Assembly (NCBI RefSeq): GCF_030915525.1 | Contig: NZ_CP133269.1 | Span: 4,358,501 to 4,422,500 of the forward strand | DNA from: Neobacillus sp. PS2-9 | GTDB taxonomy: Bacteria; Bacillota; Bacilli; Bacillales; Cytobacillaceae | Length of the DNA: 64,000 nucleotides | Reading direction: 5' to 3' | Shown here: positions 1 to 64,000 of the stretch, one piece after another | Layout: every line of letters starts with the position of its first letter | Position numbering within the stretch: the stretch's first letter is position 1 | Position numbers and translations under genes: made by a program | The notes under the pieces: generated by a model | Databases searched by the model: none | Told to the model about the DNA's origin: nothing | The model's input: the letters and a program-made list of their open reading frames with translations, nothing else

Positions 1-45
1 ACCCAGTTTACTTTTCTATATGTATATGAAAAAAGTAAACTGGGT
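1..45. terminator. Perfect inverted repeat, likely terminator
   Basis: Bases 1-15 (ACCCAGTTTACTTTT) are the exact reverse complement of 31-45, with a 15-base loop. It lies just past the stop of the SCP2-like gene on the minus strand, so it probably ends that transcript and any convergent transcript from beyond the window. A minus-strand T-run would lie outside the window, so it cannot be confirmed. Confidence 0.7.
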
Positions 46-62
46 GTTTATCTAAGTGACTT

Positions 63-491
63 TTATAAACGCTCTTTTAGGTTATATTGTCTGAGAAGGC
101 TCTCGATTTTGATTGCCTTACTAAGATCCCCTTTGATTTTTAATTTTCCCGTCATGAAAGCCATGGTACCATTTAATTTCCCTAATAAAAATTTCCGAAA
201 ATCAGCTAATGACATCACTAAGGTGCAATCAGCTGGTGGTTCGCTCTGTTCTTTTACAAGTGCCTTTCCAGAATCGATCCGCAACTGATAAACTCCCTCT
301 TCTTCCCCTTCAATCGTAAATTGATAGCTTGCTGAGACGCCCTCAATCGGAGTCGGATTTTCATTTAACACTGATTCAATCAGCTTCATTAATTCAGACA
401 AAAAATACCCCTCAATTGCTTTGGCCATAGTTTGTTTAAGCCCCTCCTTAATTTTCAAATATAGTTTCATAATAATGGTAGCTACTTCCAT
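63..491 (-). CDS. SCP2 sterol-binding-domain-like protein
   Basis: A small soluble protein of up to 142 residues. The middle and C-terminal part resembles the SCP2 lipid-binding fold: a predicted beta-rich stretch (SYQFTIEGEEEGVYQLRI), then the typical 'ADCTLVMSLADF' and 'GKLNGTMAFMTGKLKIKGD' segments, where family members bind sterols, fatty acids or acyl-CoA in a hydrophobic tunnel. The ligand is unknown. The start is uncertain: the first ATG has only a weak ribosome site, and internal ATGs occur at codons 8 and 21, the latter about 14 bases after an AAGGAGG. It stands alone on the minus strand between two terminators. Confidence 0.7.
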   Translation of the reverse strand: MEVATIIMKLYLKIKEGLKQTMAKAIEGYFLSELMKLIESVLNENPTPIEGVSASYQFTIEGEEEGVYQLRIDSGKALVKEQSEPPADCTLVMSLADFRKFLLGKLNGTMAFMTGKLKIKGDLSKAIKIESLLRQYNLKERL

Positions 492-530
492 TCCGCAATC
501 TTTATTTCTAAATTTTCAGACTTATTAACC

Positions 531-562
531 ATAAAAATAAGCAACCCATAACAGGTTGCTCA
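531..562 (-). terminator. Rho-independent terminator of the polyferredoxin gene
   Basis: Stem AGCAACC (540-546) / GGTTGCT (554-560). On the minus strand it is followed by TTATTTTTAT, directly after the stop of the NapH-like gene. Confidence 0.8.
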
Positions 563-573
563 TTTCTTTAAGA

Positions 574-1590
574 TTAATGGCCTACATAATTAGCATCTGG
601 AATCAGTTGCTTCCACTCTTCATAAGAAATAATGGTATCCCAGTGACCGGTAAGTTTTGCAATACCTACGACTAAAATGAACATCACTAGGAAAGCGACA
701 GGAATAAACCATTTGTTGACCTTTTTATTTACAACCGTCATATTCAACGTATCCTTAACAGGACAAGCTTCCACGCAGGACATACACGCCGTGCAGTTAA
801 GTGAATTAACTGCTTCCACCTTGTGGACCTTTAACCTCTGCGGGCATACCTTAGTACACATTTCACAATTCGTGCAGGTCTCTTCATTTCTACGAATCTT
901 TGTAATTCTAAATATGGAACCAAGACCAATTAATGCTCCATACGGGCAAAGGAAACGACACCAGAAGTTTTTAAAGAATAACGACAGAATAAAAATCACT
1001 GCAATAACGGTTAAACCTGTTCCGCCAATAGTTAAAAAGAATTGCAACATCTTTACATCAGAAACTTTATTATAATCCAACTCTAGGAACGCTTTTGCAC
1101 TATAGGTGGACATTTGTATGACCATACTCAAGAAGAACAAGAGCAATAAATATTTGATCGGTGATAAAAGCCATGCCAGCCACGTGGGAACCTCAAAATT
1201 CCTTTTAAAAATCTTTTTTCCTAGTCTTGCCGTCCACTCACTAACTGTACCAACAGGACAGAACCAGCTGCAAAAGGATTTACGGAAGATGATTCCTGCT
1301 CCTACAAAAAAGGTAAATAGGACTAGACCTGCCGGGTGAATCTGATCGAATTCCCCACTATTAATCCAAACCTTTAATGCAACTAGTGCACTGATTGGCA
1401 GAAAGCCTTCAACTGCAGAAGGCCTTTCGACAAAGGTAGTTTCTCCAAGCGTTTCAAAGTGCATATAAAAGCGGTAGAACTGCACACCTACATATAGTAA
1501 AAACAATAAAAAAGCAGACTGAACCACATATCTTGTGATGGTAATGGGCTTTCGCTTCAACTGTTTTTTATACCATGCTTTTGATTTCAT
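574..1590 (-). CDS. NapH/YccM-type membrane polyferredoxin
   Basis: A 338-residue membrane iron-sulfur protein. It has about five hydrophobic segments, two membrane-adjacent CxxxCP motifs (FCSWFCPVG near 107-112 and WCRFLCPYG near 211-216), and two classical 4Fe-4S motifs near the C-terminal side (CTNCEMCTKVCP near 239-250, CTACMSCVEACP near 266-277). In the NapH/NosR/YccM family this layout carries electrons from the quinone pool across the membrane. The partner here is not encoded nearby. The start is taken at 1590, because GGAGG lies seven bases upstream; an in-frame GTG directly precedes it. No FMN-binding domain is present, unlike NosR. A transcription unit of its own. Confidence 0.8.
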   Translation of the reverse strand: MKSKAWYKKQLKRKPITITRYVVQSAFLLFLLYVGVQFYRFYMHFETLGETTFVERPSAVEGFLPISALVALKVWINSGEFDQIHPAGLVLFTFFVGAGIIFRKSFCSWFCPVGTVSEWTARLGKKIFKRNFEVPTWLAWLLSPIKYLLLLFFLSMVIQMSTYSAKAFLELDYNKVSDVKMLQFFLTIGGTGLTVIAVIFILSLFFKNFWCRFLCPYGALIGLGSIFRITKIRRNEETCTNCEMCTKVCPQRLKVHKVEAVNSLNCTACMSCVEACPVKDTLNMTVVNKKVNKWFIPVAFLVMFILVVGIAKLTGHWDTIISYEEWKQLIPDANYVGH

Positions 1591-1727
1591 CACATTTCCT
1601 CCATTCTTCCATTACTTTTACTATAAAGAACGGTAAAAACAGGGTATGTGATATTAATCATCGATCCAATTCATTTCATAAAGATGTCACATTAGCAACT
1701 TAATTCTGTCAAAAATGATTTCCAATA

Positions 1728-1741
1728 TGTAAACGGTTACC
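1728..1741. promoter_or_regulatory. cre-like operator upstream of the T-box promoter
   Basis: TGTAAACGGTTACC differs from the CcpA consensus TGWAANCGNTNWCA only at the last base and is nearly palindromic. It lies 22 bases upstream of the -35 box of the brnQ leader promoter, a position compatible with activation or with another LacI-family regulator. Confidence 0.5.
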
Positions 1742-1763
1742 TCTATTTTTTTTAAAAAAGGGG

Positions 1764-1791
1764 TTGCAAAATTATTTAAAAATAATATAAT
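1764..1791 (+). promoter_or_regulatory. Sigma-A promoter of the T-box-brnQ transcript
   Basis: -35 TTGCAA (1764-1769), 16-bp spacer, -10 TATAAT (1786-1791). The start of transcription would be near 1798, just before the T-box leader. Confidence 0.65.
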
Positions 1792-1797
1792 TGCTTT

Positions 1798-2096
1798 ATT
1801 CATATTTATTAGAATCTTTTAAAATTATCAAAATCGATGACGAGAAGAGTAGCTTATATTTCTTGTACCTCAGAGAGCCGGCGGTTGGTGGAAGCCGGTG
1901 TCAGGAACTAAGTGAAAATCATCTCCGAGATGCAAGGCTGAAATTGTTTAGTAAGCCTTTGCCGACCTGCCCGCCGTTAACATGGGACACGTATGATGGT
2001 ACGTTGATCGAGAGCCGCAATTGCATTATTTAATTGCGGAAGTAGGGTGGTAACGCGAGCTAGCTCGTCCCTATCCAATAGGGGCGGGCTTTTTAT
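1798..2096 (+). ncRNA. T-box riboswitch, isoleucine-type
   Basis: A complete T-box leader. Stem I carries AGAGAGCCGGCGGTTGG-like distal elements (from about 1872) and the specifier segment GTGAAAATCATCTCCGAG, in which the specifier codon reads AUC (1918-1920), predicting sensing of uncharged tRNA-Ile. The T-box bulge sequence AGGGTGGTAACGCG is at 2044-2057. The terminator AGCTCGTCCCTAT / ATAGGGGCGGGCT with a T-run is at 2062-2095. Uncharged tRNA-Ile would pair with specifier and bulge, stabilise the antiterminator and let transcription reach brnQ. Known T-box biology plus the AUC codon fit a branched-chain amino acid transporter. Confidence 0.93.
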
Positions 2097-2098
2097 AT

Positions 2099-2243
2099 TG
2101 AAAGCGGAAGCGACCGTTTAGCGACGTATGGACAGGGGCCCAATCCGACTGAGATAAAGGAAACACGAAGAGCGTTAGCGATTGTTGACTTATCGTAGGG
2201 AGGATTGGGATGGCCACTAGTCGCTGGGAGCTGGAGCTGGATA
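2099..2243 (+). repeat. Dispersed long-hairpin repeat, copy 1 (GCTGGAGCTGGA family)
   Basis: Starts AAAGCGGAAGCGACC and ends GTCGCTGGGAGCTGGAGCTGG. The inner arms are complementary (CCCAATCC with GGATTGGG; GATAA with TTATC), so the RNA can fold as one long hairpin. A related copy is at 32880-32999 and a fragment at 37262-37282. This copy lies inside the brnQ leader, between the T-box terminator and the gene. Confidence 0.75.
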
Positions 2244-2282
2244 ATTCTCTAAGCAAGAAAGATAGAAAAAGGAGAGAGAAAG

Positions 2283-3623
2283 ATGAAGAAGAAGGATACG
2301 TTATTTGTTGGATTAATGCTATTTTCAATGTTTTTTGGAGCGGGGAATTTAATTTTCCCACCCTTTTTAGGAATGGGGTCAGGAACTTCTTTTTGGCCGG
2401 CCATCATTGGATTTATTATTACCGCTGTGGGCCTTCCACTGTTAGTTCTAATGGCTATTGCACTTGTGAAAGACGGTGTAAACACACTCGGCAGCCGGGT
2501 TCATCCGTGGTTTGGTCCTATTTTTACCGTTGTCGTTTATTTATCAATCGGACCATTCTTCGGTGTACCTAGAAATGCGAATGTTGCATTTGAAATGGGA
2601 TTCAAACCCTTTCTCGGTCATGTATCTGCTAGTCAATCCCTGCTATTAGTAGGATTTACAGCTGTTTTCTTCTTGCTTGTTTACTTACTAAGCTTAAATC
2701 CATCTAAAGTCGTTGATTACATGGGCCGATTTATTACACCAACCTTGTTATTATCCATTGTTGTCCTGTGTGTCACCGGTTTCCTAAAGTTAGATCAACC
2801 ATTGCAAGCACCGGTAGAAAATTATCAATCTGCGTCCCTTTTCAAAGGCTTTATCGATGGCTACTCAACAATGGATGCCTTAGCCGCCCTTGCCTTTGGA
2901 ATTGTTGTATTAACCACGCTTAAACAAAAAGGAGTTACTGAAAAAAAAGACTTAACCACATATACAATCAAGGCTGGTTTGGTTGCCGGTACAGCTCTTG
3001 CTCTTGTTTATGTCGCCATTGGTTTATTGGGTGCAAAAATGGCTGGCTACGGTACATTTGATAATGGAACGGCTATTCTTTCTTCCGCATCCACCCTTTT
3101 GTTAGGCAATAGTGGAAAAGTCCTCCTTGGAGTCATTTTTACACTTGCTTGTTTTACGACCTGCGTCGGCTTAACTATTGCATGTGGTCAGTATTTTTCA
3201 AAGGTGGCACCGAAGCTAAGTTATCGATTAGTGGTTACCTTAGTTACAGTAGCAAGCTTTTTAATTGCCAATCTTGGATTAAACCAAATCATTACGATTT
3301 CAGTTCCATTTTTGGTTATGGCTTATCCGTTAACCATTGTTCTCGTTACACTTGCCTTTTTCCATCGCTTCTTCGGTGGTTCACAAAAGGTGTATGCCCT
3401 GTCCATGCTTTTAACTGGATTGGTTAGTTTGTATGATGGTTTAAAAATGTTTGGAGTAAAGATGAGTTACTTAGAAACATTTATGAGCAGTTTACCATTT
3501 GCTTCTGTGGGCTTAAGCTGGGTGGTTCCTGCGCTCGTCGGCGTCTTAGCTGGATTGGTTTGGGAAAAAATTCATCCCACTTCATCACCCAGCGAATCAC
3601 GTGATTTAAGAAAAGTTGCATAA
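2283..3623 (+). CDS. brnQ: Branched-chain amino acid:cation symporter BrnQ
   Basis: A 446-residue inner-membrane protein with about twelve hydrophobic helices, the usual BrnQ/LIVCS length. The N-terminal FVGLMLFSMFFGAGNLIFPP stretch is the family hallmark. Members import leucine, isoleucine and valine with Na+ or H+. The ATG follows GGAGAG at the normal distance. Expression should be governed by the isoleucine T-box about 190 bases upstream, and the leader carries a dispersed hairpin repeat. The original 3' terminator has been split by an insertion that begins about 20 bases after the stop; a second terminator at 3690-3728 could now serve the gene. Confidence 0.95.
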   Translation: MKKKDTLFVGLMLFSMFFGAGNLIFPPFLGMGSGTSFWPAIIGFIITAVGLPLLVLMAIALVKDGVNTLGSRVHPWFGPIFTVVVYLSIGPFFGVPRNANVAFEMGFKPFLGHVSASQSLLLVGFTAVFFLLVYLLSLNPSKVVDYMGRFITPTLLLSIVVLCVTGFLKLDQPLQAPVENYQSASLFKGFIDGYSTMDALAALAFGIVVLTTLKQKGVTEKKDLTTYTIKAGLVAGTALALVYVAIGLLGAKMAGYGTFDNGTAILSSASTLLLGNSGKVLLGVIFTLACFTTCVGLTIACGQYFSKVAPKLSYRLVVTLVTVASFLIANLGLNQIITISVPFLVMAYPLTIVLVTLAFFHRFFGGSQKVYALSMLLTGLVSLYDGLKMFGVKMSYLETFMSSLPFASVGLSWVVPALVGVLAGLVWEKIHPTSSPSESRDLRKVA

Positions 3624-3628
3624 TAAAT

Positions 3629-3652
3629 AAAAAGCCAGTGGACATAACAGAT
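3629..3652 (+). terminator. Left half of a split bidirectional terminator
   Basis: AAAAAGCCAGTGG (3629-3641) followed by ACATAACAGAT (3642-3652). Its complementary arm is at 5432-5446, beyond the 1.78-kb insertion. Rejoined at the 11-base repeat, the two halves give a 13-bp perfect stem with a short loop and T-runs on both strands. Confidence 0.8.
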
Positions 3653-3689
3653 AAACCGTTCCGTAGTTGTAATTTAACATTTTAAAGTA

Positions 3690-3728
3690 AGAGCATTTCT
3701 TTGTAATGAGAAATGCTTTTTATTTTTT
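3690..3728 (+). terminator. Rho-independent terminator
   Basis: Stem AGCATTTCT (3692-3700) / AGAAATGCT (3709-3717), followed by TTTTATTTTTTT. It runs directly into the dispersed repeat at 3730 and could end the brnQ transcript after the insertion. Confidence 0.75.
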
Positions 3729-3729
3729 T

Positions 3730-3915
3730 GGCTGTGTTAAAGAACAATGTTGATTTTTACACCCTGTTGATTGGAGCGGAAGGCACGAAGACTCCTGTGG
3801 TAGTATGGTTCAGGGGAGACCCCGCAGGCGCATGCGCCGAGGAGGCTCGCCGAAACACCCACGGAAAGCGAAGTGCCTGGAGCGGAAATCAACAGGCAAG
3901 TTTAACAACAAAGCC
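3730..3915 (+). repeat. MITE-like dispersed repeat, copy A
   Basis: Begins GGCTGTGTTAAAGAACA and ends TTTAACAACAAAGCC, giving imperfect terminal inverted repeats. Nested inside is CCTGTTGATT ... AATCAACAGG. The middle is GC-richer than its surroundings and palindromic (GGGGAGACCCCGCAGG). Near-identical copies are at 36746-36926 and 52046-52288, with a fragment at 52738-52786. The short reading frame inside it is not considered a gene. Confidence 0.85.
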
Positions 3916-4042
3916 ATTTTTTAAAAGTTAAAGGGATATTTCAAAAACAATAATAATACAATAAAAAACGATACTAATTTATTGTAAAACGATAAATTTT
4001 ATGTTAAATTCGTATTATCATTAAATATGTGAGGTGTTTTAA

Positions 4043-4525
4043 ATGAATGTTAAGCGAGGTTCTACTACTTTCTTAAAGGTCATTATTTTTCTGGTTGGAA
4101 TTGCAGTGCTTGCCGTGTGTATATATTTTTTGCCTGAAGCAGCCAGAAGAGATGCGATAGAGCGCCCAGGTGATTATTCGCTATATCCACTTTTGGTATG
4201 TGCATATGGAATATGTATTACGTTTTCTGTGGCTTTGTATCAAATATTTAAACTCTTAACCTATATTGAGAAGAATAATGCTTTCTCTGAGTTATCTCTT
4301 CAATCTTTAAAGATAATTAAAAAATGCACTTTTACTGTCATTTCCTTCATTTTTTTAGCAATAGTTTATTTAAGGGTGCGTGTTCAATTCACAGGTGATG
4401 ATGCAGCAGGTCCCATATCTCTAGGTCTAATGGGGATTTTGGCAACAAGTATCATCGCAGCCATTGTGGACGTACTTCAAAAGCCTATAAAGAAAGTCTT
4501 GGATTCACAGCCAAAAAACAATTAA
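4043..4525 (+). CDS. DUF2975 membrane protein (first copy)
   Basis: A 160-residue protein with four predicted membrane helices, matching the DUF2975 family (YoaS-like in Bacillus). Family members are usually encoded next to a YozG-type Cro/CI repressor, as here; their function is unknown. The ATG follows GTGAGGTGTTTTAA at a good distance. The conserved ALYQIFKLLTYIEKNNAFSELSLQSLKIIK stretch (given here as family signature, roughly residues 68-97) is repeated with changes in the next gene, so the two are tandem paralogues. First gene of a three-gene operon within the inserted 1.8-kb segment. Confidence 0.85.
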   Translation: MNVKRGSTTFLKVIIFLVGIAVLAVCIYFLPEAARRDAIERPGDYSLYPLLVCAYGICITFSVALYQIFKLLTYIEKNNAFSELSLQSLKIIKKCTFTVISFIFLAIVYLRVRVQFTGDDAAGPISLGLMGILATSIIAAIVDVLQKPIKKVLDSQPKNN

Positions 4526-4552
4526 CATTTTGATATATGAGAGGTGTTTTTT

Positions 4553-5032
4553 ATGAAGATAGCAACCACATTGTTCTTGAAGCTAGCTGTTATTATCCTT
4601 GGAATTCCTATTCTCGCTTTGTGCATATTTCTGGTTCCTGAACTGGCAAATGCGGTAGCCGATTTCTTAGGGGTTCATTCCATAAAATATATCATTTTCA
4701 TCCTTTTATATGGAGGGGCACTACCTTTTTACTTCGCCCTTTATCAAGCTTTTAAACTGTTAAGTTATATAGACAAGAACATTGCTTTCTCTGAATTGTC
4801 TGTTCAAGCTTTAATGAGAATCAAATACTGCGCCATTTCCATCTGTAGTTTGCATGTCTTAGGTTTGCCGCTTTATTATCTCGTGGCAGATAAAGACGAT
4901 GCCCCAGGTCTCATATTTGTTGGAATGGTCATTCCTTTTGCTTCGTTTGTTATCGCAGTTTTTGCTGCTGTTCTCCAAAGGCTTTTGCAGGAAGCGATTA
5001 ACATAAAATCAGAAAATGATTTGACGGTCTGA
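4553..5032 (+). CDS. DUF2975 membrane protein (second copy)
   Basis: A 159-residue paralogue of the preceding gene, with four predicted membrane helices and the same core (LYQAFKLLSYIDKN ... ELSVQALMRIKYC). ATG 4553 is chosen because GAGAGGTG lies eight bases upstream; an in-frame GTG at 4544 overlaps the ribosome site. It begins 27 bases after the first copy and ends 10 bases before the regulator gene, so all three are probably co-transcribed. Role unknown; the strict pairing of this family with YozG-like proteins suggests that the membrane protein controls or is controlled by that repressor, which is inference. Confidence 0.85.
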   Translation: MKIATTLFLKLAVIILGIPILALCIFLVPELANAVADFLGVHSIKYIIFILLYGGALPFYFALYQAFKLLSYIDKNIAFSELSVQALMRIKYCAISICSLHVLGLPLYYLVADKDDAPGLIFVGMVIPFASFVIAVFAAVLQRLLQEAINIKSENDLTV

Positions 5033-5042
5033 GGTGGAGGAT

Positions 5043-5261
5043 ATGGCAATTATTATTAATATTGATGTGATGTTAGCAAAAAGAAAAATGAGCGTAACAG
5101 AACTTTCGGAGAAGGTTGGAATAACTATGGCGAATCTTTCCATTCTGAAAAATGGGAAAGCAAAAGCGGTTCGTTTTTCAACATTAGAAGCGATATGTAA
5201 GGCTTTGGATTGTCAGCCAGGTGATATTTTGGAGTACAAAAGCGATAAAGACACTCAATAA
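5043..5261 (+). CDS. YozG-like Cro/CI-family transcriptional regulator
   Basis: A 72-residue protein that is almost entirely one XRE helix-turn-helix domain: INIDVMLAKRKMSVTELSEK (helices 1-2), VGITMANLSILKNGKAKAVR (recognition helix region), then LEAICKALDCQPGDILEY, the standard ending of small YozG-type repressors. The ATG at 5043 matches the conserved start of the family; upstream GAGGTGGAGG supplies the ribosome site. Probably an autorepressor of the DUF2975 operon. Ligand, if any, unknown. Confidence 0.85.
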   Translation: MAIIINIDVMLAKRKMSVTELSEKVGITMANLSILKNGKAKAVRFSTLEAICKALDCQPGDILEYKSDKDTQ

Positions 5262-5335
5262 ATAGACACAAGTTTAATTAAGTAACCCATCTAATAGTTA
5301 AGATAGTTTCAATGTTAACTGTGACTTAATTAACG

Positions 5336-5380
5336 TAAAAATGGCGTGCCAAAACTGCTGTCAGTTCGCACGCCATTTTT
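5336..5380. terminator. Bidirectional terminator
   Basis: AAAAATGGCGTGC (5336-5348) pairs with GCACGCCATTTTT (5368-5380). It ends the DUF2975-YozG operon. Confidence 0.85.
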
Positions 5381-5420
5381 GTTGTCAATTATATAATATG
5401 CACCTCAAAACGGAGCCTTT

Positions 5421-5446
5421 ACATAACAGATCCACTGGCTTTTTTT
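5421..5446 (-). terminator. Right half of the split terminator
   Basis: ACATAACAGAT (5421-5431) followed by CCACTGGCTTTTTTT. The second part is the reverse complement of the arm at 3629-3641. The oxidoreductase gene on the minus strand ends immediately beyond it at 5445. Confidence 0.8.
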
Positions 5447-6431
5447 ACTTTTCTATAGAAAAAATAATATTATTCTGTTTACGTGCTTCCTCAGTGATAC
5501 GAAGGACGATTTGACTCCAATTTTTCAAACGACTATATTCTTCATTATTCTTCGTTTCAATGATATTGGCAAAACTTAAACATTCATAGATCATGTTTTG
5601 CTCTTCTTGTTCTACACTCAAAATTTGACTGTCTTTCGAATGGCTGTCAATAAATTTTATTTCTGAAATCGGTGCCGCATCTTCGAGTAAGAAGCTTCCC
5701 TTTTCGCCATGAATTTCACATGGAAGCTCTGAATGGGATATTTTAGAGCAAAGGATGGTGCATACAAAACCTTCATACTCTAATACAAGTGTCCCGCTGC
5801 CATCTACTCCCGTTCTGAGTAGCACGGCATGATAGGTTACCTTCTTAGGCTCACCAAATAAACAGACTGCTAAATAAAGTGGGTACACACCTAAATCAAC
5901 AAGTGCTCCTCCAGAATAGACAGCTGAGAAAATATTCGGTTCTTCTCCTTGTAAGAGTAAATCATAACGAGATGAATAACTGATATATGGTAACATCGCA
6001 CTTCGCAGTGGCCCCGCCATTGCCAATTTTTCCTTAAGGATATGGAAATTAGGTGTATGGATATTACGGATAGCTTCTACTAAATAAACGCCATTTTCCT
6101 CTGCCGTCTTGTACGCCATTTCCAATTCAGCCGAATTTGAAAAAATAGGTTTTTCACAGATAACATGCTTCTTATTTTTTAAGAAAGTTAGTGCTTGTTC
6201 GAAGTGAAGAGAATTAGGAGAGGCAATATATACTGCTTGAATTTCTTCACTTTTGGCCATCTCCTCTAGATTTGTATAAAAATGAGCAGCCTGATGCTTG
6301 TCGGCCATCTGCTTCGCTTTCTCTTCTGTTCGTGAATGAACCCCTACTAACAGGAACTCCCCACTGAGTTTTGCTGCTTGGATAAAAGAGTCCGTGATCC
6401 ATCCTGTACCAACTGTAGCAAAGTTAATCAT
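5445..6431 (-). CDS. Gfo/Idh/MocA-family NAD(P)-dependent oxidoreductase
   Basis: A 328-residue cytoplasmic enzyme. The N-terminal Rossmann domain has the motif VGTGWI (residues 7-12), then AVYIASPNSLHFEQ near 72-85 and the family signature HVICEKPIF near 94-102, with the lysine of EKP being the usual catalytic or substrate-binding residue. The C-terminal half is the dehydrogenase-like alpha/beta domain, with GGALVDLGVYPLYLA near 175-189. Sugars or cyclitols are typical substrates, but nothing nearby narrows it. Start ATG has AGAGGTAATAAG upstream. Its 3' terminator was disrupted by the neighbouring insertion. Confidence 0.88.
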   Translation of the reverse strand: MINFATVGTGWITDSFIQAAKLSGEFLLVGVHSRTEEKAKQMADKHQAAHFYTNLEEMAKSEEIQAVYIASPNSLHFEQALTFLKNKKHVICEKPIFSNSAELEMAYKTAEENGVYLVEAIRNIHTPNFHILKEKLAMAGPLRSAMLPYISYSSRYDLLLQGEEPNIFSAVYSGGALVDLGVYPLYLAVCLFGEPKKVTYHAVLLRTGVDGSGTLVLEYEGFVCTILCSKISHSELPCEIHGEKGSFLLEDAAPISEIKFIDSHSKDSQILSVEQEEQNMIYECLSFANIIETKNNEEYSRLKNWSQIVLRITEEARKQNNIIFSIEK

Positions 6432-6619
6432 CTTATTACCTCTTTCAATTATGTACTTTTCAACTTATCATTTTAACGCATTAAAGACCTGCTTACTAAT
6501 TTTAAGAAAATATTTTTTATTACCAATTAGTTTTGTGCAAGAATAGTTGGGAACAATGGAAAAATATCAGTATTTATGGTATTTATAGATAATAGATAAG
6601 ATGAAAGAGGTTGAAAAGG

Positions 6620-8275
6620 GTGGACAATCACACATCAAATTTTATTAAGGATATTATGATAAAAGATTTAGAATCCGGAAAGCACAATAAAATCGTCACT
6701 CGTTTCCCGCCAGAACCGAACGGTTATTTACATATTGGCCATGCTAAGTCCATATTTATTAACTTTAGCTTGGCAGATGAGTTTAACGGGTTGACTAATT
6801 TACGCTTTGACGATACCAATCCGTTAAAAGAGGATATCGAATATGTAAACTCGATTAAGGAAGATGTGAAATGGCTTGGATTCGAATGGGATAACATATT
6901 ATTTGCATCCAATTATTTCGAAGAGATGTATAATCGTGCCGTTCTTTTAATTAAAAAAGGACTAGCCTATGTGGATGACTTGTCTGCAGATGAAATTCGT
7001 GAATACCGTGGAACATTAACAGAGCCAGGGAAAGACAGTCCTTACCGTACTCGTTCTATTGAAGAAAACCTGGAGTTATTTGAAAAGATGCGTGCAGGTG
7101 AATATGATAATGGTCAAAAGGTTCTTCGTGCGAAAATTGATATGTCTTCACCAAATATCAATTTACGTGACCCGGTCATCTACCGTATTGCGCATGCGAC
7201 CCATCATAACACAGGTGATAAGTGGTGTATTTACCCTATGTACGCATTTGCTCACCCACTTGAAGATGCGATTGAAGGGGTTACTCACTCCATTTGTACG
7301 ATTGAATTTGAGGATCAACGTCCTCTTTATAACTGGGTGGTTGAACAATGCGAAATGGAAAGCACACCACAGCAAATTGAGTTTGGCCGTTTGAATGTAA
7401 CGAATACAGTTATGAGTAAACGTAAACTGAAGCAATTGGTCGAGGAAGGGTTTGTGGATGGCTGGGATGACCCACGTATGCCGACTATTTCTGGGATGAG
7501 ACGCAAAGGTTTCACACCTGAATCGATTCGTGCGTTTGTTCGTGAAACTGGCGTTCATAAGGGTTCTGGTGCGGTTGATTCGCAAATGCTCGAGCATTTT
7601 GTTCGTGAGGATTTAAAATTAAAGGTACCACGTACGATGGGTGTGATTAATCCGTTGAAGGTGGTTATCACCAATTATCCAGAAGGTCAAATTGAATTGC
7701 TGGATGCGGAAATTAACCCTGAGAATCCTGAAATGGGTATGCGGAAAATCCCATTCTCTCGTGAAATTTATATTGAAAAAGACGATTTTATGGAGGAGCC
7801 TCCAAAGAAATACTTCCGTCTGTTCCCTGGCAATGAGGTCCGTCTCAAAAATGCATATTTTATTACCTGTCAGGAAGTCATTAAGGATGAGAATGGTGAA
7901 GTAGTCGAGCTTCGATGCACGTACGATCCTGAAACAAAGAGTGGAACAGGATTTACTGGAAGGAAGGTAAAAGGAACGATTCATTGGGTAGAATCTACTC
8001 ATGCTGTTCCTGCTGAATTCCGCCTGTATGAGCCACTCATTTTAGATGCAGATAAGGATGACAGTGATGAAGGAAAAACTTTCCTTGATCATGTCAATCC
8101 AAATTCGCTTGAGGTGTTACAAGGCTTCGTTGAGCCAAACATGAAGGAAAGCCGACCACAGGAAAAGTTCCAATTCTTTAGACATGGTTACTTTAACGTG
8201 GATCCGAAACATACCACAGTAGATAAGCTTGTGTTTAACCGAATTGTTTCGTTGAAGAGTTCATTTAAAATATAA
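6620..8275 (+). CDS. glnS: Glutaminyl-tRNA synthetase
   Basis: A class I aminoacyl-tRNA synthetase of 551 residues that charges tRNA-Gln with glutamine. It has the HIGH motif in [15 protein letters not shown] (HIGH near 38-41), the FDDTNP element near 73-78, the KMSKS equivalent VMSKRKL near 260-266, and a two-lobed C-terminal anticodon-binding region. GTG 6620 is preferred because AAAGAGG lies nine bases upstream; a TTG at 6611 is too close to it. Codon use is biased toward CGT and GGT, as in highly expressed genes. Many Bacillaceae lack GlnRS and make Gln-tRNA by transamidation with GatCAB, so this gene may be an acquired addition. Confidence 0.95.
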
Positions 8276-8278
8276 TAT

Positions 8279-8316
8279 AAAGGCTGACTCCAAGATGTAC
8301 GGAGTCAGCCTTTTCT
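8279..8316. terminator. Bidirectional terminator between glnS and the sensor kinase
   Basis: AGGCTGACTCC (8281-8291) pairs with GGAGTCAGCCT (8301-8311), with a T-run on the plus strand and a shorter one on the minus strand. Confidence 0.85.
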
Positions 8317-9376
8317 ATTTGCTTATTAAAATTGGAGCTTCTAAAATAATCTTCGTTCCCTTACCAGGAGCTGAGATAATGGTTAGCTCACCGTTTACCG
8401 ACCGGGCGCGCTCATCCATACTAAAATGTCCCACACCAGAGGACTGGTTATTCCTATCAAAGCCTACACCTTGATCTTCAATCATCACCCTGATATGGTC
8501 ATCCATTTCTCTAATTGTCACTATTGCCTCTGAAACCTCAGCATACTTTCTGATATTTGTTAATGCCTCCTGAATGATTCGATAAATCGTCAGCTCAATA
8601 TTAATATTGAGGCGACGATTTAAGACACAATCAAAATACACATCGATATTGTAATGATCAGAAAAACGGGAAAGGAAAGAACGAATCGCTGGCACTAATC
8701 CAAGGTCATCAAGGACTGATGGCCGAAGCTCCCACGAGATTTCGCGAATCTCTTCAATTAATTGAGTCGCTTCTTTTTGCATTTGCTGAAGCAATGGATG
8801 GTCGAGTTCAGCCATTAAACGATTAATCGTAATTAGATGACTGTAAAGGTTTTGTCCGATGCCATCGTGCAAGTTTCTGGAGAACCGCTTTCTCTCCTCC
8901 TCCTGCACATCAATAATCGTTGTCATCATTTTTTGAAGTTCCTGTTCTACCCTTTTCCTTGCCGTTACTTCATAGCGAATAGCTAAATATTGATAAGGCT
9001 TCCCCTGCTCGTTTAAAAAAGGAACGATGGTCGTATCTACCCAATAATACTCGCCATTTTTCGCCTTATTATAGATTTCACCCTTCCAAACGTTTCCGTT
9101 TCCGATGGTCCTCCACATCTCTCTGAAAAATCCCTTAGAATGATACCCAGAATTTAGGATTCGATGATCATTGCCCATTAACTCTTCTCTAGAGTATTTA
9201 GAGATATGGCAGAATTTATCGTTTACATATGTAATAGTCCCACGTGAATCCGTGATGGCAACGATTGAGGATTCATCAAGAGCAAACTTTATATCTACCA
9301 ATTCCTGCATGGATCGTTTTAATTCTAACTCAAGGTCTGCTAGCTTGTCTGCAGGCTGGTCTATTTCTTTTTCCAT
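8315..9376 (-). CDS. PAS-domain sensor histidine kinase (NarX/NreB/DegS class)
   Basis: A 353-residue soluble kinase. A short coiled region is followed by a PAS domain (about 30-140: ITDSRGTITYVNDKFCHISK, EIYNKAKNGEYYWVDTTIVP), a HisKA_3 dimerisation domain with phospho-accepting His170 in RNLHDGIGQNLYS, and a HATPase domain (N-box IIQEALTNIRKYAE, then MIEDQGVGFD and GVGHFSMDERA). No membrane segments. ATG 9376 is chosen since GGAGGTAGCT precedes it. Unlike staphylococcal NreB, its PAS domain lacks the four cysteines of an oxygen-sensing Fe-S cluster (only one Cys). Last gene of a four-gene operon; presumably phosphorylates the response regulator two genes upstream. Confidence 0.88.
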   Translation of the reverse strand: MEKEIDQPADKLADLELELKRSMQELVDIKFALDESSIVAITDSRGTITYVNDKFCHISKYSREELMGNDHRILNSGYHSKGFFREMWRTIGNGNVWKGEIYNKAKNGEYYWVDTTIVPFLNEQGKPYQYLAIRYEVTARKRVEQELQKMMTTIIDVQEEERKRFSRNLHDGIGQNLYSHLITINRLMAELDHPLLQQMQKEATQLIEEIREISWELRPSVLDDLGLVPAIRSFLSRFSDHYNIDVYFDCVLNRRLNINIELTIYRIIQEALTNIRKYAEVSEAIVTIREMDDHIRVMIEDQGVGFDRNNQSSGVGHFSMDERARSVNGELTIISAPGKGTKIILEAPILISK

Positions 9377-9391
9377 AGCTACCTCCTGCAT

Positions 9392-9844
9392 CTATAATAG
9401 GATCTGGTCCTTTAATATCTGTTCCAAGGTTATTGCGGAATCATATACCTCTTGCTGCTCAGCTTCAGTAAAAACGGTTGATTCTCTATTTCCGATGAGC
9501 AATACCCCTTTTGGAACAGAATTAAAAAATAAAGGGACTGCGTAGGCGGATACAAGTTTTTCAGCAAGCATAATGGGATGGTCGGTCACTTTTCCAAGTA
9601 TGCCGTTTGGAAAATCAGTCATCATCATTGGACTGCCACTTGAGATAATTTTTCCAGCGATACCCTTTCCAAAACGAACGGTTATTCTTTTGTATTTCTC
9701 ATTTAGATTGCCTGATGCATAATGCCACCTTACATCAGGCCCCACCTCATTTTGTAAGGCCAGGGCAACAAAATCGCAATTAACCGCAGTCAATAGCTGA
9801 TTACATACCTCAATCACCGCGGGAATTTCTTTTATCTCATTCAT
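9392..9844 (-). CDS. GAF-domain sensor protein, NreA-like
   Basis: A 150-residue protein made of one GAF domain (CNQLLTAVNCDFVALALQ near 14-31, VRFGKGIAGKIISSG near 56-70, SAYAVPLFFNSVPKGVLLIGN near 99-119). Length and gene position match NreA, the nitrate-binding GAF partner of the NreB kinase in staphylococci, though nitrate binding cannot be read from this sequence alone. It starts 15 bases after the response regulator ends and stops just before the PAS kinase, so translation is coupled. A ribosome site (AGGAG) precedes the ATG. Confidence 0.75.
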   Translation of the reverse strand: MNEIKEIPAVIEVCNQLLTAVNCDFVALALQNEVGPDVRWHYASGNLNEKYKRITVRFGKGIAGKIISSGSPMMMTDFPNGILGKVTDHPIMLAEKLVSAYAVPLFFNSVPKGVLLIGNRESTVFTEAEQQEVYDSAITLEQILKDQILL

Positions 9845-9859
9845 CTCACGTAATTCTCC

Positions 9860-10513
9860 TTATATGCCATAGCCTAACAACCCTTTTCTAACTGCATATT
9901 CCACCAGTTCAGGTCTCGTTTTCATCTGAAGTTTTTCCATTAATTTTCCTTTATGGGTCTCCACTGTTTTCACGCTGATGACAAGTTGTTCCGCAATTTC
10001 TTTATTGGCGTACCCTTTTGCTGTCAAGGTTAAGACTTCTTTCTCACGCTCAGATAAAAGATTATACGTGTCATTACCATCTTGTTTCATACTGCTTAGA
10101 TATTCTTCCATTAAACGCTTTGTTGCGGACGGATGAAGGTACGCATCCCCTTTTGCAACAGATTCGATGGCCGACATGAGCTCATCATGTGGGGCGCTTT
10201 TTAGAATACAGCCCGATGCTCCCCCTTGTATGGCACGAAATAGGTACTCTTCATCATCGTGCATCGTTAAGATTAAAATATTGATCTCAGGCTTTTGCTT
10301 TTTTAATTCTGTCGTTGCTGAGAGCCCATCTTTTCCATGAGGCATACTCAAATCCATGACAACAACATCTGGATTAAGCTTCAGGGCTTTTTTGATCCCT
10401 TCATTGCCTTCCGATGCTTCACCAATCACTTCCATTTCTGGATTTGTGTTTAGTAACATTTTTAAGCCCATTCGAACTACAGCATGGTCATCAACCAGCA
10501 GGATTCTTATCAC
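9860..10513 (-). CDS. NarL/NreC-family response regulator
   Basis: A 217-residue DNA-binding regulator. The receiver domain occupies residues 2-120, with acidic pocket DD8-9, phospho-accepting Asp54 (VVMDLSMP) and Lys near 104 (CILKSA). A LuxR-type helix-turn-helix occupies about 150-215 (LSEREKEVLTLTAKGYANKEIAEQL, with the recognition helix in SVKTVETHKGKLMEKL). GTG start with AAAGGGGAG upstream. It lies between two histidine kinases in one operon. A TAGGGG-N4-CCCCTA palindrome, close to the published NreC box, precedes the nearby molybdoenzyme operon and is its likely target. Confidence 0.9.
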   Translation of the reverse strand: MIRILLVDDHAVVRMGLKMLLNTNPEMEVIGEASEGNEGIKKALKLNPDVVVMDLSMPHGKDGLSATTELKKQKPEINILILTMHDDEEYLFRAIQGGASGCILKSAPHDELMSAIESVAKGDAYLHPSATKRLMEEYLSSMKQDGNDTYNLLSEREKEVLTLTAKGYANKEIAEQLVISVKTVETHKGKLMEKLQMKTRPELVEYAVRKGLLGYGI

Positions 10514-10526
10514 TCTTAGCTCCCCT

Positions 10527-11195
10527 TTATGCCCTATTTAATAACGGAAGAGATAGTTCTATACATGTTCCTTCTCCTATTTTAGAGGAAATGTTACACT
10601 GTCCGCCAGTTAGAAGCATTCTTTCTTTCATAGCTTCAAGTCCTGATGATGGATGATTTTGGTCATGCTCCTCAGGTCGAAATCCTTTGCCATAATCATT
10701 AATGGTGATTTTTAGCATATTTTCAAACCAAATAAAATTCATTTTCACATTGCAGGTATCTGCATATTTGGCAATATTCGCAAGCGCCTCTTGGCATACA
10801 CGGAATACTGTAATACTCGTTTTCTCTGGAATATCTTTCTCTTCACCTGTGGATTCTAGGTCTACAAGAATTCCAAAGGTGGAAGTATATAACTTAATAT
10901 AGCTCTTCATTGCGGAAAGTAAACCGAGAGTGGTTAGGGTAGGCGGATGCAATTCCACAGACAGCAGCCTTATTTCCTGAATTGTCTTCTCTATCAACTG
11001 CGACATTTCGCGGACATAATTTTTCATGAACGGTTCGTTTGCACCTGTTTCAATAAACTGTAACCCTGTAAATATACTATACAGATTTTGTCCGACGCCT
11101 TCGTGCAGTTCCAATGCGATTCGTTTAATTTCTTCTTCTTGTGACTGAATAATATATGAGCTGATCTGCTGCTGTTTTGATCTCAATTGATCCAT
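10527..11195 (-). CDS. Sensorless histidine kinase (HisKA_3-HATPase)
   Basis: A 222-residue cytoplasmic kinase with almost no N-terminal sensor region. The HisKA_3 domain has the phospho-accepting His near residue 31 in ALELHEGVGQNLYS; the residue after His is Glu, where Asp is more common. The HATPase domain shows CQEALANIAKYA, ITINDYGKGF and GLEAMKERMLLTGG. ATG 11195 is chosen because GGAGGTGCAAA precedes it; two upstream in-frame starts overlap the ribosome site. First gene of the operon with the response regulator, GAF protein and PAS kinase. It must take input from a partner protein, the GAF protein being an obvious candidate (inference). Confidence 0.85.
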   Translation of the reverse strand: MDQLRSKQQQISSYIIQSQEEEIKRIALELHEGVGQNLYSIFTGLQFIETGANEPFMKNYVREMSQLIEKTIQEIRLLSVELHPPTLTTLGLLSAMKSYIKLYTSTFGILVDLESTGEEKDIPEKTSITVFRVCQEALANIAKYADTCNVKMNFIWFENMLKITINDYGKGFRPEEHDQNHPSSGLEAMKERMLLTGGQCNISSKIGEGTCIELSLPLLNRA

Positions 11196-11377
11196 TTTGC
11201 ACCTCCTACTTCCATTATTCATAAATAAATAGAGTGTTTTCGTAAAAATTTTTGCTTTTTTACTTATATCAATACTTAGGAATCAAATCCAAGTGTAAAA
11301 TTTACATCTTACGAATGAATCCCAATGATTTATCAGCGATTCAGAAATCACAACTTTTTAGAGTAAGAGAAAATATA

Positions 11378-11416
11378 AAAAAAGGCAGGTTCTTTTTAAA
11401 AGACCTGAACCTTTTT
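11378..11416 (-). terminator. Terminator of the molybdoenzyme operon
   Basis: On the minus strand AGGTTCAGGTC ... AAGAACCTGCCT can form an imperfect stem followed by TTTTTTTATATT. It overlaps the stop codon of the last small gene. Confidence 0.6.
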
Positions 11417-11677
11417 TACTGTATATGTTAAGCCGCTTTCCTGGTCAAATGCAGACCAGTGATTCTCTGACTGACTTACCTCACTTGCTAACAGCACCGC
11501 GAGAAAATAGAAATCGTCAAAATAGTAACGAATATGAGTGCCATCTGGACAGTATTGCACTTTTTTTACTGTTTTTTTGACCGTTGGAGCTTGATCTCCA
11601 CCCTCGGAGTCTTGAATGGCAATTTCAACAGGTACACCCACAAATCGTCCTACATCCTCTAACTTAATGAGTTCCAC
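11396..11677 (-). CDS. Small soluble protein of unknown function
   Basis: A 93-residue acidic protein not recognised by family. It reads as a mostly beta protein (VGVPVEIAIQDS, VKKVQYCPDGTHIRYYFDDFYFLAVLL, TYTVKKVQVF) with a single cysteine and no membrane segment. It is the last gene of the molybdoenzyme operon and overlaps the preceding gene by 14 bases, so it is translated with it. The position suggests an accessory or maturation role for the complex, which is inference only. Confidence 0.7.
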   Translation of the reverse strand: MELIKLEDVGRFVGVPVEIAIQDSEGGDQAPTVKKTVKKVQYCPDGTHIRYYFDDFYFLAVLLASEVSQSENHWSAFDQESGLTYTVKKVQVF

Positions 11678-11975
11678 AGCTATTACATCCTCTCAATACA
11701 GGATAGATGAACATCTTATAGCCCTGAAGATACTCCCAAAATTTCTCGCCAGCATTTTCCTCGATGTACTGAATGGTTTCCTCCTCGGATGACCAATCAC
11801 TCATCCCCTTAATTTCAGCCACAACCATTTCTGCTCCATCTATCTTTTTTTCTTCCAAAAACCAATTCAACCGTTTTTTTGCAAAGGTACTCTTCAATAA
11901 CTCATCAATTTCTGTACTAAAATCGCCTGCTTCCGGACGGACGAAACAAAAATCTATATATGTTTCACTAGTCAT
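11664..11975 (-). CDS. Small protein with C-terminal CxxC, unknown function
   Basis: A 103-residue acidic protein with no recognised family. The body is predicted helical (STEIDELLKSTFAKKRLNWFLEEKK, EETIQYIEENAGEKFWEYLQG), and it ends in a CNSCGTH metal- or redox-type motif. It overlaps the preceding 63-residue membrane protein by eight bases and the following gene by 14, so all three are translationally coupled. It could be a private chaperone for the molybdoenzyme, in the way NarJ or NapD act, but it does not resemble them by sequence. Confidence 0.7.
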   Translation of the reverse strand: MTSETYIDFCFVRPEAGDFSTEIDELLKSTFAKKRLNWFLEEKKIDGAEMVVAEIKGMSDWSSEEETIQYIEENAGEKFWEYLQGYKMFIYPVLRGCNSCGTH

Positions 11976-12159
11976 TGACCTTCACACCTTTTTTATAAAT
12001 GAGGATTGCGACTGGAAATAAAATTACGTTAATAACAGCGGCAATAATCGTATTTGTATAATTTTCATAGAAATATTGATGAACCATATATTGTGTAAAA
12101 ATAATATTGAGCATCAATACGGCTAGTAGAAATGCCACAGGGATATAACTACGCTTCAT
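11968..12159 (-). CDS. Two-helix small membrane protein
   Basis: A 63-residue hydrophobic protein with two predicted membrane helices (residues about 6-24 and 38-55) and a positively charged C-terminal tail (IYKKGVKVND). Overlaps the end of the Rieske gene by 11 bases. No histidine pairs that would mark a haem site. Probably a small structural subunit of the neighbouring quinol-linked molybdoenzyme complex, inferred from position. Confidence 0.7.
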   Translation of the reverse strand: MKRSYIPVAFLLAVLMLNIIFTQYMVHQYFYENYTNTIIAAVINVILFPVAILIYKKGVKVND

Positions 12160-12673
12160 AACGCTTCACCCCCACGGCATAAACGGCACCGTTTTCTTCT
12201 TTTACATAAATTTCAGGAAGTGGACGTCTAGGCGGACCGGCAATTGGTGCACCCGTTTCTACGTCAAATTTACCATGGTGGCACGGGCATAGCATTTCGC
12301 CTTCATCCTTTTTCCAAAACACAGGACAACGTAGATGTGTACAGGCATTTTGGTAGGCAACGTATTTTTTTTCAGACAGTCTGATTAAAATCGCGCTGTC
12401 ATGTTCACCTGGGAATGCAAAGTCAACCGCATCTCCAATTGGTAATGCCTTTACATCAACAATTTTCTGCTTTGGATATTTTTTGTCTCCCAGCCCATTC
12501 AGTTCTTTTGCTGCTAACACTCCCCATGGAAGAGAGGAAACGGCAAATACTCCTGCAGCTCCAACCAATGTTTTCATAAATCCACGACGGTCTAATTTTC
12601 TTTCGTTATTGCGGTTTATATTATGAGTATAGTTATCTTCTTCGAACGGGATTTTATTATTCTTATCTGTCAT
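12149..12673 (-). CDS. Tat-exported Rieske 2Fe-2S protein
   Basis: A 174-residue Rieske protein. A twin-arginine signal with RRGFMK (Arg29-Arg30) is followed by one hydrophobic segment, so it should be exported folded and stay anchored on the outer face. Cluster ligands are Cys111-x-His113 and Cys129-x-x-His132 (CTHLRC and CPCHHG); the extra Cys116 and Cys131 match the disulfide pair of bc1/b6f-type Rieske proteins. Preceded by TTAGGAGGGATTAAC. In quinol oxidases such proteins take an electron from quinol next to a membrane cytochrome b, here plausibly the NarI-like subunit. Confidence 0.9.
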   Translation of the reverse strand: MTDKNNKIPFEEDNYTHNINRNNERKLDRRGFMKTLVGAAGVFAVSSLPWGVLAAKELNGLGDKKYPKQKIVDVKALPIGDAVDFAFPGEHDSAILIRLSEKKYVAYQNACTHLRCPVFWKKDEGEMLCPCHHGKFDVETGAPIAGPPRRPLPEIYVKEENGAVYAVGVKRYEA

Positions 12674-12684
12674 GTTAATCCCTC

Positions 12685-13245
12685 CTAAAACAATTTAGTG
12701 ACGCCCTGTAATATACCAGGAAGATTCACTTTTACGTTTGTTTCGCCTTCTAAATAAGGCATGCTTGTTACCCACTTACCATTATCCAAATTAAACTGCT
12801 TTTGTTTTGCTTCAATTTCTTCATCGGTTAACCATTGAAGAGTATTAGATGGACACACACTCGCACACATTGGCGGGATGCCATCCTTTGTACGGTCAAT
12901 ACATAGATCGCACTTATACATTAAATTCTGCTCGGTATCAAACTTCGGTATACCGTATGGGCAGGCAATTGTACAGTTTTGACAGCCAATACATTTTTCC
13001 ACAAGAGCCGATAGTACGGCACCTGTTTCGTGAATTTGAATGGCTTGTGCCGGGCAGCTTCTTGCACATGCTGGATTCACACAGTGAAGGCACATAAGAG
13101 GCATCGTTTGACGGTTAACAAGCGGGTTCACATCGTAAACATAGTTACGGTTACGTTCCTCATGTCCTCCGCACTGTGTACAAGCCGCCAAACAGGAGCG
13201 GCATCCTATACAGTTTTCAAGTTCTAAATATAGCCTCTTTTTCAT
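12685..13245 (-). CDS. Four-cluster ferredoxin subunit (DmsB/NrfC/HycB type)
   Basis: A 186-residue electron-transfer subunit with four cysteine groups for 4Fe-4S clusters: CIGCRSCLAAC near 14-24, CLHCVNPACARSCP near 52-65, CIGCQNCTIACPYG near 85-98 and CDLCIDRTKDGIPPMCASVCP further on. There is no signal peptide, so it is cytoplasmic and should wire the molybdenum subunit to the membrane subunit. The ATG overlaps the stop of the catalytic gene (TAAATG). Next gene is the Rieske protein. Confidence 0.9.
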   Translation of the reverse strand: MKKRLYLELENCIGCRSCLAACTQCGGHEERNRNYVYDVNPLVNRQTMPLMCLHCVNPACARSCPAQAIQIHETGAVLSALVEKCIGCQNCTIACPYGIPKFDTEQNLMYKCDLCIDRTKDGIPPMCASVCPSNTLQWLTDEEIEAKQKQFNLDNGKWVTSMPYLEGETNVKVNLPGILQGVTKLF

Positions 13246-15414
13246 TTACTGCACCTTCTTCATTTCTAGTTTTTCAATCTGTGCGGCACACGCTTTGAAT
13301 TCCGGCATCCGAGAAATTGGATCAAGAGCCGCAATTGTTAAGAGATTAATAGATTTATCGTGACCGAAATGGTATGGAACAAATACCGTATCTTTTCTAA
13401 TGGCTTCCGTAATTTTCACTTTATATTCTGCTTTGCCTCTACGAGTAAAAAGAAGAACATATTCTTCATGCTCGATCTTGTATTTAGCTGCTGTTTCTGG
13501 ATGTACTTCTACATATGGCTCTGGACACATATCACGTAAGAATTGAATTCGGCGTGTTTGGTTTCCAGATAGATAGTGATAGACCACACGTCCTGTTGTT
13601 AAGCGTAATGGATATTCTTCACATGGCTCTTCAGCAGGCGGTCGGTATGGTAAGGCACATATTTTAGCTTTACCATCTGGATGATAGAATTTCTTATCTA
13701 AGAACATATGTGGTGTTCCTTTGTCATTTTCATCTTTACAAGGCCAGAATACACCATCTTGCTTTTCGATCTTATCCCATGTGGCACCATAATAATCTGC
13801 ATAGCCACCTTTTGATGCTAAGCGGAACTCATCCGCTACATCTCTTGCTGTTTTTAAATGAGAGAAATACTTTCCTCTTCCAAGGCGCTCAGCAAGTTCT
13901 ACTTGCATCTGCCAGTCTGGCTTTGATTCGCCAATTGGCTCTTGTGCTTTATTAATCTTGATAATACGGCCTTCAATATTTGTTACTGTCCCTTCGTCCT
14001 CAGACCAAGTCACACTTGGGAGAATAACATCGGCGAATTCAGCTGATTCTGAAAGGTAGAAATCTGCACAAACCATAAAGTCCAAGCCTTTCATCGCTTT
14101 ACGAACAAAGTTTAGGTTTGGTGCAGAAACTGCTGGATTTGAACAAAGCAGATACAAACCGCGAATTGTTTTTTGCTCCATTAATTCAAACATTTCATAA
14201 GCTGAAACACCTGGCTGTGGCATTTCTTCAGGAGTAATACCCCAAACCTGGCATACTTCTTCAACGTGTTTTGGATTCGTCAGTTTGCGATAGCCAGGAA
14301 GTAAATCTGACTTCTGTCCATGCTCACGGCCACCTTGACCATTTCCCTGACCAGTAAAGGTCGCGACACCTGATTTTGGACGGCCAATTTTCCCAGTGAC
14401 AAGCGCCATGTTTGTGTAGGCTGAAACATTATCCACACCCTTATGCTGTTGTTCAATTCCACGAGCAAACATGACAACAGCATTTGGTGCTTTTCCGTAA
14501 ATTTCAGCAGCACGTATAATCTTCTCTGGAGCAACACCAGTAATTTGACTTGTATATTCTGGAGTGAATTCTTTCACTAATTCTTTTGTTTCTTCAAAAC
14601 CATTTGTATGGTTGTTAACGAATTCTTCATCTGCATAACCATTTTGAATCAATAAATTTAAAATTCCGTTCGCAAGTGCTAAGTCTGTTCCTGGTCTTAA
14701 GTCCAAATGAACATCTGCTCTTCTCGCAATTGGTGTTTCACGAGGATCAGCTACAATTAAGTAACCACCTCTCTCTTGTACATGCCAAACACGGAACATC
14801 GAAGTCGGATGGCATTCAGCCGTGTTACTTCCCGCAATAAACAAGCAATCTGTTTCGTGGATATCTGTCCATGGTAGTGTCGAACCACGATCCACTCCGA
14901 AAGAACGAAGGAAGCCACCTGCCGCACTAGACATACAGAATCGGCCATTGTAGTCAATGTAACGTGTTTGCATAGCAACACGAGCGAATTTTCCGGTTAA
15001 ATAACATTTTTCATTGGTCATGGATACACCACTAAAAACAGATAATGTATCTTTCCCGTAGTTTTCTTGTAGCTCGCCGAACTTTTTCGCAATTAAATCA
15101 TAAGCTTCATCCCAAGTTGCTTCCCGGAAGCCCTCTTTTGTCCCTTTTAAGGAAGCATCATCTCTTATTAATGGTTTTAAGATCCGATCATCATGATTTG
15201 TTTGTTGGTAAGCCGTTACCCCTTTAGGACACATCTTTCCAACCGTTACCGGCCAATCATAACGTGGTTCAACCCCAATAATCTTGTTTGTTTTTGTATT
15301 TACACGTAAGTTCATCCCACATTGCATTCCACAGTAGCTGCAGTGTGTTTTTACGAGTGTTTCATTTGGATGACGTACATTCTCTATTTCTTTAAAAAAC
15401 TTATCCCTTTGCAT
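13246..15414 (-). CDS. NasC-like molybdopterin oxidoreductase, catalytic subunit
   Basis: A 722-residue bis-MGD enzyme. The N-terminal 4Fe-4S site is Cys25-x2-Cys28-x3-Cys32 ... Cys62 (CSYCGMQCGMN, KMCPKG). The likely molybdenum ligand is Cys160 in YNGRFCMSSAAGG, which closely resembles assimilatory nitrate reductases of the NasC type rather than formate dehydrogenases with a Cys/Sec in other context. The C-terminal molydop-binding domain begins near 600 (YPLRLTTGRVVYHYLSGNQT). No Tat signal, hence cytoplasmic. Start ATG overlaps the upstream gene by 14 bases, with AAGGAGG ten bases before. Nitrate is the best guess for substrate, but the membrane and Rieske partners are unlike a normal assimilatory enzyme. 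Confidence 0.88.
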   Translation of the reverse strand: MQRDKFFKEIENVRHPNETLVKTHCSYCGMQCGMNLRVNTKTNKIIGVEPRYDWPVTVGKMCPKGVTAYQQTNHDDRILKPLIRDDASLKGTKEGFREATWDEAYDLIAKKFGELQENYGKDTLSVFSGVSMTNEKCYLTGKFARVAMQTRYIDYNGRFCMSSAAGGFLRSFGVDRGSTLPWTDIHETDCLFIAGSNTAECHPTSMFRVWHVQERGGYLIVADPRETPIARRADVHLDLRPGTDLALANGILNLLIQNGYADEEFVNNHTNGFEETKELVKEFTPEYTSQITGVAPEKIIRAAEIYGKAPNAVVMFARGIEQQHKGVDNVSAYTNMALVTGKIGRPKSGVATFTGQGNGQGGREHGQKSDLLPGYRKLTNPKHVEEVCQVWGITPEEMPQPGVSAYEMFELMEQKTIRGLYLLCSNPAVSAPNLNFVRKAMKGLDFMVCADFYLSESAEFADVILPSVTWSEDEGTVTNIEGRIIKINKAQEPIGESKPDWQMQVELAERLGRGKYFSHLKTARDVADEFRLASKGGYADYYGATWDKIEKQDGVFWPCKDENDKGTPHMFLDKKFYHPDGKAKICALPYRPPAEEPCEEYPLRLTTGRVVYHYLSGNQTRRIQFLRDMCPEPYVEVHPETAAKYKIEHEEYVLLFTRRGKAEYKVKITEAIRKDTVFVPYHFGHDKSINLLTIAALDPISRMPEFKACAAQIEKLEMKKVQ

Positions 15415-16483
15415 TCTGATTTGCCTCCTTGACTTTCACTTGGTGCGTTGCGAATCCTGAGAATCTTGAAATACGATATTTTCTACGACATGGAAGACAT
15501 AATTCTGCAAGATTGAAGCCATCCTTCATATCGAATTCCATCTCATTGACTCCCAATACTTGGATCACATCGTTTGATTGTTCAACTGATACAAATTTCT
15601 CTCCGCATACCTTACATTCTTTCATATGTTGTTCTCCATAATGTTCACGGTAGTTTCTTGCAAACACGCTCATTGGACGGAAAGGAATATGAGCAAGCTT
15701 TCCAAATGGCAGGTAGATTAAAGTAACAATGACTGAGAATTGGTGAATGAGTGACATCTGTGGCTGCATCCAGCCATGTAGAAATACGTTTTGGACAGTT
15801 AATAAAAGTCCAGTAATGGAAATAAACAATAATAGATACAGGGGCAAGAAATCATACATAAACTTTTGTTCCGCTCTTGCTTGCATATTTCTCATACGGC
15901 GGTAAAGGGCCATACAAACACCGGCCGTAACCATAATCGCTGCAATATTTAACGCATTATAGGATAACCAGCCGATGATTCCATCTGCCTTAACCTGCAT
16001 AATATTCATTCCGAATAACACAATTGTATAGTAGCCATTGTCTTCCATTGTGAAGTACATCCAGCTAAAGACGAGTGGGAAAGTGACAAGGCAAGCAAGC
16101 ACACAGCCCCAGCCTATTAATATATGTTGTACCCAGCGGTAAATTCCCCGATTGCGAATGAAATCGTAAATCGCTAAGTGGCTTACAGCTGTTTTAGGTG
16201 TGCTTTTTCTAAAAATGAGCTTCAAGCCCTTTTTAATAAAAATTTTAGTTGGTGGTCTTTCGCCCCAAGCAATAAATCGGTAGAAGAAACCGCCGATGAA
16301 TACGATTGTTCCAATCATATATCCATATAGATTTAAGTCGACATGTGTAAACATTCTTGTGCCGATAAAGGTTAAAATCACAAGTCCGACAACCGTTAAA
16401 AACATTGATTTAGCAAAATGTGATGCAAATGCATCATTGACCGAACGTCCTTGATTTTTAGTCGTTGAGATATTCGCTTGCAT
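15401..16483 (-). CDS. NarI-like membrane cytochrome b subunit with CxxC tail
   Basis: A 360-residue membrane protein with about six predicted helices. Histidines placed for haem are His120 in YRWVQHILIGWG, and His247 and His265 in HQFSVIVTLIYLPFGKLAH, the latter matching the H-x17-H 'PF-K-x-x-H' element of NarI/DsrM-type subunits. The C-terminal 80 residues are soluble and carry Cys290-x2-Cys293 and Cys329-x2-Cys332, a likely zinc or iron knuckle not found in ordinary NarI. First gene of the operon, so it probably anchors the catalytic and ferredoxin subunits and handles quinol electrons. GGAGGAACTCC precedes the ATG. Confidence 0.82.
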   Translation of the reverse strand: MQANISTTKNQGRSVNDAFASHFAKSMFLTVVGLVILTFIGTRMFTHVDLNLYGYMIGTIVFIGGFFYRFIAWGERPPTKIFIKKGLKLIFRKSTPKTAVSHLAIYDFIRNRGIYRWVQHILIGWGCVLACLVTFPLVFSWMYFTMEDNGYYTIVLFGMNIMQVKADGIIGWLSYNALNIAAIMVTAGVCMALYRRMRNMQARAEQKFMYDFLPLYLLLFISITGLLLTVQNVFLHGWMQPQMSLIHQFSVIVTLIYLPFGKLAHIPFRPMSVFARNYREHYGEQHMKECKVCGEKFVSVEQSNDVIQVLGVNEMEFDMKDGFNLAELCLPCRRKYRISRFSGFATHQVKVKEANQNAKG

Positions 16484-16505
16484 TTGGAGTTCCTCCTATA
16501 AAAAA

Positions 16506-16555
16506 AATAACACTTCCGTTTTCTTACTCTAATTGTAAGGAAAACAGCAGTGTTA
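16506..16555 (-). terminator. Leader hairpin before the molybdoenzyme operon
   Basis: On the minus strand GATAACACTGCTGTTTTCC pairs through TTAC/GTAA with the arm ending GGAAGTGTTATT, and a run of eight T follows just before the ribosome site. It either ends the upstream protease transcript or acts as an attenuator for the operon. Confidence 0.75.
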
Positions 16556-16561
16556 TCTATA

Positions 16562-16577
16562 TAGGGGAACTCCCCTA
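16562..16577. promoter_or_regulatory. NreC-box-like palindrome
   Basis: TAGGGGAACTCCCCTA is a perfect palindrome with a 4-base centre. The published NreC operator of staphylococci is TAGGG-N4-CCCTA. A second imperfect copy, GGGGGGAAAAAACCCCTA, is at 16582-16599. A possible -10 (TATAGAT on the minus strand, about 16551-16557) lies directly downstream. Confidence 0.65.
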
Positions 16578-16638
16578 TCATGGGGGGAAAAAACCCCTAG
16601 TTATTCAATTTTAGACAAAAGTCTGTCACAAAGAAGCA

Positions 16639-17826
16639 TTATCGCTCTCGAAGAAGATATTTTTTCCTCCAAGAATAAATTAACAAAATCAATCCAATTA
16701 ACATTTGCACTGTGAATAAAGTTGCATCCCAAAAAGGAAGAGATGTCGGCCCTTCCAAGTAGCCTGGCATAACCCTTTTCACGGCAAACAATAATTGTGG
16801 AACATAAAAAACAACATATAAGCTGAGCGTTAGAACTACGCCAATGAAATAAAAAATGGAGTAGGTGAAGATCATCCTTCTTTCCCCTTCGAAAACAACT
16901 TCTTCAGTTTTCTGGGATTTAAGAAAAGGAAACCATCTTTTAATCATCTGTTGGGCATTTTCCATCAGGTTATAACAGCCAGTTACATTTTCAAAGACGT
17001 AGTATAGATCTGTTTTCATGTAAATACAGAATTGGTATACGAGACGAATAAAGGTATCTAATACTATGAGCGACATGATACTCAGGAAAATCCCTGATCC
17101 ATTTGTAAAAATCACCTGACTAACCAAGGCAAAGAAAAGTATAACCATATCAAAACAAAGTCCAGCTAGATATAAAACATTTCTGTCCTTAGAAGGCAGC
17201 TTCCAAACTGCAGACATATCTGTCTCAAGGACCACCAATATTAACCTGTGGCCAAGCTCTAATCTAGTAGGGAGATTATTTGCCCTCATTGCTAGAATAT
17301 GACCGAATTCATGGATAAGCACGGTACAAAATGTCACCACAAGCCACGTTAAGATGTTTAATACCATGTAATTAAAAATGAAGATATCTTTGTAATGCGG
17401 GAAAAGACTTGGATGGGAAACTAATAAAACTATATTTATTATGAATAATCCAACGTAAAAACCTAAAGTCAGCTTATTAAAAAAGAATTCCCCCAATTTA
17501 GGTGAAATCCACTGAAAACCTAAATGTTCCTTTATCTTTTCTGGTAAAGTGACTTTTACTCCATCAATTTCAGCAATGAGTTGAAGCTGTAGCAGCTGTT
17601 CAGCAAAATCGATGAGGTCTACTTCTTCGTTAGGATATTTTTCTTTAAGGTGTTTCTCGATATCCCCTAATGATTCTCTATTATTAATTAATGTTATTGC
17701 ATCAATACAAATCTTTGGCATTTCGTAGTACTCGCCGGAATTAATATCTTCTACTATATAGTGTTTTTTCTCTTCCCTAATTTCAATGGGGACTAATGTA
17801 AGTATTGAACTAAGTGTTACATCCAT
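16639..17826 (-). CDS. M50 metalloprotease with N-terminal RRE (PqqD-like) domain
   Basis: A 395-residue membrane protein. Residues about 20-95 look like a PqqD/RRE peptide-recognition domain (YEMPKICIDAITLINN, SLGDIEKHLKEKYP, EVDLIDFAEQLLQLQLI). Six or so membrane helices follow, with the zinc site His172-Glu173-x2-His176 (VLIHEFGHILAM) and Asp226 in LAGLCFDMV as probable third ligand, the site-2-protease (M50) arrangement. RRE-fused M50 proteins accompany ribosomally made, modified peptides, for example YydH beside YydF. Here a 21-residue peptide gene ends 75 bases upstream on the same strand, separated by a terminator hairpin. The ribosome site (AGGAACGGTG) is modest. Confidence 0.82.
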   Translation of the reverse strand: MDVTLSSILTLVPIEIREEKKHYIVEDINSGEYYEMPKICIDAITLINNRESLGDIEKHLKEKYPNEEVDLIDFAEQLLQLQLIAEIDGVKVTLPEKIKEHLGFQWISPKLGEFFFNKLTLGFYVGLFIINIVLLVSHPSLFPHYKDIFIFNYMVLNILTWLVVTFCTVLIHEFGHILAMRANNLPTRLELGHRLILVVLETDMSAVWKLPSKDRNVLYLAGLCFDMVILFFALVSQVIFTNGSGIFLSIMSLIVLDTFIRLVYQFCIYMKTDLYYVFENVTGCYNLMENAQQMIKRWFPFLKSQKTEEVVFEGERRMIFTYSIFYFIGVVLTLSLYVVFYVPQLLFAVKRVMPGYLEGPTSLPFWDATLFTVQMLIGLILLIYSWRKKYLLRER

Positions 17827-17855
17827 TTAAACACCGTTCCTAACTAGTATTCTAT

Positions 17856-17894
17856 AATAAAAAACAGGATGCTAGATTTGCAAAGCATCCTGTT
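17856..17894 (-). terminator. Terminator between the short peptide and the protease
   Basis: AACAGGATGC (17885-17894 on the complementary reading) pairs with GCATCCTGTT (17860-17869), then TTTTTATT on the minus strand. If leaky, it would give more peptide than protease, as in many precursor-first peptide operons. Confidence 0.85.
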
Positions 17895-17900
17895 AATAAC

Positions 17901-17966
17901 TTATGGTGCCCAAAAACAAATCCAACAACCTGTCACCCTAATCTTTTTTAATTTACGGATTTTCAA
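17901..17966 (-). CDS. 21-residue cationic Trp/Cys-rich peptide, putative precursor or pheromone
   Basis: A 66-base frame on the minus strand: TTG start at 17966, TAA at 17901-17903. Its ribosome site AAGGAGGTGA (17973-17982) is a ten-base perfect match to the 16S anti-Shine-Dalgarno, nine bases from the start. The N-terminal half contains seven Lys/Arg residues and no acids; the C-terminal half is TGCWICFWAP, with a CxxC and two Trp. It begins 27 bases after the HD-GYP stop and is followed by a terminator and the RRE-M50 protease gene. The layout resembles short pheromones processed by M50 enzymes, or a RiPP precursor. A leader peptide for attenuation is the main alternative. Confidence 0.72.
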   Translation of the reverse strand: MKIRKLKKIRVTGCWICFWAP

Positions 17967-17993
17967 AGAAAATCACCTCCTTAAACTAAAATC

Positions 17994-19154
17994 TTACTTG
18001 ACTAATGAAATTTCTTCATTTATCTCTTTAACAGATTTATCATGGAGTTTTTCCCATGATGGATAAGTCTGTTGAAATAAATCCACCAATTCAGGATCAA
18101 ACTGGGTACCCCTACCATCTACTATCCGTTTGTACGCTTCTTCAATGGATAATGCGTATCTATAAGATCGATTGGATGTCATTGCATCAAATGCATCTGC
18201 TACTGCTGCAACTCGGGCAAGAAATGGAATATTCTCACCTTTTAATTGGTCTGGATACCCCTTACCATCCCAACGTTCATGATGTGAGCGAATAACTTCG
18301 ATACTACTATTTAATTGAATAACTTTTGAAACTGCTTCTGCTCCAACATTTGTATGAGATTTAATAATTTCATATTCTTCATTTGTAAGTTTCGTAGGTT
18401 TCATCAAGATTTGATCTGGAATATGAATCTTCCCAATATCATGAAGTAGACAAGCAAATTCAAACGACTTTAACTCTTCTTCCGAATATCTTTCAGTGGC
18501 TCTTGCTAGTTCGAGAGCATAGCTCGCCACACGTTCACTATGGCCCCTTGTATAAGGGTCTTTAAGCTCAAGTGTAGCAATAACTCCCTTTACAATACCA
18601 GTAAGTTGTTGATCATACGATGTTTTTATTGCATTTACATAAGCTTGGAAACGTGATAATAAAACAAATGAAAATACAGATAATGTACAAACTAATAATA
18701 TTCCTACATAAACAATTGGGGGTTTAATAACTAATCCAATAACAACATATTTCAAAAGTAATCCAACTGACGCAACTATCATAAAAGGCTTACTTACAAA
18801 AATAGGAGATAGTAATAGCCAGTAAATTTCTCCTGCACTACCACCTCTATAGTCATTTGCGTGACCACTATAAGTAATAGCTTCGTTAATAAATGTGATG
18901 AAAATATAACTAATAAAATATATATATTTTACATAATTTGATTTTTGCTTTTTAATGAGGTATTTCGCTATTGGGATTAATGCAAACATGATTAAATATA
19001 CCCAGTATACAATTTTCCCTGATGTATTATCTTTTGGAGTGATGATGTTAAACACTAAATCAAAGGATAAAGTAATAATATAAAATAAAATTAAAAACCA
19101 TTTTAACGTCTGAGCTTCTTCATTTCTTATGTTAGGATCTATCAATTTTTTCAT
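17994..19154 (-). CDS. Membrane HD-GYP phosphodiesterase-like protein
   Basis: A 386-residue protein. The N-terminal 200 residues form about six membrane helices, and the C-terminal domain is HD-GYP: CLLHDIGKIHIPD carries the HD pair, and HHERWDGKGYP the GYP motif, with the further metal-binding ADAFDAMTS. Such proteins hydrolyse cyclic di-GMP. ATG 19154 is chosen because GAGAGG lies seven bases upstream. The membrane domain (LSFDLVF, YWVYLIMFALIPIAKY, YVKYIYFISYIF, SPIFVSKPF, LLSRFQAYV) is clearly related to that of the two kinases just upstream, so all three may sense the same signal. Co-transcribed with the 21-residue peptide downstream. Confidence 0.88.
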   Translation of the reverse strand: MKKLIDPNIRNEEAQTLKWFLILFYIITLSFDLVFNIITPKDNTSGKIVYWVYLIMFALIPIAKYLIKKQKSNYVKYIYFISYIFITFINEAITYSGHANDYRGGSAGEIYWLLLSPIFVSKPFMIVASVGLLLKYVVIGLVIKPPIVYVGILLVCTLSVFSFVLLSRFQAYVNAIKTSYDQQLTGIVKGVIATLELKDPYTRGHSERVASYALELARATERYSEEELKSFEFACLLHDIGKIHIPDQILMKPTKLTNEEYEIIKSHTNVGAEAVSKVIQLNSSIEVIRSHHERWDGKGYPDQLKGENIPFLARVAAVADAFDAMTSNRSYRYALSIEEAYKRIVDGRGTQFDPELVDLFQQTYPSWEKLHDKSVKEINEEISLVK

Positions 19155-19347
19155 TAGTAAACCTCTCGTTAGGGTAGTCATAGTTTTAATAGCACAAATC
19201 TACACTAAATATATATACTTTTTGACACTTTCCTACATTATAAAACATTTGTATTCATTTAAATACCAGTAAATCAACAAGATTTATGTATAAAATAGAA
19301 ATATTTCATCAAACGTTGTATAATATTACCAATTTACCTAAATCTCT

Positions 19348-20586
19348 TTACCTATGGATAATAGGTAATATCACTTCCACGGAGGTCCCTTTTTCAGGTT
19401 CACTTTCAATTTTAAGTTTTCCTAAGTGTTCTTTAACAATTTGATTGGTTACCAGCAAGCCTAGCCCCGTTCCATCTTCTTTTGTTGTAAAAAACGGTTC
19501 TCCTAAATTAAGAATGTTTTCATCCTTTATTCCACACCCTTCATCTTGAATAGAAATGTGCATTTTCTGTTTTTCTACAACTTTTACATTTATTTTTATA
19601 CATCCCCCATCAGGCATTGCTTCTATAGCATTTTTGATCAAATTCAAGAATACTTGTTTTAGTTGATTACTATCACAATCAATGGGCGGTAAAGGCCCAG
19701 CCATGATTGTTTCAACTTTAATCCCTTGTCTCTCAGCCTGCTGTTGGGTGATTGATAGTGTATAAGCGATAATTTCCTCAATACTAGCTTTTTCGAATTT
19801 GACTGCTCTAGGTTTACCAATGTACATCAAATCATTAACAATTGAGTTAATCCTATCAATTTCTTGAATCATGATGGGATAGAAATCGTTTGTATTTGGG
19901 TATCTTTCTTGCTGTAGCTGTGTAAATCCTTTTAGGGATGATAGGGGATTACGTATTTCATGACCAATAGCTGCAGCCATTTGTCCAATAACAGCTAACT
20001 TTTCCTTTTTACGTAGTTCTTCGTGAACATTTGTTAAGGATTTTATATACGAGTAAAACCGTATCAGCATAACATAAGCAATTGCAGATAGAATTGAATA
20101 TATTACTATTGAAATGAACACCTGAAAATCATGCAGGATTAATCCTAAGATTAAATATTTCCCAACCATTCCTATTGAAACCGTCCAAAAATATTTTTTG
20201 CTCACAAAAATCGGACAAAATAGAACAAATAAAACCTCTATTAAATGCCCACTGGTATAATGTTTAGGATTACCTACGAAAATGATTAGAGTATTAATAA
20301 AATCTATACCTAAATAGCTAAAGATATAGATATATTTAACTAGATATAGATTTCCTTTTTTAGCAATCCACATCGCTATCGGTAAAAGAATGATTAATAA
20401 AACATAAATCCAATACCCCAATCCTTCTCCAGGACTTCCCATTTTTTCACTTTTTAGAGTTTTAGGTAGTATGTAGTATACTAGAATGTCAAATGAAAGA
20501 TATACAATATAAAATGACCACAAAAATAGCTTTACTGCTTTCCTTTCTTCTAATATTAATTGGGGACTCTTGATGCTCTCTTTCAT
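19348..20586 (-). CDS. Membrane histidine kinase, sporulation-kinase type (copy 1)
   Basis: A 412-residue kinase. About six membrane helices span residues 15-185 (LSFDILVYYILP, YWIYVLLIILLPIAMW, YLVKYIYIFSYLGIDF, CPIFVSKKYF). HisKA follows with His in AAIGHEIRNPLSSLKGFTQLQ, then HATPase with NLIKNAIEAMPDGG, DEGCGIKDE and GTGLGLLVTNQIV. The catalytic core resembles Bacillus KinA-E phosphorelay kinases that feed Spo0F. Start ATG follows GGGAG. The paralogue 200 bases upstream is very similar throughout. A tandem Spo0A-box-like site precedes it at 20691-20707. Confidence 0.9.
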   Translation of the reverse strand: MKESIKSPQLILEERKAVKLFLWSFYIVYLSFDILVYYILPKTLKSEKMGSPGEGLGYWIYVLLIILLPIAMWIAKKGNLYLVKYIYIFSYLGIDFINTLIIFVGNPKHYTSGHLIEVLFVLFCPIFVSKKYFWTVSIGMVGKYLILGLILHDFQVFISIVIYSILSAIAYVMLIRFYSYIKSLTNVHEELRKKEKLAVIGQMAAAIGHEIRNPLSSLKGFTQLQQERYPNTNDFYPIMIQEIDRINSIVNDLMYIGKPRAVKFEKASIEEIIAYTLSITQQQAERQGIKVETIMAGPLPPIDCDSNQLKQVFLNLIKNAIEAMPDGGCIKINVKVVEKQKMHISIQDEGCGIKDENILNLGEPFFTTKEDGTGLGLLVTNQIVKEHLGKLKIESEPEKGTSVEVILPIIHR

Positions 20587-20690
20587 TTTGTTACTCCCTC
20601 GAGTTATAAATATAGTTCAATCATACTTAATCCTATTTTATCATCTTTCCTCCAAATATTTGACAATAAATTCGAAAAACTGCGCTAAAT

Positions 20691-20707
20691 TTCGACATTT
20701 TTCGATT
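20691..20707. promoter_or_regulatory. Spo0A-box-like site before kinase copy 1
   Basis: TTCGACA (20691-20697; TGTCGAA on the minus strand, the exact 0A core) followed by TTTTTCGATTA, a degenerate second box about ten bases away. The same arrangement is upstream of kinase copy 2. Confidence 0.55.
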
Positions 20708-20716
20708 ATATGTAAC

Positions 20717-20747
20717 AAAAGGACCTGCAATCCATTGCAGGTCCTCT
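20717..20747 (-). terminator. Terminator of kinase copy 2
   Basis: AGGACCTGCAA (20720-20730) pairs with TTGCAGGTCCT (20735-20745); TTTTG follows on the minus strand. Confidence 0.85.
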
Positions 20748-20790
20748 TCATATTAATTTTATACGGTAATTAACTTGCTAATTAATATAT

Positions 20791-22026
20791 TTAATTCTGA
20801 TGAATTGGCAATATGATATTCACATTTGTGCCCTGTTTTGGTTCACTTTGTATGTTCAATTCACCTGAATGTTCTTTAATTACTTGATTGGTCACTAATA
20901 ACCCTAACCCTGTCCCGTCCTTTTTCGTTGTGAAAAACGGTTCACCTAGTTTAGGAATGTTCTCATCCTTAATGCCATAACCTTCATCCTGGATGCAGAT
21001 GTACATCTTCTGTTTTTCAACCTTTACTTTTATGTTTATATTACCTCCTTCAGGCATTGCTTCGATAGCATTTTTAATTAAATTTAAGAATACCTGTTTT
21101 AGTTGTTTACTATCACAATCAATCAGAGGTAACGAACTATCTATGATGGTTTCGACTGTAATCCCTTGTCTTTCAACTTGATGCTGGGTGATTGATAGAG
21201 TATACGATATAATTTCCTCAATACTAGCCTTTTCAAAACTGATAGTCCTAGGTTTACTAATATACATTAAATCATTAACAATAGAATTTATCCGGTCAAT
21301 TTCCTGAATCATAATGGGGTAGAAATCATTTGTATTTGGATATTGTTCCTGTTGAAGTTGTGTAAATCCCTTTAGTGATGATAGGGGATTACGTATTTCA
21401 TGCCCGATAGTTGCAGCCATTTGCCCAATAACTGCTAACCTTTCTTTTTGTAGGAGTTCATCGTGAACACTAGTTAAAGATTGGATATATGAATAAAACC
21501 GAACTAAGATAACGTAAGCAATTCCTGTTAATATTGCATAAATAACTGTTGGAACAATTACCTGAATATCCTGTAAAATAACTCCTAGAATTATATACTT
21601 GCTAATCATCCCCAATGTGACGGTCCAAAAATACTTTTTACTTACAAAAACCGGACAAAAAAGAACAAATAAAACCTCCACTATATGTCCACTTGCAAAT
21701 GGTTCTGTACTTCCTAAATAAATTTTTAGTGAATTAATTAAATCTAAACAAACATAACTATAGAAATAGATGTATTTTACTAGATATATGTTGCCCTTTT
21801 TCATAATCCATATAGCAATAGGTAAAATAGCAATAATAAACAAATAAATCCAAAAGCCTAATCCTTCTTCTGGATTCCCAACCTTATTATTTTTTAATGA
21901 GTTTGGGAATAAGTAATAAGTAAAAAGATCAAATGAAAAATAAACAATATAAAATAACCATAAGAATAATCTTACTGCTTTCTTCTCTTCCACAATTAAT
22001 TGGGGGTTCTTGATATAGTCTTTCAT
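20791..22026 (-). CDS. Membrane histidine kinase, sporulation-kinase type (copy 2)
   Basis: A 411-residue paralogue of the preceding kinase, collinear over its whole length: same membrane domain (FSFDLFTYYLFP, FWIYLFIIAILPIAIW, YLVKYIYFYSYVCLDL, CPVFVSKKYF), same HisKA (ATIGHEIRNPLSSLKGFTQLQ) and HATPase (NLIKNAIEAMPEGG, GTGLGLLVTNQVI). The extracytoplasmic loops and the helices differ most, so ligand specificity may have diverged. Start ATG follows AAGGGAG. The promoter-side 0A-like site is also duplicated, so gene and control region were copied together. Confidence 0.9.
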   Translation of the reverse strand: MKDYIKNPQLIVEEKKAVRLFLWLFYIVYFSFDLFTYYLFPNSLKNNKVGNPEEGLGFWIYLFIIAILPIAIWIMKKGNIYLVKYIYFYSYVCLDLINSLKIYLGSTEPFASGHIVEVLFVLFCPVFVSKKYFWTVTLGMISKYIILGVILQDIQVIVPTVIYAILTGIAYVILVRFYSYIQSLTSVHDELLQKERLAVIGQMAATIGHEIRNPLSSLKGFTQLQQEQYPNTNDFYPIMIQEIDRINSIVNDLMYISKPRTISFEKASIEEIISYTLSITQHQVERQGITVETIIDSSLPLIDCDSKQLKQVFLNLIKNAIEAMPEGGNINIKVKVEKQKMYICIQDEGYGIKDENIPKLGEPFFTTKKDGTGLGLLVTNQVIKEHSGELNIQSEPKQGTNVNIILPIHQN

Positions 22027-22128
22027 TGTGCGACTCCCTTAAATTCTATATATTTCTTTTAAACTTAATTTTATTCTATCATCATCCCCCAAATTATTTT
22101 AGGATTAATCTAATAAGAATCACTGAAA

Positions 22129-22145
22129 TTCGACATTTTTCGATT
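22129..22145. promoter_or_regulatory. Spo0A-box-like site before kinase copy 2
   Basis: TTCGACATTTTTCGATTAA, the same tandem arrangement as at 20691. TTCGACA is an exact 0A core; the second box is degenerate. Confidence 0.55.
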
Positions 22146-22152
22146 AAATACC

Positions 22153-22180
22153 ACAAAAAAACCTGCAAACAATTGCAGGC
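22153..22180 (-). terminator. Terminator of the APC permease gene
   Basis: CCTGCAA (22162-22168) pairs with TTGCAGG (22173-22179), followed on the minus strand by TTTTTTTGTGG. Confidence 0.8.
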
Positions 22181-22199
22181 CCTTGTCTTTTTATAACAA

Positions 22200-23615
22200 T
22201 TAACTTACTTTTCTCATTTGGTTACTAGAGATGTTCAAGGTTGAGTGCCGACGCCCGTATCCAAAGTATACAAACAATCCGATTACGAGCCAAATGCCAA
22301 AGCTGATCCAAGATACTGCTGGTAGCTGAAGTGCTAAGTATCCACAGAAAACGAATGCAAGAATCGGAATATATGGAACAAATGGTACACGGAATCCCGT
22401 TTTTGGTGCTTGCTTATTTTTACGAAGATATAAAATCCCAATTGATACCGTCATAAAGGCAAATAATGTACCCATATTAACCAACTCTGCCAGTCTTCCT
22501 AACGGCACTAAACCAGCAAAGAAAGAAACTAATAGACAAGTGATCCATGAATTAACAGTAGGTGCTTGCTTCTTTTTATCTACCTTTGAGAAAACCTTTG
22601 GCAATAATCCATCACGGCTGATGGCATAAAATAAACGTGATTGCCCATAAAGCATAACAAGTAATACAGTAGTAATCCCTGCAATGGCTCCAAGAGAAAT
22701 AAAGCCAGCCACCCAATCTTGATGGATATAGTTAAGTGCAAATGAAACCGGGTTTTTCACGTCAAGGAGTTGGTAAGGCACAATTCCAGTTAAAATCGCA
22801 GAAACAATAATATAAAGAACAGTACACACAAGCAGGGAAGCGATAATTCCAATGGGCATATTTTTCTGTGGATTTTTTACTTCCTCCGCTGCCGTAGATA
22901 CCGCATCAAAGCCAATATAGGCAAAGAATACTGTTGCCGCACCCGTGGTTACACCGGAAAAACCAAACGGCATAAATGGAGTCCAGTTTCCTGGCTTCAC
23001 ATACCATGCACCCACACCAATAAATAAAAGCACAACCGCTAGCTTAATAATTACCATAATCGTGTTAAAACGAGCTGATTTTTTTACACCTTGTGTTAAA
23101 AGTAGAGTAATAACAAAAACAATAATAATAGCTGGAACATCAATAAACGTCCCGTTTGCTGGATCGTAAGCACTGGTTAAGGCTTTGGGGAAATGAATTC
23201 CGAAACCTGCAAGCAGTCCTTGAAAATAACCGGACCAGCCACTGGCAACTGCGGATGAAGCGAGTCCATATTCGAGAATTAAATCCCACCCTAAAATCCA
23301 AGCAATGAGTTCTCCAAAGGTAGCATAACTATACGTATACGCACTCCCTGATACAGGAACAGTTGAAGCGAATTCTGCATAACAAAGTGCAGCAAATACA
23401 CATGCCAATCCGGATAATATGAAGGAAAGGATTAATGCAGGCCCCGCATGTTCAGCAGCCGCGACTCCTGTTAGAACAAAGATTCCCGTACCAATAATTG
23501 CTCCAATACCTAGCATAGATAAATCAAAGGCTCCTAATTCCTTTTTTAAGGTCACATCTTTTTGACCTGCTTCTTGAATAAGAGCCTGAATCGACTTCTT
23601 TCTAAATAAATTCAT
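22200..23615 (-). CDS. APC-family amino acid permease (YfnA/CAT type)
   Basis: A 471-residue permease with about twelve to fourteen membrane helices. The family core LSMLGIGAIIGTGIFVLTG (near 32-50) is the substrate- and cation-binding first helix, followed by GPALILSFILSGLACVFAALCYAEFAS. Length and the C-terminal block (PFVPYIPILAFVFCGYLALQLP) fit the cationic amino acid transporter subgroup represented by YfnA in Bacillus. Likely substrates are cationic, branched or aromatic amino acids, not determinable here. Single-gene unit with its own promoter (23680-23708) and terminator. Confidence 0.9.
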   Translation of the reverse strand: MNLFRKKSIQALIQEAGQKDVTLKKELGAFDLSMLGIGAIIGTGIFVLTGVAAAEHAGPALILSFILSGLACVFAALCYAEFASTVPVSGSAYTYSYATFGELIAWILGWDLILEYGLASSAVASGWSGYFQGLLAGFGIHFPKALTSAYDPANGTFIDVPAIIIVFVITLLLTQGVKKSARFNTIMVIIKLAVVLLFIGVGAWYVKPGNWTPFMPFGFSGVTTGAATVFFAYIGFDAVSTAAEEVKNPQKNMPIGIIASLLVCTVLYIIVSAILTGIVPYQLLDVKNPVSFALNYIHQDWVAGFISLGAIAGITTVLLVMLYGQSRLFYAISRDGLLPKVFSKVDKKKQAPTVNSWITCLLVSFFAGLVPLGRLAELVNMGTLFAFMTVSIGILYLRKNKQAPKTGFRVPFVPYIPILAFVFCGYLALQLPAVSWISFGIWLVIGLFVYFGYGRRHSTLNISSNQMRKVS

Positions 23616-23679
23616 AGGTAATCCCCCTGAAAAAACTAATTAAATTTTCTGAAAAAACATTTAAAAAATCTATATCGAA

Positions 23680-23708
23680 ATAATATATTTATTTTACACA
23701 AAAAGCAA
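23680..23708 (-). promoter_or_regulatory. Sigma-A promoter of the APC permease
   Basis: On the minus strand: -35 TTGCTT (23703-23708), 17-bp spacer, -10 TATTAT (23680-23685). It lies 65 bases upstream of the gene. Confidence 0.6.
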
Positions 23709-23958
23709 TATATTTTGAAAAATAAAATAATTTGAAAGTAATTCCTTGTAAATTAATTACATCAATATCTAAAACGCCAAAATTTATTATTCTAGTAGAT
23801 TAAAATACTTTTTATATGTAAATCATCGTTATGTTTTCCATTAAAGACTCTGACTTTATTACTTATATAACAAAACATTAGCCCCATCTGAAACCATACA
23901 AGTTGTTAGGAAGTTGTTTTGACTTCCGATCAATGTTACTGTTTGTTCCTTCTACTCT

Positions 23959-24340
23959 GTCAGTAGTAGACGTAGAAGCCGCCTACATCGACTTTCTTGC
24001 TTTCTCTTAAGTGAAAAGTAGACGTAGGAGCCGTCTACTTCGACTTTCTCGCCTTCTTTTCAGTGAAAAGTAGACGTAGGATCCGTCTACTTCGACTTTC
24101 TCGCCTTCTTTTCAGTGAAAAGTAGACGTAGAAACCTTCTACATCGACTTTCTCGCTTTCTTTTCAGTGAAAAGTAGACGTAGGATCCGTCTACTTCGAC
24201 TTTCTTGCTCTCTCTTAAGTGAAAAGTAGACGTAGGAGCCGTCTACTTCGACTTTCTTGCTTTCTCTTAAGTGAAAAGTAGACGTAGGATCCGTCTACTT
24301 CGACTTTCTTGCTCTCTCTTAAGTGAAAAGTAGACGTAGT
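23959..24340 (+). repeat. 52-bp tandem array 1 (GTGAAAAGTAGACGTAGG family)
   Basis: Seven full units plus a partial eighth, starting at 23959, 24011, 24063, 24115, 24167, 24219, 24271 and 24323, so the period is exactly 52 bp. Each unit contains AAGTAGACG ... CGTCTACTT around a 7-base centre (TAGGAGC or TAGGATC), a perfect small hairpin in most units, followed by CGACTTTCTCGC. Array 2 of the same family is at 45324-45600. It fills the gap between the APC permease promoter and cstA terminator. No long reading frame or transposase. Confidence 0.93.
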
Positions 24341-24449
24341 TACCTTACCTTCTGACAATGTTGCTGCTTTTTACTCCTACTATGTCCGGAGTTGTTTTAG
24401 ATCTAGCTGATGAATCAGAGAATGAGAGAAACAAAGTTTACGAAAAATG

Positions 24450-24505
24450 CAATAAAAAAAGGATGATACAAGGGGAAATTTCCCTCCATATCATCCTTTT
24501 TGTAG
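24450..24505 (-). terminator. Terminator of cstA
   Basis: AAAAAGGATGATA pairs with TATCATCCTTTTT around an inner GGGGAAATTTCCC-like stem, with a T-run on the minus strand. Confidence 0.85.
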
Positions 24506-24512
24506 GAATCTA

Positions 24513-26306
24513 TTAAGCTACTTTTGTTTCAAGTTGAACCCGTGGAGAGTTCCACATATTAATCCATTTCTTAATAGCTGTTACCATTATTATGACTCCA
24601 AGCGCCAGCATAATAATGGATAGAATTCCATTTAATACGCTATAACCCGCTGCTGCTGAATTAAGGTAGACATTCTTTACCATCCAATATCCAGCATAAT
24701 TTACCGTAACAAATAAATAGGAAAGCGGGATGAGGCAGGTAAGCATATAACGTCGTTTATCTGCAATTCTCAGAATAACGGTTGCCCCAACAATCAGACC
24801 GATTGATGCCATCAACTGATTGGAAACTCCAAACAGTGCCCAAACAGACCCGATGTCACCTGAGAATAATAAGTATCCCCACATGAAGCATGCTAACGCA
24901 CTAGCAAAGATGGATCCTGGAAGCCAGTCTGTTTTCTTTAACGGCTTATAAAACTCTCCGAAAAAGTCCTGAATTAAATAACGCGCTACACGAGTACCCG
25001 AGTCAATAGCAGTTAAGATAAATACTGCTTCAAACATAATAACAAATTGGAAAAAGTAAGATGATAGTTTCGCAAACCAAGGAATACCTGTGAAGATGTA
25101 TGTCATACCAACTGCTAGTGTAACCGCACCGCCTGTTCTTCCTTCAAGGTTAATCCCAATTTCATCCGCTAACTTCGGTAACTCTACAACATTCATTCCA
25201 AGTGTTTTGAACACTTCTGGTGTTGAGTTAATAGCAAAATAATCGGCTGGTTGAAGAGAAGTTGCAGCGATTAGAGCCATAATTCCTACCACACATTCAA
25301 CTAACATCGCTCCAAAACCTACGACCTTAATATCTGACCAACGATCTAGCATTTTCGGAGTAGTTCCTGAGCCAACAAATGCGTGGAATCCTGAAATCGC
25401 TCCACAAGCAATAGTGATAGAGATGAATGGCCAAACAGGTCCACCTAGGACAGGGCCGCCGCCTGAAGTAAATTTCGTAAATGCAGGCATTTCAATACTT
25501 GGATTGATAATGAAAACACCAATGATTAGAGCAATAAATACCCCGATTTTCATAAAGCTGCTTAAATAATCACGCGGTGCAAGCAATAACCATACTGGCA
25601 ATGCCGCTGCAAAGAAAGCATAGATTGGTAGAATAATAGCTAATGTCTTTGTATCTAATGTCAGCCAATCACCTAAAACAGTATGTTGGATGGATGGACC
25701 TACAAAAACGCCAACCATAACAAGGATAAAACCGATTGTGGATGTTAATTTCAAGTTACCAGTTTTCTTATATGCAATCCCAACGAACATCGCAATTGGA
25801 ATCGTGATTCCAACAGAGAACGTACCCCATGGATTATTTTCAAGGGCATGAAGGACAACCATCGAAAGTCCAGCCATTGTGATCGTGATAATAAACAACA
25901 TGGCAAGTCCTGTACAAAAACCAGCAACTGGTCCGAGTTCTTCTTTTGCTACTTCTGATAAAGATTTTCCTTTTTTCTGCATCGATGCAAATAAAACAAC
26001 TGCATCATGGACCGCTCCACCAATTACTGCACCAATTAATAGCCAAAGTAAACCTGGCAAATAACCAAATTGTGCAGCGAGAATAGGACCTACAAGGGGT
26101 CCAGCAGCTGCGATCGCTGCAAAGTGGTGACCAAATGTGACCCATTTATTTGTTGGAACGTAGTCCTTTCCATCATTTAACTCATGTGCAGGTGTAGGTT
26201 TTGAATCATCTAACTTTAAAACCTTAGCTGTCATGAAAGTACCATATAAGCGATAAGCAATCATTAAAATACAAATGGAACCGATTACAATTGAAACCGC
26301 ATTCAT
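24513..26306 (-). CDS. cstA: Carbon starvation protein CstA (pyruvate/peptide transporter family)
   Basis: A 597-residue membrane protein with about sixteen helices, in the CstA/BtsT family. Signature segments include the early GHHFAAIAAAGPLVGPILAAQFGY region (near 60-83) and CGAISGFHAFVGSGTTPK. Members import pyruvate, or peptides, when preferred carbon is exhausted. The ATG follows GGGAGGCTGAAGA. A cre-like site 47 bases upstream predicts CcpA repression, and a LytS/LytT pair lies just upstream. In E. coli (BtsS/BtsR-BtsT) and Bacillus (LytST-PftAB), such pairs sense pyruvate and switch on a pyruvate transporter, so the same logic is likely here. Confidence 0.92.
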   Translation of the reverse strand: MNAVSIVIGSICILMIAYRLYGTFMTAKVLKLDDSKPTPAHELNDGKDYVPTNKWVTFGHHFAAIAAAGPLVGPILAAQFGYLPGLLWLLIGAVIGGAVHDAVVLFASMQKKGKSLSEVAKEELGPVAGFCTGLAMLFIITITMAGLSMVVLHALENNPWGTFSVGITIPIAMFVGIAYKKTGNLKLTSTIGFILVMVGVFVGPSIQHTVLGDWLTLDTKTLAIILPIYAFFAAALPVWLLLAPRDYLSSFMKIGVFIALIIGVFIINPSIEMPAFTKFTSGGGPVLGGPVWPFISITIACGAISGFHAFVGSGTTPKMLDRWSDIKVVGFGAMLVECVVGIMALIAATSLQPADYFAINSTPEVFKTLGMNVVELPKLADEIGINLEGRTGGAVTLAVGMTYIFTGIPWFAKLSSYFFQFVIMFEAVFILTAIDSGTRVARYLIQDFFGEFYKPLKKTDWLPGSIFASALACFMWGYLLFSGDIGSVWALFGVSNQLMASIGLIVGATVILRIADKRRYMLTCLIPLSYLFVTVNYAGYWMVKNVYLNSAAAGYSVLNGILSIIMLALGVIIMVTAIKKWINMWNSPRVQLETKVA

Positions 26307-26352
26307 TTCTTCAGCCTCCCTATTTGTTTCTTTCTGCTATTATCATACTTTA

Positions 26353-26366
26353 AGAAAACGCTAACA
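26353..26366. promoter_or_regulatory. cre site upstream of cstA
   Basis: AGAAAACGCTAACA matches the CcpA consensus TGWAANCGNTNWCA at all but the first base, 47 bases before the cstA start. Fits catabolite repression of a starvation transporter. Confidence 0.65.
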
Positions 26367-26570
26367 TAGGGTTTTCAGGATGAAAGGTAGAAATACGGGC
26401 TTGAAAAACAAGAATGCTAGATTGAAATGCAATTATAAAGGCCAAAAGGCACCTATAGCTTGGGAGAGAACTTCATCTCTTGCCACATTTTGAGAGGAAA
26501 AGAGGTCGATTTCATGGTTTTTTATTTTAGAGTTAAATTGAGAAAGAAATAGCCATATATTGAACGAAGA

Positions 26571-26765
26571 ATTCTACAATATAAGGGAGGAATTCTACAA
26601 AATTTTAATTTATTCTACAAAAAACAAGAGGAATTCTATAAGATGGAAATTATTTCCAATTAAACCTTAAAAAGGCTGATTCCTTGAGTTATTCTACAAA
26701 TTCGAGAGTGCATTCTACAAAATTTCAATTTATTCTACAAATTTAACAAGGAATTCTACAAAAGA
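26571..26765 (+). repeat. ATTCTACAA word array with about 21-bp spacing
   Basis: The word ATTCTACAA (one copy ATTCTATAA) begins at 26571, 26592, 26612, 26633, 26691, 26712, 26732 and 26753, spacing 21, 20, 21, 58, 21, 20, 21. The second four repeat the first four 120 bp later with substitutions, including a shared GATGGAAAT tail. Otherwise the 26307-26843 gap holds only the cre site and no gene I can support. Confidence 0.85.
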
Positions 26766-26827
26766 TGGAAATCACCTTCCAATCCGATTATCCAATGCAC
26801 AAAGGGTACTTTCTTATAGACTTGAAA

Positions 26828-26866
26828 TGCAAAAAACAGCTGCTTAAAAACCAAGCAGCTGTTTCA
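26828..26866 (-). terminator. Terminator of the lytS-lytT operon
   Basis: AAACAGCTGCTT (26834-26845) pairs with AAGCAGCTGTTT (26853-26864); TTTTTTGC follows on the minus strand. It overlaps the stop codon of the regulator gene. Confidence 0.85.
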
Positions 26867-27587
26867 ATTCTTTTGTATACGTTCTGCTGACCGGAACCTT
26901 CTCCCCGTCTGACATGATCAGATTATAGGTAGAATTAAACCAGGGCTCAATCTCTATAATCCAATTAATACTGACTAAAAACGATCGATGGACACGAATA
27001 ATTTGAGAGTTTTGTAGTTTCCTCTCAAAGGTAACTAAAGGTTCATTCACCACGTACTTTTGTTTTCCAGTTGCAATGATTGTTTTGCCCTCATTCGTGC
27101 TAATATACAGGATGTCATTAACGTTTACTAATATAATTTTCTCATCAACTGTTAGAGCCAGTTTTTCCGTGTTTGAAAATAAGCCTGCCTTTGATGGTAC
27201 TTGAATATTCGGCTCTTTGCTCCCCAAAAGTTTCAACAGCTTCTCAATGGTTTGCTGCACTCTTTTTTCATCAAAAGGTTTTAATATATAATCAGCCGCA
27301 TTTAATTCAAATGCCTTTAAAGCATACTCATCATATGCAGTGGCAAATACCATCAAAGGAGGGTAATCCAGTTTATTAATACGGCTGGCAATCTCCATTC
27401 CGCTTTCATCAGCAAGCTGAATATCTAGAAAAACCACGTCAATATCAAGGTTTTCTATTTTATCTATCGCGTCTTCCACTCCGCTCGCCTCACCAGCTAA
27501 TTCCACCTGTTTACTTCGCTTTAAAAGATAGGCTAACTCATCCCTGGCCAATGGTTCATCATCAACGATAAACGCTCGTAACAACAT
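26844..27587 (-). CDS. lytT: LytTR-family response regulator
   Basis: A 247-residue regulator. Receiver domain in residues 1-120, with acidic residues DDE near 9-11, phospho-accepting Asp in VVFLDIQLAD near 54-58 and Lys in YILKPFDEK near 104. A LytTR DNA-binding domain occupies about 145-245 (ILYISTNEGKTIIATG, RVHRSFLVSINWI, VPVSRTYTKELKQLL). ATG 27587 lies inside the end of lytS, so the two genes overlap and are translationally coupled. LytTR domains bind short direct repeats; cstA, the next gene downstream, is the probable target. Confidence 0.9.
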   Translation of the reverse strand: MLLRAFIVDDEPLARDELAYLLKRSKQVELAGEASGVEDAIDKIENLDIDVVFLDIQLADESGMEIASRINKLDYPPLMVFATAYDEYALKAFELNAADYILKPFDEKRVQQTIEKLLKLLGSKEPNIQVPSKAGLFSNTEKLALTVDEKIILVNVNDILYISTNEGKTIIATGKQKYVVNEPLVTFERKLQNSQIIRVHRSFLVSINWIIEIEPWFNSTYNLIMSDGEKVPVSRTYTKELKQLLGF

Positions 27588-29337
27588 CCTCACCCCACTT
27601 CTGCTGCGTTAATGGCAGCTTAATCCATACCTTTGTCCCACCGTCTAGTTTACTTTCAATTTGAAAAGATGCCGTATGCCCATAAATTTCTTCTATTCGT
27701 TTTTTTATATTCCAAAGTGCGGTTCCTGTGCCTTTTACTGAATCAATCGTTTGGTTACCAAGTGTCCCTAACCTTTCAGGTGGAATTCCCTTTCCATTAT
27801 CTTCAGTTAAGAGAACCATCAAGTCACCTTCTTGAAAAGCCCTAACCTTTACTGTACCATTTTTTGCTTTTGGAAACGCATAACGTATGGCGTTTTCAAC
27901 AAGCGGTTGCAGTGTAAAAGGAGGGATAAGGATTTTTTTTAAGGCTTCATCAATTTCTAGCTCAACACTGTAGCGATCTGGAAAACGAGCCTGCTCAATG
28001 GATAAATATGCCTCCACATGCTCCAATTCTTTATCAAGTGGAATTAACATCTGCCGAGCTCCTTGGAGATTGCTACGGAAAAAGGTACTTAGTTTAATTA
28101 ATAGACTTCTAGCTTTATCTGTGTCCGTTCGAATAAGACTAGAAATCGTATTGATTGCATTAAACAGGAAATGAGGATGAACCTGTGCTTGTAAAGCTTT
28201 AATCTCTGCATCCTTTAATAGTCTTCTTTGTACTTCTAACTCTGCCATTTCTAATTGAACAGAGAAAAGTTTCCCTAGACCTTCGGCTAGCTCTTGCTCT
28301 ACCCGATCAAGCTTCCTCGAATCAGTGAAATACAGCTTTAATGTCCCTACTGTTTTCGTGTGGACCTGAAGGGGTAATACGATAGCCGCTTCCAAAGGAC
28401 AGCTCGGATTAAAGCATTGAATTTCATTAGCAGTTTTTGCAATCCTTATGTTTCCTTGTTCAAGTACCTTTTTCGTTAATTCTGTCGCCATATTTCCCAA
28501 TGGGATATGGTGATCGGAAGCAGCCCCTACATGGGCAAGTACATAAGACTGATCCGTAATGGAAATGGCATCAGCGTTTGTCCAATTTAATATAATTTCT
28601 GCCGCTTTAGTGCAGGAATCTACATTTAAACCTTGCCGAAAAAACGGAAGCGTCTGATTGGCAATGTATAATGCCTTGTGCGTTTGAAGAGCGCGCGTAC
28701 GCTCCTGTTCTTGAAGGATTTCCTGAATAATTAACACAAACAGAAGTGTTCCAAATCCATTGATAGCAATCATAGGAAAAGCTATAACCTCCACAAGATG
28801 GAGTGCTTCCTCATAAGGTTTTGCCAGTAGAAGAATGACCCCCATTTGAGCAAATTCCATGGTTATACCAATCATAACTGCTTTCCATGGTGATAATCCT
28901 TCTTGAACATTAAAGCGTTTACTTAAAAATCCGGTAACAACTCCTGCGGAAATAGTAGAAATGGCACAAGCGGTAGCAGTAAAGCCACCTAAAGTTAACC
29001 GATGCAAACCGGCAATTAAGCCCACTCCAATCCCAACGATAGGACCACCTAATAAGCCGCCAATCGTGACACCCATGATTCTTGTATTCGCAATGGCACT
29101 TTCACTATCCATATTAGTAAGCCATTCTTGGGATGTAATGGTCCCATGTCCAATTCTTACACCCGTATAGTTACTAATAACCCCAAAAGTTCCAAATATG
29201 ATAATCATAACAACCTTTGCAGAAATGTCATGTTCATTATGAATAATTTGACGAAATGACTTCATCCTCGAGAGGACGAAAGCAACAATAATTAAAATCC
29301 CTACACGTTCCAGCATGAGAGGTAATAATTCAACCAT
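27562..29337 (-). CDS. lytS: LytS-type sensor histidine kinase
   Basis: A 591-residue membrane kinase. Residues about 1-190 form the 5TM-LYT receptor domain (the segment with GVRIGHGTITSQEW near 60-73 and GPIVGIGVGLIAGLHRLTLGG is typical). A GAF domain follows at about 225-355, then the HisK domain with HPHFLFNAINTISSLIRTD and a HATPase domain ending LWNIKKRIEEIYG. In B. subtilis LytS responds to extracellular pyruvate and controls a pyruvate transporter. AAGGGTGAG precedes the ATG. Operon with lytT and next to cstA; the name reflects family and context rather than proven orthology. Confidence 0.9.
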   Translation of the reverse strand: MVELLPLMLERVGILIIVAFVLSRMKSFRQIIHNEHDISAKVVMIIIFGTFGVISNYTGVRIGHGTITSQEWLTNMDSESAIANTRIMGVTIGGLLGGPIVGIGVGLIAGLHRLTLGGFTATACAISTISAGVVTGFLSKRFNVQEGLSPWKAVMIGITMEFAQMGVILLLAKPYEEALHLVEVIAFPMIAINGFGTLLFVLIIQEILQEQERTRALQTHKALYIANQTLPFFRQGLNVDSCTKAAEIILNWTNADAISITDQSYVLAHVGAASDHHIPLGNMATELTKKVLEQGNIRIAKTANEIQCFNPSCPLEAAIVLPLQVHTKTVGTLKLYFTDSRKLDRVEQELAEGLGKLFSVQLEMAELEVQRRLLKDAEIKALQAQVHPHFLFNAINTISSLIRTDTDKARSLLIKLSTFFRSNLQGARQMLIPLDKELEHVEAYLSIEQARFPDRYSVELEIDEALKKILIPPFTLQPLVENAIRYAFPKAKNGTVKVRAFQEGDLMVLLTEDNGKGIPPERLGTLGNQTIDSVKGTGTALWNIKKRIEEIYGHTASFQIESKLDGGTKVWIKLPLTQQKWGEDVVTSVYR

Positions 29338-29397
29338 ATGATCTCACCCTTCATCTTTTCCAATAAGTGAAAACGGTATTTGTACTCTATTACTATA

Positions 29398-29436
29398 CCA
29401 AAAAAATAAGCTAGCTGTCTTTAAGACTAGCTAGCG
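29398..29436 (-). terminator. Terminator of the KinB-like kinase gene
   Basis: GCTAGCTGTCTT and AAGACTAGCTAGC form an imperfect stem overlapping the stop codon; TTATTTTTTT follows on the minus strand. Confidence 0.8.
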
Positions 29437-30710
29437 GTTTCTTTAGATAAAAACTGTTGTTTTTTTCCAATTGGCAGCATCATCGTTACCTCTGTGCCTA
29501 CTCCCAGTACACTGTGATAGGAGACTTTTCCGTGCATAGTTTCAATTATTTTTAAAGAAACGGAAGTACCAAGTCCGGTCCCCTTGTCCTTTGTCGTATA
29601 AAACAAGGTCCCAATCCTCGCGAGTTGCTCTTCCGTCATTCCTTTACCTGTATCAGCAATCTTTACCATTGCATGGTGATTGTCTGATTTGGAATGAACC
29701 GTTACTTTTCCACCTTCTGAAGTTGCTTCAATCCCGTTCTTTATTAGATTAACTAGTGCTTGCTTAAATTGATTTCGATCAGTCACAAGAGTGAAAGTAA
29801 TAGACTCCAATTCACTTTCAAGCTGCACTCCTTGCTTTGCGGCAAGTGGTTCCATGAGAACCACCACTTCTGCTAGCACTTCTTTTAACGAAAACTCTTC
29901 TATTTTCTCAAATTGAGGCTTGGCGAAATTTAAATAATCATTAATAATCAACTCTGCGCGTGCTAACTCATTTAAGACTAGAGAAAGATACTGATAATTT
30001 TTCCCTGATTCTTCTTGCTGCATTAATTGCAAAAATCCTTTTACAACCGTTAAAGGATTCCGAACCTCGTGAGCAATAGAAGCCGCCAGTTCACCTAGCG
30101 TATTTAACTTTTCGGCCCGCTGAATCTCCTTTTTCATCTTATTCCTTTCGACTATTCCCTCATTCAGCTTAGCCGCGAGACCAAGTGCTAATGTTTGAAT
30201 TAGTCCAACGAGCAGAAGGTCAGGAATATTAAAATCCAGTTTAAAAAAATTACCCTCTAAATAGCGAAATATACTAAGAGAAAGAAAACAAAGGGTCAAT
30301 GACCAAAAACCCACAAGCATAGTAAGTACCACTCTCTTATTTGGAGAGTACCTCCAAAAACGTTTATAAAAGAGAAATGGAATTAGAGCCGTTAAGACCG
30401 AATTGGTAAGTCCAAAAACCATGGTACCGCCGCCCAAAATCAAGCGAGTTCCAATAATACTAGATAATACGATTCCTCCCGCCACAGGGCCCCCATAAAG
30501 TATTGCTACTACAAGCGGAACATAGCGAAGGTCCCAATGAAAGCCATAGTTTGCATACGAGAAAAGCATACAGGTTATTGCGGCAATACTTTGTAAGAAA
30601 CCACATAAATAGGGAGATTTAAATTTTCGGTTATTATCCATTAGAGTACTGGATAGTAGGACTGGTGCGATCGTAATTAATACATTCAAAAGGAGTTTTT
30701 CTGCCAGCAT
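29427..30710 (-). CDS. KinB-like membrane histidine kinase with 5TM-LYT sensor
   Basis: A 427-residue kinase. Residues about 5-190 carry a 5TM-LYT-type membrane receptor (YVPLVVAILYGGPVAGGIVLSSIIGTRLILGG), which also occurs in LytS and in KinB of the sporulation phosphorelay. HisKA has His in ASIAHEVRNPLTVVKGFLQLMQ, and HATPase has NLIKNGIEATSEGG, DTGKGM and GTGLGTSVSLKII. ATG 30710 is chosen because GGAGGAATGACA precedes it. It lies directly upstream of lytS, so two related membrane receptors sit side by side, one feeding LytT and the other probably Spo0F. Confidence 0.88.
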   Translation of the reverse strand: MLAEKLLLNVLITIAPVLLSSTLMDNNRKFKSPYLCGFLQSIAAITCMLFSYANYGFHWDLRYVPLVVAILYGGPVAGGIVLSSIIGTRLILGGGTMVFGLTNSVLTALIPFLFYKRFWRYSPNKRVVLTMLVGFWSLTLCFLSLSIFRYLEGNFFKLDFNIPDLLLVGLIQTLALGLAAKLNEGIVERNKMKKEIQRAEKLNTLGELAASIAHEVRNPLTVVKGFLQLMQQEESGKNYQYLSLVLNELARAELIINDYLNFAKPQFEKIEEFSLKEVLAEVVVLMEPLAAKQGVQLESELESITFTLVTDRNQFKQALVNLIKNGIEATSEGGKVTVHSKSDNHHAMVKIADTGKGMTEEQLARIGTLFYTTKDKGTGLGTSVSLKIIETMHGKVSYHSVLGVGTEVTMMLPIGKKQQFLSKETAS

Positions 30711-30803
30711 TGTCATTCCTCCATGGATAACCTTCTATTTAAGTTAACAATACGACAAAAATCGTCACTTTCCTTTTTTTCTATGAAAGTTTTACTATAA
30801 AAG

Positions 30804-31253
30804 TTATCTGCTTTCCCCCGAAAATTTTCCGTAATACACATAGGATTTACGATCTTCATCTATCTCTCTTGAATCCAGAACAAACTCCATAAATTTACCA
30901 TTCCTTTGGATATAAATTGCATCAGAATGAAGGGTCGGCAAAACCTCTTCATGCTCCCACATGTCTCTTTTTTCAACTAGGGTTGAACCAACTAATGTGA
31001 TTTCTCTAATTTCTAGGCCTATGTGAGAATAAACTGGTTCAGCTGCGTCCTTTGGAAACAGTTCTTTTTGAACATATAACACTATTGTACCGTCTGGATC
31101 TATAGCAGTCGCCGTAACAGAATAGGTTTCTCCTTCCTTAACAAAAAATTCGCAGGTCATTCTTGCTACAGCTTCAGCCGTCGACAAATGTAGATAATTC
31201 CATAATGCAGGGTATTTTTTATAAGCGTCGTCAAGTCGATACTCTAATCTCAT
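30804..31253 (-). CDS. Conserved-looking protein of unknown function
   Basis: A 149-residue soluble protein that I do not recognise. It begins with a helical segment (YKKYPALWNYLHLSTAEAVARM) followed by alternating strands (YSVTATAIDPDGTIVLYVQKEL, HIGLEIREITLVGSTLVEKRDMW, DAIYIQRNGKFMEFVLDSREI). One Cys, no signal peptide or membrane segment. A good ribosome site (GAGGG) precedes the ATG. Single-gene unit, divergent from the lipoprotein operon. Confidence 0.7.
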   Translation of the reverse strand: MRLEYRLDDAYKKYPALWNYLHLSTAEAVARMTCEFFVKEGETYSVTATAIDPDGTIVLYVQKELFPKDAAEPVYSHIGLEIREITLVGSTLVEKRDMWEHEEVLPTLHSDAIYIQRNGKFMEFVLDSREIDEDRKSYVYYGKFSGESR

Positions 31254-31351
31254 CTATCCAGCCCTCTTTCTTTCACTTTCAAATTTTCGCATTGTTTTCC
31301 TGACATTACCTTCTATAATAATATTATATACAAATAAAGGAGCGTGAGAAG

Positions 31352-31663
31352 GTGAAGAAAACCCAATGGTTGGTAACTGGAGTTCTCTCCTCACTTATTG
31401 CCGGAACACTTTCTGGTTGTTCAGACGATCTTCCACCGCAGCCGGATGATCCCAGCTGTCAAGATTGGGAATGGGATGATGACCAAGGGGTTTGGCAATG
31501 TGATGATACCCACTCTAGTCATTATCATCATTACTATTACGGAGGAGGTTATTTTAGCAATAAATCTTCTCTCTTAAAATCAAAATCCTATAAATCCTAT
31601 CGATCCTCTTCGACCTTTAAAGGTGGATTTGGCAGTGGCTCCAAGGGTGGGTTTGGAGGATAA
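31352..31663 (+). CDS. Small lipoprotein, YgiB/YjfM (DUF1190)-like
   Basis: A 103-residue protein with a lipoprotein signal peptide: charged start, hydrophobic core, lipobox LSGC with Cys23 as the predicted lipidated residue. After it comes an acidic, Cys- and Trp-containing part (CQDWEWDDDQGVWQCDD) and a Gly/Ser/Tyr-rich tail ending GGFG repeats. This resembles the secreted partners of glutathionylspermidine-synthase-like enzymes (YgiB/YjfM of E. coli). GTG start 31352 with AAAGGAG upstream. First of three genes with the ATP-grasp enzyme (2 bases downstream) and a DUF350 protein; its tail may be the peptide substrate of that enzyme, which is inference. Confidence 0.75.
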   Translation: MKKTQWLVTGVLSSLIAGTLSGCSDDLPPQPDDPSCQDWEWDDDQGVWQCDDTHSSHYHHYYYGGGYFSNKSSLLKSKSYKSYRSSSTFKGGFGSGSKGGFGG

Positions 31664-31665
31664 CC

Positions 31666-32898
31666 ATGTCATCTTATGCAGAAAAACGGAAAGCCTTTTA
31701 TTCACAAATACCATCCTTCTGGTCCAATATATACGGAAGCGAATACAGTCTTTATCATGTTTTACCCATTAGTGAACAAACGGTCTGTCGCTTAAAGGAG
31801 GCAACTGAACGTATGGGGGCCGTTTTTTTCAAAACCGCACGCCTGCTTCGGAGCCTTTCAGACGAGCAACTACTTCAATTGGGTTACCCTAGATCAAGTC
31901 TTCCGTTTCTTAGATTAAAAAGCCTTTTTCCAGAATCGGTGATCTCCCGCTTTGATTTTGCCGTTACGGATCATGAACTCAAATTGCTTGAATTCAACAG
32001 CGATACTCCCACCTTTATCGTTGAATGTTTTCATGTGAATGGAAAAGCATGCAGTGAATTCGGCATGATTAATCCAAATGAAAAAGAAGAACGCCTCCTG
32101 TCATCCGGTATTACCAAAGCCGTGATAGAAGCTTCACAGGGAAAAAGTTCACCTAATATTGTGTTTACCGCTCATGTTGACCACATAGAGGATTGGCAGA
32201 CCACAAGCTATTTAAGCGCACTCTGTCAGGTTGAAAATAAGATGGTTCCATTGTCCGCTCTTCAGATTACTGACGATGCTTTACTTGACCCCGATGGTAT
32301 GCCTATTGATGTTTTATACCGACAAACCTACCCACTTGAACACTTAGTGGAGGACCGTGATCCTGAAACTGGAGATTTAATTGGAATCGAATTACTGCAG
32401 CTCGTGAAAGCTGGAAAGCTTTCTATTCTGAATCCTGTTTCATCCTTCCTTCTTCAACCCAAATCCATTCAGAGTTTAATTTGGGGATTAGCTGAGAACG
32501 GTGCCTTTTATACAGACGACGAGCAGAAGTGGATTAAGGACTATATGCTCCCAACGTATCTTGAAGCAGACTTTTTTGAAGGAAGAAGTTCCTTTGTAAA
32601 AAAACCATCCCTTGGCAGAGAAGGAGACACCGTTACGATTTGGGATCAACAATCTCAGTTGACGATTCAGAATGACTATCAAACGTATAAGGAAGAACTG
32701 CCAGTCTACCAAGCGTATGTGCCACTTCCCACTGTTTCATTGGAAACGGAAAAGGGAGTGGAAGAATTATCTTACGTTTTTGGCGCATTCCTTATTGCTG
32801 GAAAAGCAAGCAGCATAGGGGTCCGTGCTGGAGGGAAAATCACAGGGAACGAGTCGTATTTCTTGCCAGTTGGAATAAGAAAAGCGCAAGCGCCTTGA
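31666..32898 (+). CDS. Glutathionylspermidine synthase-like ATP-grasp ligase (YgiC/YjfC type)
   Basis: A 410-residue predicted amide ligase. The N-terminal pre-ATP-grasp part contains RFDFAVTDHELKLLEFNSDTPT, the conserved substrate-binding patch of the glutathionylspermidine synthase fold. The C-terminal half has the ATP-grasp elements FVKKPSLGREGDTVTIWD, with the catalytic KKP-x-x-GREG, and GGKITGNESYFLPVGI. It lacks the amidase half of the E. coli bifunctional enzyme. Starts two bases after the lipoprotein gene. The last residues (RKAQAP) and the stop are contributed by a dispersed hairpin repeat that begins at 32880, so the native C-terminus was altered. Confidence 0.85.
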   Translation: MSSYAEKRKAFYSQIPSFWSNIYGSEYSLYHVLPISEQTVCRLKEATERMGAVFFKTARLLRSLSDEQLLQLGYPRSSLPFLRLKSLFPESVISRFDFAVTDHELKLLEFNSDTPTFIVECFHVNGKACSEFGMINPNEKEERLLSSGITKAVIEASQGKSSPNIVFTAHVDHIEDWQTTSYLSALCQVENKMVPLSALQITDDALLDPDGMPIDVLYRQTYPLEHLVEDRDPETGDLIGIELLQLVKAGKLSILNPVSSFLLQPKSIQSLIWGLAENGAFYTDDEQKWIKDYMLPTYLEADFFEGRSSFVKKPSLGREGDTVTIWDQQSQLTIQNDYQTYKEELPVYQAYVPLPTVSLETEKGVEELSYVFGAFLIAGKASSIGVRAGGKITGNESYFLPVGIRKAQAP

Positions 32899-32999
32899 TC
32901 AGCCCCGACAGGCAAATGTTCTTCTGCAAAATAAGTCGCTCTTTGACTTTTTTTGCAGAAGGTTATTTGACCCGAGGGGCTAGGCGCTGGAGCTGGACA
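32880..32999 (+). repeat. Dispersed long-hairpin repeat, copy 2
   Basis: AAAAGCGCAAGCGCC at the left pairs with GGCGCTGGAGCTGG at the right; inner arms AGCCCCGA / GAGGGGCT and CTTCTGCAAAA / TTTTTGCAGAAG continue the stem. Shares its ends, but not its inner arms, with copy 1 at 2099. It overlaps the end of the ATP-grasp gene and separates it from the DUF350 gene. Confidence 0.8.
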
Positions 33000-33051
33000 T
33001 TTCTCGAAGTCGAATTTTAACTTTCTTATAATGAAGTAAAGGGGAATGAGT

Positions 33052-33438
33052 ATGGAGAATTTTTTATTATACTTAGTAGTTTCACTTGGTCTCTTGTTAG
33101 TAGGACTTGTGCTGATGGAAGTAACAACAAAAGTAAAGGAATTTTCCTTGATGGCAAAAGGAAATAAAGCAGCGAGTTATGTCCTTGGAGGCAGACTACT
33201 GGGTTTAGCCATTGTTTTGTATTCCACTGCTGCTAATTCTATCTCTTTAGGGGATATGGCCATATGGGGAGCGATTGGAATTGTTGCCCAAATTATTGTT
33301 TTTTACTTGGCAGAATGGCTTACGCCACGTTTTAACGTTATGCAAAGCATCGAAGAAGATAACCAGGCAGTTGGGTTGTTTCTAATGTTTTTGTCAGTCT
33401 CCATCGGAGTTGTCATCGCAGGCTGTTTGACCTATTAA
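33052..33438 (+). CDS. DUF350 membrane protein (YjfL-like)
   Basis: A 128-residue protein with four predicted membrane helices, matching DUF350 (YjfL). Proteins of this family are encoded with YjfC/YgiC-like ATP-grasp enzymes and YjfM/YgiB-like lipoproteins, exactly the trio seen here; the biochemical role of the membrane protein is unknown. An ATG at 33052 is used (a GTG-type start six bases earlier is possible), with AAAGGGGAATGAGT upstream. Ends at the edge of an inverted-repeat element. Confidence 0.82.
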   Translation: MENFLLYLVVSLGLLLVGLVLMEVTTKVKEFSLMAKGNKAASYVLGGRLLGLAIVLYSTAANSISLGDMAIWGAIGIVAQIIVFYLAEWLTPRFNVMQSIEEDNQAVGLFLMFLSVSIGVVIAGCLTY

Positions 33439-34110
33439 AAAACGGATTCGAGGATAACGGGTTCAGATACCTGTCACATTTTATAAAATTGCATTTTGTT
33501 ATACATTTTATCCTGCAAAATGCAGGGCTTTTTGTAATGTAAGTACATTACAAAGAGCCATTTAGGCCAAGGATTAGTTATAACTGAATGTTGATTTCAT
33601 TGTGTTTGAAAAATAAACGGATAAATTCCACTTAAATTGGGAAATATCCATATTTCCTTAAAAATAAGGGGAGATTTTCCGCTTATATGATCCAAGATCT
33701 CTTGATTTTGTCTTATTTTGACCAGTTAACCGGAATTTTTCAGCTTATTTCTGCTCCTTAAGCTTTCTCTTTAGTCATTAGCCGGAAATTCTCCGCCTAT
33801 TTAATTCTCATACCTACGCGATAATGAACACAATAAGTAACAACAGATCCAAGGCCATAGAAAACGTGAATTTGTAAATAAAAAACACCGCATTTTTCAG
33901 TCTAATTTGCAAGGTTACAGAAATCTCAGTAACCTTACTTTTTGAAATACAAATTAAACAACAGTTTCACGCCTATCTTTATTATTTTTCGCGTTATATC
34001 AATAAAAAATGACCATCAAATTCATATACAAATTGATGGTCATTTTAATATACATTTTGGACTTCTGTGACATGTAACGGAACCCGTTAATCCGAGGATG
34101 CGTTTTTTTT
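33437..34110. mobile_element. 0.67-kb element with about 42-bp imperfect inverted ends
   Basis: The left end (33437-33478) and the reversed right end (34069-34110) share AAAAAACG, AACGGGTTC and TGTCACA in the same order with few differences. The ends sit at the stop codons of two convergent genes (DUF350 and K+ channel) and include their T-runs, so the element seems to have opened a shared terminator, or is a solo MITE. Inside are several hairpins (33526-33559, 33912-33935, 34005-34047) and a word array, but no gene. Confidence 0.6.
33618..33799 (+). repeat. CGGAAATTCTCCGCCTA word array
   Basis: Four degenerate 17-base words start at 33618, 33669, 33731 and 33783, spacing 51, 62 and 52. All end in (C/A)(G/A)C(T/C)TA. 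They lie inside the 0.67-kb element. Confidence 0.5.
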
Positions 34111-35137
34111 ATAGTTTTTGAAATGTTACTTTATCACAGATCACAAATAACCTTGCATCCCTAGGAATTGGTTCATTCCATTTTTTGAGTATTTGTAAAT
34201 CATCACGGTCGGCTATCAACTGTGCCCCTTTTTCTTTTAGAAAATCATAAGCCATTCCGTAGGTTAACCATTCCGCTCTTACTTTCACTTCCCATAAATC
34301 ACTTCCCCCGTCCCCGTCCTTACGGCTTAAAAGTTGGGTAAAGAGATGGCTTGCGCCTTTTGTTTGTGCCGATTTCGCCATCAGATTAGATACAGATTCG
34401 TGAGAAAGAATGAACTCATCGATTTTCACATGTTTAAAATTACCGACATGCTTTTCGTTTAATATTTCAGCAATCGTATAGATATTACTTTCTGTGCCTT
34501 CGTCATAACGCTCAATAGAAGAAGCCACTAAAAGTGTTTTTCCATCTGCTAGGTCTGGGTTATCAATCCCATCAACTGCAAACAATAATACCGCTTTCGA
34601 TTTTTCAATCCCTGCTCTTCTTAGCGTTTCTTCATCGGTTGGACTTCCCTGGATATATAGAAACCGCTCATGTTCATAGGGTGTTTTTTCTAATTCATCT
34701 ATTAGAACGATTTCCGTTTTGGAATCGCCGAGAAAAAGTTCATTAATGGTATTTTTACTCTTAGCCGTCCAGCCAATAATGACATAATGGTTCGTTCCTC
34801 TAAATGTCATTCTTCCTTCCTCCTTCATTTGTTTGTACTGGGAAACAGCATCAACAATCACTCCAATTAATACACCGAAAAGTCCGATTCCAGCCGTATA
34901 TACGATTACCATCGCCCATATTCTTCCGAGCTGTGTCGTTGGATAAACATCTCCGTAGCCAACAGTCGTCATTGTCGTCAGAATCCACCAAACTGCGTGA
35001 AAGGTGTTTTCAAATGTTTTGGGTTCGAGCATTCTCATAACTGCTGCATTTATCAAAATATAAAATGTAGTAACGAGAATTAGCGTTCTGTACCGATACT
35101 TGGTCGCAGTTATAAACAGCTTTCTAAAAAATAGCAT
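34109..35137 (-). CDS. Potassium channel with RCK/TrkA-N domain (YugO-like)
   Basis: A 342-residue channel subunit. Two membrane helices flank a pore loop with the selectivity filter TVGYGD (residues 58-63). A cytoplasmic RCK/TrkA-N domain begins near 115 (NHYVIIGWTAKSKNTINELF, then VLIDELEK), followed by a TrkA-C-like ligand-gating region. YugO of B. subtilis, which has the same architecture and length, mediates K+ signalling in biofilms. The gene precedes an amidase by nine bases on the minus strand in the reverse order (amidase first), so the two are probably co-transcribed. Confidence 0.9.
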   Translation of the reverse strand: MLFFRKLFITATKYRYRTLILVTTFYILINAAVMRMLEPKTFENTFHAVWWILTTMTTVGYGDVYPTTQLGRIWAMVIVYTAGIGLFGVLIGVIVDAVSQYKQMKEEGRMTFRGTNHYVIIGWTAKSKNTINELFLGDSKTEIVLIDELEKTPYEHERFLYIQGSPTDEETLRRAGIEKSKAVLLFAVDGIDNPDLADGKTLLVASSIERYDEGTESNIYTIAEILNEKHVGNFKHVKIDEFILSHESVSNLMAKSAQTKGASHLFTQLLSRKDGDGGSDLWEVKVRAEWLTYGMAYDFLKEKGAQLIADRDDLQILKKWNEPIPRDARLFVICDKVTFQKL

Positions 35138-35146
35138 AGTGATCCC

Positions 35147-36664
35147 CTACTCTTTTTTCATATAAAATGGATTGCTTTGCACAGGCACCCAATCATCCGT
35201 AAGTTCCAACTGACCTGCCAGTGAAAAAAGGAAATCCTCTCTACCTTTGGCTGCCATGAATTGCACCCCAACCGGTAGTCCATCAGATGTCAGATGAATG
35301 GGCACGGTCATAGCAGGCTGGCCAGTTAAATTAGCAAGTTGTGTAAAAGGTGTTCTTTCTAAATTTTTTTCTGCCACTTGTTCAACGATGCCTGCTTTTT
35401 TCATCAACCTTCCTAAGGAAAGCTTCCCTGCAAACTGAAGTGCCGCCTTTTCCGATTTACTTGGTTCAAGTTCACCAATCTTTGCGGGTGGCGAAGCCGT
35501 TGTCGGTGTGAGTAGCAAATCATATGTCTCATGAAAATGTTCCATTTGAATAGCAGCCTTATCCCATTCTCTAATACCTAAAACAAATTCCTCCGCTGAT
35601 GTCGCTTTTCCCACTAATCCAAGCATCCATGTTGTCGATTCTACATCCGCCATTTTCGCTTTCCTGCCAAGAACGTCTTCAAGGGCTGCTAGCCCAGCGG
35701 CCACTTCTCCAAAGTACATGGTCAAATAGCTCTTTGCTATTTTTCTACCATCAACCGGTACGTCGACTTCGACCACCTGATGTCCCATCGACTCTAAAAG
35801 CTTGGCTGTTTTCAGTACTGCTTCTTTACAATCATTGTCAATCACATTTCCAAGGGGTGATTTTACAGAAAAGGCGATGGTCCATTTACTACTTGGTGCT
35901 TCTTGTACCAGTTGCAGATAGTTACCTTCAAATGGGGGAGCGTAAAAAGCCGCATATTTCTCATGGATCCGAATCTCATCAAGGATTGCCGCGCTATCTC
36001 TCACCGTTCTTGAGAGAATATGGTCTACTGATGCTCCCTGCCAATGCCTTGCATAAGTAGGACCAACCGGGGTCCTCCCACGTGTGGGTTTTATTCCAAA
36101 CAATCCACAATAGGCTCCTGGTATACGAATGGATCCACCACCATCATTAGCCCCTGCAATGGGGACCATTCCACTTGCCACAGCTGCTGCCGAACCTCCA
36201 CTAGAGCCACCTGGTGTATGATTCAAATTCCACGGATTCCGAGTGGGGCCGTAATACTCGGGCTCAGTAATCCCCATCAAAGCAAATTCTGGTACATTGG
36301 TTTGCCCCACAAACAACGCACCTGTTTTTCTTAGTTGTTTAACATATTCTGAATCTACTTTAGCTCGATAGGTTTGCAAAGCCCTTGAACCTGAGGTTAT
36401 TTTTTCACCCTGCACTTCTTGAGCAATATCTTTAAGAAGCATCGGTACTCCCGCAAATGTACCGTTTATATCCACATTCTCAGCTTCTTTTTCAGCCTTT
36501 TCATAAAACCTATTAATAACGGCATTTAATTGGGGATTATGTTTTTCTATCGTATGAATAGCTTCAGTCAGCACTTCTTTTGGTTGAATTTCCTTCTTTT
36601 TAATCAAGTCAGCTATTCCTAACCCGTCATAACTTTTATAATCAAAACCCTCCATCCAACTCAT
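35147..36664 (-). CDS. Amidase (amidase-signature family)
   Basis: A 505-residue hydrolase of the amidase-signature family. The Ser-cisSer-Lys triad can be placed: Lys78 in PMLLKDIAQ, Ser154 in [11 protein letters not shown] and nucleophile Ser178 in [10 protein letters not shown]. The Gly/Ser-rich signature around 145-185 is complete, and length is normal. Substrate is not predictable; relatives act on aliphatic amides, cyclic or linear oligoamides. No signal peptide. The start is either the first ATG or the ATG three codons later, both near a GGGG ribosome site. Transcribed ahead of the K+ channel gene. Confidence 0.9.
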
Positions 36665-36745
36665 CCCCGTTCATTGTTTTTTACTATTACTTCTATTAAT
36701 AGTTGCTATATTCCTTTATCAATTATTACTAATCGTTTTCTAATA

Positions 36746-36926
36746 GGCTGTGTTAAAGAACATTGTTGATTTTTATACCCTGTTGATTGGAGTGGAAGGC
36801 GCGAAGACTCCTGCGGGAGTAGCGGTCTCGGGAGACCCCGCAGGAGGAACGACGAGGAGGCTCCCGGAACGCCCGCGGAAAGCGAAGTGCCTGGAACGGA
36901 AATCAACAGACAACTTTAACAAAGCC
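36746..36926 (+). repeat. MITE-like dispersed repeat, copy B
   Basis: Starts GGCTGTGTTAAAGAACA and ends TTTAACAAAGCC. Closely matches copy A at 3730 across its length, with most differences in the palindromic centre (GGGAGACCCCGCAGG). Confidence 0.88.
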
Positions 36927-36984
36927 TTCTAATAAAATGATTCCTTATTCGTACCGTTTAGCAAAAACTACTTTAGTTTAGGTG

Positions 36985-37013
36985 TTGACAAACAATGTTA
37001 ATTCCTGTAATAT
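36985..37013 (+). promoter_or_regulatory. Strong orphan sigma-A promoter
   Basis: -35 TTGACA (36985-36990), 17-bp spacer, -10 TAATAT (37008-37013). No plus-strand gene follows for kilobases; the next 230 bases are foldable and gene-free. Confidence 0.7.
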
Positions 37014-37018
37014 TAGTG

Positions 37019-37250
37019 TTTGTGCTTCGCACACAGGTAACTTGGAATTATAAGATTACGCAATGTAAGAATTTATTTCTGGCATTCTGCTTATGTTTTA
37101 ATATAAAAACTTATTCACACTGGATCGGCTTCGGAGCCGTTAGGATGTAAGAGAGGTAGGGCTTACGTCGTTTAGGTACAAAACCATCAGGTGGAAGAAT
37201 AACCGCGGCAAATTTGTTTATAACAAACAATGATTATATATAAGTTTTTA
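37019..37250 (+). ncRNA. Candidate structured non-coding RNA
   Basis: Downstream of the orphan promoter. Hairpins include TGTGC-TTCG-GCACA-like (about 37020-37035), CGGCT-TCGG-AGCCG (37127-37140, a UUCG-type loop) and GTAAG ... CTTAC (37147-37165). AAAAACTTAT (37105-37114) pairs exactly with ATAAGTTTTT (37240-37249), closing a 145-base domain that ends in a T-rich stretch. No reading frame with a ribosome site. It does not match an RNA family I know; it could also be a relic of a mobile element. Confidence 0.4.
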
Positions 37251-37261
37251 CTTGCGAACAG

Positions 37262-37282
37262 AAAAGCGAAGCGCCTGAGAGC
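37262..37282 (+). repeat. Fragment of the long-hairpin repeat
   Basis: AAAAGCGAAGCGCC, the left end of the family seen at 32880, without its right end. Confidence 0.45.
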
Positions 37283-37367
37283 GCGATTAGCTAGACAGTT
37301 AGTTACTGTCTTTAATAAGACTAGCATTCACAAGTTACAATATGGATTCTAAATGAATCAGAGCTAA

Positions 37368-37400
37368 GAAGGCAGAGGAATTTCATTTCCTCTGCCTTCG
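37368..37400 (-). terminator. Terminator-like hairpin after the HD-GYP gene
   Basis: AAGGCAGAGGAA (37369-37380) pairs with TTCCTCTGCCTT (37387-37398). The T-run is poor on the minus strand. Confidence 0.6.
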
Positions 37401-37417
37401 TCCAATTTTGACCACTT

Positions 37418-38443
37418 TTACATATTGGCAACTTGGTTCAATGTTAAGTTTTCTTTTTGAAGGTTTAAAGGCTTGAAACCTTGTATTTCTAATATTGGCT
37501 GGTTTGGATATTTAAAGTCTATATGTAGAATCTCACCAACTTTACCATTTCGAAGGGTAATTTTCTTTCCTTTGGCCAATTCCATTAAAGAATTAGTAAA
37601 TGGTAAAACAATCGCTTCATCAAGACGATTCTGTTTAACTTCCTTAATTAATTCATCAACTGCGTAAAAGATTGACATAGAACTCCTATATACCCGATTT
37701 GAACAAATAGCATCAAAAGTATCTGCTACAGAGAGGATCCGGATAAAAAAAGGAATACTGTCTCCATTTAAACGATTGGGATATCCGGTACCATTTAATC
37801 GTTCATGGTGCTTTAAAACTCCTTCTAAGATGAGCGGATGTAAAGAAGTTTTCGACAGTAGATCGTATCCGAGCTTTGGATGTTGTTTAATCAGATTAAA
37901 TTCTCCATCTGTTAACCTAGAGGGCTTATTTAAAATCATTGGATCAATTTTAAACTTCCCGACATCATGAAACAGACCCATACTGGCTAAGAATTGTTGA
38001 TGCTTTTCCGATAATTTTAGTATTCTTCCTATTTTACTAGCTATTAAACCAACATTAATGGAATGCTTAAATAAATACTCATCCTCAGAGAATCTTTCCA
38101 TTAACTCTAAAACCCCAATGTCCTTTATGGCAAACTCCTCATGTAATTCTTGAAATGTATCAACCATTTCCTGAATCTCATTGTCATCGAGTTTTGATTT
38201 TCCACTAATACTTCTTTGTAACTCCTGGACGGATGAATAAACACTTCTATAAACTACTTCATTTAGTTCGCCAAATTTTTTTCCTATTAAATCCTTTGGT
38301 TGGTCGTACTCCTGTATTTGAATCTTATGTCGACTCAAATAATGCATGTGGTCATCTTTTAATACAGTTCCCTTCTTTAAAAGCAATACACCCGTTAAGG
38401 AATAAATATCCTCTTTTAATACCATACCCTTTTTTAACTCCAT
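37418..38443 (-). CDS. Soluble HD-GYP phosphodiesterase-like protein
   Basis: A 341-residue cytoplasmic protein. The first 100 residues resemble a small beta-rich domain that starts LKKGMVLKEDIYSLTGVLLLKKGTVLKD, often found before HD-GYP domains. The catalytic domain has SMGLFHDVGKFKIDP (HD pair) and HHERLNGTGYPNRL (GYP motif), plus ADTFDAICSNRVYR. The C-terminal end has a PilZ-like or unknown strand-rich extension (GKVGEILHIDFKYPNQPILEIQGF). Expected to hydrolyse cyclic di-GMP. Good ribosome site (GGGGAG). Single-gene unit. Confidence 0.87.
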   Translation of the reverse strand: MELKKGMVLKEDIYSLTGVLLLKKGTVLKDDHMHYLSRHKIQIQEYDQPKDLIGKKFGELNEVVYRSVYSSVQELQRSISGKSKLDDNEIQEMVDTFQELHEEFAIKDIGVLELMERFSEDEYLFKHSINVGLIASKIGRILKLSEKHQQFLASMGLFHDVGKFKIDPMILNKPSRLTDGEFNLIKQHPKLGYDLLSKTSLHPLILEGVLKHHERLNGTGYPNRLNGDSIPFFIRILSVADTFDAICSNRVYRSSMSIFYAVDELIKEVKQNRLDEAIVLPFTNSLMELAKGKKITLRNGKVGEILHIDFKYPNQPILEIQGFKPLNLQKENLTLNQVANM

Positions 38444-38687
38444 GTTATAAGCTCCCCTTTTTTATAACAGGTACTATTATGGTTCCTTCTATAAGGACAT
38501 CTCAAAAGTAAATCGAATAATGAAAAAAGTGTTACTTAGAATCACAAATTGTCGACCAATAGGTTAGTTTTTACTATTGTAATTTTATTGTATCTTAATT
38601 TTACTATAATTGGATTTTTTGATTTGGTAAAGGAAAAATTTGATTTTTCTAAAAGTCTTATACAATAGATGATTCTCCTCTATTAAA

Positions 38688-38722
38688 AACAAAAAAACCA
38701 CAGCATAAGTACTGTGGCAGGA
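38688..38722 (-). terminator. Terminator of the C39-like protease gene
   Basis: CCACAG (38698-38703) pairs with CTGTGG (38712-38717); TTTTTTTGTTTTT follows on the minus strand. Confidence 0.75.
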
Positions 38723-38763
38723 GAATCTTTTTTTAAAAATATATAAATATATCTTTAGATTTT

Positions 38764-39603
38764 TTATTTCTCTATAACAATCGCTTGCTTGCCCATTTGC
38801 TCCCAAGCTTTAATGAAGTTTTCACGGTTCAATTTTCTATTTTTGACTCCATAAGGGTCATTTACGTAAATATGAGTTTCATCATAGCCTGTGATGGCAA
38901 CACTATGTTCACTAAACGTAATATCAATTTTTCCCTGTGGCGTATCCCACGTTTGAAAAACAGAGACTGGCGCAAAGGTTGAAGTAGTAATAATCCATAC
39001 GGGTAGCCCTTGGCCGACCTTTTTTAATATATCCTCGAATCGGTGATTGGTTAAGTTCACTGCACGATCACCCACATATTTCTGAGCCAATTCTAATATG
39101 GGCCCGTTGTAAACACCCAGTCCAGGACCCTTTGCCATATTTCCCACGAAGCCAGCATTTGGATTTCCCTTTTTCCCATTATTATAGGTTAACGGAACTG
39201 TTTTAATATTTTCAGCTAAATCATTTTTTGTCACTTTAACCCCATGATAGTTTAGAATCATCGCTAAACTTGTAACCTCACACCCATTATAAAGCTTGGG
39301 TGCGTCCATTTGATTAAGCAATGGTACATCCAGCATGATATTATCCGGAATACTTGGCTCTGTATTGGTTAATTTCACTTCATTTACTGGCTCTGCTTCT
39401 TCTTGTAGGACTTCTTTATTTGCTGTTAGTGGCTCAGTCTCCTTTTGTGGTTCAACATCCGTAGACTTTGTTCGCACCACTTCTTTCAATTGAACGACAT
39501 CCTGCCAGTTAAATTTACCTGCAAAAATTGTATTTGCTCCTATAAAAGATATGATTAGTATAATAATAACGAATAACAATTTTTTCATAGACGAATATAC
39601 CAT
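38764..39603 (-). CDS. Secreted C39-like cysteine protease family protein
   Basis: A 279-residue protein with an N-terminal signal peptide or anchor (MKKLLFVIIILIISFIGANTI after a short pre-segment), a Glu/Thr-rich linker (about 40-88) and a C39_2 papain-like domain. Catalytic residues can be placed at Cys108 (YNGCEVTSLAMIL), His233 (SEHSVAITGY) and Asp249 (VNDPYG). Exported, so it probably acts in the wall or medium on an unknown substrate. Start may be the ATG at 39588, directly before the signal core, rather than 39603; the ribosome site AAGGA fits neither perfectly. Single gene. Confidence 0.85.
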   Translation of the reverse strand: MVYSSMKKLLFVIIILIISFIGANTIFAGKFNWQDVVQLKEVVRTKSTDVEPQKETEPLTANKEVLQEEAEPVNEVKLTNTEPSIPDNIMLDVPLLNQMDAPKLYNGCEVTSLAMILNYHGVKVTKNDLAENIKTVPLTYNNGKKGNPNAGFVGNMAKGPGLGVYNGPILELAQKYVGDRAVNLTNHRFEDILKKVGQGLPVWIITTSTFAPVSVFQTWDTPQGKIDITFSEHSVAITGYDETHIYVNDPYGVKNRKLNRENFIKAWEQMGKQAIVIEK

Positions 39604-39743
39604 TCCTTATGATAGTCTTTGTAAGCAACAAGCAAACTAGTAAAATACTACTATATAACATTACCAAACATTACTAAATGGATAAAGGAAAAACTTTTCC
39701 AAATTATCATAATTATTATACCTTAACTTATCCTTAAGAAAAT

Positions 39744-39775
39744 CCCCTCAGTTTTTTTAACTAAGGGGGAAAATA
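39744..39775 (-). terminator. Terminator of the ThrE-type exporter genes
   Basis: CCCCTCAGTT pairs with AACTAAGGGG around a T-rich loop; ATTTTCTT follows on the minus strand. Confidence 0.7.
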
Positions 39776-39782
39776 AGAATAT

Positions 39783-40229
39783 TCATATCCTGCTTTGATT
39801 AATTTTTCGAATGACTTGATTAATTACCTCAGAAAAAACTAAGCCGAAGGCAATAGCTCCTGCCAGCATCAATACTTTTGCTGCAGAGCCTAATGCTGCA
39901 TTGTAATTATTCTCCACAAAGTTCCGCATAGCATCATAGGCTAGACCCCCTGGTACTAAAGGGATTAACCCTGCCACACTAAAGATAATGACTGGAGTTT
40001 TGTAAAACTTAGCTAATTCCTGACTCAGAACCGCAATAAAAATCGTGGCAGCTAATGTAGCAAAAATGGCATCATTAGAATATCTCTCGAGTAGATAGTA
40101 AATTAACCAGCCACCCATTCCAATCAACCCACATTTAACCAAAGTCTCTTTTGGTGCATTAAAAAGGATGCCAAAGGCTCCTGTTGCTAAAAAACTTGTT
40201 ATTAATTGACCTAGAATTTCCAAGTTCAT
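39783..40229 (-). CDS. Threonine/serine exporter subunit, ThrE_2 (DUF3815) type
   Basis: A 148-residue membrane protein with four to five helices, corresponding to the C-terminal half of the ThrE exporter (YjjB type). The segment VAGLIPLVPGGLAYDAMRNFVENN is the family hallmark. Together with the 253-residue protein encoded 11 bases upstream it forms a split version of single-chain ThrE, which exports threonine and serine. GGTGG precedes the ATG. Confidence 0.88.
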   Translation of the reverse strand: MNLEILGQLITSFLATGAFGILFNAPKETLVKCGLIGMGGWLIYYLLERYSNDAIFATLAATIFIAVLSQELAKFYKTPVIIFSVAGLIPLVPGGLAYDAMRNFVENNYNAALGSAAKVLMLAGAIAFGLVFSEVINQVIRKINQSRI

Positions 40230-40240
40230 TCAAGCCACCT

Positions 40241-41002
40241 TTATAAAAACGATAACACAACGGCAATGCCTGCTCCAATGGCAAATGCTGTTAGAAATGC
40301 TTCTGCCCCTTTGGATAAACCAGATACTAAATGCCCTGCCATTAAATCTCTAATTGCATTGGTTACTAATAGCCCTGGCACCAACGTCATAACAGAGCCA
40401 ATAATAATTTTATCTAATTGATCTCCTAAACCCAGTTTGACAAGTAATACAGATAGTAAGCCAATAACAAACGAGGCTAAAAATTCCGAGAAAAACTTAA
40501 TTGGAACAAAACGATGAAAGTATACAAAACTTAGATAGCCCAAGCCTCCTGAGAGCATTGAAGGAAGAAAATCATTCCACCCGCCATTAAACATAATCAT
40601 AAAGCAACCGCTAGCTAATGAAGCAGCTGCCACCTGATACTTAAAGGGAAAAGTCACATCTAAGGAGTCAATTTCTTTTAATTGCTTTAATGCTTCATTT
40701 ATATTCATTTCACCACTGCTGATACTTCTAGAAATGCTATTTACCATGGCCACCTTTTTTAAATCCGTGGACCGCTCTGAAATTCGAATGAGCTTCGTTT
40801 TAGTTGGTTCTGTACCTTCAGCTGAAAATATGATTCCAGTTGGGGTCACATAGCTATGTGTCGTATGAATTCCAAAGGCTGCGGCTATGCGCATCATAGT
40901 ATCTTCCACTCGATACGTCTCTCCACCGCTTTGGAGCATGATTTTTCCAGCAAGTAAGCAGACCTCCATAATATCATAGGTTCCTTCAACTTGGTTCTCC
41001 AT
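40241..41002 (-). CDS. Threonine/serine exporter subunit, ThrE (DUF1212) type
   Basis: A 253-residue protein with a soluble N-terminal part (AGKIMLQSGGETYRVEDTMMRIAAAFGI, the DUF1212/YjjP signature, residues about 15-42) and five membrane helices from residue 125. The VTLVPGLLVTNAIRDLMAGHLVSG-like stretch near 205-225 is conserved in the family. Forms a pair with the following DUF3815 gene; in this split exporter the two proteins act together in export of threonine/serine or short dicarboxylates. Ribosome site GGTGAG. Confidence 0.88.
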   Translation of the reverse strand: MENQVEGTYDIMEVCLLAGKIMLQSGGETYRVEDTMMRIAAAFGIHTTHSYVTPTGIIFSAEGTEPTKTKLIRISERSTDLKKVAMVNSISRSISSGEMNINEALKQLKEIDSLDVTFPFKYQVAAASLASGCFMIMFNGGWNDFLPSMLSGGLGYLSFVYFHRFVPIKFFSEFLASFVIGLLSVLLVKLGLGDQLDKIIIGSVMTLVPGLLVTNAIRDLMAGHLVSGLSKGAEAFLTAFAIGAGIAVVLSFL

Positions 41003-41093
41003 TAATACTCACCACATTATCTTTACATTTGTTACTTAGTTTAATCAAAATTAGGTTATGAATCAATTATAAGCCAAAAAAACAAGTTCCTTA

Positions 41094-42029
41094 TTAGCTT
41101 GGAACTTGTTTTAAGTCTTCTTCTTTAAGTTTCCCGTCCATAATTAGTACTTTTTCAAATGCTTCAACAATAGATGCTTGGTAATAACGACCTGACAATT
41201 TTTTTAATTCTGTTATGGCTAGAGCTGGGGTCATTCCTTTTCTATACACTCTATCCGATGTCATCGCATCATATGTATCAGTAATTCCTATGATTTGAGC
41301 TTCAAGGAGTATTTGGTCACCTTTAAGTCCATTAGGGTATCCCGAACCATCCAGCCGTTCATGATGCTGTAAGATAATTTCTCCGATATGAGAATAATAG
41401 GTGGATTTCACCATTTCACAGCCATCCGCTGAATGCTTTTTTAATATTTCATATTCATCATTCGTGAGTCTTCTAGGTTTGTTTAGTATTTCTTCTGGAA
41501 CATTAATTTTTCCTATGTCGTGAAACAAGGAAGCAAAGTAAAGATTTTCTAATTTTTCTTTAGAAAGTTGTAATTGTTTAGCAAGTCTAATTGAATAGGT
41601 TTGAACCCTTGCGCTATGTTGATAGGTATATTTGTCTTTATGTTCTATTTGTTTAACGATTTTTGTTAGTTCATAAATGCTTCTGCTTATGAAGTGAAAG
41701 GCTGGCTGAGTGGTAAACCAAATAAGCTTCATATTTGTTAGAGCTTTAAAATAAGTAGCTTCTTCAAGATGATGGATATAAAAATAATCACCTGTTTTTA
41801 AGTGAATTTCAGTATCATTTTCTTCATAAACACATTCCCCATCTAGTATAAAAAAAAATTCCATTGTTTCAGGCTCATCACCTGGAAAGACATAAAAGGT
41901 TTTTCCTCCACTAATAGTTTGTATTATTACCTCCGATCCATCACCTTTGGCAATCAAACTAAATTCTGAAGTTGAATCAATAACTTTTTCTAAAAATTTT
42001 TCTTTCGATCCAAGGAATAGACCCTTCAT
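41094..42029 (-). CDS. Cupin-HD-GYP protein
   Basis: A 311-residue soluble protein. Residues about 35-110 form a cupin-like barrel (FYVFPGDEPETMEFFFILDGECVYEEND, LKTGDYFYIHHLEEATYF), and residues 130-290 are HD-GYP, with SLFHDIGKINVPEE and HHERLDGSGYPNGL, plus ITDTYDAMTSDRVYR. The cupin probably senses a small ligand, gating cyclic di-GMP hydrolysis; neither is proven. It starts 18 bases after a secreted small protein on the same strand, so the two share an operon. Ribosome site CTGGGGG. Confidence 0.86.
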   Translation of the reverse strand: MKGLFLGSKEKFLEKVIDSTSEFSLIAKGDGSEVIIQTISGGKTFYVFPGDEPETMEFFFILDGECVYEENDTEIHLKTGDYFYIHHLEEATYFKALTNMKLIWFTTQPAFHFISRSIYELTKIVKQIEHKDKYTYQHSARVQTYSIRLAKQLQLSKEKLENLYFASLFHDIGKINVPEEILNKPRRLTNDEYEILKKHSADGCEMVKSTYYSHIGEIILQHHERLDGSGYPNGLKGDQILLEAQIIGITDTYDAMTSDRVYRKGMTPALAITELKKLSGRYYQASIVEAFEKVLIMDGKLKEEDLKQVPS

Positions 42030-42047
42030 TAAAAAACCCCCAGTTTC

Positions 42048-42473
42048 TTAATGACAAACTCGAATTGGGTCAATCCAAACCCACCTGCCCCCAATTTCCA
42101 CAAGTGTCCAGTACGCTTCTGCTTGGATGCCCCATTCTGCTGCCTTATTGATTGCATCAGTAGACATTTTCAATGTTGTAGTATATAAATCGGTTATTAA
42201 TTTATCGAGATCGTTATTATATTTTTCTGTTCTTTCATTATATCGTTTGTCGCCTTCATCAATCTTTTGGATATCAGTTATGTACTTTGCTTCAAGTTTA
42301 TCTGCGTCGCTGACTGCTTTTGCAATTTTTTGCTCGATTTCATAATTCGTTTTTTCGATGGAAGCCATTACTTTGTCATAATCAGTACTTTTGGTTTCTG
42401 CTGCAAATGTGCTTGTTCCAAATGATGCCATGAATAGAAAAGAAATCAACATGGCGAATACCTTTTTTAACAT
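42048..42473 (-). CDS. Secreted helical protein of unknown function
   Basis: A 141-residue protein with a clear signal peptide (MLKKVFAMLISFLFMASFGTSTFAAE; cleavage after AXA near residue 25 is likely). The mature part is helical and highly charged (SIEKTNYEIEQKIAKAVSDADKLEAKYITDIQ), then ends with a Trp-rich patch (AYWTLVEIGGRWVWIDPIRVCH). Not recognised as a known family. Translated just ahead of the cupin-HD-GYP gene, so a link to its signal is possible. Confidence 0.75.
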   Translation of the reverse strand: MLKKVFAMLISFLFMASFGTSTFAAETKSTDYDKVMASIEKTNYEIEQKIAKAVSDADKLEAKYITDIQKIDEGDKRYNERTEKYNNDLDKLITDLYTTTLKMSTDAINKAAEWGIQAEAYWTLVEIGGRWVWIDPIRVCH

Positions 42474-42658
42474 GAGTTCCCCTCCACTTTATGAGTTTAC
42501 TATAGGAAATTGTACTCACAGTCATTATAGTTGCTTGAATTATATATTACCACAAAAACCACTATATTTTACTGAAAAATTATACAATTTAATGTATTTC
42601 GACATTTATAAACAAAACCTGCGTTAAATCTAAACACAGGTTTCGCGGTGCTTTATAC

Positions 42659-44389
42659 CTATTCAATTGATTGGAGCTTAACGGCATTAACCAAATTCTT
42701 TCTCCTTTTTTCCCTAAAAATAAATCCTGTTAAACAACAAATGAGAACGAAAGGAATGCTTTTTTTATATAGATCAGCAAAGCTCGATGAGATAGTTTTG
42801 AGAGCATAGTCACCAACCTGTACCCCATATGTCTTAACTATTTTTCCTTTATGGTCAATTTCCTCGTCTACCTGCTTTTCCACTTGCTTATAAACCATTT
42901 CTTTGGCTACCGCTCTCTGCTCTTCTGGTATGGAGGAAAGTGCCTTTTCTACAATTGAATTGATTAACTGTTGACGTTCAGCTTTAGAGATTATTGTTTG
43001 GTTCGCTTTTTGATTTTGCTTTTCAGCAGTAATTGATTTTTTTGTTTCGTTAAAAATTTTCTCTTTTGCTGATTGAGGCACATCTAGTTGTTCTAGTTTT
43101 TGGGCAGCAAAATGAACAACATCCTGTTTCTTATCATGAATAGTCGTAGTAAGACCTGCAACAAAGATCGCCACTGCTAAAACCACTCCGACCTGTCTTA
43201 ACATCGAAAATACACTTTGCGAAGCTGTCAGCATTTCGCCTTCAAAAGAGGATGTGCTCGCAATCGTAGCTGAGGAAATGACAAAGCTAAAACCAAATCC
43301 TAGCAAACTGCACAGTAAAATTATTTGGCCTGATGTACTATGAATATTTAAATTGTGTAACAAGTAGTAAGCGATGCCCATCATGCCAAATCCAAACATG
43401 ACCGGGATCGTGAATCCAATTTTTTTCGTTAGTAAGCCTGCAATTTGAGAAAACACAAAGATGGCGGCAGATACAGGAGTGACAAGTAATGCAGCTTGAA
43501 GCTCTGTCTTATGCTGGAAGTTTGTTAAGAATTGAGGTAGAAGGACCATTACTCCGATGAGGAAGACAAAACCCGTTGTCACAGTTATAACTGAACCGGT
43601 AAACAACCGATCTTTAAAAAGATTTAAGTTAACCATTGGGGCTTTAGACCTTTTCTCCACAATGATGAAAAGGACGATAGAAACGAGTGTTATTACATAA
43701 CAACCAATTGCTTGTGTGCTGTCCCATCCCCATGTATTCCCCTTAATCAGTACAAGGTTCAAAGGGAAAATGGATGTAACCGAGAAAAGTAATCCACACC
43801 AGTCAATCTTTGATTTGACACGACTTTCATTTTTAATTGTTAGGATGAGGAACGCACCACCAATGGCCAGCAGACAAATAGGAACATTTACATAAAAAAC
43901 CCAATGCCAGTTAAGCTTTTCTGTAATAATTCCTCCAACCGTTGGCCCAAGTGCCGTAGCTAACCCCTGTGTGGCACCTAGCAAGGTTAACGGCAGCGTT
44001 CTTTTTTCCAACGGCATGGCAGCGATACCTATTACCATGCTGCATGGAATTAAGATCGCCGCCCCAAAGCTTTGAATAAACCGTGCTGCGATTAAGTAGT
44101 CACCATTGGTTGCTAAACCACAAAGTGCAGAACCTAATCCAAAAACAAATAATCCTACTATATAAAATTTATTCCTGCCAAACATTTCGGCAAACCGTGC
44201 CATCGGAATCGCTAAAACAGCAATGGTCATGGTGTAAACATTCAGCATCCACGAACTTGTTTCCAATGAGGTATGCAGACTATCCTGAATTGCCGGAAGC
44301 GTAATATTCATAATCGTTGAATCTAGCATACAAACGAAAATCCCTAAACACATAAGCAATACGACCTTCATTCCACCCGTACCCTTCAT
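42659..44389 (-). CDS. DHA2-family MFS drug exporter (EmrB/QacA type)
   Basis: A 576-residue proton-linked efflux pump with fourteen predicted helices. The motif MLDSTIMNITLPAIQDSL (about 20-37) and the second-loop motif ARFAEMFGRNKFY mark the DHA2 family. A hydrophilic insertion of about 120 residues lies between the penultimate and last helices (from about 425 to 545), a feature of one clade of Bacillus transporters that carry an extracytoplasmic domain. The ATG follows AAAGGGGATTAACATA. Encoded directly after a PadR repressor on the same strand, a usual pairing for inducible drug export. Confidence 0.88.
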   Translation of the reverse strand: MKGTGGMKVVLLMCLGIFVCMLDSTIMNITLPAIQDSLHTSLETSSWMLNVYTMTIAVLAIPMARFAEMFGRNKFYIVGLFVFGLGSALCGLATNGDYLIAARFIQSFGAAILIPCSMVIGIAAMPLEKRTLPLTLLGATQGLATALGPTVGGIITEKLNWHWVFYVNVPICLLAIGGAFLILTIKNESRVKSKIDWCGLLFSVTSIFPLNLVLIKGNTWGWDSTQAIGCYVITLVSIVLFIIVEKRSKAPMVNLNLFKDRLFTGSVITVTTGFVFLIGVMVLLPQFLTNFQHKTELQAALLVTPVSAAIFVFSQIAGLLTKKIGFTIPVMFGFGMMGIAYYLLHNLNIHSTSGQIILLCSLLGFGFSFVISSATIASTSSFEGEMLTASQSVFSMLRQVGVVLAVAIFVAGLTTTIHDKKQDVVHFAAQKLEQLDVPQSAKEKIFNETKKSITAEKQNQKANQTIISKAERQQLINSIVEKALSSIPEEQRAVAKEMVYKQVEKQVDEEIDHKGKIVKTYGVQVGDYALKTISSSFADLYKKSIPFVLICCLTGFIFREKRRKNLVNAVKLQSIE

Positions 44390-44393
44390 TATG

Positions 44394-44918
44394 TTAATCC
44401 CCTTTGTTATTATTTAATTTTATTAGTTCTTCATCTACCATTCCCAAAATCATTTCTGCCTGGCGAATCCCAAATTCTAAGGTGAATCTTTTATGTGGTT
44501 CCATGTTTGGGTACAAATTAGCAATTCTAGTTAAATTATCGTACATCGCTTGGTTCTTTCCTCTTTCTTCTAGCAGCCATTCCTTTACCTTTTCTATTGT
44601 GGTAAATCGTCCGAAAAAGATGCGGATCAGGATATCTGATCTTGTCACAGTGGGATTGATTGGGCTGTTTAGGTACGTTTGAAATTGTTCCCTTCCACTT
44701 TCTGTGATTACAAATAAATTTTTGTTCGGCTTGCCGTCCTGCTGGATGATTTGTTTTTCCACTAGCCCTTCTTTTTCCATTTTTCTCAGCGCTGGATAGA
44801 TTGCCCCAAAGGAAGCATCGAAAAAGTAAGAAACGGAGTTCTCCATCATTTGCTTAATATCATAGCCGCTCATTGGCTCGTCATATAAAAAGCCTAGGAT
44901 TACGTCTTGTATGTTCAT
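44394..44918 (-). CDS. PadR-family transcriptional regulator
   Basis: A 174-residue PadR-type repressor. Winged helix in residues 1-80 (VILGFLYDEPMSGYDIKQMM, GAIYPALRKMEKEGLVE, the classical PadR sequence), followed by a C-terminal helical dimerisation domain (about 90-170). It lies four bases before the DHA2 exporter gene, so it probably represses its own operon and releases it on binding a toxic compound. ATG preceded by GAGGTGATGAAAA. Promoter at 44949-44977. Confidence 0.9.
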   Translation of the reverse strand: MNIQDVILGFLYDEPMSGYDIKQMMENSVSYFFDASFGAIYPALRKMEKEGLVEKQIIQQDGKPNKNLFVITESGREQFQTYLNSPINPTVTRSDILIRIFFGRFTTIEKVKEWLLEERGKNQAMYDNLTRIANLYPNMEPHKRFTLEFGIRQAEMILGMVDEELIKLNNNKGD

Positions 44919-44948
44919 TTTTCATCACCTCATATTATTTATGTTTAT

Positions 44949-44977
44949 ATTATCATTGTTCATATTAATAATGTCAA
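44949..44977 (-). promoter_or_regulatory. Sigma-A promoter of the padR-exporter operon
   Basis: Minus strand: -35 TTGACA (44972-44977), 17-bp spacer, -10 GATAAT (44949-44954). The spacer and flank are rich in ATATTAATAAT-type dyads, likely where the PadR protein binds. Confidence 0.65.
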
Positions 44978-45097
44978 TATTTAAATTGGATATTTTTTCA
45001 ATTTGTTTAAAAAGTGCACTTGGGTTGAATCTACTAACCCTTTATCGGCATTAGTCGCCAACAGTTTGACATCCAAACTTCATGCATCTAACAATAA

Positions 45098-45129
45098 AAA
45101 AAACGATGGTAATTTACCATCGTTTTTAC
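45098..45129. terminator. Bidirectional terminator hairpin
   Basis: AAAACGATGGTAA (45100-45112) pairs with TACCATCGTTTT (45115-45126). It may have served the decayed gene just beyond it. Confidence 0.7.
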
Positions 45130-45134
45130 CTCAT

Positions 45135-45330
45135 TCTCCAATATTGTTTTCAAACCCTCCTGCAGTTCTCTCAACGAGGTAAAGCTAAAAATTTCCTCCC
45201 CATTCTATCAAAACTAGCATTACCTCTAAGGAAGATTTGCCCTTCTTCCTCTGAAATTAAGACCGCGTAAGGATGATTCACATTTATGTACCTTGAATCT
45301 AAATCATTATCCAGCTAATGATGCTACGTC
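45135..45330 (-). pseudogene. Probable decayed gene remnant
   Basis: On the minus strand about 40 codons of protein-like frame (DLDSRYINVNHPYAVLIS, then a segment with GQIFLRGNASFDRMG) run into a stop, and a second frame continues with SLRELQEGLKTILENEV up to the terminator. This looks like a frameshifted, 5'-truncated gene; the family is not recognised. The tandem array at 45324 begins where its 5' part should be. Confidence 0.35.
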
Positions 45331-45600
45331 TAATTTTCACTATTAAATAAGCGAGAACGTCCATGTAGAGTGCTCCTACGTCTACTTTTCTCTTAAAAAT
45401 TACCGAGAAAGTCGATGGAAAAGGTTGCTACGTCTACTTTTCTCTTAAAATTAAGCGAAAAAGTCCATGTAGAGTGCTCCTACGTCTACTTTTCTCTTAA
45501 AAATTACCGAGAACGTCCATGTAGAAGGCCCCTACGTCTACTTTTCACTAATAAATAAACAAGAAAGTCGATGTAGAAGGCCCCTACGTCTACTTTTCAC
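45324..45600 (-). repeat. 52-bp tandem array 2 (same family as 23959)
   Basis: Reading on the minus strand, AAAAGTAGACGTAG recurs with its plus-strand partner CTACGTCTACTTTT at 45324, 45376, 45428, 45480, 45532 and 45584, an exact 52-bp period. Units keep the hairpin and CGACTTTCTCG part but vary more than in array 1, and the AT-rich linker differs. The last unit overlaps the 3' end of the esterase gene. Confidence 0.92.
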
Positions 45601-46339
45601 TGATTTTTTTAATGAAGTTTAATGTTTCTTCTATAATAAACGCTTGGTCGTTATCAAGTGTCGCAACATGATAACTCTCCTTCATATGATGAAGCACTTT
45701 TACCGAAGAACGAATAGCATCATAAATGATTTGTGAATTATTAGGCGGCACGACATGATCCTCTTCCGATACAAAAATCAATGCTGGACAGGTAATTTTA
45801 TGAAGGTCTGCTTTTACCTGCTCCATAAACGTTAGGATTTCCTTAATTGATTGAACAGGGGTCTTTTCATACGCTAATTCCGTCACATCTGCTTTTTTAA
45901 TATCAGACCCAATTGCATCTAAAAACCTTACCCCTTCTAACTGCCGGACAGGAGCCATTTCTGGAATATCCAAAGCGGCGTTTATTGGGATAATCGCTCG
46001 AATCTCAGGGTACTTTTCAGCCAGATAAAGAGTCAATGTTCCCCCCATCGAAAGCCCGGTGACAAAAATCGTATCGCAGCGGTCTTTTAACCATTGGAAT
46101 CCTTCTTCAATAGAAGAAACCCAATCCTGATAGGTAGTTTGTTCCATTTCTTCATAGTGAGTTCCATGACCTTTGAGCCGCGGTCCACATACTGTGTAGC
46201 CCGCTTTCGCGTATGCCTCTCCTAGTGGCCACATACTTTGGGTGCTACCTGTAAACCCATGTGATGCTAAAATTCCAACATTGCTTCCCTCAAAGTAAAA
46301 CGGTTCTGCGCCTTCTAAAATTGGATATTTGCTGGTCAT
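45590..46339 (-). CDS. Carboxylesterase, Est30-like alpha/beta hydrolase
   Basis: A 249-residue alpha/beta hydrolase of the thermophilic Est30/monoglyceride-lipase-like group. Oxyanion loop SHGFTGS near 26-32, nucleophile Ser97 in GLSMGG, acid Asp in SEEDHVV (about 195) and His in ESYHVATLD (about 225). Cytoplasmic, hydrolysing short-chain esters. ATG preceded by ATGGAGGGAAGAG. The final codons (AGT GAA AAG TAG) are the repeat-unit sequence of array 2, so the last three residues (Ser-Glu-Lys) and stop are supplied by the array. Confidence 0.9.
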   Translation of the reverse strand: MTSKYPILEGAEPFYFEGSNVGILASHGFTGSTQSMWPLGEAYAKAGYTVCGPRLKGHGTHYEEMEQTTYQDWVSSIEEGFQWLKDRCDTIFVTGLSMGGTLTLYLAEKYPEIRAIIPINAALDIPEMAPVRQLEGVRFLDAIGSDIKKADVTELAYEKTPVQSIKEILTFMEQVKADLHKITCPALIFVSEEDHVVPPNNSQIIYDAIRSSVKVLHHMKESYHVATLDNDQAFIIEETLNFIKKISEK

Positions 46340-46483
46340 ACTCTTCCCTCCATCACATTATTTTCCTCACTTAAGATGTATTCGCTTCCATTAAATAATT
46401 ACCTGCCTGTGAATAAGTGATTTTCTTGTGGATATTGTTAATAAAAACTACATTATTTGTTGATATCCTTGATCATAAAAAAA

Positions 46484-46512
46484 TAACCTATCCACAATGT
46501 GAATAGGTGTCT
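46484..46512 (-). terminator. Terminator of the ABC transporter operon
   Basis: ACCTATCCACA (46488-46498) pairs with TGTGAATAGGT (46500-46510); TTATTTTTTT follows on the minus strand. Confidence 0.8.
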
Positions 46513-46518
46513 ATTATA

Positions 46519-47520
46519 TTATTTCTGTTTATAATAAGTAATCGCTAATGCAAAAGCTAGTACCGTCCCTTTTACAATATCCATGGCATAATACGGTACA
46601 GACATCATGACAAGGCCATTTTGCAGAATACCAATTAATACCGCACCGATAAAGGTACCAAACGCATTTGGTTTACCGGCACCTAGAACTGAAAATCCGA
46701 TAAAGGCTGCAGCAACCGAATCCATGAGGTAGGGTGCCCCAGAGTTAATTTCTGAAGTCATAACCCTTGATGCCAGGACAATTCCGCCGATTGATGCAAA
46801 CAAAGCAGAGAGTAAATATGCCGCCACTTTATATTTATTAACAGCGATCCCTGAAAGTCTTGCAGCTTCTTTGTTTCCGCCAATCACATACATGTAACGA
46901 CCATGCTTGGTATAAGTCAGAAAGATATGCACAAGAATGACGGTTATTGCCATGATGATAATAATCCATGGCACCTCACCAATTTTTGCAAAAAATGGAC
47001 TGATTAATCCCGTTGCCATGGACCCATCAGGCATCACCATATTTTGAGAAACTGTCGCGCCTTTTGTATAGGTAAGTGCGGTCCCTTGAATGATAAACAT
47101 TGTCGCTAAAGTCATTAGCATGTCTGGGATTCGTAACTTAACGATCATAAACGAATTCAAAGCACCTACAATTAATGAGGCACCAATCGCAGAGATAATC
47201 GCAATGAGGGTATTTTGGGAAAACCAGACAAACATAGAAATCACGATGGCATTCGATAACGAAGCTACCGAGCCTACTGATAAATCGAATCCATCTACAG
47301 ATAATGAAATGGTAATACCTATAGCAATAATCGTCACAATCGAAATCGACCGGAGGATATTGACAATATTACTGCCCTGGATAAAGGTAGGATTTGCCGC
47401 TGAAAAAATAAGGATAAGTGCAAGAATCGTGATAATGGTCCCGTACTTATATAAAAATTGAAACAATTCAAATGTTTTTTTGGTTGGGGTCTGATTCTTT
47501 GCTGAAATATTTGTCTCCAT
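46519..47520 (-). CDS. Ribose-type ABC transporter permease (RbsC-like)
   Basis: A 333-residue permease with about eight to ten helices and the BPD_transp_2 signature (SVDGFDLSVGSVASLSNAIV near 75-94; NKEAARLSGIAVNKYKVAAY; GAVLIGILQNGLVMM). Forms the channel of a sugar-type importer with the upstream ATPase and binding protein. Ribosome site overlaps the end of the ATPase gene (GGGGGCAGGTAAAATG), so synthesis is coupled. The riboswitch upstream of the operon points to an S-adenosylmethionine-related compound rather than ribose itself. Confidence 0.9.
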   Translation of the reverse strand: METNISAKNQTPTKKTFELFQFLYKYGTIITILALILIFSAANPTFIQGSNIVNILRSISIVTIIAIGITISLSVDGFDLSVGSVASLSNAIVISMFVWFSQNTLIAIISAIGASLIVGALNSFMIVKLRIPDMLMTLATMFIIQGTALTYTKGATVSQNMVMPDGSMATGLISPFFAKIGEVPWIIIIMAITVILVHIFLTYTKHGRYMYVIGGNKEAARLSGIAVNKYKVAAYLLSALFASIGGIVLASRVMTSEINSGAPYLMDSVAAAFIGFSVLGAGKPNAFGTFIGAVLIGILQNGLVMMSVPYYAMDIVKGTVLAFALAITYYKQK

Positions 47521-47521
47521 T

Positions 47522-49024
47522 TTACCTGCCCCCTGTGGAATAAAATAAAAGTTCTTCCTCGTTTGTTCGGTTCGTTTCTAACTCTTTTATTGATTGTCCA
47601 TCATATAGAATGTAGACTCGATCCGTAATTCCCATAATCTCTGATAGTTCGGAAGAAGCGTAAATAATCGATTTCCCTCTGCTTGCCAATTCCGTGATAA
47701 GCTCAAAGATGTCTTTTTTGGCACCAACATCCACGCCTTTGGTTGGTTCATCAAAAATATAGACATCGGCCTCAGCTACCAGCCACTTTCCTATTGCGAC
47801 CTTCTGCTGATTTCCACCTGATAGATTTTGAACCTTTGTTTCTTCAGAAGGTGTTTTAATTCCAAGCCGGCTAATCAACTGCTTGGCTGTTTCCTTTTCT
47901 TTCTTTCTATTTAAAAAGCTAAATACGTTTGTAAAACTACCCAAATTAGCCGCTGTCAAATTGGATTCCACTGATTCAAGGACAAGAATTCCTTCCTTCC
48001 TGCGTTCTTCAGGCACTAATGCCATGCCATTTTTCACCGCATCATATGGGCTATTCAAAGTTAGTTTATTTCCATTAAGAAGGACTTCTCCTCCAGTTAA
48101 TTTTTCAGAACCAAAAAGCGCCTTGCACAGCTCAGTTTTTCCAGCACCGACTAGCCCAGCCACTCCAACGATTTCTCCAGATTTCACATGTAAATGGAAA
48201 TCTTTAATTTTACTTCTATCTGAAAGTCCCTTCACCTCAAGAACTGTGTTTCCAATTCTCGTATTCTTTTTCGGGAACTGTTCCTCCAGCTTTTGGCCAA
48301 GCATGTGCTCCACCACTTGATTCTGTGTTGTCTCTGAGATGTTCTCTTTTACAACAAATTCTCCATTTCTCATTACTGTAATTTCATCACAGATTTCAAA
48401 AATCTCTGGCAGGCGGTGCGAAATAAAGATAATCCCGACATTTTGCCTCTTTAATTCGCGGGCAATTCGAAAAAGCTCGGTCGTTTCCGTATGACTTAAG
48501 GGTGCAGTTGGTTCATCTAGAATCAGATACTTACACCGATTCGAGACAGCTCTTGCAATGAGAATCATTTGCTTTTCTGCTAGAGAAAGCTCACTCACAA
48601 GCTTTTTCGTAGAAAGTGTAATATTCATTTCACCCAGGATTTGTGCTGCTTTTTGATGAAGAGTCTTCCAGTTCATCCACTGCTTTTTTCCCATATGATG
48701 AACCGTGTCCATCAACATAATATTCTCGGCAACCGTTAAATTAGGAATCAGTGCCGTATCGACTTCTTGATAGACAATCTGTATGCCCGCATCCTGGGCA
48801 TCTTTTGGTGATCGAATGTTCAAAGATTCCCCGTCCAGCACAATTTCACCGGTATAGTGATTATAAGCCCCTGACAGGACTTTCATTAGAGTTGATTTCC
48901 CTGCACCATTTGCTCCAATCAATGCCTGAATCTTTCCCGTCTTTGTTGAAAAATGAACCTGATTTAAAGCTTTCACTCCTGGAAATTCAATAGTTATATT
49001 TTTCATTTCCAATGTTGACTGCAT
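47522..49024 (-). CDS. Ribose-type ABC transporter ATP-binding protein (RbsA-like)
   Basis: A 500-residue ATPase with two nucleotide-binding domains. First domain: Walker A GANGAGKST near 37-45, signature LSLAEKQMILIARAV, Walker B YLILDEPTA. Second: degenerate Walker A GLVGAGKTEL near 289-298, signature NLSGGNQQKVAIGKWL, DVYIFDEPTKGVD. Standard architecture of the CUT2 sugar importer family. AGGGGGGC precedes the ATG. It lies 71 bases after the binding-protein gene and directly before the permease. Confidence 0.93.
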   Translation of the reverse strand: MQSTLEMKNITIEFPGVKALNQVHFSTKTGKIQALIGANGAGKSTLMKVLSGAYNHYTGEIVLDGESLNIRSPKDAQDAGIQIVYQEVDTALIPNLTVAENIMLMDTVHHMGKKQWMNWKTLHQKAAQILGEMNITLSTKKLVSELSLAEKQMILIARAVSNRCKYLILDEPTAPLSHTETTELFRIARELKRQNVGIIFISHRLPEIFEICDEITVMRNGEFVVKENISETTQNQVVEHMLGQKLEEQFPKKNTRIGNTVLEVKGLSDRSKIKDFHLHVKSGEIVGVAGLVGAGKTELCKALFGSEKLTGGEVLLNGNKLTLNSPYDAVKNGMALVPEERRKEGILVLESVESNLTAANLGSFTNVFSFLNRKKEKETAKQLISRLGIKTPSEETKVQNLSGGNQQKVAIGKWLVAEADVYIFDEPTKGVDVGAKKDIFELITELASRGKSIIYASSELSEIMGITDRVYILYDGQSIKELETNRTNEEELLFYSTGGR

Positions 49025-49095
49025 GAAATCGCCCCCCTATCAAGCAAACACTCTCTTAATCAAGTGAAAAAGAGAGTGCTTATAGTAACCATTAA

Positions 49096-50205
49096 TTATT
49101 TATAATATTTTTTTAATGTTTTCATCCAATCTTCTTCGAATGCATCTGATTGGCCCCATCCAGAAATAATTTTTGATAGATTAACCATGTTAACAGGATC
49201 TTTAGACTTTTGAAGATTGTCTTGTGAAACTAGAGAAGCCTCTAAATCATAGGTTTTTGGTGTTTCTTCACCTGCTAGTTTTTTAGCAAGCAATCTCAAA
49301 TCCACCGCACCAATTAGTTTAGGATCCACGGCAGCTGTGTATTTCCAAGCACTACCTTTTCTTTGAATCTCTTGAAGGTCCGCATTCGAAACATCAATAC
49401 CATAAATTTTTACTTCTTCACGGCCCGCCTCTTTTAGAGCTCGTGCGGCACCAATAGCAAAGGCATCCCAAGTAGCAAAGATGGCATCCAACTTTCCTTT
49501 TGGATATTTATTTAACATGGCAGCTACGGCGTTTTGTGTTTGAACACTGGTATCTGCAGCGGCTACACCGAACCGTTCCACTTCTTTAATTCCAGGATTT
49601 TTTGAAAGTACATCTTGATATACTTTGTTTCGTCTAACCATTGGTGGAAAACCGTCAACCCAAAGGTACGCAATATTGGCTTTGCCCTTCGTATCCTTTA
49701 CAAGCTGATCCAATGCTAAAGTTGCCAATGCTTCGTCATCCTGTGATGTAAGTGTTACTCCCTCCACTTCAGCCAACTTTGGATTAGAGTCAAATGTAAC
49801 CACGCTTTTTCCTTTTTCGACGATTTTCTTTACATCGTTCACCGTCGCATCATCATCACCATGTGAAATAATGAATCCATCATAGTCCTGATCTAACGCC
49901 TGATTTATAGCATCATGGAATTTTGCTGTATCTCCGTTTGCAGTAAACACATCCACTTGTAATCCTAAGGCTTCTCCCTCTTCTTTTGCTCCTGCTAAGA
50001 ATTGAGCTGTGTGGTCGTCACCGCCAATTTTACGAATGACCTTAATTTTCAACTTGTCACTTTTAAATTTTTCTGGTACTCCTTCAAGTGATACATTTTT
50101 ATTTCCACTAGCTTTCTTCGTTTCTCCCCCAGAAGCACACCCCGTGAGTAGCAGGCTTGCAGCCAATGTTGATACAAGCACACTTTTTAATAAATTTCTT
50201 TTCAT
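49096..50205 (-). CDS. Sugar-type ABC transporter substrate-binding lipoprotein
   Basis: A 369-residue lipoprotein: signal peptide with lipobox LLTGCASGG (Cys23), then a periplasmic-binding-protein fold of the CUT2 type (VDVFTANGDTAKFHDAINQALDQDYDGFIIS near 82-112; GVTLTSQDDEALATLALDQLV; LDAIFATWDAFAIGAARALKEAGREEVKIYGID). First gene of the operon, about 80 bases after the terminator part of a SAM-I riboswitch, so high SAM should switch it off. Candidate ligands are methylthioribose, S-ribosylhomocysteine-derived AI-2 or another product of SAM use, by inference from the riboswitch. Confidence 0.9.
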   Translation of the reverse strand: MKRNLLKSVLVSTLAASLLLTGCASGGETKKASGNKNVSLEGVPEKFKSDKLKIKVIRKIGGDDHTAQFLAGAKEEGEALGLQVDVFTANGDTAKFHDAINQALDQDYDGFIISHGDDDATVNDVKKIVEKGKSVVTFDSNPKLAEVEGVTLTSQDDEALATLALDQLVKDTKGKANIAYLWVDGFPPMVRRNKVYQDVLSKNPGIKEVERFGVAAADTSVQTQNAVAAMLNKYPKGKLDAIFATWDAFAIGAARALKEAGREEVKIYGIDVSNADLQEIQRKGSAWKYTAAVDPKLIGAVDLRLLAKKLAGEETPKTYDLEASLVSQDNLQKSKDPVNMVNLSKIISGWGQSDAFEEDWMKTLKKYYK

Positions 50206-50283
50206 GATAAAAGCTCCCCCTTTTTGTCTTTCTTATCAAAATAAACTATTCCCATTGGAGAAGTTTTCTTTTAAGTAAAAATA

Positions 50284-50445
50284 AAAAACCTCTCCAGAAA
50301 AGAGAGGTTTCATCACAAATGTTGGACTACTCCTCTCTTATCTCTCAAAACATTAGATGTTTTGCAGGATTTAGCACCAATTCCTTTTCGGAACGGTTGC
50401 TGGGCGTCATCGGGCCAGTCCCTCTGCCACTCTTGATAAGAGAAC
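50284..50445 (-). ncRNA. SAM-I (S-box) riboswitch
   Basis: Minus strand, a complete SAM-I aptamer: P1 CTCTTATC ... GATAAGAG, then the conserved AGAGTGGCAGAGGGACTGGCCC, GATGACGCCCAGCAACC, GGTGCTAAATCCTGCA and the closing P1 arm (50335-50342). The expression platform ends in a terminator stem AAACCTCTC / GAGAGGTTT with a T-run (50285-50310). SAM binding would favour termination upstream of the ABC transporter operon. Confidence 0.95.
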
Positions 50446-50672
50446 GTATTATTGATTTAAAGTAATAAACTAAATTTAAACTCACATTAACAAGTTGTCA
50501 ATAGTATTTTAAATATTTTTAATAAAGTAATAACTCTTTTTAATCATATTGAACGGAGTTGGGAAAACTATTATTAAACCTAAACCCAGTTATTGCTTTA
50601 TTCTCCTAAGAAATTTCGGTATGATTATATTTAGTAAACCGAAATAAATTGCAGAAAGAAGTGTTACCATCC

Positions 50673-51887
50673 ATGAATAAGCAGGAAAGTGCAAAGCGTA
50701 ATTTACTAATTATGTGGTTTGCCAACTTCTTCGTTGCCGGTAGTATGACGATGGTCATGCCGTTTATTTCTCTGTATATTGAAACGTTTGGGGACTTTTC
50801 TGAGAAATATGTCCAGCATTGGTCGGGTATTACCTTTGGGATTACCTTTGTTTCTGCCTTTCTTTTTTCACCGGTTTGGGGAAAAATTGGAGATCGCTAT
50901 GGTCGGAAAAAGATACTTATCATTTCTGGATTAGGGATGGCTGTATCTATCTTTTTAATGGGATTTGTTCATTCAGTCTGGCAGCTGCTCTTTCTACGGT
51001 TTTTCATGGGCTTTTTCTCAGGGTTTATCCCGATGTCACAGGCATTCATCTCCACACAAACACCAAAAGAGATTGCTGGTCGTGTCCTTGGGACATTACA
51101 AACAGGAAGTATAACGGGTTCACTGTTAGGCCCCATGCTCGGAGGAATTTTAGCCGATACACTCGGCTATGCGACCACCTTTAAATGGACTTCGATTTCC
51201 ATATTCATCTCAGCCATGCTTGTCATCACTACGAAGGAATTTCTCATAGAACCAACGAAGGGTACTAAATCACATTATTCTAGTAAAGAGGTTATCAAAC
51301 ACATCCTACGAAATCCTGTACTATTAACTGTATTGCTTATTTCATCTCTTGTACAAATCGCCCATTTCAGCATCCAACCAATCCTGTCGTTATTTGTAAG
51401 TGATTTGCATGGGCCAAACAATGTTGCTTTTTATTCAGGGATTGCCTTTTCCGCAGCGGGAATAGGCAACTTACTCATGTCACGGAACTGGGGAAAGATT
51501 GCAGATAAATATGGTTATATCAAAATTTTAGTCATACTTCTATTTTCAGCTGGAATAGTGTACTTACCAGGAGCGATCGTGACTGGTCTTTGGCAGCTTG
51601 TCATCATCCGGATTGCCTTAGGTGTGACCATTGGCGGAATCATTCCTGTCAGGATTGCTTATATTCGCCAGGAGGCTCCGATTACCATGCAAGGTGAGGT
51701 CCTCGGGTATAACAATAGTCTAAGATTTCTCGGTAACATCATTGGGCCCATGCTGGGGGGCTTTCTTTCTGGCTACTTTGGCTTTTCCGCCGTTTTCATA
51801 AGTACCAGTGCTTTATTGATTATGAGCGGACTGATTTTGCTCGTATCATTGCTCCGACATCCTAAGCTTGTTAAACATACAGCGTAA
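50673..51887 (+). CDS. MFS multidrug exporter (DHA1 type)
   Basis: A 404-residue, twelve-helix transporter. MVMPFISLYIETFGDFS (about 24-40) and the loop motif KIGDRYGRKKILI (about 74-86) place it in the drug:H+ antiporter family with twelve helices (YfmO/NorA/BmrA-type group). ATG 50673 is chosen over an upstream TTG at 50649, since the family starts near there; the ribosome site is weak. The substrate is unknown. Single gene with a terminator at 52000. Confidence 0.88.
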   Translation: MNKQESAKRNLLIMWFANFFVAGSMTMVMPFISLYIETFGDFSEKYVQHWSGITFGITFVSAFLFSPVWGKIGDRYGRKKILIISGLGMAVSIFLMGFVHSVWQLLFLRFFMGFFSGFIPMSQAFISTQTPKEIAGRVLGTLQTGSITGSLLGPMLGGILADTLGYATTFKWTSISIFISAMLVITTKEFLIEPTKGTKSHYSSKEVIKHILRNPVLLTVLLISSLVQIAHFSIQPILSLFVSDLHGPNNVAFYSGIAFSAAGIGNLLMSRNWGKIADKYGYIKILVILLFSAGIVYLPGAIVTGLWQLVIIRIALGVTIGGIIPVRIAYIRQEAPITMQGEVLGYNNSLRFLGNIIGPMLGGFLSGYFGFSAVFISTSALLIMSGLILLVSLLRHPKLVKHTA

Positions 51888-51999
51888 TAACTCATTCAGT
51901 ATACAAAAGTTACCAGTAACTTTATTGAAATAAATTAGGTTATTCCGGAAATATATGATACAATAACTCTACCATTTGAATTACTGTTTCATTTGTGTG

Positions 52000-52026
52000 C
52001 CCTACTCATTCATGAGTGGGGTTTTT
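52000..52026 (+). terminator. Terminator of the MFS exporter gene
   Basis: CCCTACTCAT (52000-52009) pairs with ATGAGTGGGG (52012-52021); TTTTTG follows. Confidence 0.75.
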
Positions 52027-52045
52027 GTTTTGGTTTTTTTTGAAT

Positions 52046-52288
52046 GGCTTTGTTAAAATTGCCTATTGATTTCCGCTCCAGGCTCTTCGCTTTCCGTGGG
52101 CGTTTCGGCGAGCCTCCTCGGCGCTTGCGCCTGCGGGGTCTCCCCTGAACCGTACTCCCACAGGACATTGAATAAGCTTCCTTGAATCTACACCGCACGA
52201 AGGAAATGCGATAGCATTTTCGAGGATCTTCGAGTCTTCCGCTCCAATCAACAGGGTATAAAAATCAACACTGTTCTTTAACACAGCC
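52046..52288 (-). repeat. MITE-like dispersed repeat, copy C with internal insertion
   Basis: Same family as copies A and B in inverse orientation (GGCTTTGTTAAA at one end, TTTAACACAGCC at the other). It is longer by about 60 bases, with an extra segment between about 52160 and 52225 that contains its own palindrome (GAAATGCGATAGCATTTTC). Confidence 0.85.
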
Positions 52289-52294
52289 TTTTGA

Positions 52295-52330
52295 ATAAAA
52301 AAAACAGACTCTATAAAATAGAGCCTGTCT
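52295..52330 (-). terminator. Terminator of the cold-shock gene
   Basis: ACAGACTCTAT (52304-52314) pairs with ATAGAGCCTGT (52318-52328), with TTTTTTTT on the minus strand. Confidence 0.8.
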
Positions 52331-52344
52331 TATCCGAAATGGTA

Positions 52345-52545
52345 TTAAGCTTTACGAACGTTAGTAGCTTGTGGTCCACGTTGACCTTGTTCTACTTCAA
52401 AAGTAACAGCTTGACCTTCGTCTAATGATTTGAAACCTTCGCTTTGGATTGCTGAGAAGTGAACGAATACATCGTCTCCAGCTTCGCGTTCGATGAATCC
52501 AAAACCTTTTTCTGCGTTAAACCATTTTACTTTACCTTGTTCCAT
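52345..52545 (-). CDS. Cold-shock protein (CspB/CspD type)
   Basis: A 66-residue OB-fold RNA chaperone. Both nucleic-acid motifs are intact: RNP1 KGFGFIE (about 14-20) and RNP2 VFVHFSAI (about 27-34); the Trp8 site in VKWFNAEKG is present. ATG 52545 is chosen because AGGAGGAAACACAC precedes it, and it gives the normal family length. A promoter 120 bases upstream leaves a long leader, typical for csp genes where the leader RNA controls translation in the cold. Single-gene unit. Confidence 0.95.
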
Positions 52546-52667
52546 GTGTGTTTCCTCCTGCTGTGTGCTTTTGCACACATTATGGTACTATCCTTGCACT
52601 CAGTGATCATCAAGACGAAAAGTTAACTTATACTATCCTTTACACCGAACAAAAATAATTCTTCTTT

Positions 52668-52696
52668 AGTATAACATTTCACTTAAGTATTTGCAA
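52668..52696 (-). promoter_or_regulatory. Sigma-A promoter of the cold-shock gene
   Basis: Minus strand: -35 TTGCAA (52691-52696), 17-bp spacer, -10 TATACT (52668-52673). The leader would be about 115 bases. Confidence 0.7.
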
Positions 52697-52737
52697 GAAG
52701 ACAATAAAGAGTGTCCTTTTAGCCTCTCATGTTTTAC

Positions 52738-52786
52738 CGCCCGCGAACCGCTCGCGCCTTGAGCGGACATCAACATCCCAGTTTAA
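52738..52786 (+). repeat. Fragment of the MITE-like repeat
   Basis: Retains only the right end: GAGCGGACATCAACA ... TTTAACAAAG, compared with GAGCGGAAATCAACAGG of copy A. Confidence 0.55.
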
Positions 52787-52792
52787 CAAAGA

Positions 52793-53914
52793 TTATTTTT
52801 TTGCAATATTGGCTTCCAACTTGGTAAAATCAAGATCCTGATAATAGCTGTTTTTGACCAAGATATTTGGACCTAAGCATGAAACAGCTGGGCAATGACA
52901 GCTTAACTCCTTCGCTATGCCTGTGTTTTGCCAAGCTTGATAGGCCTCTTCAAGTGTGGTTGTTTGGATATTTCCTAAAGGAGGAGTATCTCCGAAATCC
53001 GTTACAATAATTTCACCGTTAAATATATTCACATTCAAACGGGAACGACCATCTGGATCATTTCTGACGGTTACATTTTCACTCTGATAAAGTCGTTTTA
53101 AAAGGTCCAAATCCTCCTGTTTACTGCTGCAAGCATAAAATGGCAGTGTTCCAAAGAGCATCCATACATTTTCATCCCTTATGTCTAATAAATGATGAAT
53201 TGCGTCCCTAATTTCACTTAATGATAATGTTTCAAGATTACTGGCGAAATCACTCGGATACATAGGATGCACTTCATGGCGTTGACAAAGCATTTCATCT
53301 ACAATTTGCCGGTGAATCTTTTCCAAATGAGGCAGTGTCCGTTTATTTAACATGGTTTCCGCTGAAACCATGACACCCGCTTTTACCAGTTCCCTGCTAT
53401 TTTCTATCATTCTCGTAAAATATTTTTCTCGCTGGCTATAATCAGGCTTCCGCTCCATCCTTGCAAAGCCGCCTTCTACAAAATCGTCCACCGTTCCCCA
53501 ATTATGTGAAATATGTAATACATCCAAATACGGAATAATTTCTTCATACCGATTTAAATCAAGGGTTAGGTTCGAATTCATCTGTGTTCGAACTCCGCGC
53601 TCATGGGCATACTTTAAAATGGGCATTACATAATTACTGACAGAGCTATGCGAAAGCATAGGTTCTCCCCCTGTAATACTTAACGAACGTAGTTGTGGAA
53701 TTTCCTCTAACCTATGTAATATAAGCTCAATTGGAAGTGCTAACGGGTCCTTTGTTTGGAGGGTGTATCCTACAGCACAATGCTCGCAACGCATATTACA
53801 AAGAGTGGTAGTCGTTAATTCGATATTGGTAAGCAGAGGTTTTCCGTATTGTGTTACATCTAAATACGCTTCCCAAGGATCGAACTGGGGGGTAATTTTA
53901 TTTAATGTCTTCAT
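52793..53914 (-). CDS. yfkAB: Radical SAM protein YfkAB
   Basis: A 373-residue radical-SAM enzyme. The SAM-binding cluster motif is CNMRCEHC near 38-45, followed by the GGEP motif (SITGGEPML). The C-terminal CHCPAVSCLGPN (near 341-352) has the extra cysteines of the CxCxxxxC family, known as YfkAB in Bacillus. Reaction unknown. RBS is weak (AGGAG at about 10 bases, reverse strand). Single gene. It is not adjacent to the peptide locus at 17.9 kb, so linkage to it is not suggested by position. Confidence 0.88.
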   Translation of the reverse strand: MKTLNKITPQFDPWEAYLDVTQYGKPLLTNIELTTTTLCNMRCEHCAVGYTLQTKDPLALPIELILHRLEEIPQLRSLSITGGEPMLSHSSVSNYVMPILKYAHERGVRTQMNSNLTLDLNRYEEIIPYLDVLHISHNWGTVDDFVEGGFARMERKPDYSQREKYFTRMIENSRELVKAGVMVSAETMLNKRTLPHLEKIHRQIVDEMLCQRHEVHPMYPSDFASNLETLSLSEIRDAIHHLLDIRDENVWMLFGTLPFYACSSKQEDLDLLKRLYQSENVTVRNDPDGRSRLNVNIFNGEIIVTDFGDTPPLGNIQTTTLEEAYQAWQNTGIAKELSCHCPAVSCLGPNILVKNSYYQDLDFTKLEANIAKK

Positions 53915-54143
53915 ACAAACTCCTTTATTTTTGTAGTAGGAAAAACCTTATTATAGCGCATCACGAGGCCAAGTAGCTATTTATATTAGTTACAAAAGCA
54001 TATGAATATAAATTGAGAATATTCTATGGCATTTCCCTATTTTCCGTTGGGTAATTGAAGTAATTCCCGTATAATACATATTTGTTCCATGATTATTGAA
54101 AAATAAATTGATAGTAAACGAATTGTGAATGGTGGTAGTAGAA

Positions 54144-54932
54144 ATGGAAATGCAGCCTTTGCATGAAGCAGAAAAATTAGCCTTAAAAAAGATTAAGATA
54201 TTTCGACAAAGCATCCTCCGATATATTTTACGCTCGATGCTTGCCAGTATGTTTATTGGTTTTGGGGTCATTGTTGCGTTTAAAACCGGTAATTTCTTTT
54301 ATGTAGTAGACTCCCCGTTTGCCTACCCAATGGCCGCTCTTACTTTCGGAGCAGCGATTATATTAATTGCCTATGGTGGTGGTGATCTATTTACAGGAAA
54401 TACGTTTTATTACACCTACGCTGCACTCCGTAAGAAAATGACTTGGATAGAAGTACTAAAACTATGGGTTTGCAGTTATACAGGAAATATCCTAGGTGCC
54501 GCTGTCTTTGCTTTTATTATTTTCACAACAGGACTTTATGCGAGCTCTTCAGTTAATGGGTTTCTCCTTCATGTCGTGGAAGTAAAAATGCAAGTCCCAA
54601 CAACAGAGTTGTTTTTCAGAGCAATTCTTTGTAACTGGCTTGTTTGTATGGCCTTTTTCCTGCCAATGGGGTTAAAAGGGGATGGACCAAAGATGTTTGC
54701 CATGATGCTGTTTGTCTTCTGTTTCTTTATTTCCGGATATGAGCACAGTATTGCTAATATGTGTACATTCGCTATTGCCTTAGTACTAAATCACCCAGGA
54801 ACGATTTCATGGGGTGGCGTGATTCACAACCTTGTTCCTGTTACAATCGGCAATCTGATTGGCGGAGCTGTATTTATGGCAATGATGTATTATTACGTAA
54901 ATAAACCGTTTTTAGATGAATATCAGGAATAA
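54144..54932 (+). CDS. Formate/nitrite transporter-family channel (FNT)
   Basis: A 262-residue channel of the FNT family with six membrane helices (residues about 30-255). Family signatures: GGGDLFTGNTFYYTYAALR (about 83-101), a region that forms the central constriction, and NWLVCMAFFLP near 166-176. Members carry formate, nitrite or hydrosulfide as acids. ATG 54144 is chosen from several in-frame starts because GGTGG lies eight bases upstream. A nitrite role would suit the nitrate-reductase-like complex at 11-16 kb, but there is no genetic linkage. Single gene. Confidence 0.87.
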   Translation: MEMQPLHEAEKLALKKIKIFRQSILRYILRSMLASMFIGFGVIVAFKTGNFFYVVDSPFAYPMAALTFGAAIILIAYGGGDLFTGNTFYYTYAALRKKMTWIEVLKLWVCSYTGNILGAAVFAFIIFTTGLYASSSVNGFLLHVVEVKMQVPTTELFFRAILCNWLVCMAFFLPMGLKGDGPKMFAMMLFVFCFFISGYEHSIANMCTFAIALVLNHPGTISWGGVIHNLVPVTIGNLIGGAVFMAMMYYYVNKPFLDEYQE

Positions 54933-54935
54933 AAA

Positions 54936-54968
54936 TAAGGCTGACTCCTTTCTAGAGTCAGCCATTTT
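54936..54968. terminator. Bidirectional terminator after the FNT gene
   Basis: GGCTGACTC (54939-54947) pairs with GAGTCAGCC (54955-54963); ATTTTTG follows on the plus strand. Confidence 0.8.
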
Positions 54969-55014
54969 TGTAGTAACATTGTCGAATGCTATCACCTTAT
55001 CCAATAATTAGGGA

Positions 55015-55087
55015 ATATCGACAAATTCCCGGGGAAATAACAACAAATTCAGCAAGATATCGACAACTATTTAAAATATTCTAACAA
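55015..55087 (+). repeat. Degenerate ATATCGACAA word array
   Basis: The core ACAA of related words (ATATCGACAA, AATAACAACAA, ATATCGACAA, ATTCTAACAA) falls at 55021, 55043, 55063 and 55084, spacing 22, 20 and 21. Confidence 0.45.
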
Positions 55088-55113
55088 CAGTAATATTTGT
55101 AATATTTATTGAC

Positions 55114-57243
55114 CTATTTATTTTTACTTAGAAAATATAGATAGCCTTTAATCATAAAGTAGCTAACCTCTTCTGGAAGGAGTTCCTTAATGGGTTTTAG
55201 TCGATCACGCCCAGCTTCTCCCACTGCTTTTTCTAAAAGCGGTATGTATTCGGCTGGGATATGTTTTGAAAAATCGACCTCTAACCCCTGCTGTGCACAT
55301 TGAATTAAGTGATTCTCCACCGTACTAACCGCTAAATCACGCTTCTCAGCAATTTCCATTATTGAATAATCACCTTGATGCAATGTCAATGTTTCCAAAT
55401 GCGAATCAGTGACCGTCCTTTTTGCCTGCTTCTTCGGCGCATTCTCTACAGATCCATGTTCACTCTGATAATCCGGATTGTCTTCAACGAATGTGAGTAT
55501 TGCCTCAATAAACCGAAATCCATATTTTTGAAGCTTCAGTTCACCCACACCGCTTACCTGTAAAAACTCCTCGTTCGTGATAGGAAGTTTGACACACATA
55601 TCCTTTAAGGCAGCATCAGAGAATATAACAAATGGTGGTACTTTTTCCGATTCAGCAATTTGTTTTCGTACCTCACGTAACACTTCAAATAACGGATCGT
55701 TCTTAGACACTTGCTTAACCTGAACCGTTTCTCTCCTGTATACCTGTTGCTTTCCTAATAGAACCTCTTTTCCCTTAGGAGAAACAAAAAGAGTAGGAAA
55801 TTGTCCTTGCTCAATGGCAATTAACTCTTGTGAAATCAAGAATTCAATAAAATCACTTACATCTTTTGCACTCTTTTCCTTCATAATTCCGTAAGTAGGC
55901 AGCCTGTTAAAACCCATTTCCACCACCTTTTGATTTTTCGATCCTGTTAAAACCTGGGCTGTGATGGTTTTACCAAAGCGTTGCCCCATCCGAATGACAC
56001 AGGACATGACCATTTGTGCTTCTCTGGTTACATCTATACTTGTTCTAGTATCCAGGCAATTCCCACATCGACCACAGGATTCAGTCTCCGTTTCACCAAA
56101 ATATTTTAAAATAAATTCCTGCAGACAATCTTCCGTGTGGCAATAGTCCACCATTTGCTGAAGCTTGTCCAACTCTTGTGTCATGCGGGTTCTATCACTA
56201 GATTGATCGATAAGAAATCGTTGGACCTGCACATCCTGTGGCGAATATAACAGAACACATTCACTCTCCAGTCCATCACGTCCAGCACGACCTGCTTCCT
56301 GGTAATAGCTCTCCATATTCTTCGGCATTTGATAGTGAACAACATATCGAATATTGGATTTATCTATCCCCATCCCAAAGGCAGAAGTGGCAACCATTAC
56401 CGTTGCCTTATCCTCTAAAAACCGTTCCTGCTCATGGTTTCGCTCCACATCTCCCATCCCTGCATGGTAGCGAGCAACATTGATATTTTCTTTAGTAAGT
56501 CTTTCATAAAGTTGATCTACATTTTTCCGTGTCGCCGCATAAATAATCCCGGCTTCTTTATCGTTCTTTCTCAAATAGTCGAAGAGATACTTTTGTCTAT
56601 CTTGACCTTTGATAACGGCGAAAGACAGATTTTCCCGTTCGAATCCTGTAATAATCGTATTTCTTTCATCAATGCTTAAGAGACGGCAAATATCCTCACG
56701 CACTCTTGGTGTTGCTGTCGCCGTTAGTGCAAGAACATTCGGTCTTTGCGGTAGGGTATTCAGCATTTGTTGAATATGGCGGTAGCTGGGACGAAAATCA
56801 TGTCCCCATTGTGAAATACAGTGGGCTTCGTCCACAGCTACAAGCGGGATGTCCATTTCTCTTATGTCCTCGATAAATTCTTGTGATTCTAATCTTTCTG
56901 GTGCAATGTATAGCAGTTTGTATTTCCCTTGTTTAGCTTCACGAATCCGTTCACTTGCTTCACTAAAACTTAATGAGCTATTAATAAATGTGGCTGAAAT
57001 ACCGACTTGAATGAGGGCATCTACCTGGTCCTTCATTAAAGAGATTAATGGGGAAATGACAAGCGTGGTTCCTGGTAGGACTAGCGCAGGGATTTGATAG
57101 CAAATCGATTTACCACCGCCCGTGGGCATGACGCAAATGGTATTTTGTCCGTTTAACACGGATTGAATAGCCTGCTCTTGTCCCGTACGGAAGGAGCTGT
57201 AACCAAAATGCGTTTCTAGTAACGGCAATGCGTTTTCAAACAA
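55114..57243 (-). CDS. recQ: ATP-dependent DNA helicase RecQ
   Basis: A 709-residue 3'-5' helicase for recombination and fork repair. Helicase domain with Walker A PTGGGKS near 41-47 and the DEAH box VDEAHCISQWGHDFRPSY; conserved HxxGxGxxxR-type VVATSAFGMGIDKSNIRYVVH; zinc-binding RQC domain with C...CGRCGNC; HRDC domain near 540 and a further C-terminal winged-helix-like extension. TTG 57243 is chosen because GAGGAGGACCCCCT precedes it; an in-frame TTG at 57261 is too far upstream. Single-gene unit between the FNT gene and the EamA transporter. Confidence 0.95.
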   Translation of the reverse strand: MFENALPLLETHFGYSSFRTGQEQAIQSVLNGQNTICVMPTGGGKSICYQIPALVLPGTTLVISPLISLMKDQVDALIQVGISATFINSSLSFSEASERIREAKQGKYKLLYIAPERLESQEFIEDIREMDIPLVAVDEAHCISQWGHDFRPSYRHIQQMLNTLPQRPNVLALTATATPRVREDICRLLSIDERNTIITGFERENLSFAVIKGQDRQKYLFDYLRKNDKEAGIIYAATRKNVDQLYERLTKENINVARYHAGMGDVERNHEQERFLEDKATVMVATSAFGMGIDKSNIRYVVHYQMPKNMESYYQEAGRAGRDGLESECVLLYSPQDVQVQRFLIDQSSDRTRMTQELDKLQQMVDYCHTEDCLQEFILKYFGETETESCGRCGNCLDTRTSIDVTREAQMVMSCVIRMGQRFGKTITAQVLTGSKNQKVVEMGFNRLPTYGIMKEKSAKDVSDFIEFLISQELIAIEQGQFPTLFVSPKGKEVLLGKQQVYRRETVQVKQVSKNDPLFEVLREVRKQIAESEKVPPFVIFSDAALKDMCVKLPITNEEFLQVSGVGELKLQKYGFRFIEAILTFVEDNPDYQSEHGSVENAPKKQAKRTVTDSHLETLTLHQGDYSIMEIAEKRDLAVSTVENHLIQCAQQGLEVDFSKHIPAEYIPLLEKAVGEAGRDRLKPIKELLPEEVSYFMIKGYLYFLSKNK

Positions 57244-57349
57244 AGGGGGTCCTCCTCTCAATTTGGATTGTGTCTCTTAGCTGAAAATCGTCATGATTCT
57301 ATTATACTGCTTTTTGAAAAAAAATTTGTGAACTTTCCTAGTTGTCCAT

Positions 57350-57382
57350 GCAAAAAAGATCTCTTATTCAAGAGACCTCGCT
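57350..57382 (-). terminator. Terminator of the EamA transporter gene
   Basis: GGTCTCTT pairs with AAGAGATC, with TTTTTTGC on the minus strand; overlaps the stop codon. Confidence 0.7.
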
Positions 57383-58287
57383 AACACTTTATACACTTTT
57401 CCAAAGTTTAAAAAACCGGAGGATAATAGAACGCCTGAAATCACCATGATGGTTCCTATTATTTGAACCATGGTAACGGGGGTACCTGTTGCGATTGAGA
57501 TAAGCATGGTAACAACTGGCACTAAATTAAAGAATACGGCCGTATTTGCCGCTCCTATCATCTCCATTGCTTTGTTCCACCATAGATAGCCAAAGACACT
57601 GGTGAAGATGGCCATAAATAAAATGGCTCCCCAAGCTGCGATTGGTACATTGGTGGTGACTGGATTCACACTTGGTGAAAAGGCAGCTAATCCGATAAGG
57701 CACAAAGCACCGACGATCATCGTGTAGGTAGTAGTCTCTAAGGAAGAACTCGTTTTTAAATACTTTCTCCCTAATACCCCATACAAGGCCCAGCACACAT
57801 TCCCCGCTAAGATGAACAAGTCACCCTTTGAAAATGAAAGAGTTTGAATCACTTCCCAAGATCCTTTTGTCAATACCAGGGTTACTCCTACTAGGGCAAA
57901 AAGAATTCCTACGGTTTGTTTTTTGTTGATTGGTGCCTTTAAAATTAAATATGCCAATATGGTAGTCACTAGTGGATTCGTTCCCATAATTAAGGCTCCA
58001 TTTAATGGCGAAGTATGGTTCATTCCGAAAAAGAAAAAGGCATTAAATCCAAAAATCCCCACTACCCCAAGTATGGTATAAGTGATTCCGTGCCTGCGAA
58101 TGGTTTCCCATCTTACTTTCTTTTGAATGATTAGAAGAGCAAACATAACAAGTGCCGCAATGCCAAATCTCCATCCTGCTGCACTTGCTGCAGAAAAATA
58201 TTGAACGGCGTACTTGGCAAGGTTGAAGGTGGCACCCGTCACTAACACAAAACCAATTAACATGCCTACCACTTTACTGTTTATCAT
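57364..58287 (-). CDS. EamA/DMT-family transporter
   Basis: A 307-residue protein with ten predicted helices and two EamA repeats (first GWRFGIAALVMFALLI, LGVVGIFGFNAFFFFGM; second WALYGVLGRKYL, GAILFMAIFTSVFGYLWWNKAME). It exports or imports small metabolites. It overlaps the MerR-type regulator gene by 14 bases in the same operon, so it is likely induced by whatever that regulator senses, with an aldehyde or other electrophile as a candidate because of the operator type (inference). Confidence 0.88.
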   Translation of the reverse strand: MINSKVVGMLIGFVLVTGATFNLAKYAVQYFSAASAAGWRFGIAALVMFALLIIQKKVRWETIRRHGITYTILGVVGIFGFNAFFFFGMNHTSPLNGALIMGTNPLVTTILAYLILKAPINKKQTVGILFALVGVTLVLTKGSWEVIQTLSFSKGDLFILAGNVCWALYGVLGRKYLKTSSSLETTTYTMIVGALCLIGLAAFSPSVNPVTTNVPIAAWGAILFMAIFTSVFGYLWWNKAMEMIGAANTAVFFNLVPVVTMLISIATGTPVTMVQIIGTIMVISGVLLSSGFLNFGKVYKVLARSLE

Positions 58288-58675
58288 TCTGATCCTCCTC
58301 CATCATGTCTTGATAAGTTGCTAGCTTCTCTTCCGTTAGCTGAATGACCATTTCCAATTCTCTTTTTTGTTGCTCCAATGTCAGCAAATGCTTTTCTAAA
58401 ATATTCTTTCGTTTTTGTACTTTCTTACTTCTGTCTTGCTCAGCATCCTTATTTTCTAGAAGACATCCATCTACCAAGAACTCTTGTATATCTTCTAAAG
58501 ACATTCCTGTATTTTTAAGAACCTTCATGAATTGCAGCAGACGTATTTCCCCTGCTGTATACAGCCTCTTTCCGCCAAGCCTTGTTGGTGAAGACAAAAG
58601 GCCAATTTTTTCATAGTATCGTAACGTATGTGCCGAAAACCCTGTTTGCTCGGCAACTTCAGATATACTGTACAT
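58274..58675 (-). CDS. MerR-family regulator (NmlR/AdhR-like)
   Basis: A 133-residue MerR-type activator. N-terminal winged helix with SISEVAEQTGFSAHTLRYYEKIGLL (about 2-26), then the second HTH element RRLxx-like and a long coiled dimerisation helix (about 76-125). Cysteine is present in VDGCLLENK. The start is the second ATG (58675), with TAGGAGGTGTTGGAGA upstream. Its operator, a 19-bp spacer palindrome, sits upstream and matches NmlR/AdhR-type promoters responding to reactive aldehydes. Confidence 0.88.
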   Translation of the reverse strand: MYSISEVAEQTGFSAHTLRYYEKIGLLSSPTRLGGKRLYTAGEIRLLQFMKVLKNTGMSLEDIQEFLVDGCLLENKDAEQDRSKKVQKRKNILEKHLLTLEQQKRELEMVIQLTEEKLATYQDMMEEDQNDKQ

Positions 58676-58699
58676 CATTCTCCAACACCTCCTATATAC

Positions 58700-58730
58700 A
58701 TGCTACAACTTAGAGTTAGCTCTAAGTCAA
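58700..58730 (-). promoter_or_regulatory. MerR-type promoter with 19-bp spacer
   Basis: Minus strand: -35 TTGACT (58725-58730), 19-bp spacer TAGAGCTAACTCTAAGTTG, -10 TAGCAT (58700-58705). CTTAGAGCTAACTCTAAG is an 18-bp dyad spanning the spacer, the classical overlong arrangement that MerR proteins remodel. Confidence 0.85.
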
Positions 58731-58754
58731 CATTAATTTGGAATTTTTTTCTTA

Positions 58755-58792
58755 ATTAAAAAGACTGCCGATTACATCTCGACAGTCTAGAT
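58755..58792 (-). terminator. Terminator of the CoA-transferase operon
   Basis: AGACTGCCGA (58762-58771) pairs with TCGACAGTCT (58779-58788); TTTTTAATT follows on the minus strand. Confidence 0.78.
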
Positions 58793-58796
58793 CTTT

Positions 58797-59891
58797 TTAT
58801 ACAAATAGATTAGTTAAGATTTGGTCTTTGTGCTCGCCTTTTTTAGGAGGCTGTGAGATTACTTCCTGTTTTAAATCACTATGCATCTTCACTTGGCAGT
58901 CCCCCCAGGAGGAGGTGAAAATTAATTCTTTTTCTTTAAAATAAGGATGATCGTTCAGTTCCCCCACTTCCAACACGGGCGTCAAACAGCAATCTACCTT
59001 TTGAGCAAACTCAATCCACTCATAGAAGGTTTTCTTTTTAAAAAGGGTGGTGATTTCTTGAAAAATCGGGTTTGAGTCTTCCGTTTTAGAAAAGTGTGCT
59101 GCAATCCAATCTTCACGTCCGTGGGCTATACAAAAATTTCGCCAAAACTTTGGCTCCAATGCCCCGATACTCATATACCTTCCGTCCTGCGTTTCGTATA
59201 AGGCATATGAAATGATGCTACCGTTTAGCACACTAATACCGTTCGCCTCACCAGTTTCTTTTTCTACCATTACATGATTACCCAGTAACGATACAAGCTG
59301 ATCAGTGATTGAAATAGAATGATAGCTTCCTTTTCCAGTTAAAAACCGTGAGACTAGTCCTGCAAGGATTCGTTCATTTGCTGCAAATCCACCTAGATAA
59401 TCAGCAATTGTAATCGATGGGTGAACAGGCTTGCCCTGTTTATCCTTCAATTGAGCCAATACACCGCTTAACGCCATATAATTGAGATCGTGGTTTCCAA
59501 GCTTACTCAGCAGACCTTTTTGTCCATAGCCCGAAATGGAGCAATACACTATTTCAGGCTTCACCTTTTGAACCGCCTTAAACCCAAGCCCAAGTCTTTC
59601 CATCACACCAGGTCTAAAACTCTCAATAAGGACATCCGCATGGGCAATTAATTTTAGTGCCGTTTCTACTCCGTCCTTCTCCTTCAAATTCAAGGTGATG
59701 CTTTTCTTTTGCCGGTTATTCGCCAGAAAAACAAGCCCTGAACCCTGTTTCGATATTCCTGTATTTCGCGCAGGGTCTCCTTCAGGCGGTTCCACCTTAA
59801 TGATTTCCGCACCTAATTCGGCCAATCGTAATGTCGCATATGGTCCTGGTAAGTAGTTGGTGAAATCTATTACTTTTATACCTTCCAGCAT
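58797..59891 (-). CDS. CaiB/BaiF-family CoA-transferase
   Basis: A 364-residue type III CoA-transferase (alpha-methylacyl-CoA racemase/CoA-transferase family). The N-terminal block VIDFTNYLPGPYATLRLAELGAEIIKVEPPEGD (about 6-39) and the PASTIADYLGG-like ITIADYLGG segment (catalytic Asp near 160-165) are present. Slightly short but complete. Second gene of an operon with an acyl-CoA ligase (19 bases apart), so it may move CoA between carboxylic acids or invert alpha-methyl groups. AAAGGAAAGGG precedes the ATG. Confidence 0.9.
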   Translation of the reverse strand: MLEGIKVIDFTNYLPGPYATLRLAELGAEIIKVEPPEGDPARNTGISKQGSGLVFLANNRQKKSITLNLKEKDGVETALKLIAHADVLIESFRPGVMERLGLGFKAVQKVKPEIVYCSISGYGQKGLLSKLGNHDLNYMALSGVLAQLKDKQGKPVHPSITIADYLGGFAANERILAGLVSRFLTGKGSYHSISITDQLVSLLGNHVMVEKETGEANGISVLNGSIISYALYETQDGRYMSIGALEPKFWRNFCIAHGREDWIAAHFSKTEDSNPIFQEITTLFKKKTFYEWIEFAQKVDCCLTPVLEVGELNDHPYFKEKELIFTSSWGDCQVKMHSDLKQEVISQPPKKGEHKDQILTNLFV

Positions 59892-59909
59892 GATTAGGAC
59901 CCTTTCCTT

Positions 59910-61484
59910 TTACAAATTTTTCGAGCCTGTGGCAAATAGCTCCTCCAACTGCTTTCGAAGCACAAATTTTTGGATTTTTCCACTTGCATTTCGTGGGAGT
60001 GCTTCACAAAAAACGTATTTTCGAGGCCGCTTATAATTCGCAAGTTTATCACTGTTCTTGCAGTATTCATCCAGCTCTTGTTCTGTCACATTAGGGTCCT
60101 TTTTTACAACGAACGCTGTAACCGTTTCACCCCAACGGTCATCAGGCTGGCCAACAATCGCCACATCAAGGACACCGGCATGGGCATGCAGAAGATCCTC
60201 TACTTCCCGTGGATAGATATTCTCCCCACCGCTGATAATCATATCGTCTACACGATCATTCACCCATAGATAGCCATCCTCATCTAAATAGCCGATATCT
60301 CCAGAATGGTACCAGCCTTTATACAGGGCTTTCTCTGTTGCTTCCTCCCGATTGAAATACCCTGACATCATACACGGGCCTTGGACAATGATTTCTCCCG
60401 TTTCCCCTGCAGGAACCACATCGTCCGGATCGGATGGACCATCCTCTTTGGTACGGACAATACGGATATCATGATTTAGGCATGCCTGGCCGGCAGAGCC
60501 TGCTTTTGTCAGCTGATCCGCTGCTGATAGAAAAGTAATAGCTGGGCCCATTTCTGTCATTCCATAGGCTTGGACAAGTGCAATGCCTAAGCGATCATGG
60601 CAGGCATGTACAAGGGACGGAGCCATTGGTGCAGCACCATATAAACCTAGCTTTAAACTTGAAATATCATATTGATTAAGGTCTTCTTGTAAAAGCATGT
60701 TCCACATGGTCGGTGCCGCGAAGAACTTTGTAATCTTCTCCTGTTCGATTAACTCTAATACTTTCTTTGGATTGAATTGGTGAAGCACCACATTTCGTGC
60801 ACCTACATGAATTCTCGGTAGGATGGCACAATGGAGTTCTGCGCAGTGGAACATGGGTGCGGTTACAAGTCCAACATCTATCGCTTCGTATTTAGTCGCC
60901 CCGATAACTAGTAAGCTTTGTTCGACCATGTTCCGGTGGCGGTGGAGGACTCCCTTTGGCCGACCGGTTGTCCCACTTGTATACATAATGGCATATAGGT
61001 CATTTTCAGTTACTTCTGCATGGATCTCTTGAGTTGAGCTAGTGGTTAGCTTTTCTTGGTAGTTGGTTGCATAGGCAGGTGTGTCTTCATCAATAAACCA
61101 GAAGGCACTTTGAGGGAATCGGTTTTCAATAGCAGCAATGACAGGCTCTAGTGCATGTTCAAAAAGAACTACTTTTGGGCTCGCATCAGATAAAATATAG
61201 GCGACTTCCTCCGGCATTAAACGGAAATTAATCGGATTGAATACAGCACCAATTTTGGCACAGGCGATAAAGGTGGTTGCGAGTTCTTCGGTATTAAAGA
61301 GGAAGGTGGAAACCCGGTCGCCTTTTTGTACCCCTTCGTTGACTAGTGCATGAGCTAGTCGGTTAACCTGTTCGTTCCATTCTTTGTAGGTGTAGCGGGT
61401 ATTTTTCCTGACATCATATATGGCTTCCTTGTTTGGGAACTTTTTTACCGTCAAATCAAAGATTTTTCCGATTGTTGTACTCAT
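59910..61484 (-). CDS. Acyl-CoA ligase (AMP-binding)
   Basis: A 524-residue ATP-dependent ligase activating carboxylic acids to CoA thioesters. P-loop YTSGTTGRPKGVLHRHRN near 170-187; MTEMGPAI near 305; SGYFNREEATEKAL and the hinge GWYHSGDIGYLDEDGYLWVNDR; C-terminal catalytic Lys region in GKIQKFVLRKQLEE. Medium- or long-chain fatty acid ligase is the usual call. Upstream of the CaiB-type gene in the operon; an odd plus-strand terminator and 21-bp palindrome array separate it from the thiolase. Confidence 0.92.
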   Translation of the reverse strand: MSTTIGKIFDLTVKKFPNKEAIYDVRKNTRYTYKEWNEQVNRLAHALVNEGVQKGDRVSTFLFNTEELATTFIACAKIGAVFNPINFRLMPEEVAYILSDASPKVVLFEHALEPVIAAIENRFPQSAFWFIDEDTPAYATNYQEKLTTSSTQEIHAEVTENDLYAIMYTSGTTGRPKGVLHRHRNMVEQSLLVIGATKYEAIDVGLVTAPMFHCAELHCAILPRIHVGARNVVLHQFNPKKVLELIEQEKITKFFAAPTMWNMLLQEDLNQYDISSLKLGLYGAAPMAPSLVHACHDRLGIALVQAYGMTEMGPAITFLSAADQLTKAGSAGQACLNHDIRIVRTKEDGPSDPDDVVPAGETGEIIVQGPCMMSGYFNREEATEKALYKGWYHSGDIGYLDEDGYLWVNDRVDDMIISGGENIYPREVEDLLHAHAGVLDVAIVGQPDDRWGETVTAFVVKKDPNVTEQELDEYCKNSDKLANYKRPRKYVFCEALPRNASGKIQKFVLRKQLEELFATGSKNL

Positions 61485-61511
61485 TTAACCGCCTCCGTTT
61501 AATAGTTTGGT

Positions 61512-61545
61512 AGGCAATCGGTGTTGCCGATTGCCTTTTTATGTT
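61512..61545 (+). terminator. Plus-strand terminator without an obvious gene
   Basis: AGGCAATCGG (61512-61521) pairs with CCGATTGCCT (61527-61536), followed by TTTTTATG on the plus strand only. No plus-strand gene lies upstream for many kilobases. Confidence 0.6.
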
Positions 61546-61578
61546 TTTTGCAGGAATGTATATGTCTGATTGATGCTT

Positions 61579-61722
61579 ATTCGCGAATCTTAGGCTTTTA
61601 TTCGCGAATTTTGAGTTTTTATTCGCGAATGTTTGGTTTTTATTCGCGAATATAGCCCATTTATTCGCGAATCTAGCTCCCTGATGATTATATGAGCGAA
61701 TTTCAAGTTAATATGAGCGAAT
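61579..61722 (+). repeat. ATTCGCGAAT palindrome array with exact 21-bp period
   Basis: The 10-bp palindrome ATTCGCGAAT starts at 61579, 61600, 61621, 61642 and 61663 (exactly 21 apart), followed by two related words ATGAGCGAAT at 61692 and 61713 (also 21 apart). Linkers vary. It fills the gap between the thiolase stop and the acyl-CoA ligase start. Confidence 0.9.
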
Positions 61723-61743
61723 CCAAGATTCCCAACCTAAAAC

Positions 61744-62901
61744 TTACTCTAATCTCTCAATAATCGTAGCATTAGCCATGCCATGACCTTCGCACATTGT
61801 CTGTAAACCATAACGGCCGCCGCTCCGCTCCAATTCGTGCATCATCGTCACCATCAAACGGGCACCGCTGCCGCCTAGTGGATGGCCGAGTGCAATCGCA
61901 CCACCATTTGGATTGAGCTTCGCAGGATCTGCACCCGTCTCTCGCAACCAAGCGAGTGGAACTGGAGCGAACGCTTCATTGACTTCAAATACATCGATAT
62001 CATTAATCGTTAAGCCCGATTTTTCTAACGCCTTTTCTGTAGCTGGAATCGGCCCTGTCAGCATTAATGTTGGATCAGATCCCACAACCACACGTGTATG
62101 AACGCGGAAGCGAGGCTTTAACCCTAACTCTTCTGCTTTTTCACGGGACATCAACAACAAGGCAGCTGCCCCATCACTAATTTGACTTGAGTTCCCCGCA
62201 TGAATGACGCCATCTTCCTTAAAAGAAGTCCGCAGTCCTGCTAAAGCTTCCAAAGAGGTCCCTTTTCTCGGACCAGAATCATCCTTAACCACCGTAGTTG
62301 TGCCATCTGGAAGTGTCACTTCAAGTGGGAAGATTTCTCTTGCGAAGTACCCTTCCTCTTGTGCCTTTAATGCTTTCTGATGGCTATCAAGCGAGAATTG
62401 GTCGAGCTCCTCACGAGTAAATCCATAATTTTCAGCGATCCTCTCAGCGGACAGCCCCTGATGAATCATTTCGTATTTAGTTTTTAAAGTAGGACTAAAA
62501 GGTTCTTCCGCCCCTTTGTAGTTGGAGCCCATCGGAACACGCGACATGCTTTCCACCCCACCAGCAATCACCACATCCATATCACCAGCGAGAATCGCCT
62601 GTGCTGCAAAGTGGACAGCTTGCTGACTAGAACCGCATTGACGGTCAATCGTTGTCCCTGGAACTTCGATTGGGAAACCAGCAATTAACGCCGCAACTCT
62701 AGCAATATCTCCCGCCTGTTCCCCCGCTTGAGTGACACAGCCTAAAATCACATCATCAACAATCGCAGGGTCAATTCCCGCCCGGTTCACAAGCTCCTTC
62801 AATGTTAAACCCGCTAGGTCGTCTGGACGAATATCCTTTAACATTCCATTTCTTCTTCCAACTGGCGTACGTACGCCTTCCACAATAACAACTTCACGCA
62901 T
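61744..62901 (-). CDS. Acetyl-CoA acetyltransferase (thiolase)
   Basis: A 385-residue thiolase that cleaves or forms acetoacyl-CoA. Nucleophile Cys in DRQCGSSQQAVH near 88; His in GGAIALGHPLGGSGARL near 344; second Cys in QTMCEGHGMANATI near 375. Length and motifs are full. GAGGGGACGAGAACG precedes the ATG. Located 19 bases after the acyl-CoA dehydrogenase on the same strand, so a fatty-acid beta-oxidation operon. Confidence 0.93.
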   Translation of the reverse strand: MREVVIVEGVRTPVGRRNGMLKDIRPDDLAGLTLKELVNRAGIDPAIVDDVILGCVTQAGEQAGDIARVAALIAGFPIEVPGTTIDRQCGSSQQAVHFAAQAILAGDMDVVIAGGVESMSRVPMGSNYKGAEEPFSPTLKTKYEMIHQGLSAERIAENYGFTREELDQFSLDSHQKALKAQEEGYFAREIFPLEVTLPDGTTTVVKDDSGPRKGTSLEALAGLRTSFKEDGVIHAGNSSQISDGAAALLLMSREKAEELGLKPRFRVHTRVVVGSDPTLMLTGPIPATEKALEKSGLTINDIDVFEVNEAFAPVPLAWLRETGADPAKLNPNGGAIALGHPLGGSGARLMVTMMHELERSGGRYGLQTMCEGHGMANATIIERLE

Positions 62902-62919
62902 CGTTCTCGTCCCCTCTTT

Positions 62920-64000
62920 CTATAATCCTAAGTTTTTCGCAATAATGGTTTTCATAATTTCATTCGTACCGGCATAAATGCTGGAAACCGGGATATCACG
63001 GAATCGTCTCGCAATCTCATACTCTTCCATATATCCATAGCCACCGTGGAGCTGCATACATTCCGCAGCGATCCTTTTAGCAATATCAGTTAACTTCCAT
63101 TTCGCCATCGAGACCTTTGTCACCACGTTTTTCCCTTCAATATGTTCAGCAATTAACTGATCAAGGAAAGCTCTGCCCATTTCAATTTCCGTGGCCATCT
63201 CGACAATTTTAAACTGCGTATTTTGAAACTGGCTGACGGGTCTGCCGAAAGCTTCTCTACTTTTCACATAATCCATAGTCATTTTTAGCATTACTTCCGA
63301 TGCTGTTTGCGCCCCAATTGCTACAAGAAGTCGTTCCTGCTGAAGCTTTTCCATTAAATAAAGAAAGCCTTTGCCTTCCTCACCAAGCAGGTTTTCCTTT
63401 GGTACACGACAATCCTCAAAGATTAATTCCGCAGTATCCTGGCAATGGAGCCCGACTTTGTTTAACTTTCTTCCTCTTGAAAAACCAGGAGTATCTCGTT
63501 CGATAACAAGCAGGCTGACACCTTTATGCTTAGGAACGGCTTGTGTGTCGGTCTTCACAGCAACAACGACGAGGTCTGACTGGATACCATTTGTAATGAA
63601 CGTCTTTTGACCATTCACAATATAGTGGTCGCCGTCCAGCTTGGCAGTTGTTTTAATATTGGCTAGGTCTGAACCCGTACCTGGCTCGGTCATCGCAATA
63701 GCGGTAATGATTTCACCGGTGACACATTTAGGCAGCCAGCGCTGCTTTTGCTCCTCTGTTCCATAGGCTGTGATGTAGGGAACAACAATATCATTGTGAA
63801 GGCCAATTCCAATTAAACCGGAGCCTACTCGTTCCAATTCTTCATTAATAACAACCGCAAAGCCCCAGTCGACCTCACTGCCACCATATTTCTCATCGAT
63901 ATCTGGACATAGGAAGCCCTGCCCTCCCATCTTCTTCCAAAAAGATCGAGGAATCATCCTGTCTTCTTCCCACTGCTCATAAAAGGGATATGCTTCTTTT
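62920..64000 (-). CDS. Acyl-CoA dehydrogenase (5' part beyond the window)
   Basis: A 5'-truncated acyl-CoA dehydrogenase; at least 360 residues are visible, and the frame is open to the window edge. Family motifs: FLCPDIDEKYGGSEVDW near the FAD domain start, AMTEPGTGSDLANIKTT for substrate/FAD, and the CASFGRPVSQFQNTQF-like 'AFGRPVSQFQNTQFKI' in the C-terminal domain; catalytic base Glu in the IYAGTNEIMKTIIAKNLGL tail is shared by one branch of the family. The internal ATG at 63957 would miss the first helices, so the true start is likely outside. Upstream partner of the thiolase. Confidence 0.93.
   Translation of the reverse strand, partial: KEAYPFYEQWEEDRMIPRSFWKKMGGQGFLCPDIDEKYGGSEVDWGFAVVINEELERVGSGLIGIGLHNDIVVPYITAYGTEEQKQRWLPKCVTGEIITAIAMTEPGTGSDLANIKTTAKLDGDHYIVNGQKTFITNGIQSDLVVVAVKTDTQAVPKHKGVSLLVIERDTPGFSRGRKLNKVGLHCQDTAELIFEDCRVPKENLLGEEGKGFLYLMEKLQQERLLVAIGAQTASEVMLKMTMDYVKSREAFGRPVSQFQNTQFKIVEMATEIEMGRAFLDQLIAEHIEGKNVVTKVSMAKWKLTDIAKRIAAECMQLHGGYGYMEEYEIARRFRDIPVSSIYAGTNEIMKTIIAKNLGL

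Follow-up and report, generated by a model that had tools for sequence, protein, structure and literature searches.

We found that a 21-residue peptide gene of Neobacillus sp. PS2-9 is part of a three-gene module, together with a MASE12-HD-GYP sensor and an M50 protease that carries an RRE-like domain, and that the co-occurrence of the three is strict. Since peptide, protease and HD-GYP protein occur together, the peptide is probably a dedicated signal, plausibly one that is matured by the M50 protease alone. In the reading that we prefer, to which we give a probability of roughly 0.5, the RRE would hold the basic half of the peptide and the M50 protease would free the aromatic CWxC half, which would then act on the HD-GYP sensor. 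The window (the whole stretch of 64,000 nucleotides that was analysed) carries the following features:

16639..17826, minus strand: M50 site-2-type membrane protease with an N-terminal RRE-like domain (RRE at about residues 8-88, HExxH at residues 172-176)
17863..17894, minus strand: Rho-independent terminator hairpin between the peptide and M50 genes (GGATGC..GCATCC stem, conserved across genera)
17904..17966, minus strand: peptide coding sequence (TTG start, 21 residues; stop codon at 17901-17903, 66-base reading frame)
about 17972..17983, minus strand: Shine-Dalgarno sequence of the peptide gene, TAAGGAGGTGAT (AAGGAGGTGAT), 5' of the TTG start
17994..19154, minus strand: predicted MASE12 membrane sensor and HD-GYP c-di-GMP phosphodiesterase, directly upstream of the peptide (reading frame open to 19181)
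19232..19242, minus strand: possible -10 element TATAATGTAGG of the HD-GYP/peptide transcript (ATAATGTAG is enriched in upstream regions)
19348..20586, minus strand: MASE12 histidine kinase 1, associated but not obligatory
20791..22026, minus strand: MASE12 histidine kinase 2, associated but not obligatory

The HD-GYP gene stops at 17994 and is separated from the peptide start by a 27-base gap, while the M50 gene starts 74 bases downstream of the peptide reading frame, with the terminator hairpin in between. The window peptide is LKIRKLKKIRVTGCWICFWAP, with the C-terminal end TGCWICFWAP.

The sequence-only reading had proposed a peptide gene whose frame should be kept in relatives, and this was borne out. 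In a first sample of 40 genomes including that of the window, the M50 protease was present in 24 (23 of the 24 genomes of the window's genus and one of another family), each with a short reading frame upstream of the M50 gene; a Neobacillus genome without the protease (G006) lacked the peptide and MASE12 as well. Among the named loci, for which the best 80 of 116 relatives were retained and which also came from Mesobacillus, Virgibacillus, Sporosarcina, Gracilibacillus, Oceanobacillus, Alkalihalobacterium and others, the peptide was found upstream of the M50 gene in all 80 (77 by script and three by eye), and the frame was kept across loci. In a set of 166 loci (the locus sets overlap in species), 145 matched the peptide motif and yielded 113 distinct peptides, 18-26 residues long; the other 21 were 20 loci of a sister M50 class and L015, which does carry the peptide. 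The family pattern in Neobacillus and related genera is M-K-I-R-K-L-x-K-x-K-x-T-C-W-[WIVL]-C followed by a short variable tail, and the peptide matched no family in Pfam or NCBIfam. A peptide profile built on 22 Neobacillus loci matched 70 of 70 held-out loci assigned to other genera by handle or title (some species being represented twice) and 0 of 20 sister-class loci. A chance reading frame was rejected on the basis of this test, the 80 named loci and the profile separation over 397 genomes given below. In Neobacillus mesonae (L100, 6070-7950), an insert separates the intact peptide gene from the M50 gene, and its reading frame presumably represents a group II intron reverse transcriptase, which it resembles.

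Selection on the peptide is uneven along its length. Over 116 distinct DNA sequences, pN/pS was 0.166 (codons 2-11), 0.021 (CWxC) and 0.879 (four tail codons), values uncorrected for saturation and with related pairs counted many times; purifying selection acts on the leader and on CWxC and leaves the tail nearly free. Leu6 is invariant among the 113 distinct peptides and is encoded by six synonymous codons, which together with the pN/pS pattern argues that conservation concerns the amino acid sequence, not the RNA. The second Trp is replaced by Ile, Val or Leu in seven of the 113 peptides, that of the window included, and in 106 the position five past the first Cys holds Phe, Trp, Tyr or Leu.

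Across 397 order-level genomes, the peptide and the peptide-class M50 protease marked exactly the same 43 genomes (Fisher p about 1e-58, a value not corrected for relatedness). These were matched at E<=2.3e-8 by the peptide profile, which was partly built from the genomes searched, with the next match at 0.009, and at 395 bits or more by the M50 protease, with the next class at 245 or less. MASE12 (PF20971) scored above its cutoff in 52 of the 397 genomes, namely 42 of the 43 module genomes and 10 others; the sole module genome without a match (G088) has its locus at a contig end. The 10 non-module genomes (L183-L192) carry one MASE12 gene each and neither the peptide nor the peptide-class protease. 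In the stretches inspected, this gene never encodes an HD-GYP protein but a kinase, recognised by motif in four genomes and by its C-terminal appearance in six. As judged by eye, the MASE12 kinase of one of them (G288, L185) is flanked by window-like genes without the three-gene core. Farther afield, MASE12 was absent from all 14 control genomes searched, a search of 299 phylum-level genomes returned only the window's own genome and one weak partial match (41 bits), and the phages searched gave no match. Of the 135 genera sampled, 19 carried the peptide. The M50 tree recovered Virgibacillus, Sporosarcina, Alkalihalobacterium, Oceanobacillus and Paucisalibacillus as one group each, which suggests that inheritance of the module was mainly vertical; Gracilibacillus was grouped only weakly, Mesobacillus was split, and entries titled Bacillus, and once Paenibacillus, fell among Neobacillus. 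The Sporosarcina proteases (L144, L152, L158), from another family, were placed firmly beside those of Oceanobacillus (100/100), so that at least one transfer looks likely.

The two partners that had been proposed for the peptide, an RRE-M50 protease and an HD-GYP sensor as third member, were thus constant, the former in 80 of 80 loci and in the same 43 genomes and the latter as the next upstream gene at every one of the 80. All 80 upstream genes encode a MASE12-HD-GYP protein, with the GYP motif in 80 and HDxGK in 79; the MASE12 calls in these loci rest on homology with the N-terminal domains of the three MASE12 proteins of the window, not on Pfam. By sequence, the window protein carries the HD and HHExxDGxGYP motifs of the c-di-GMP phosphodiesterase family. 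Relative to the HD-GYP stop codon, the peptide start ranges from 20 bases upstream to 69 bases downstream; the two genes overlap in 46 loci, and the start lies within 40 bases in 78. MASE12 is common to the window HD-GYP protein and the two upstream histidine kinases, and a MASE12 kinase was found farther upstream in 48 of the 80 loci (strict motif). We tested for concerted evolution of MASE12 between HD-GYP protein and kinase and found none. In the fold search with the MASE12-HD-GYP protein, the matches listed were filled by the HD-GYP domain. We came across no described MASE12 ligand in a search of open-access papers.

The protease combines an HExxH motif, whose residues H172, E173 and H176 were invariant in 24 M50 proteins, with the S2P-like transmembrane core of site-2 proteases. 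Its RRE-like domain is clear by predicted fold: strands and a three-helix winged fold resemble those of PqqD and lasso B1, and the N-terminal domain is predicted to fold like lasso-peptide RREs solved with leader peptides. By sequence it is weak: the PqqD score was 13.5 bits vs a Pfam cutoff of 23.4, and Pfam PqqD matched three of 24 family members at E<=0.1. Acidity of the RRE was not discriminating as a specific sign, and a PDB sequence search using the M50 profile gave 0 hits; the fold matches include TbiB1, SpoIVFB and RseP.

The expression signals that had been pointed out, a strong Shine-Dalgarno sequence with a TTG start and a terminator between the peptide and M50 genes, are all present. 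The peptide start is preceded by AAGGAGGTGAT (17972-17982), a sequence complementary to the tail of 16S rRNA, and a purine-rich, Shine-Dalgarno-like sequence also precedes the peptide in the relatives inspected. The -10-like ATAATGTAG was found upstream of the HD-GYP gene in 37 of 79 loci vs a shuffled expectation of 0.6, with start sites picked by a simple rule, and HD-GYP gene and peptide therefore probably share one transcript. The hairpin at 17863-17894 was not listed by an automatic scan limited to loops of 3-8; in a redundant set of 145 loci, 131 have a terminator-like hairpin with a T-run at a median of 8 nt past the peptide, and the M50 gene is probably reached by transcription through the terminator. 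The stem, GGRTGC..GCATCC, is nearly identical across genera and the loop and flanks vary; the window contains no other GGATGC..GCATCC hairpin. An Rfam search gave one match at 27.9 bits vs a gathering score of 60.

In our preferred reading, the peptide would be translated from the HD-GYP mRNA and the terminator would restrain the downstream protease. The basic half (KIRKLKKxK) would dock onto the RRE of the protease, and the aromatic CWxC half would insert at the membrane interface and be cut there by the M50 site. The freed CWxC fragment, perhaps closed by a disulfide, would act on the HD-GYP membrane domain and perhaps also on the MASE12 kinases where present, so that the peptide level would set c-di-GMP and perhaps kinase output. 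Maturation is the part of this reading that the anatomy supports; release and sensing we infer, as we do the shared transcript, the docking and the cleavage. More tentatively, the module may represent a new pheromone class, in which a basic peptide of 18-26 residues without a signal sequence would be processed by one RRE-guided intramembrane protease, remain otherwise unmodified and be sensed directly by a membrane HD-GYP phosphodiesterase, the sister MASE12 kinases being extra receptors.

Somewhat unlikely, in our view, is a cell-internal membrane peptide that is never exported and that would serve as a small subunit or brake beside the HD-GYP sensor, to be destroyed by the RRE-M50 protease to switch the sensor. 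Its short length, basic N-terminus and aromatic end would suit this role, as would a start that overlaps or nears the HD-GYP stop, the lack of an apparent signal sequence or of a conserved exporter family (reading frames of at least 100 residues, 80 loci) and the fold matches of the protease to SpoIVFB and RseP, which are proteases of cell-internal substrates. However, a near-neutral tail would not be expected of a subunit whose contact surface is fixed, and RRE domains elsewhere guide precursors to maturation, according to the accessible text of PMC7470986.

Clustering of reading frames of 100 residues or more within about 8 kb of the 80 loci left two families present in all of them, the MASE12 proteins and the M50 protease, and every other family in at most 45. 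A downstream molybdoenzyme/Fe-S/Rieske operon with sensor-regulator genes (9860-16483 in the window) was found in 40-45 loci. Over the same range no modifying enzyme was conserved, which agrees with the earlier remark that no radical-SAM or cyclodehydratase partner is adjacent, and neither was an immunity or exporter family; the bacteriocin that had been suggested alongside a signal is thus not supported, and we rejected it as the main reading. It is also rather improbable that the peptide yields an antimicrobial or other RiPP-like product that is matured by the M50 protease, any further enzymes being supplied from other parts of the genome, since its constant neighbour is a signalling protein. 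The peptide does have the conserved leader and variable core tail of a RiPP precursor (pN/pS 0.17/0.02/0.88), but we did not file the locus as a RiPP because no modifying-enzyme family was conserved over the range given above.

The sister RRE-M50 genes, which occur without the peptide, would favour such a product, as they adjoin ThiF or ATP-grasp enzymes. A ThiF relative was found in 18 of 20 sister loci (L067-L084; assignment checked by Pfam or NCBIfam for four of these), and no precursor peptide was found in these 18. The other two are a fragment (L085) and a locus with a RimK-type ATP-grasp enzyme (L086), where a repeat peptide with TTxALGEEGG-like units (2018-2218, minus strand), which looks like a graspetide, lies beside the enzyme and the sister-class M50 gene. 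Plasmid records gave 27 matches, of which two were inspected: in a Streptomyces plasmid the M50 homologue adjoins ThiF, and in a Priestia plasmid, probably the same as that of L079, ThiF lies two genes away. With scores below cutoff throughout, the daptide protease model matched three of the four sister proteases tested, and the YydH/LiaK epipeptide protease model matched one of these three as well. These neighbours and model matches suggest that RRE-M50 proteins often accompany peptide maturation.

A redox, metal or cofactor device, in which CWxC would bind a metal, haem or thiol partner or give a Trp-Cys derived cofactor read by MASE12, is quite improbable. It would agree with the pN/pS of 0.02 at CWxC and with the presence of C, W and C in all 113 distinct peptides, although these were picked by a motif that itself contains C, W and C; the conserved core, however, holds no metal or redox gene, and the molybdoenzyme operon is present in only 43-44 of the 80 loci. 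Hardly credible, and rejected as the main reading, is a leader-peptide attenuator in which ribosome stalling at Trp/Cys codons would control the terminator before the M50 gene: a short reading frame with Trp codons is indeed followed by the hairpin, but in an alignment of 30 sequences only the terminator stem and no mutually exclusive antiterminator pairing was predicted, codons change synonymously under constant amino acids (as at Leu6), the second Trp is lost in the seven peptides mentioned above, and the RRE on the protease is left unexplained. Both the bacteriocin and the attenuator are weaker readings than a signal served by the RRE-M50 protease and the HD-GYP sensor.

Several known systems resemble parts of the module. 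In AgrD/AgrB/AgrC, a membrane protease, a short Cys-containing peptide and a polytopic sensor share one locus; the likeness drawn is one of parts, and the constant partner here is an HD-GYP protein, not a kinase. Pheromones of the SHP/cCF10 type, processed by Eep, are likewise short signals made by an M50 protease, but their precursors come from signal peptides, whereas the module peptide is basic and has no signal peptide, its protease is dedicated and carries an RRE, and a membrane HD-GYP protein is the candidate receptor. In the accessible parts of PMC7026026 and PMC10885120, the epipeptide EpeX/YydF and the M50 protease YydH/EpeP of a Bacillus relative similarly pair a small precursor with a membrane protease. 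That system has a radical-SAM epimerase and an ABC transporter, neither of which is conserved at our module, whose protease differs in its RRE-like domain and whose partner is an HD-GYP protein. Lasso-peptide leader peptidases (B1/B2) use an RRE to present the leader to the protease (accessible text of PMC10885120); the RRE fold is the same, as seen in the match to TbiB1, but the lasso enzyme is a cysteine protease, whereas that of the module is an M50 protease, and the module has no cyclase. The daptide intramembrane metalloprotease (NF041824) is the nearest named NCBIfam model for the window protease, at 15.9 bits vs a cutoff of 300 and thus below membership, and daptide enzymes were not seen in the locus. 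None of the open-access papers listed in our searches was seen to describe the peptide or the module, few subscription papers being covered. M50-matured peptides and RRE-guided proteases were already known; we know of no report of an M50 protease combined with RRE-guided peptide recognition, or of an HD-GYP partner.

If this reading is true, the module would mature its peptide with one enzyme and would tie a small peptide directly to c-di-GMP in Gram-positive bacteria; it would also point to a possible ligand of MASE12. A 21-residue peptide gene may well be omitted by length-limited gene callers, and our results suggest RRE-proteases as a route to such overlooked small peptides, here in a module that is found in many soil Bacillus relatives.
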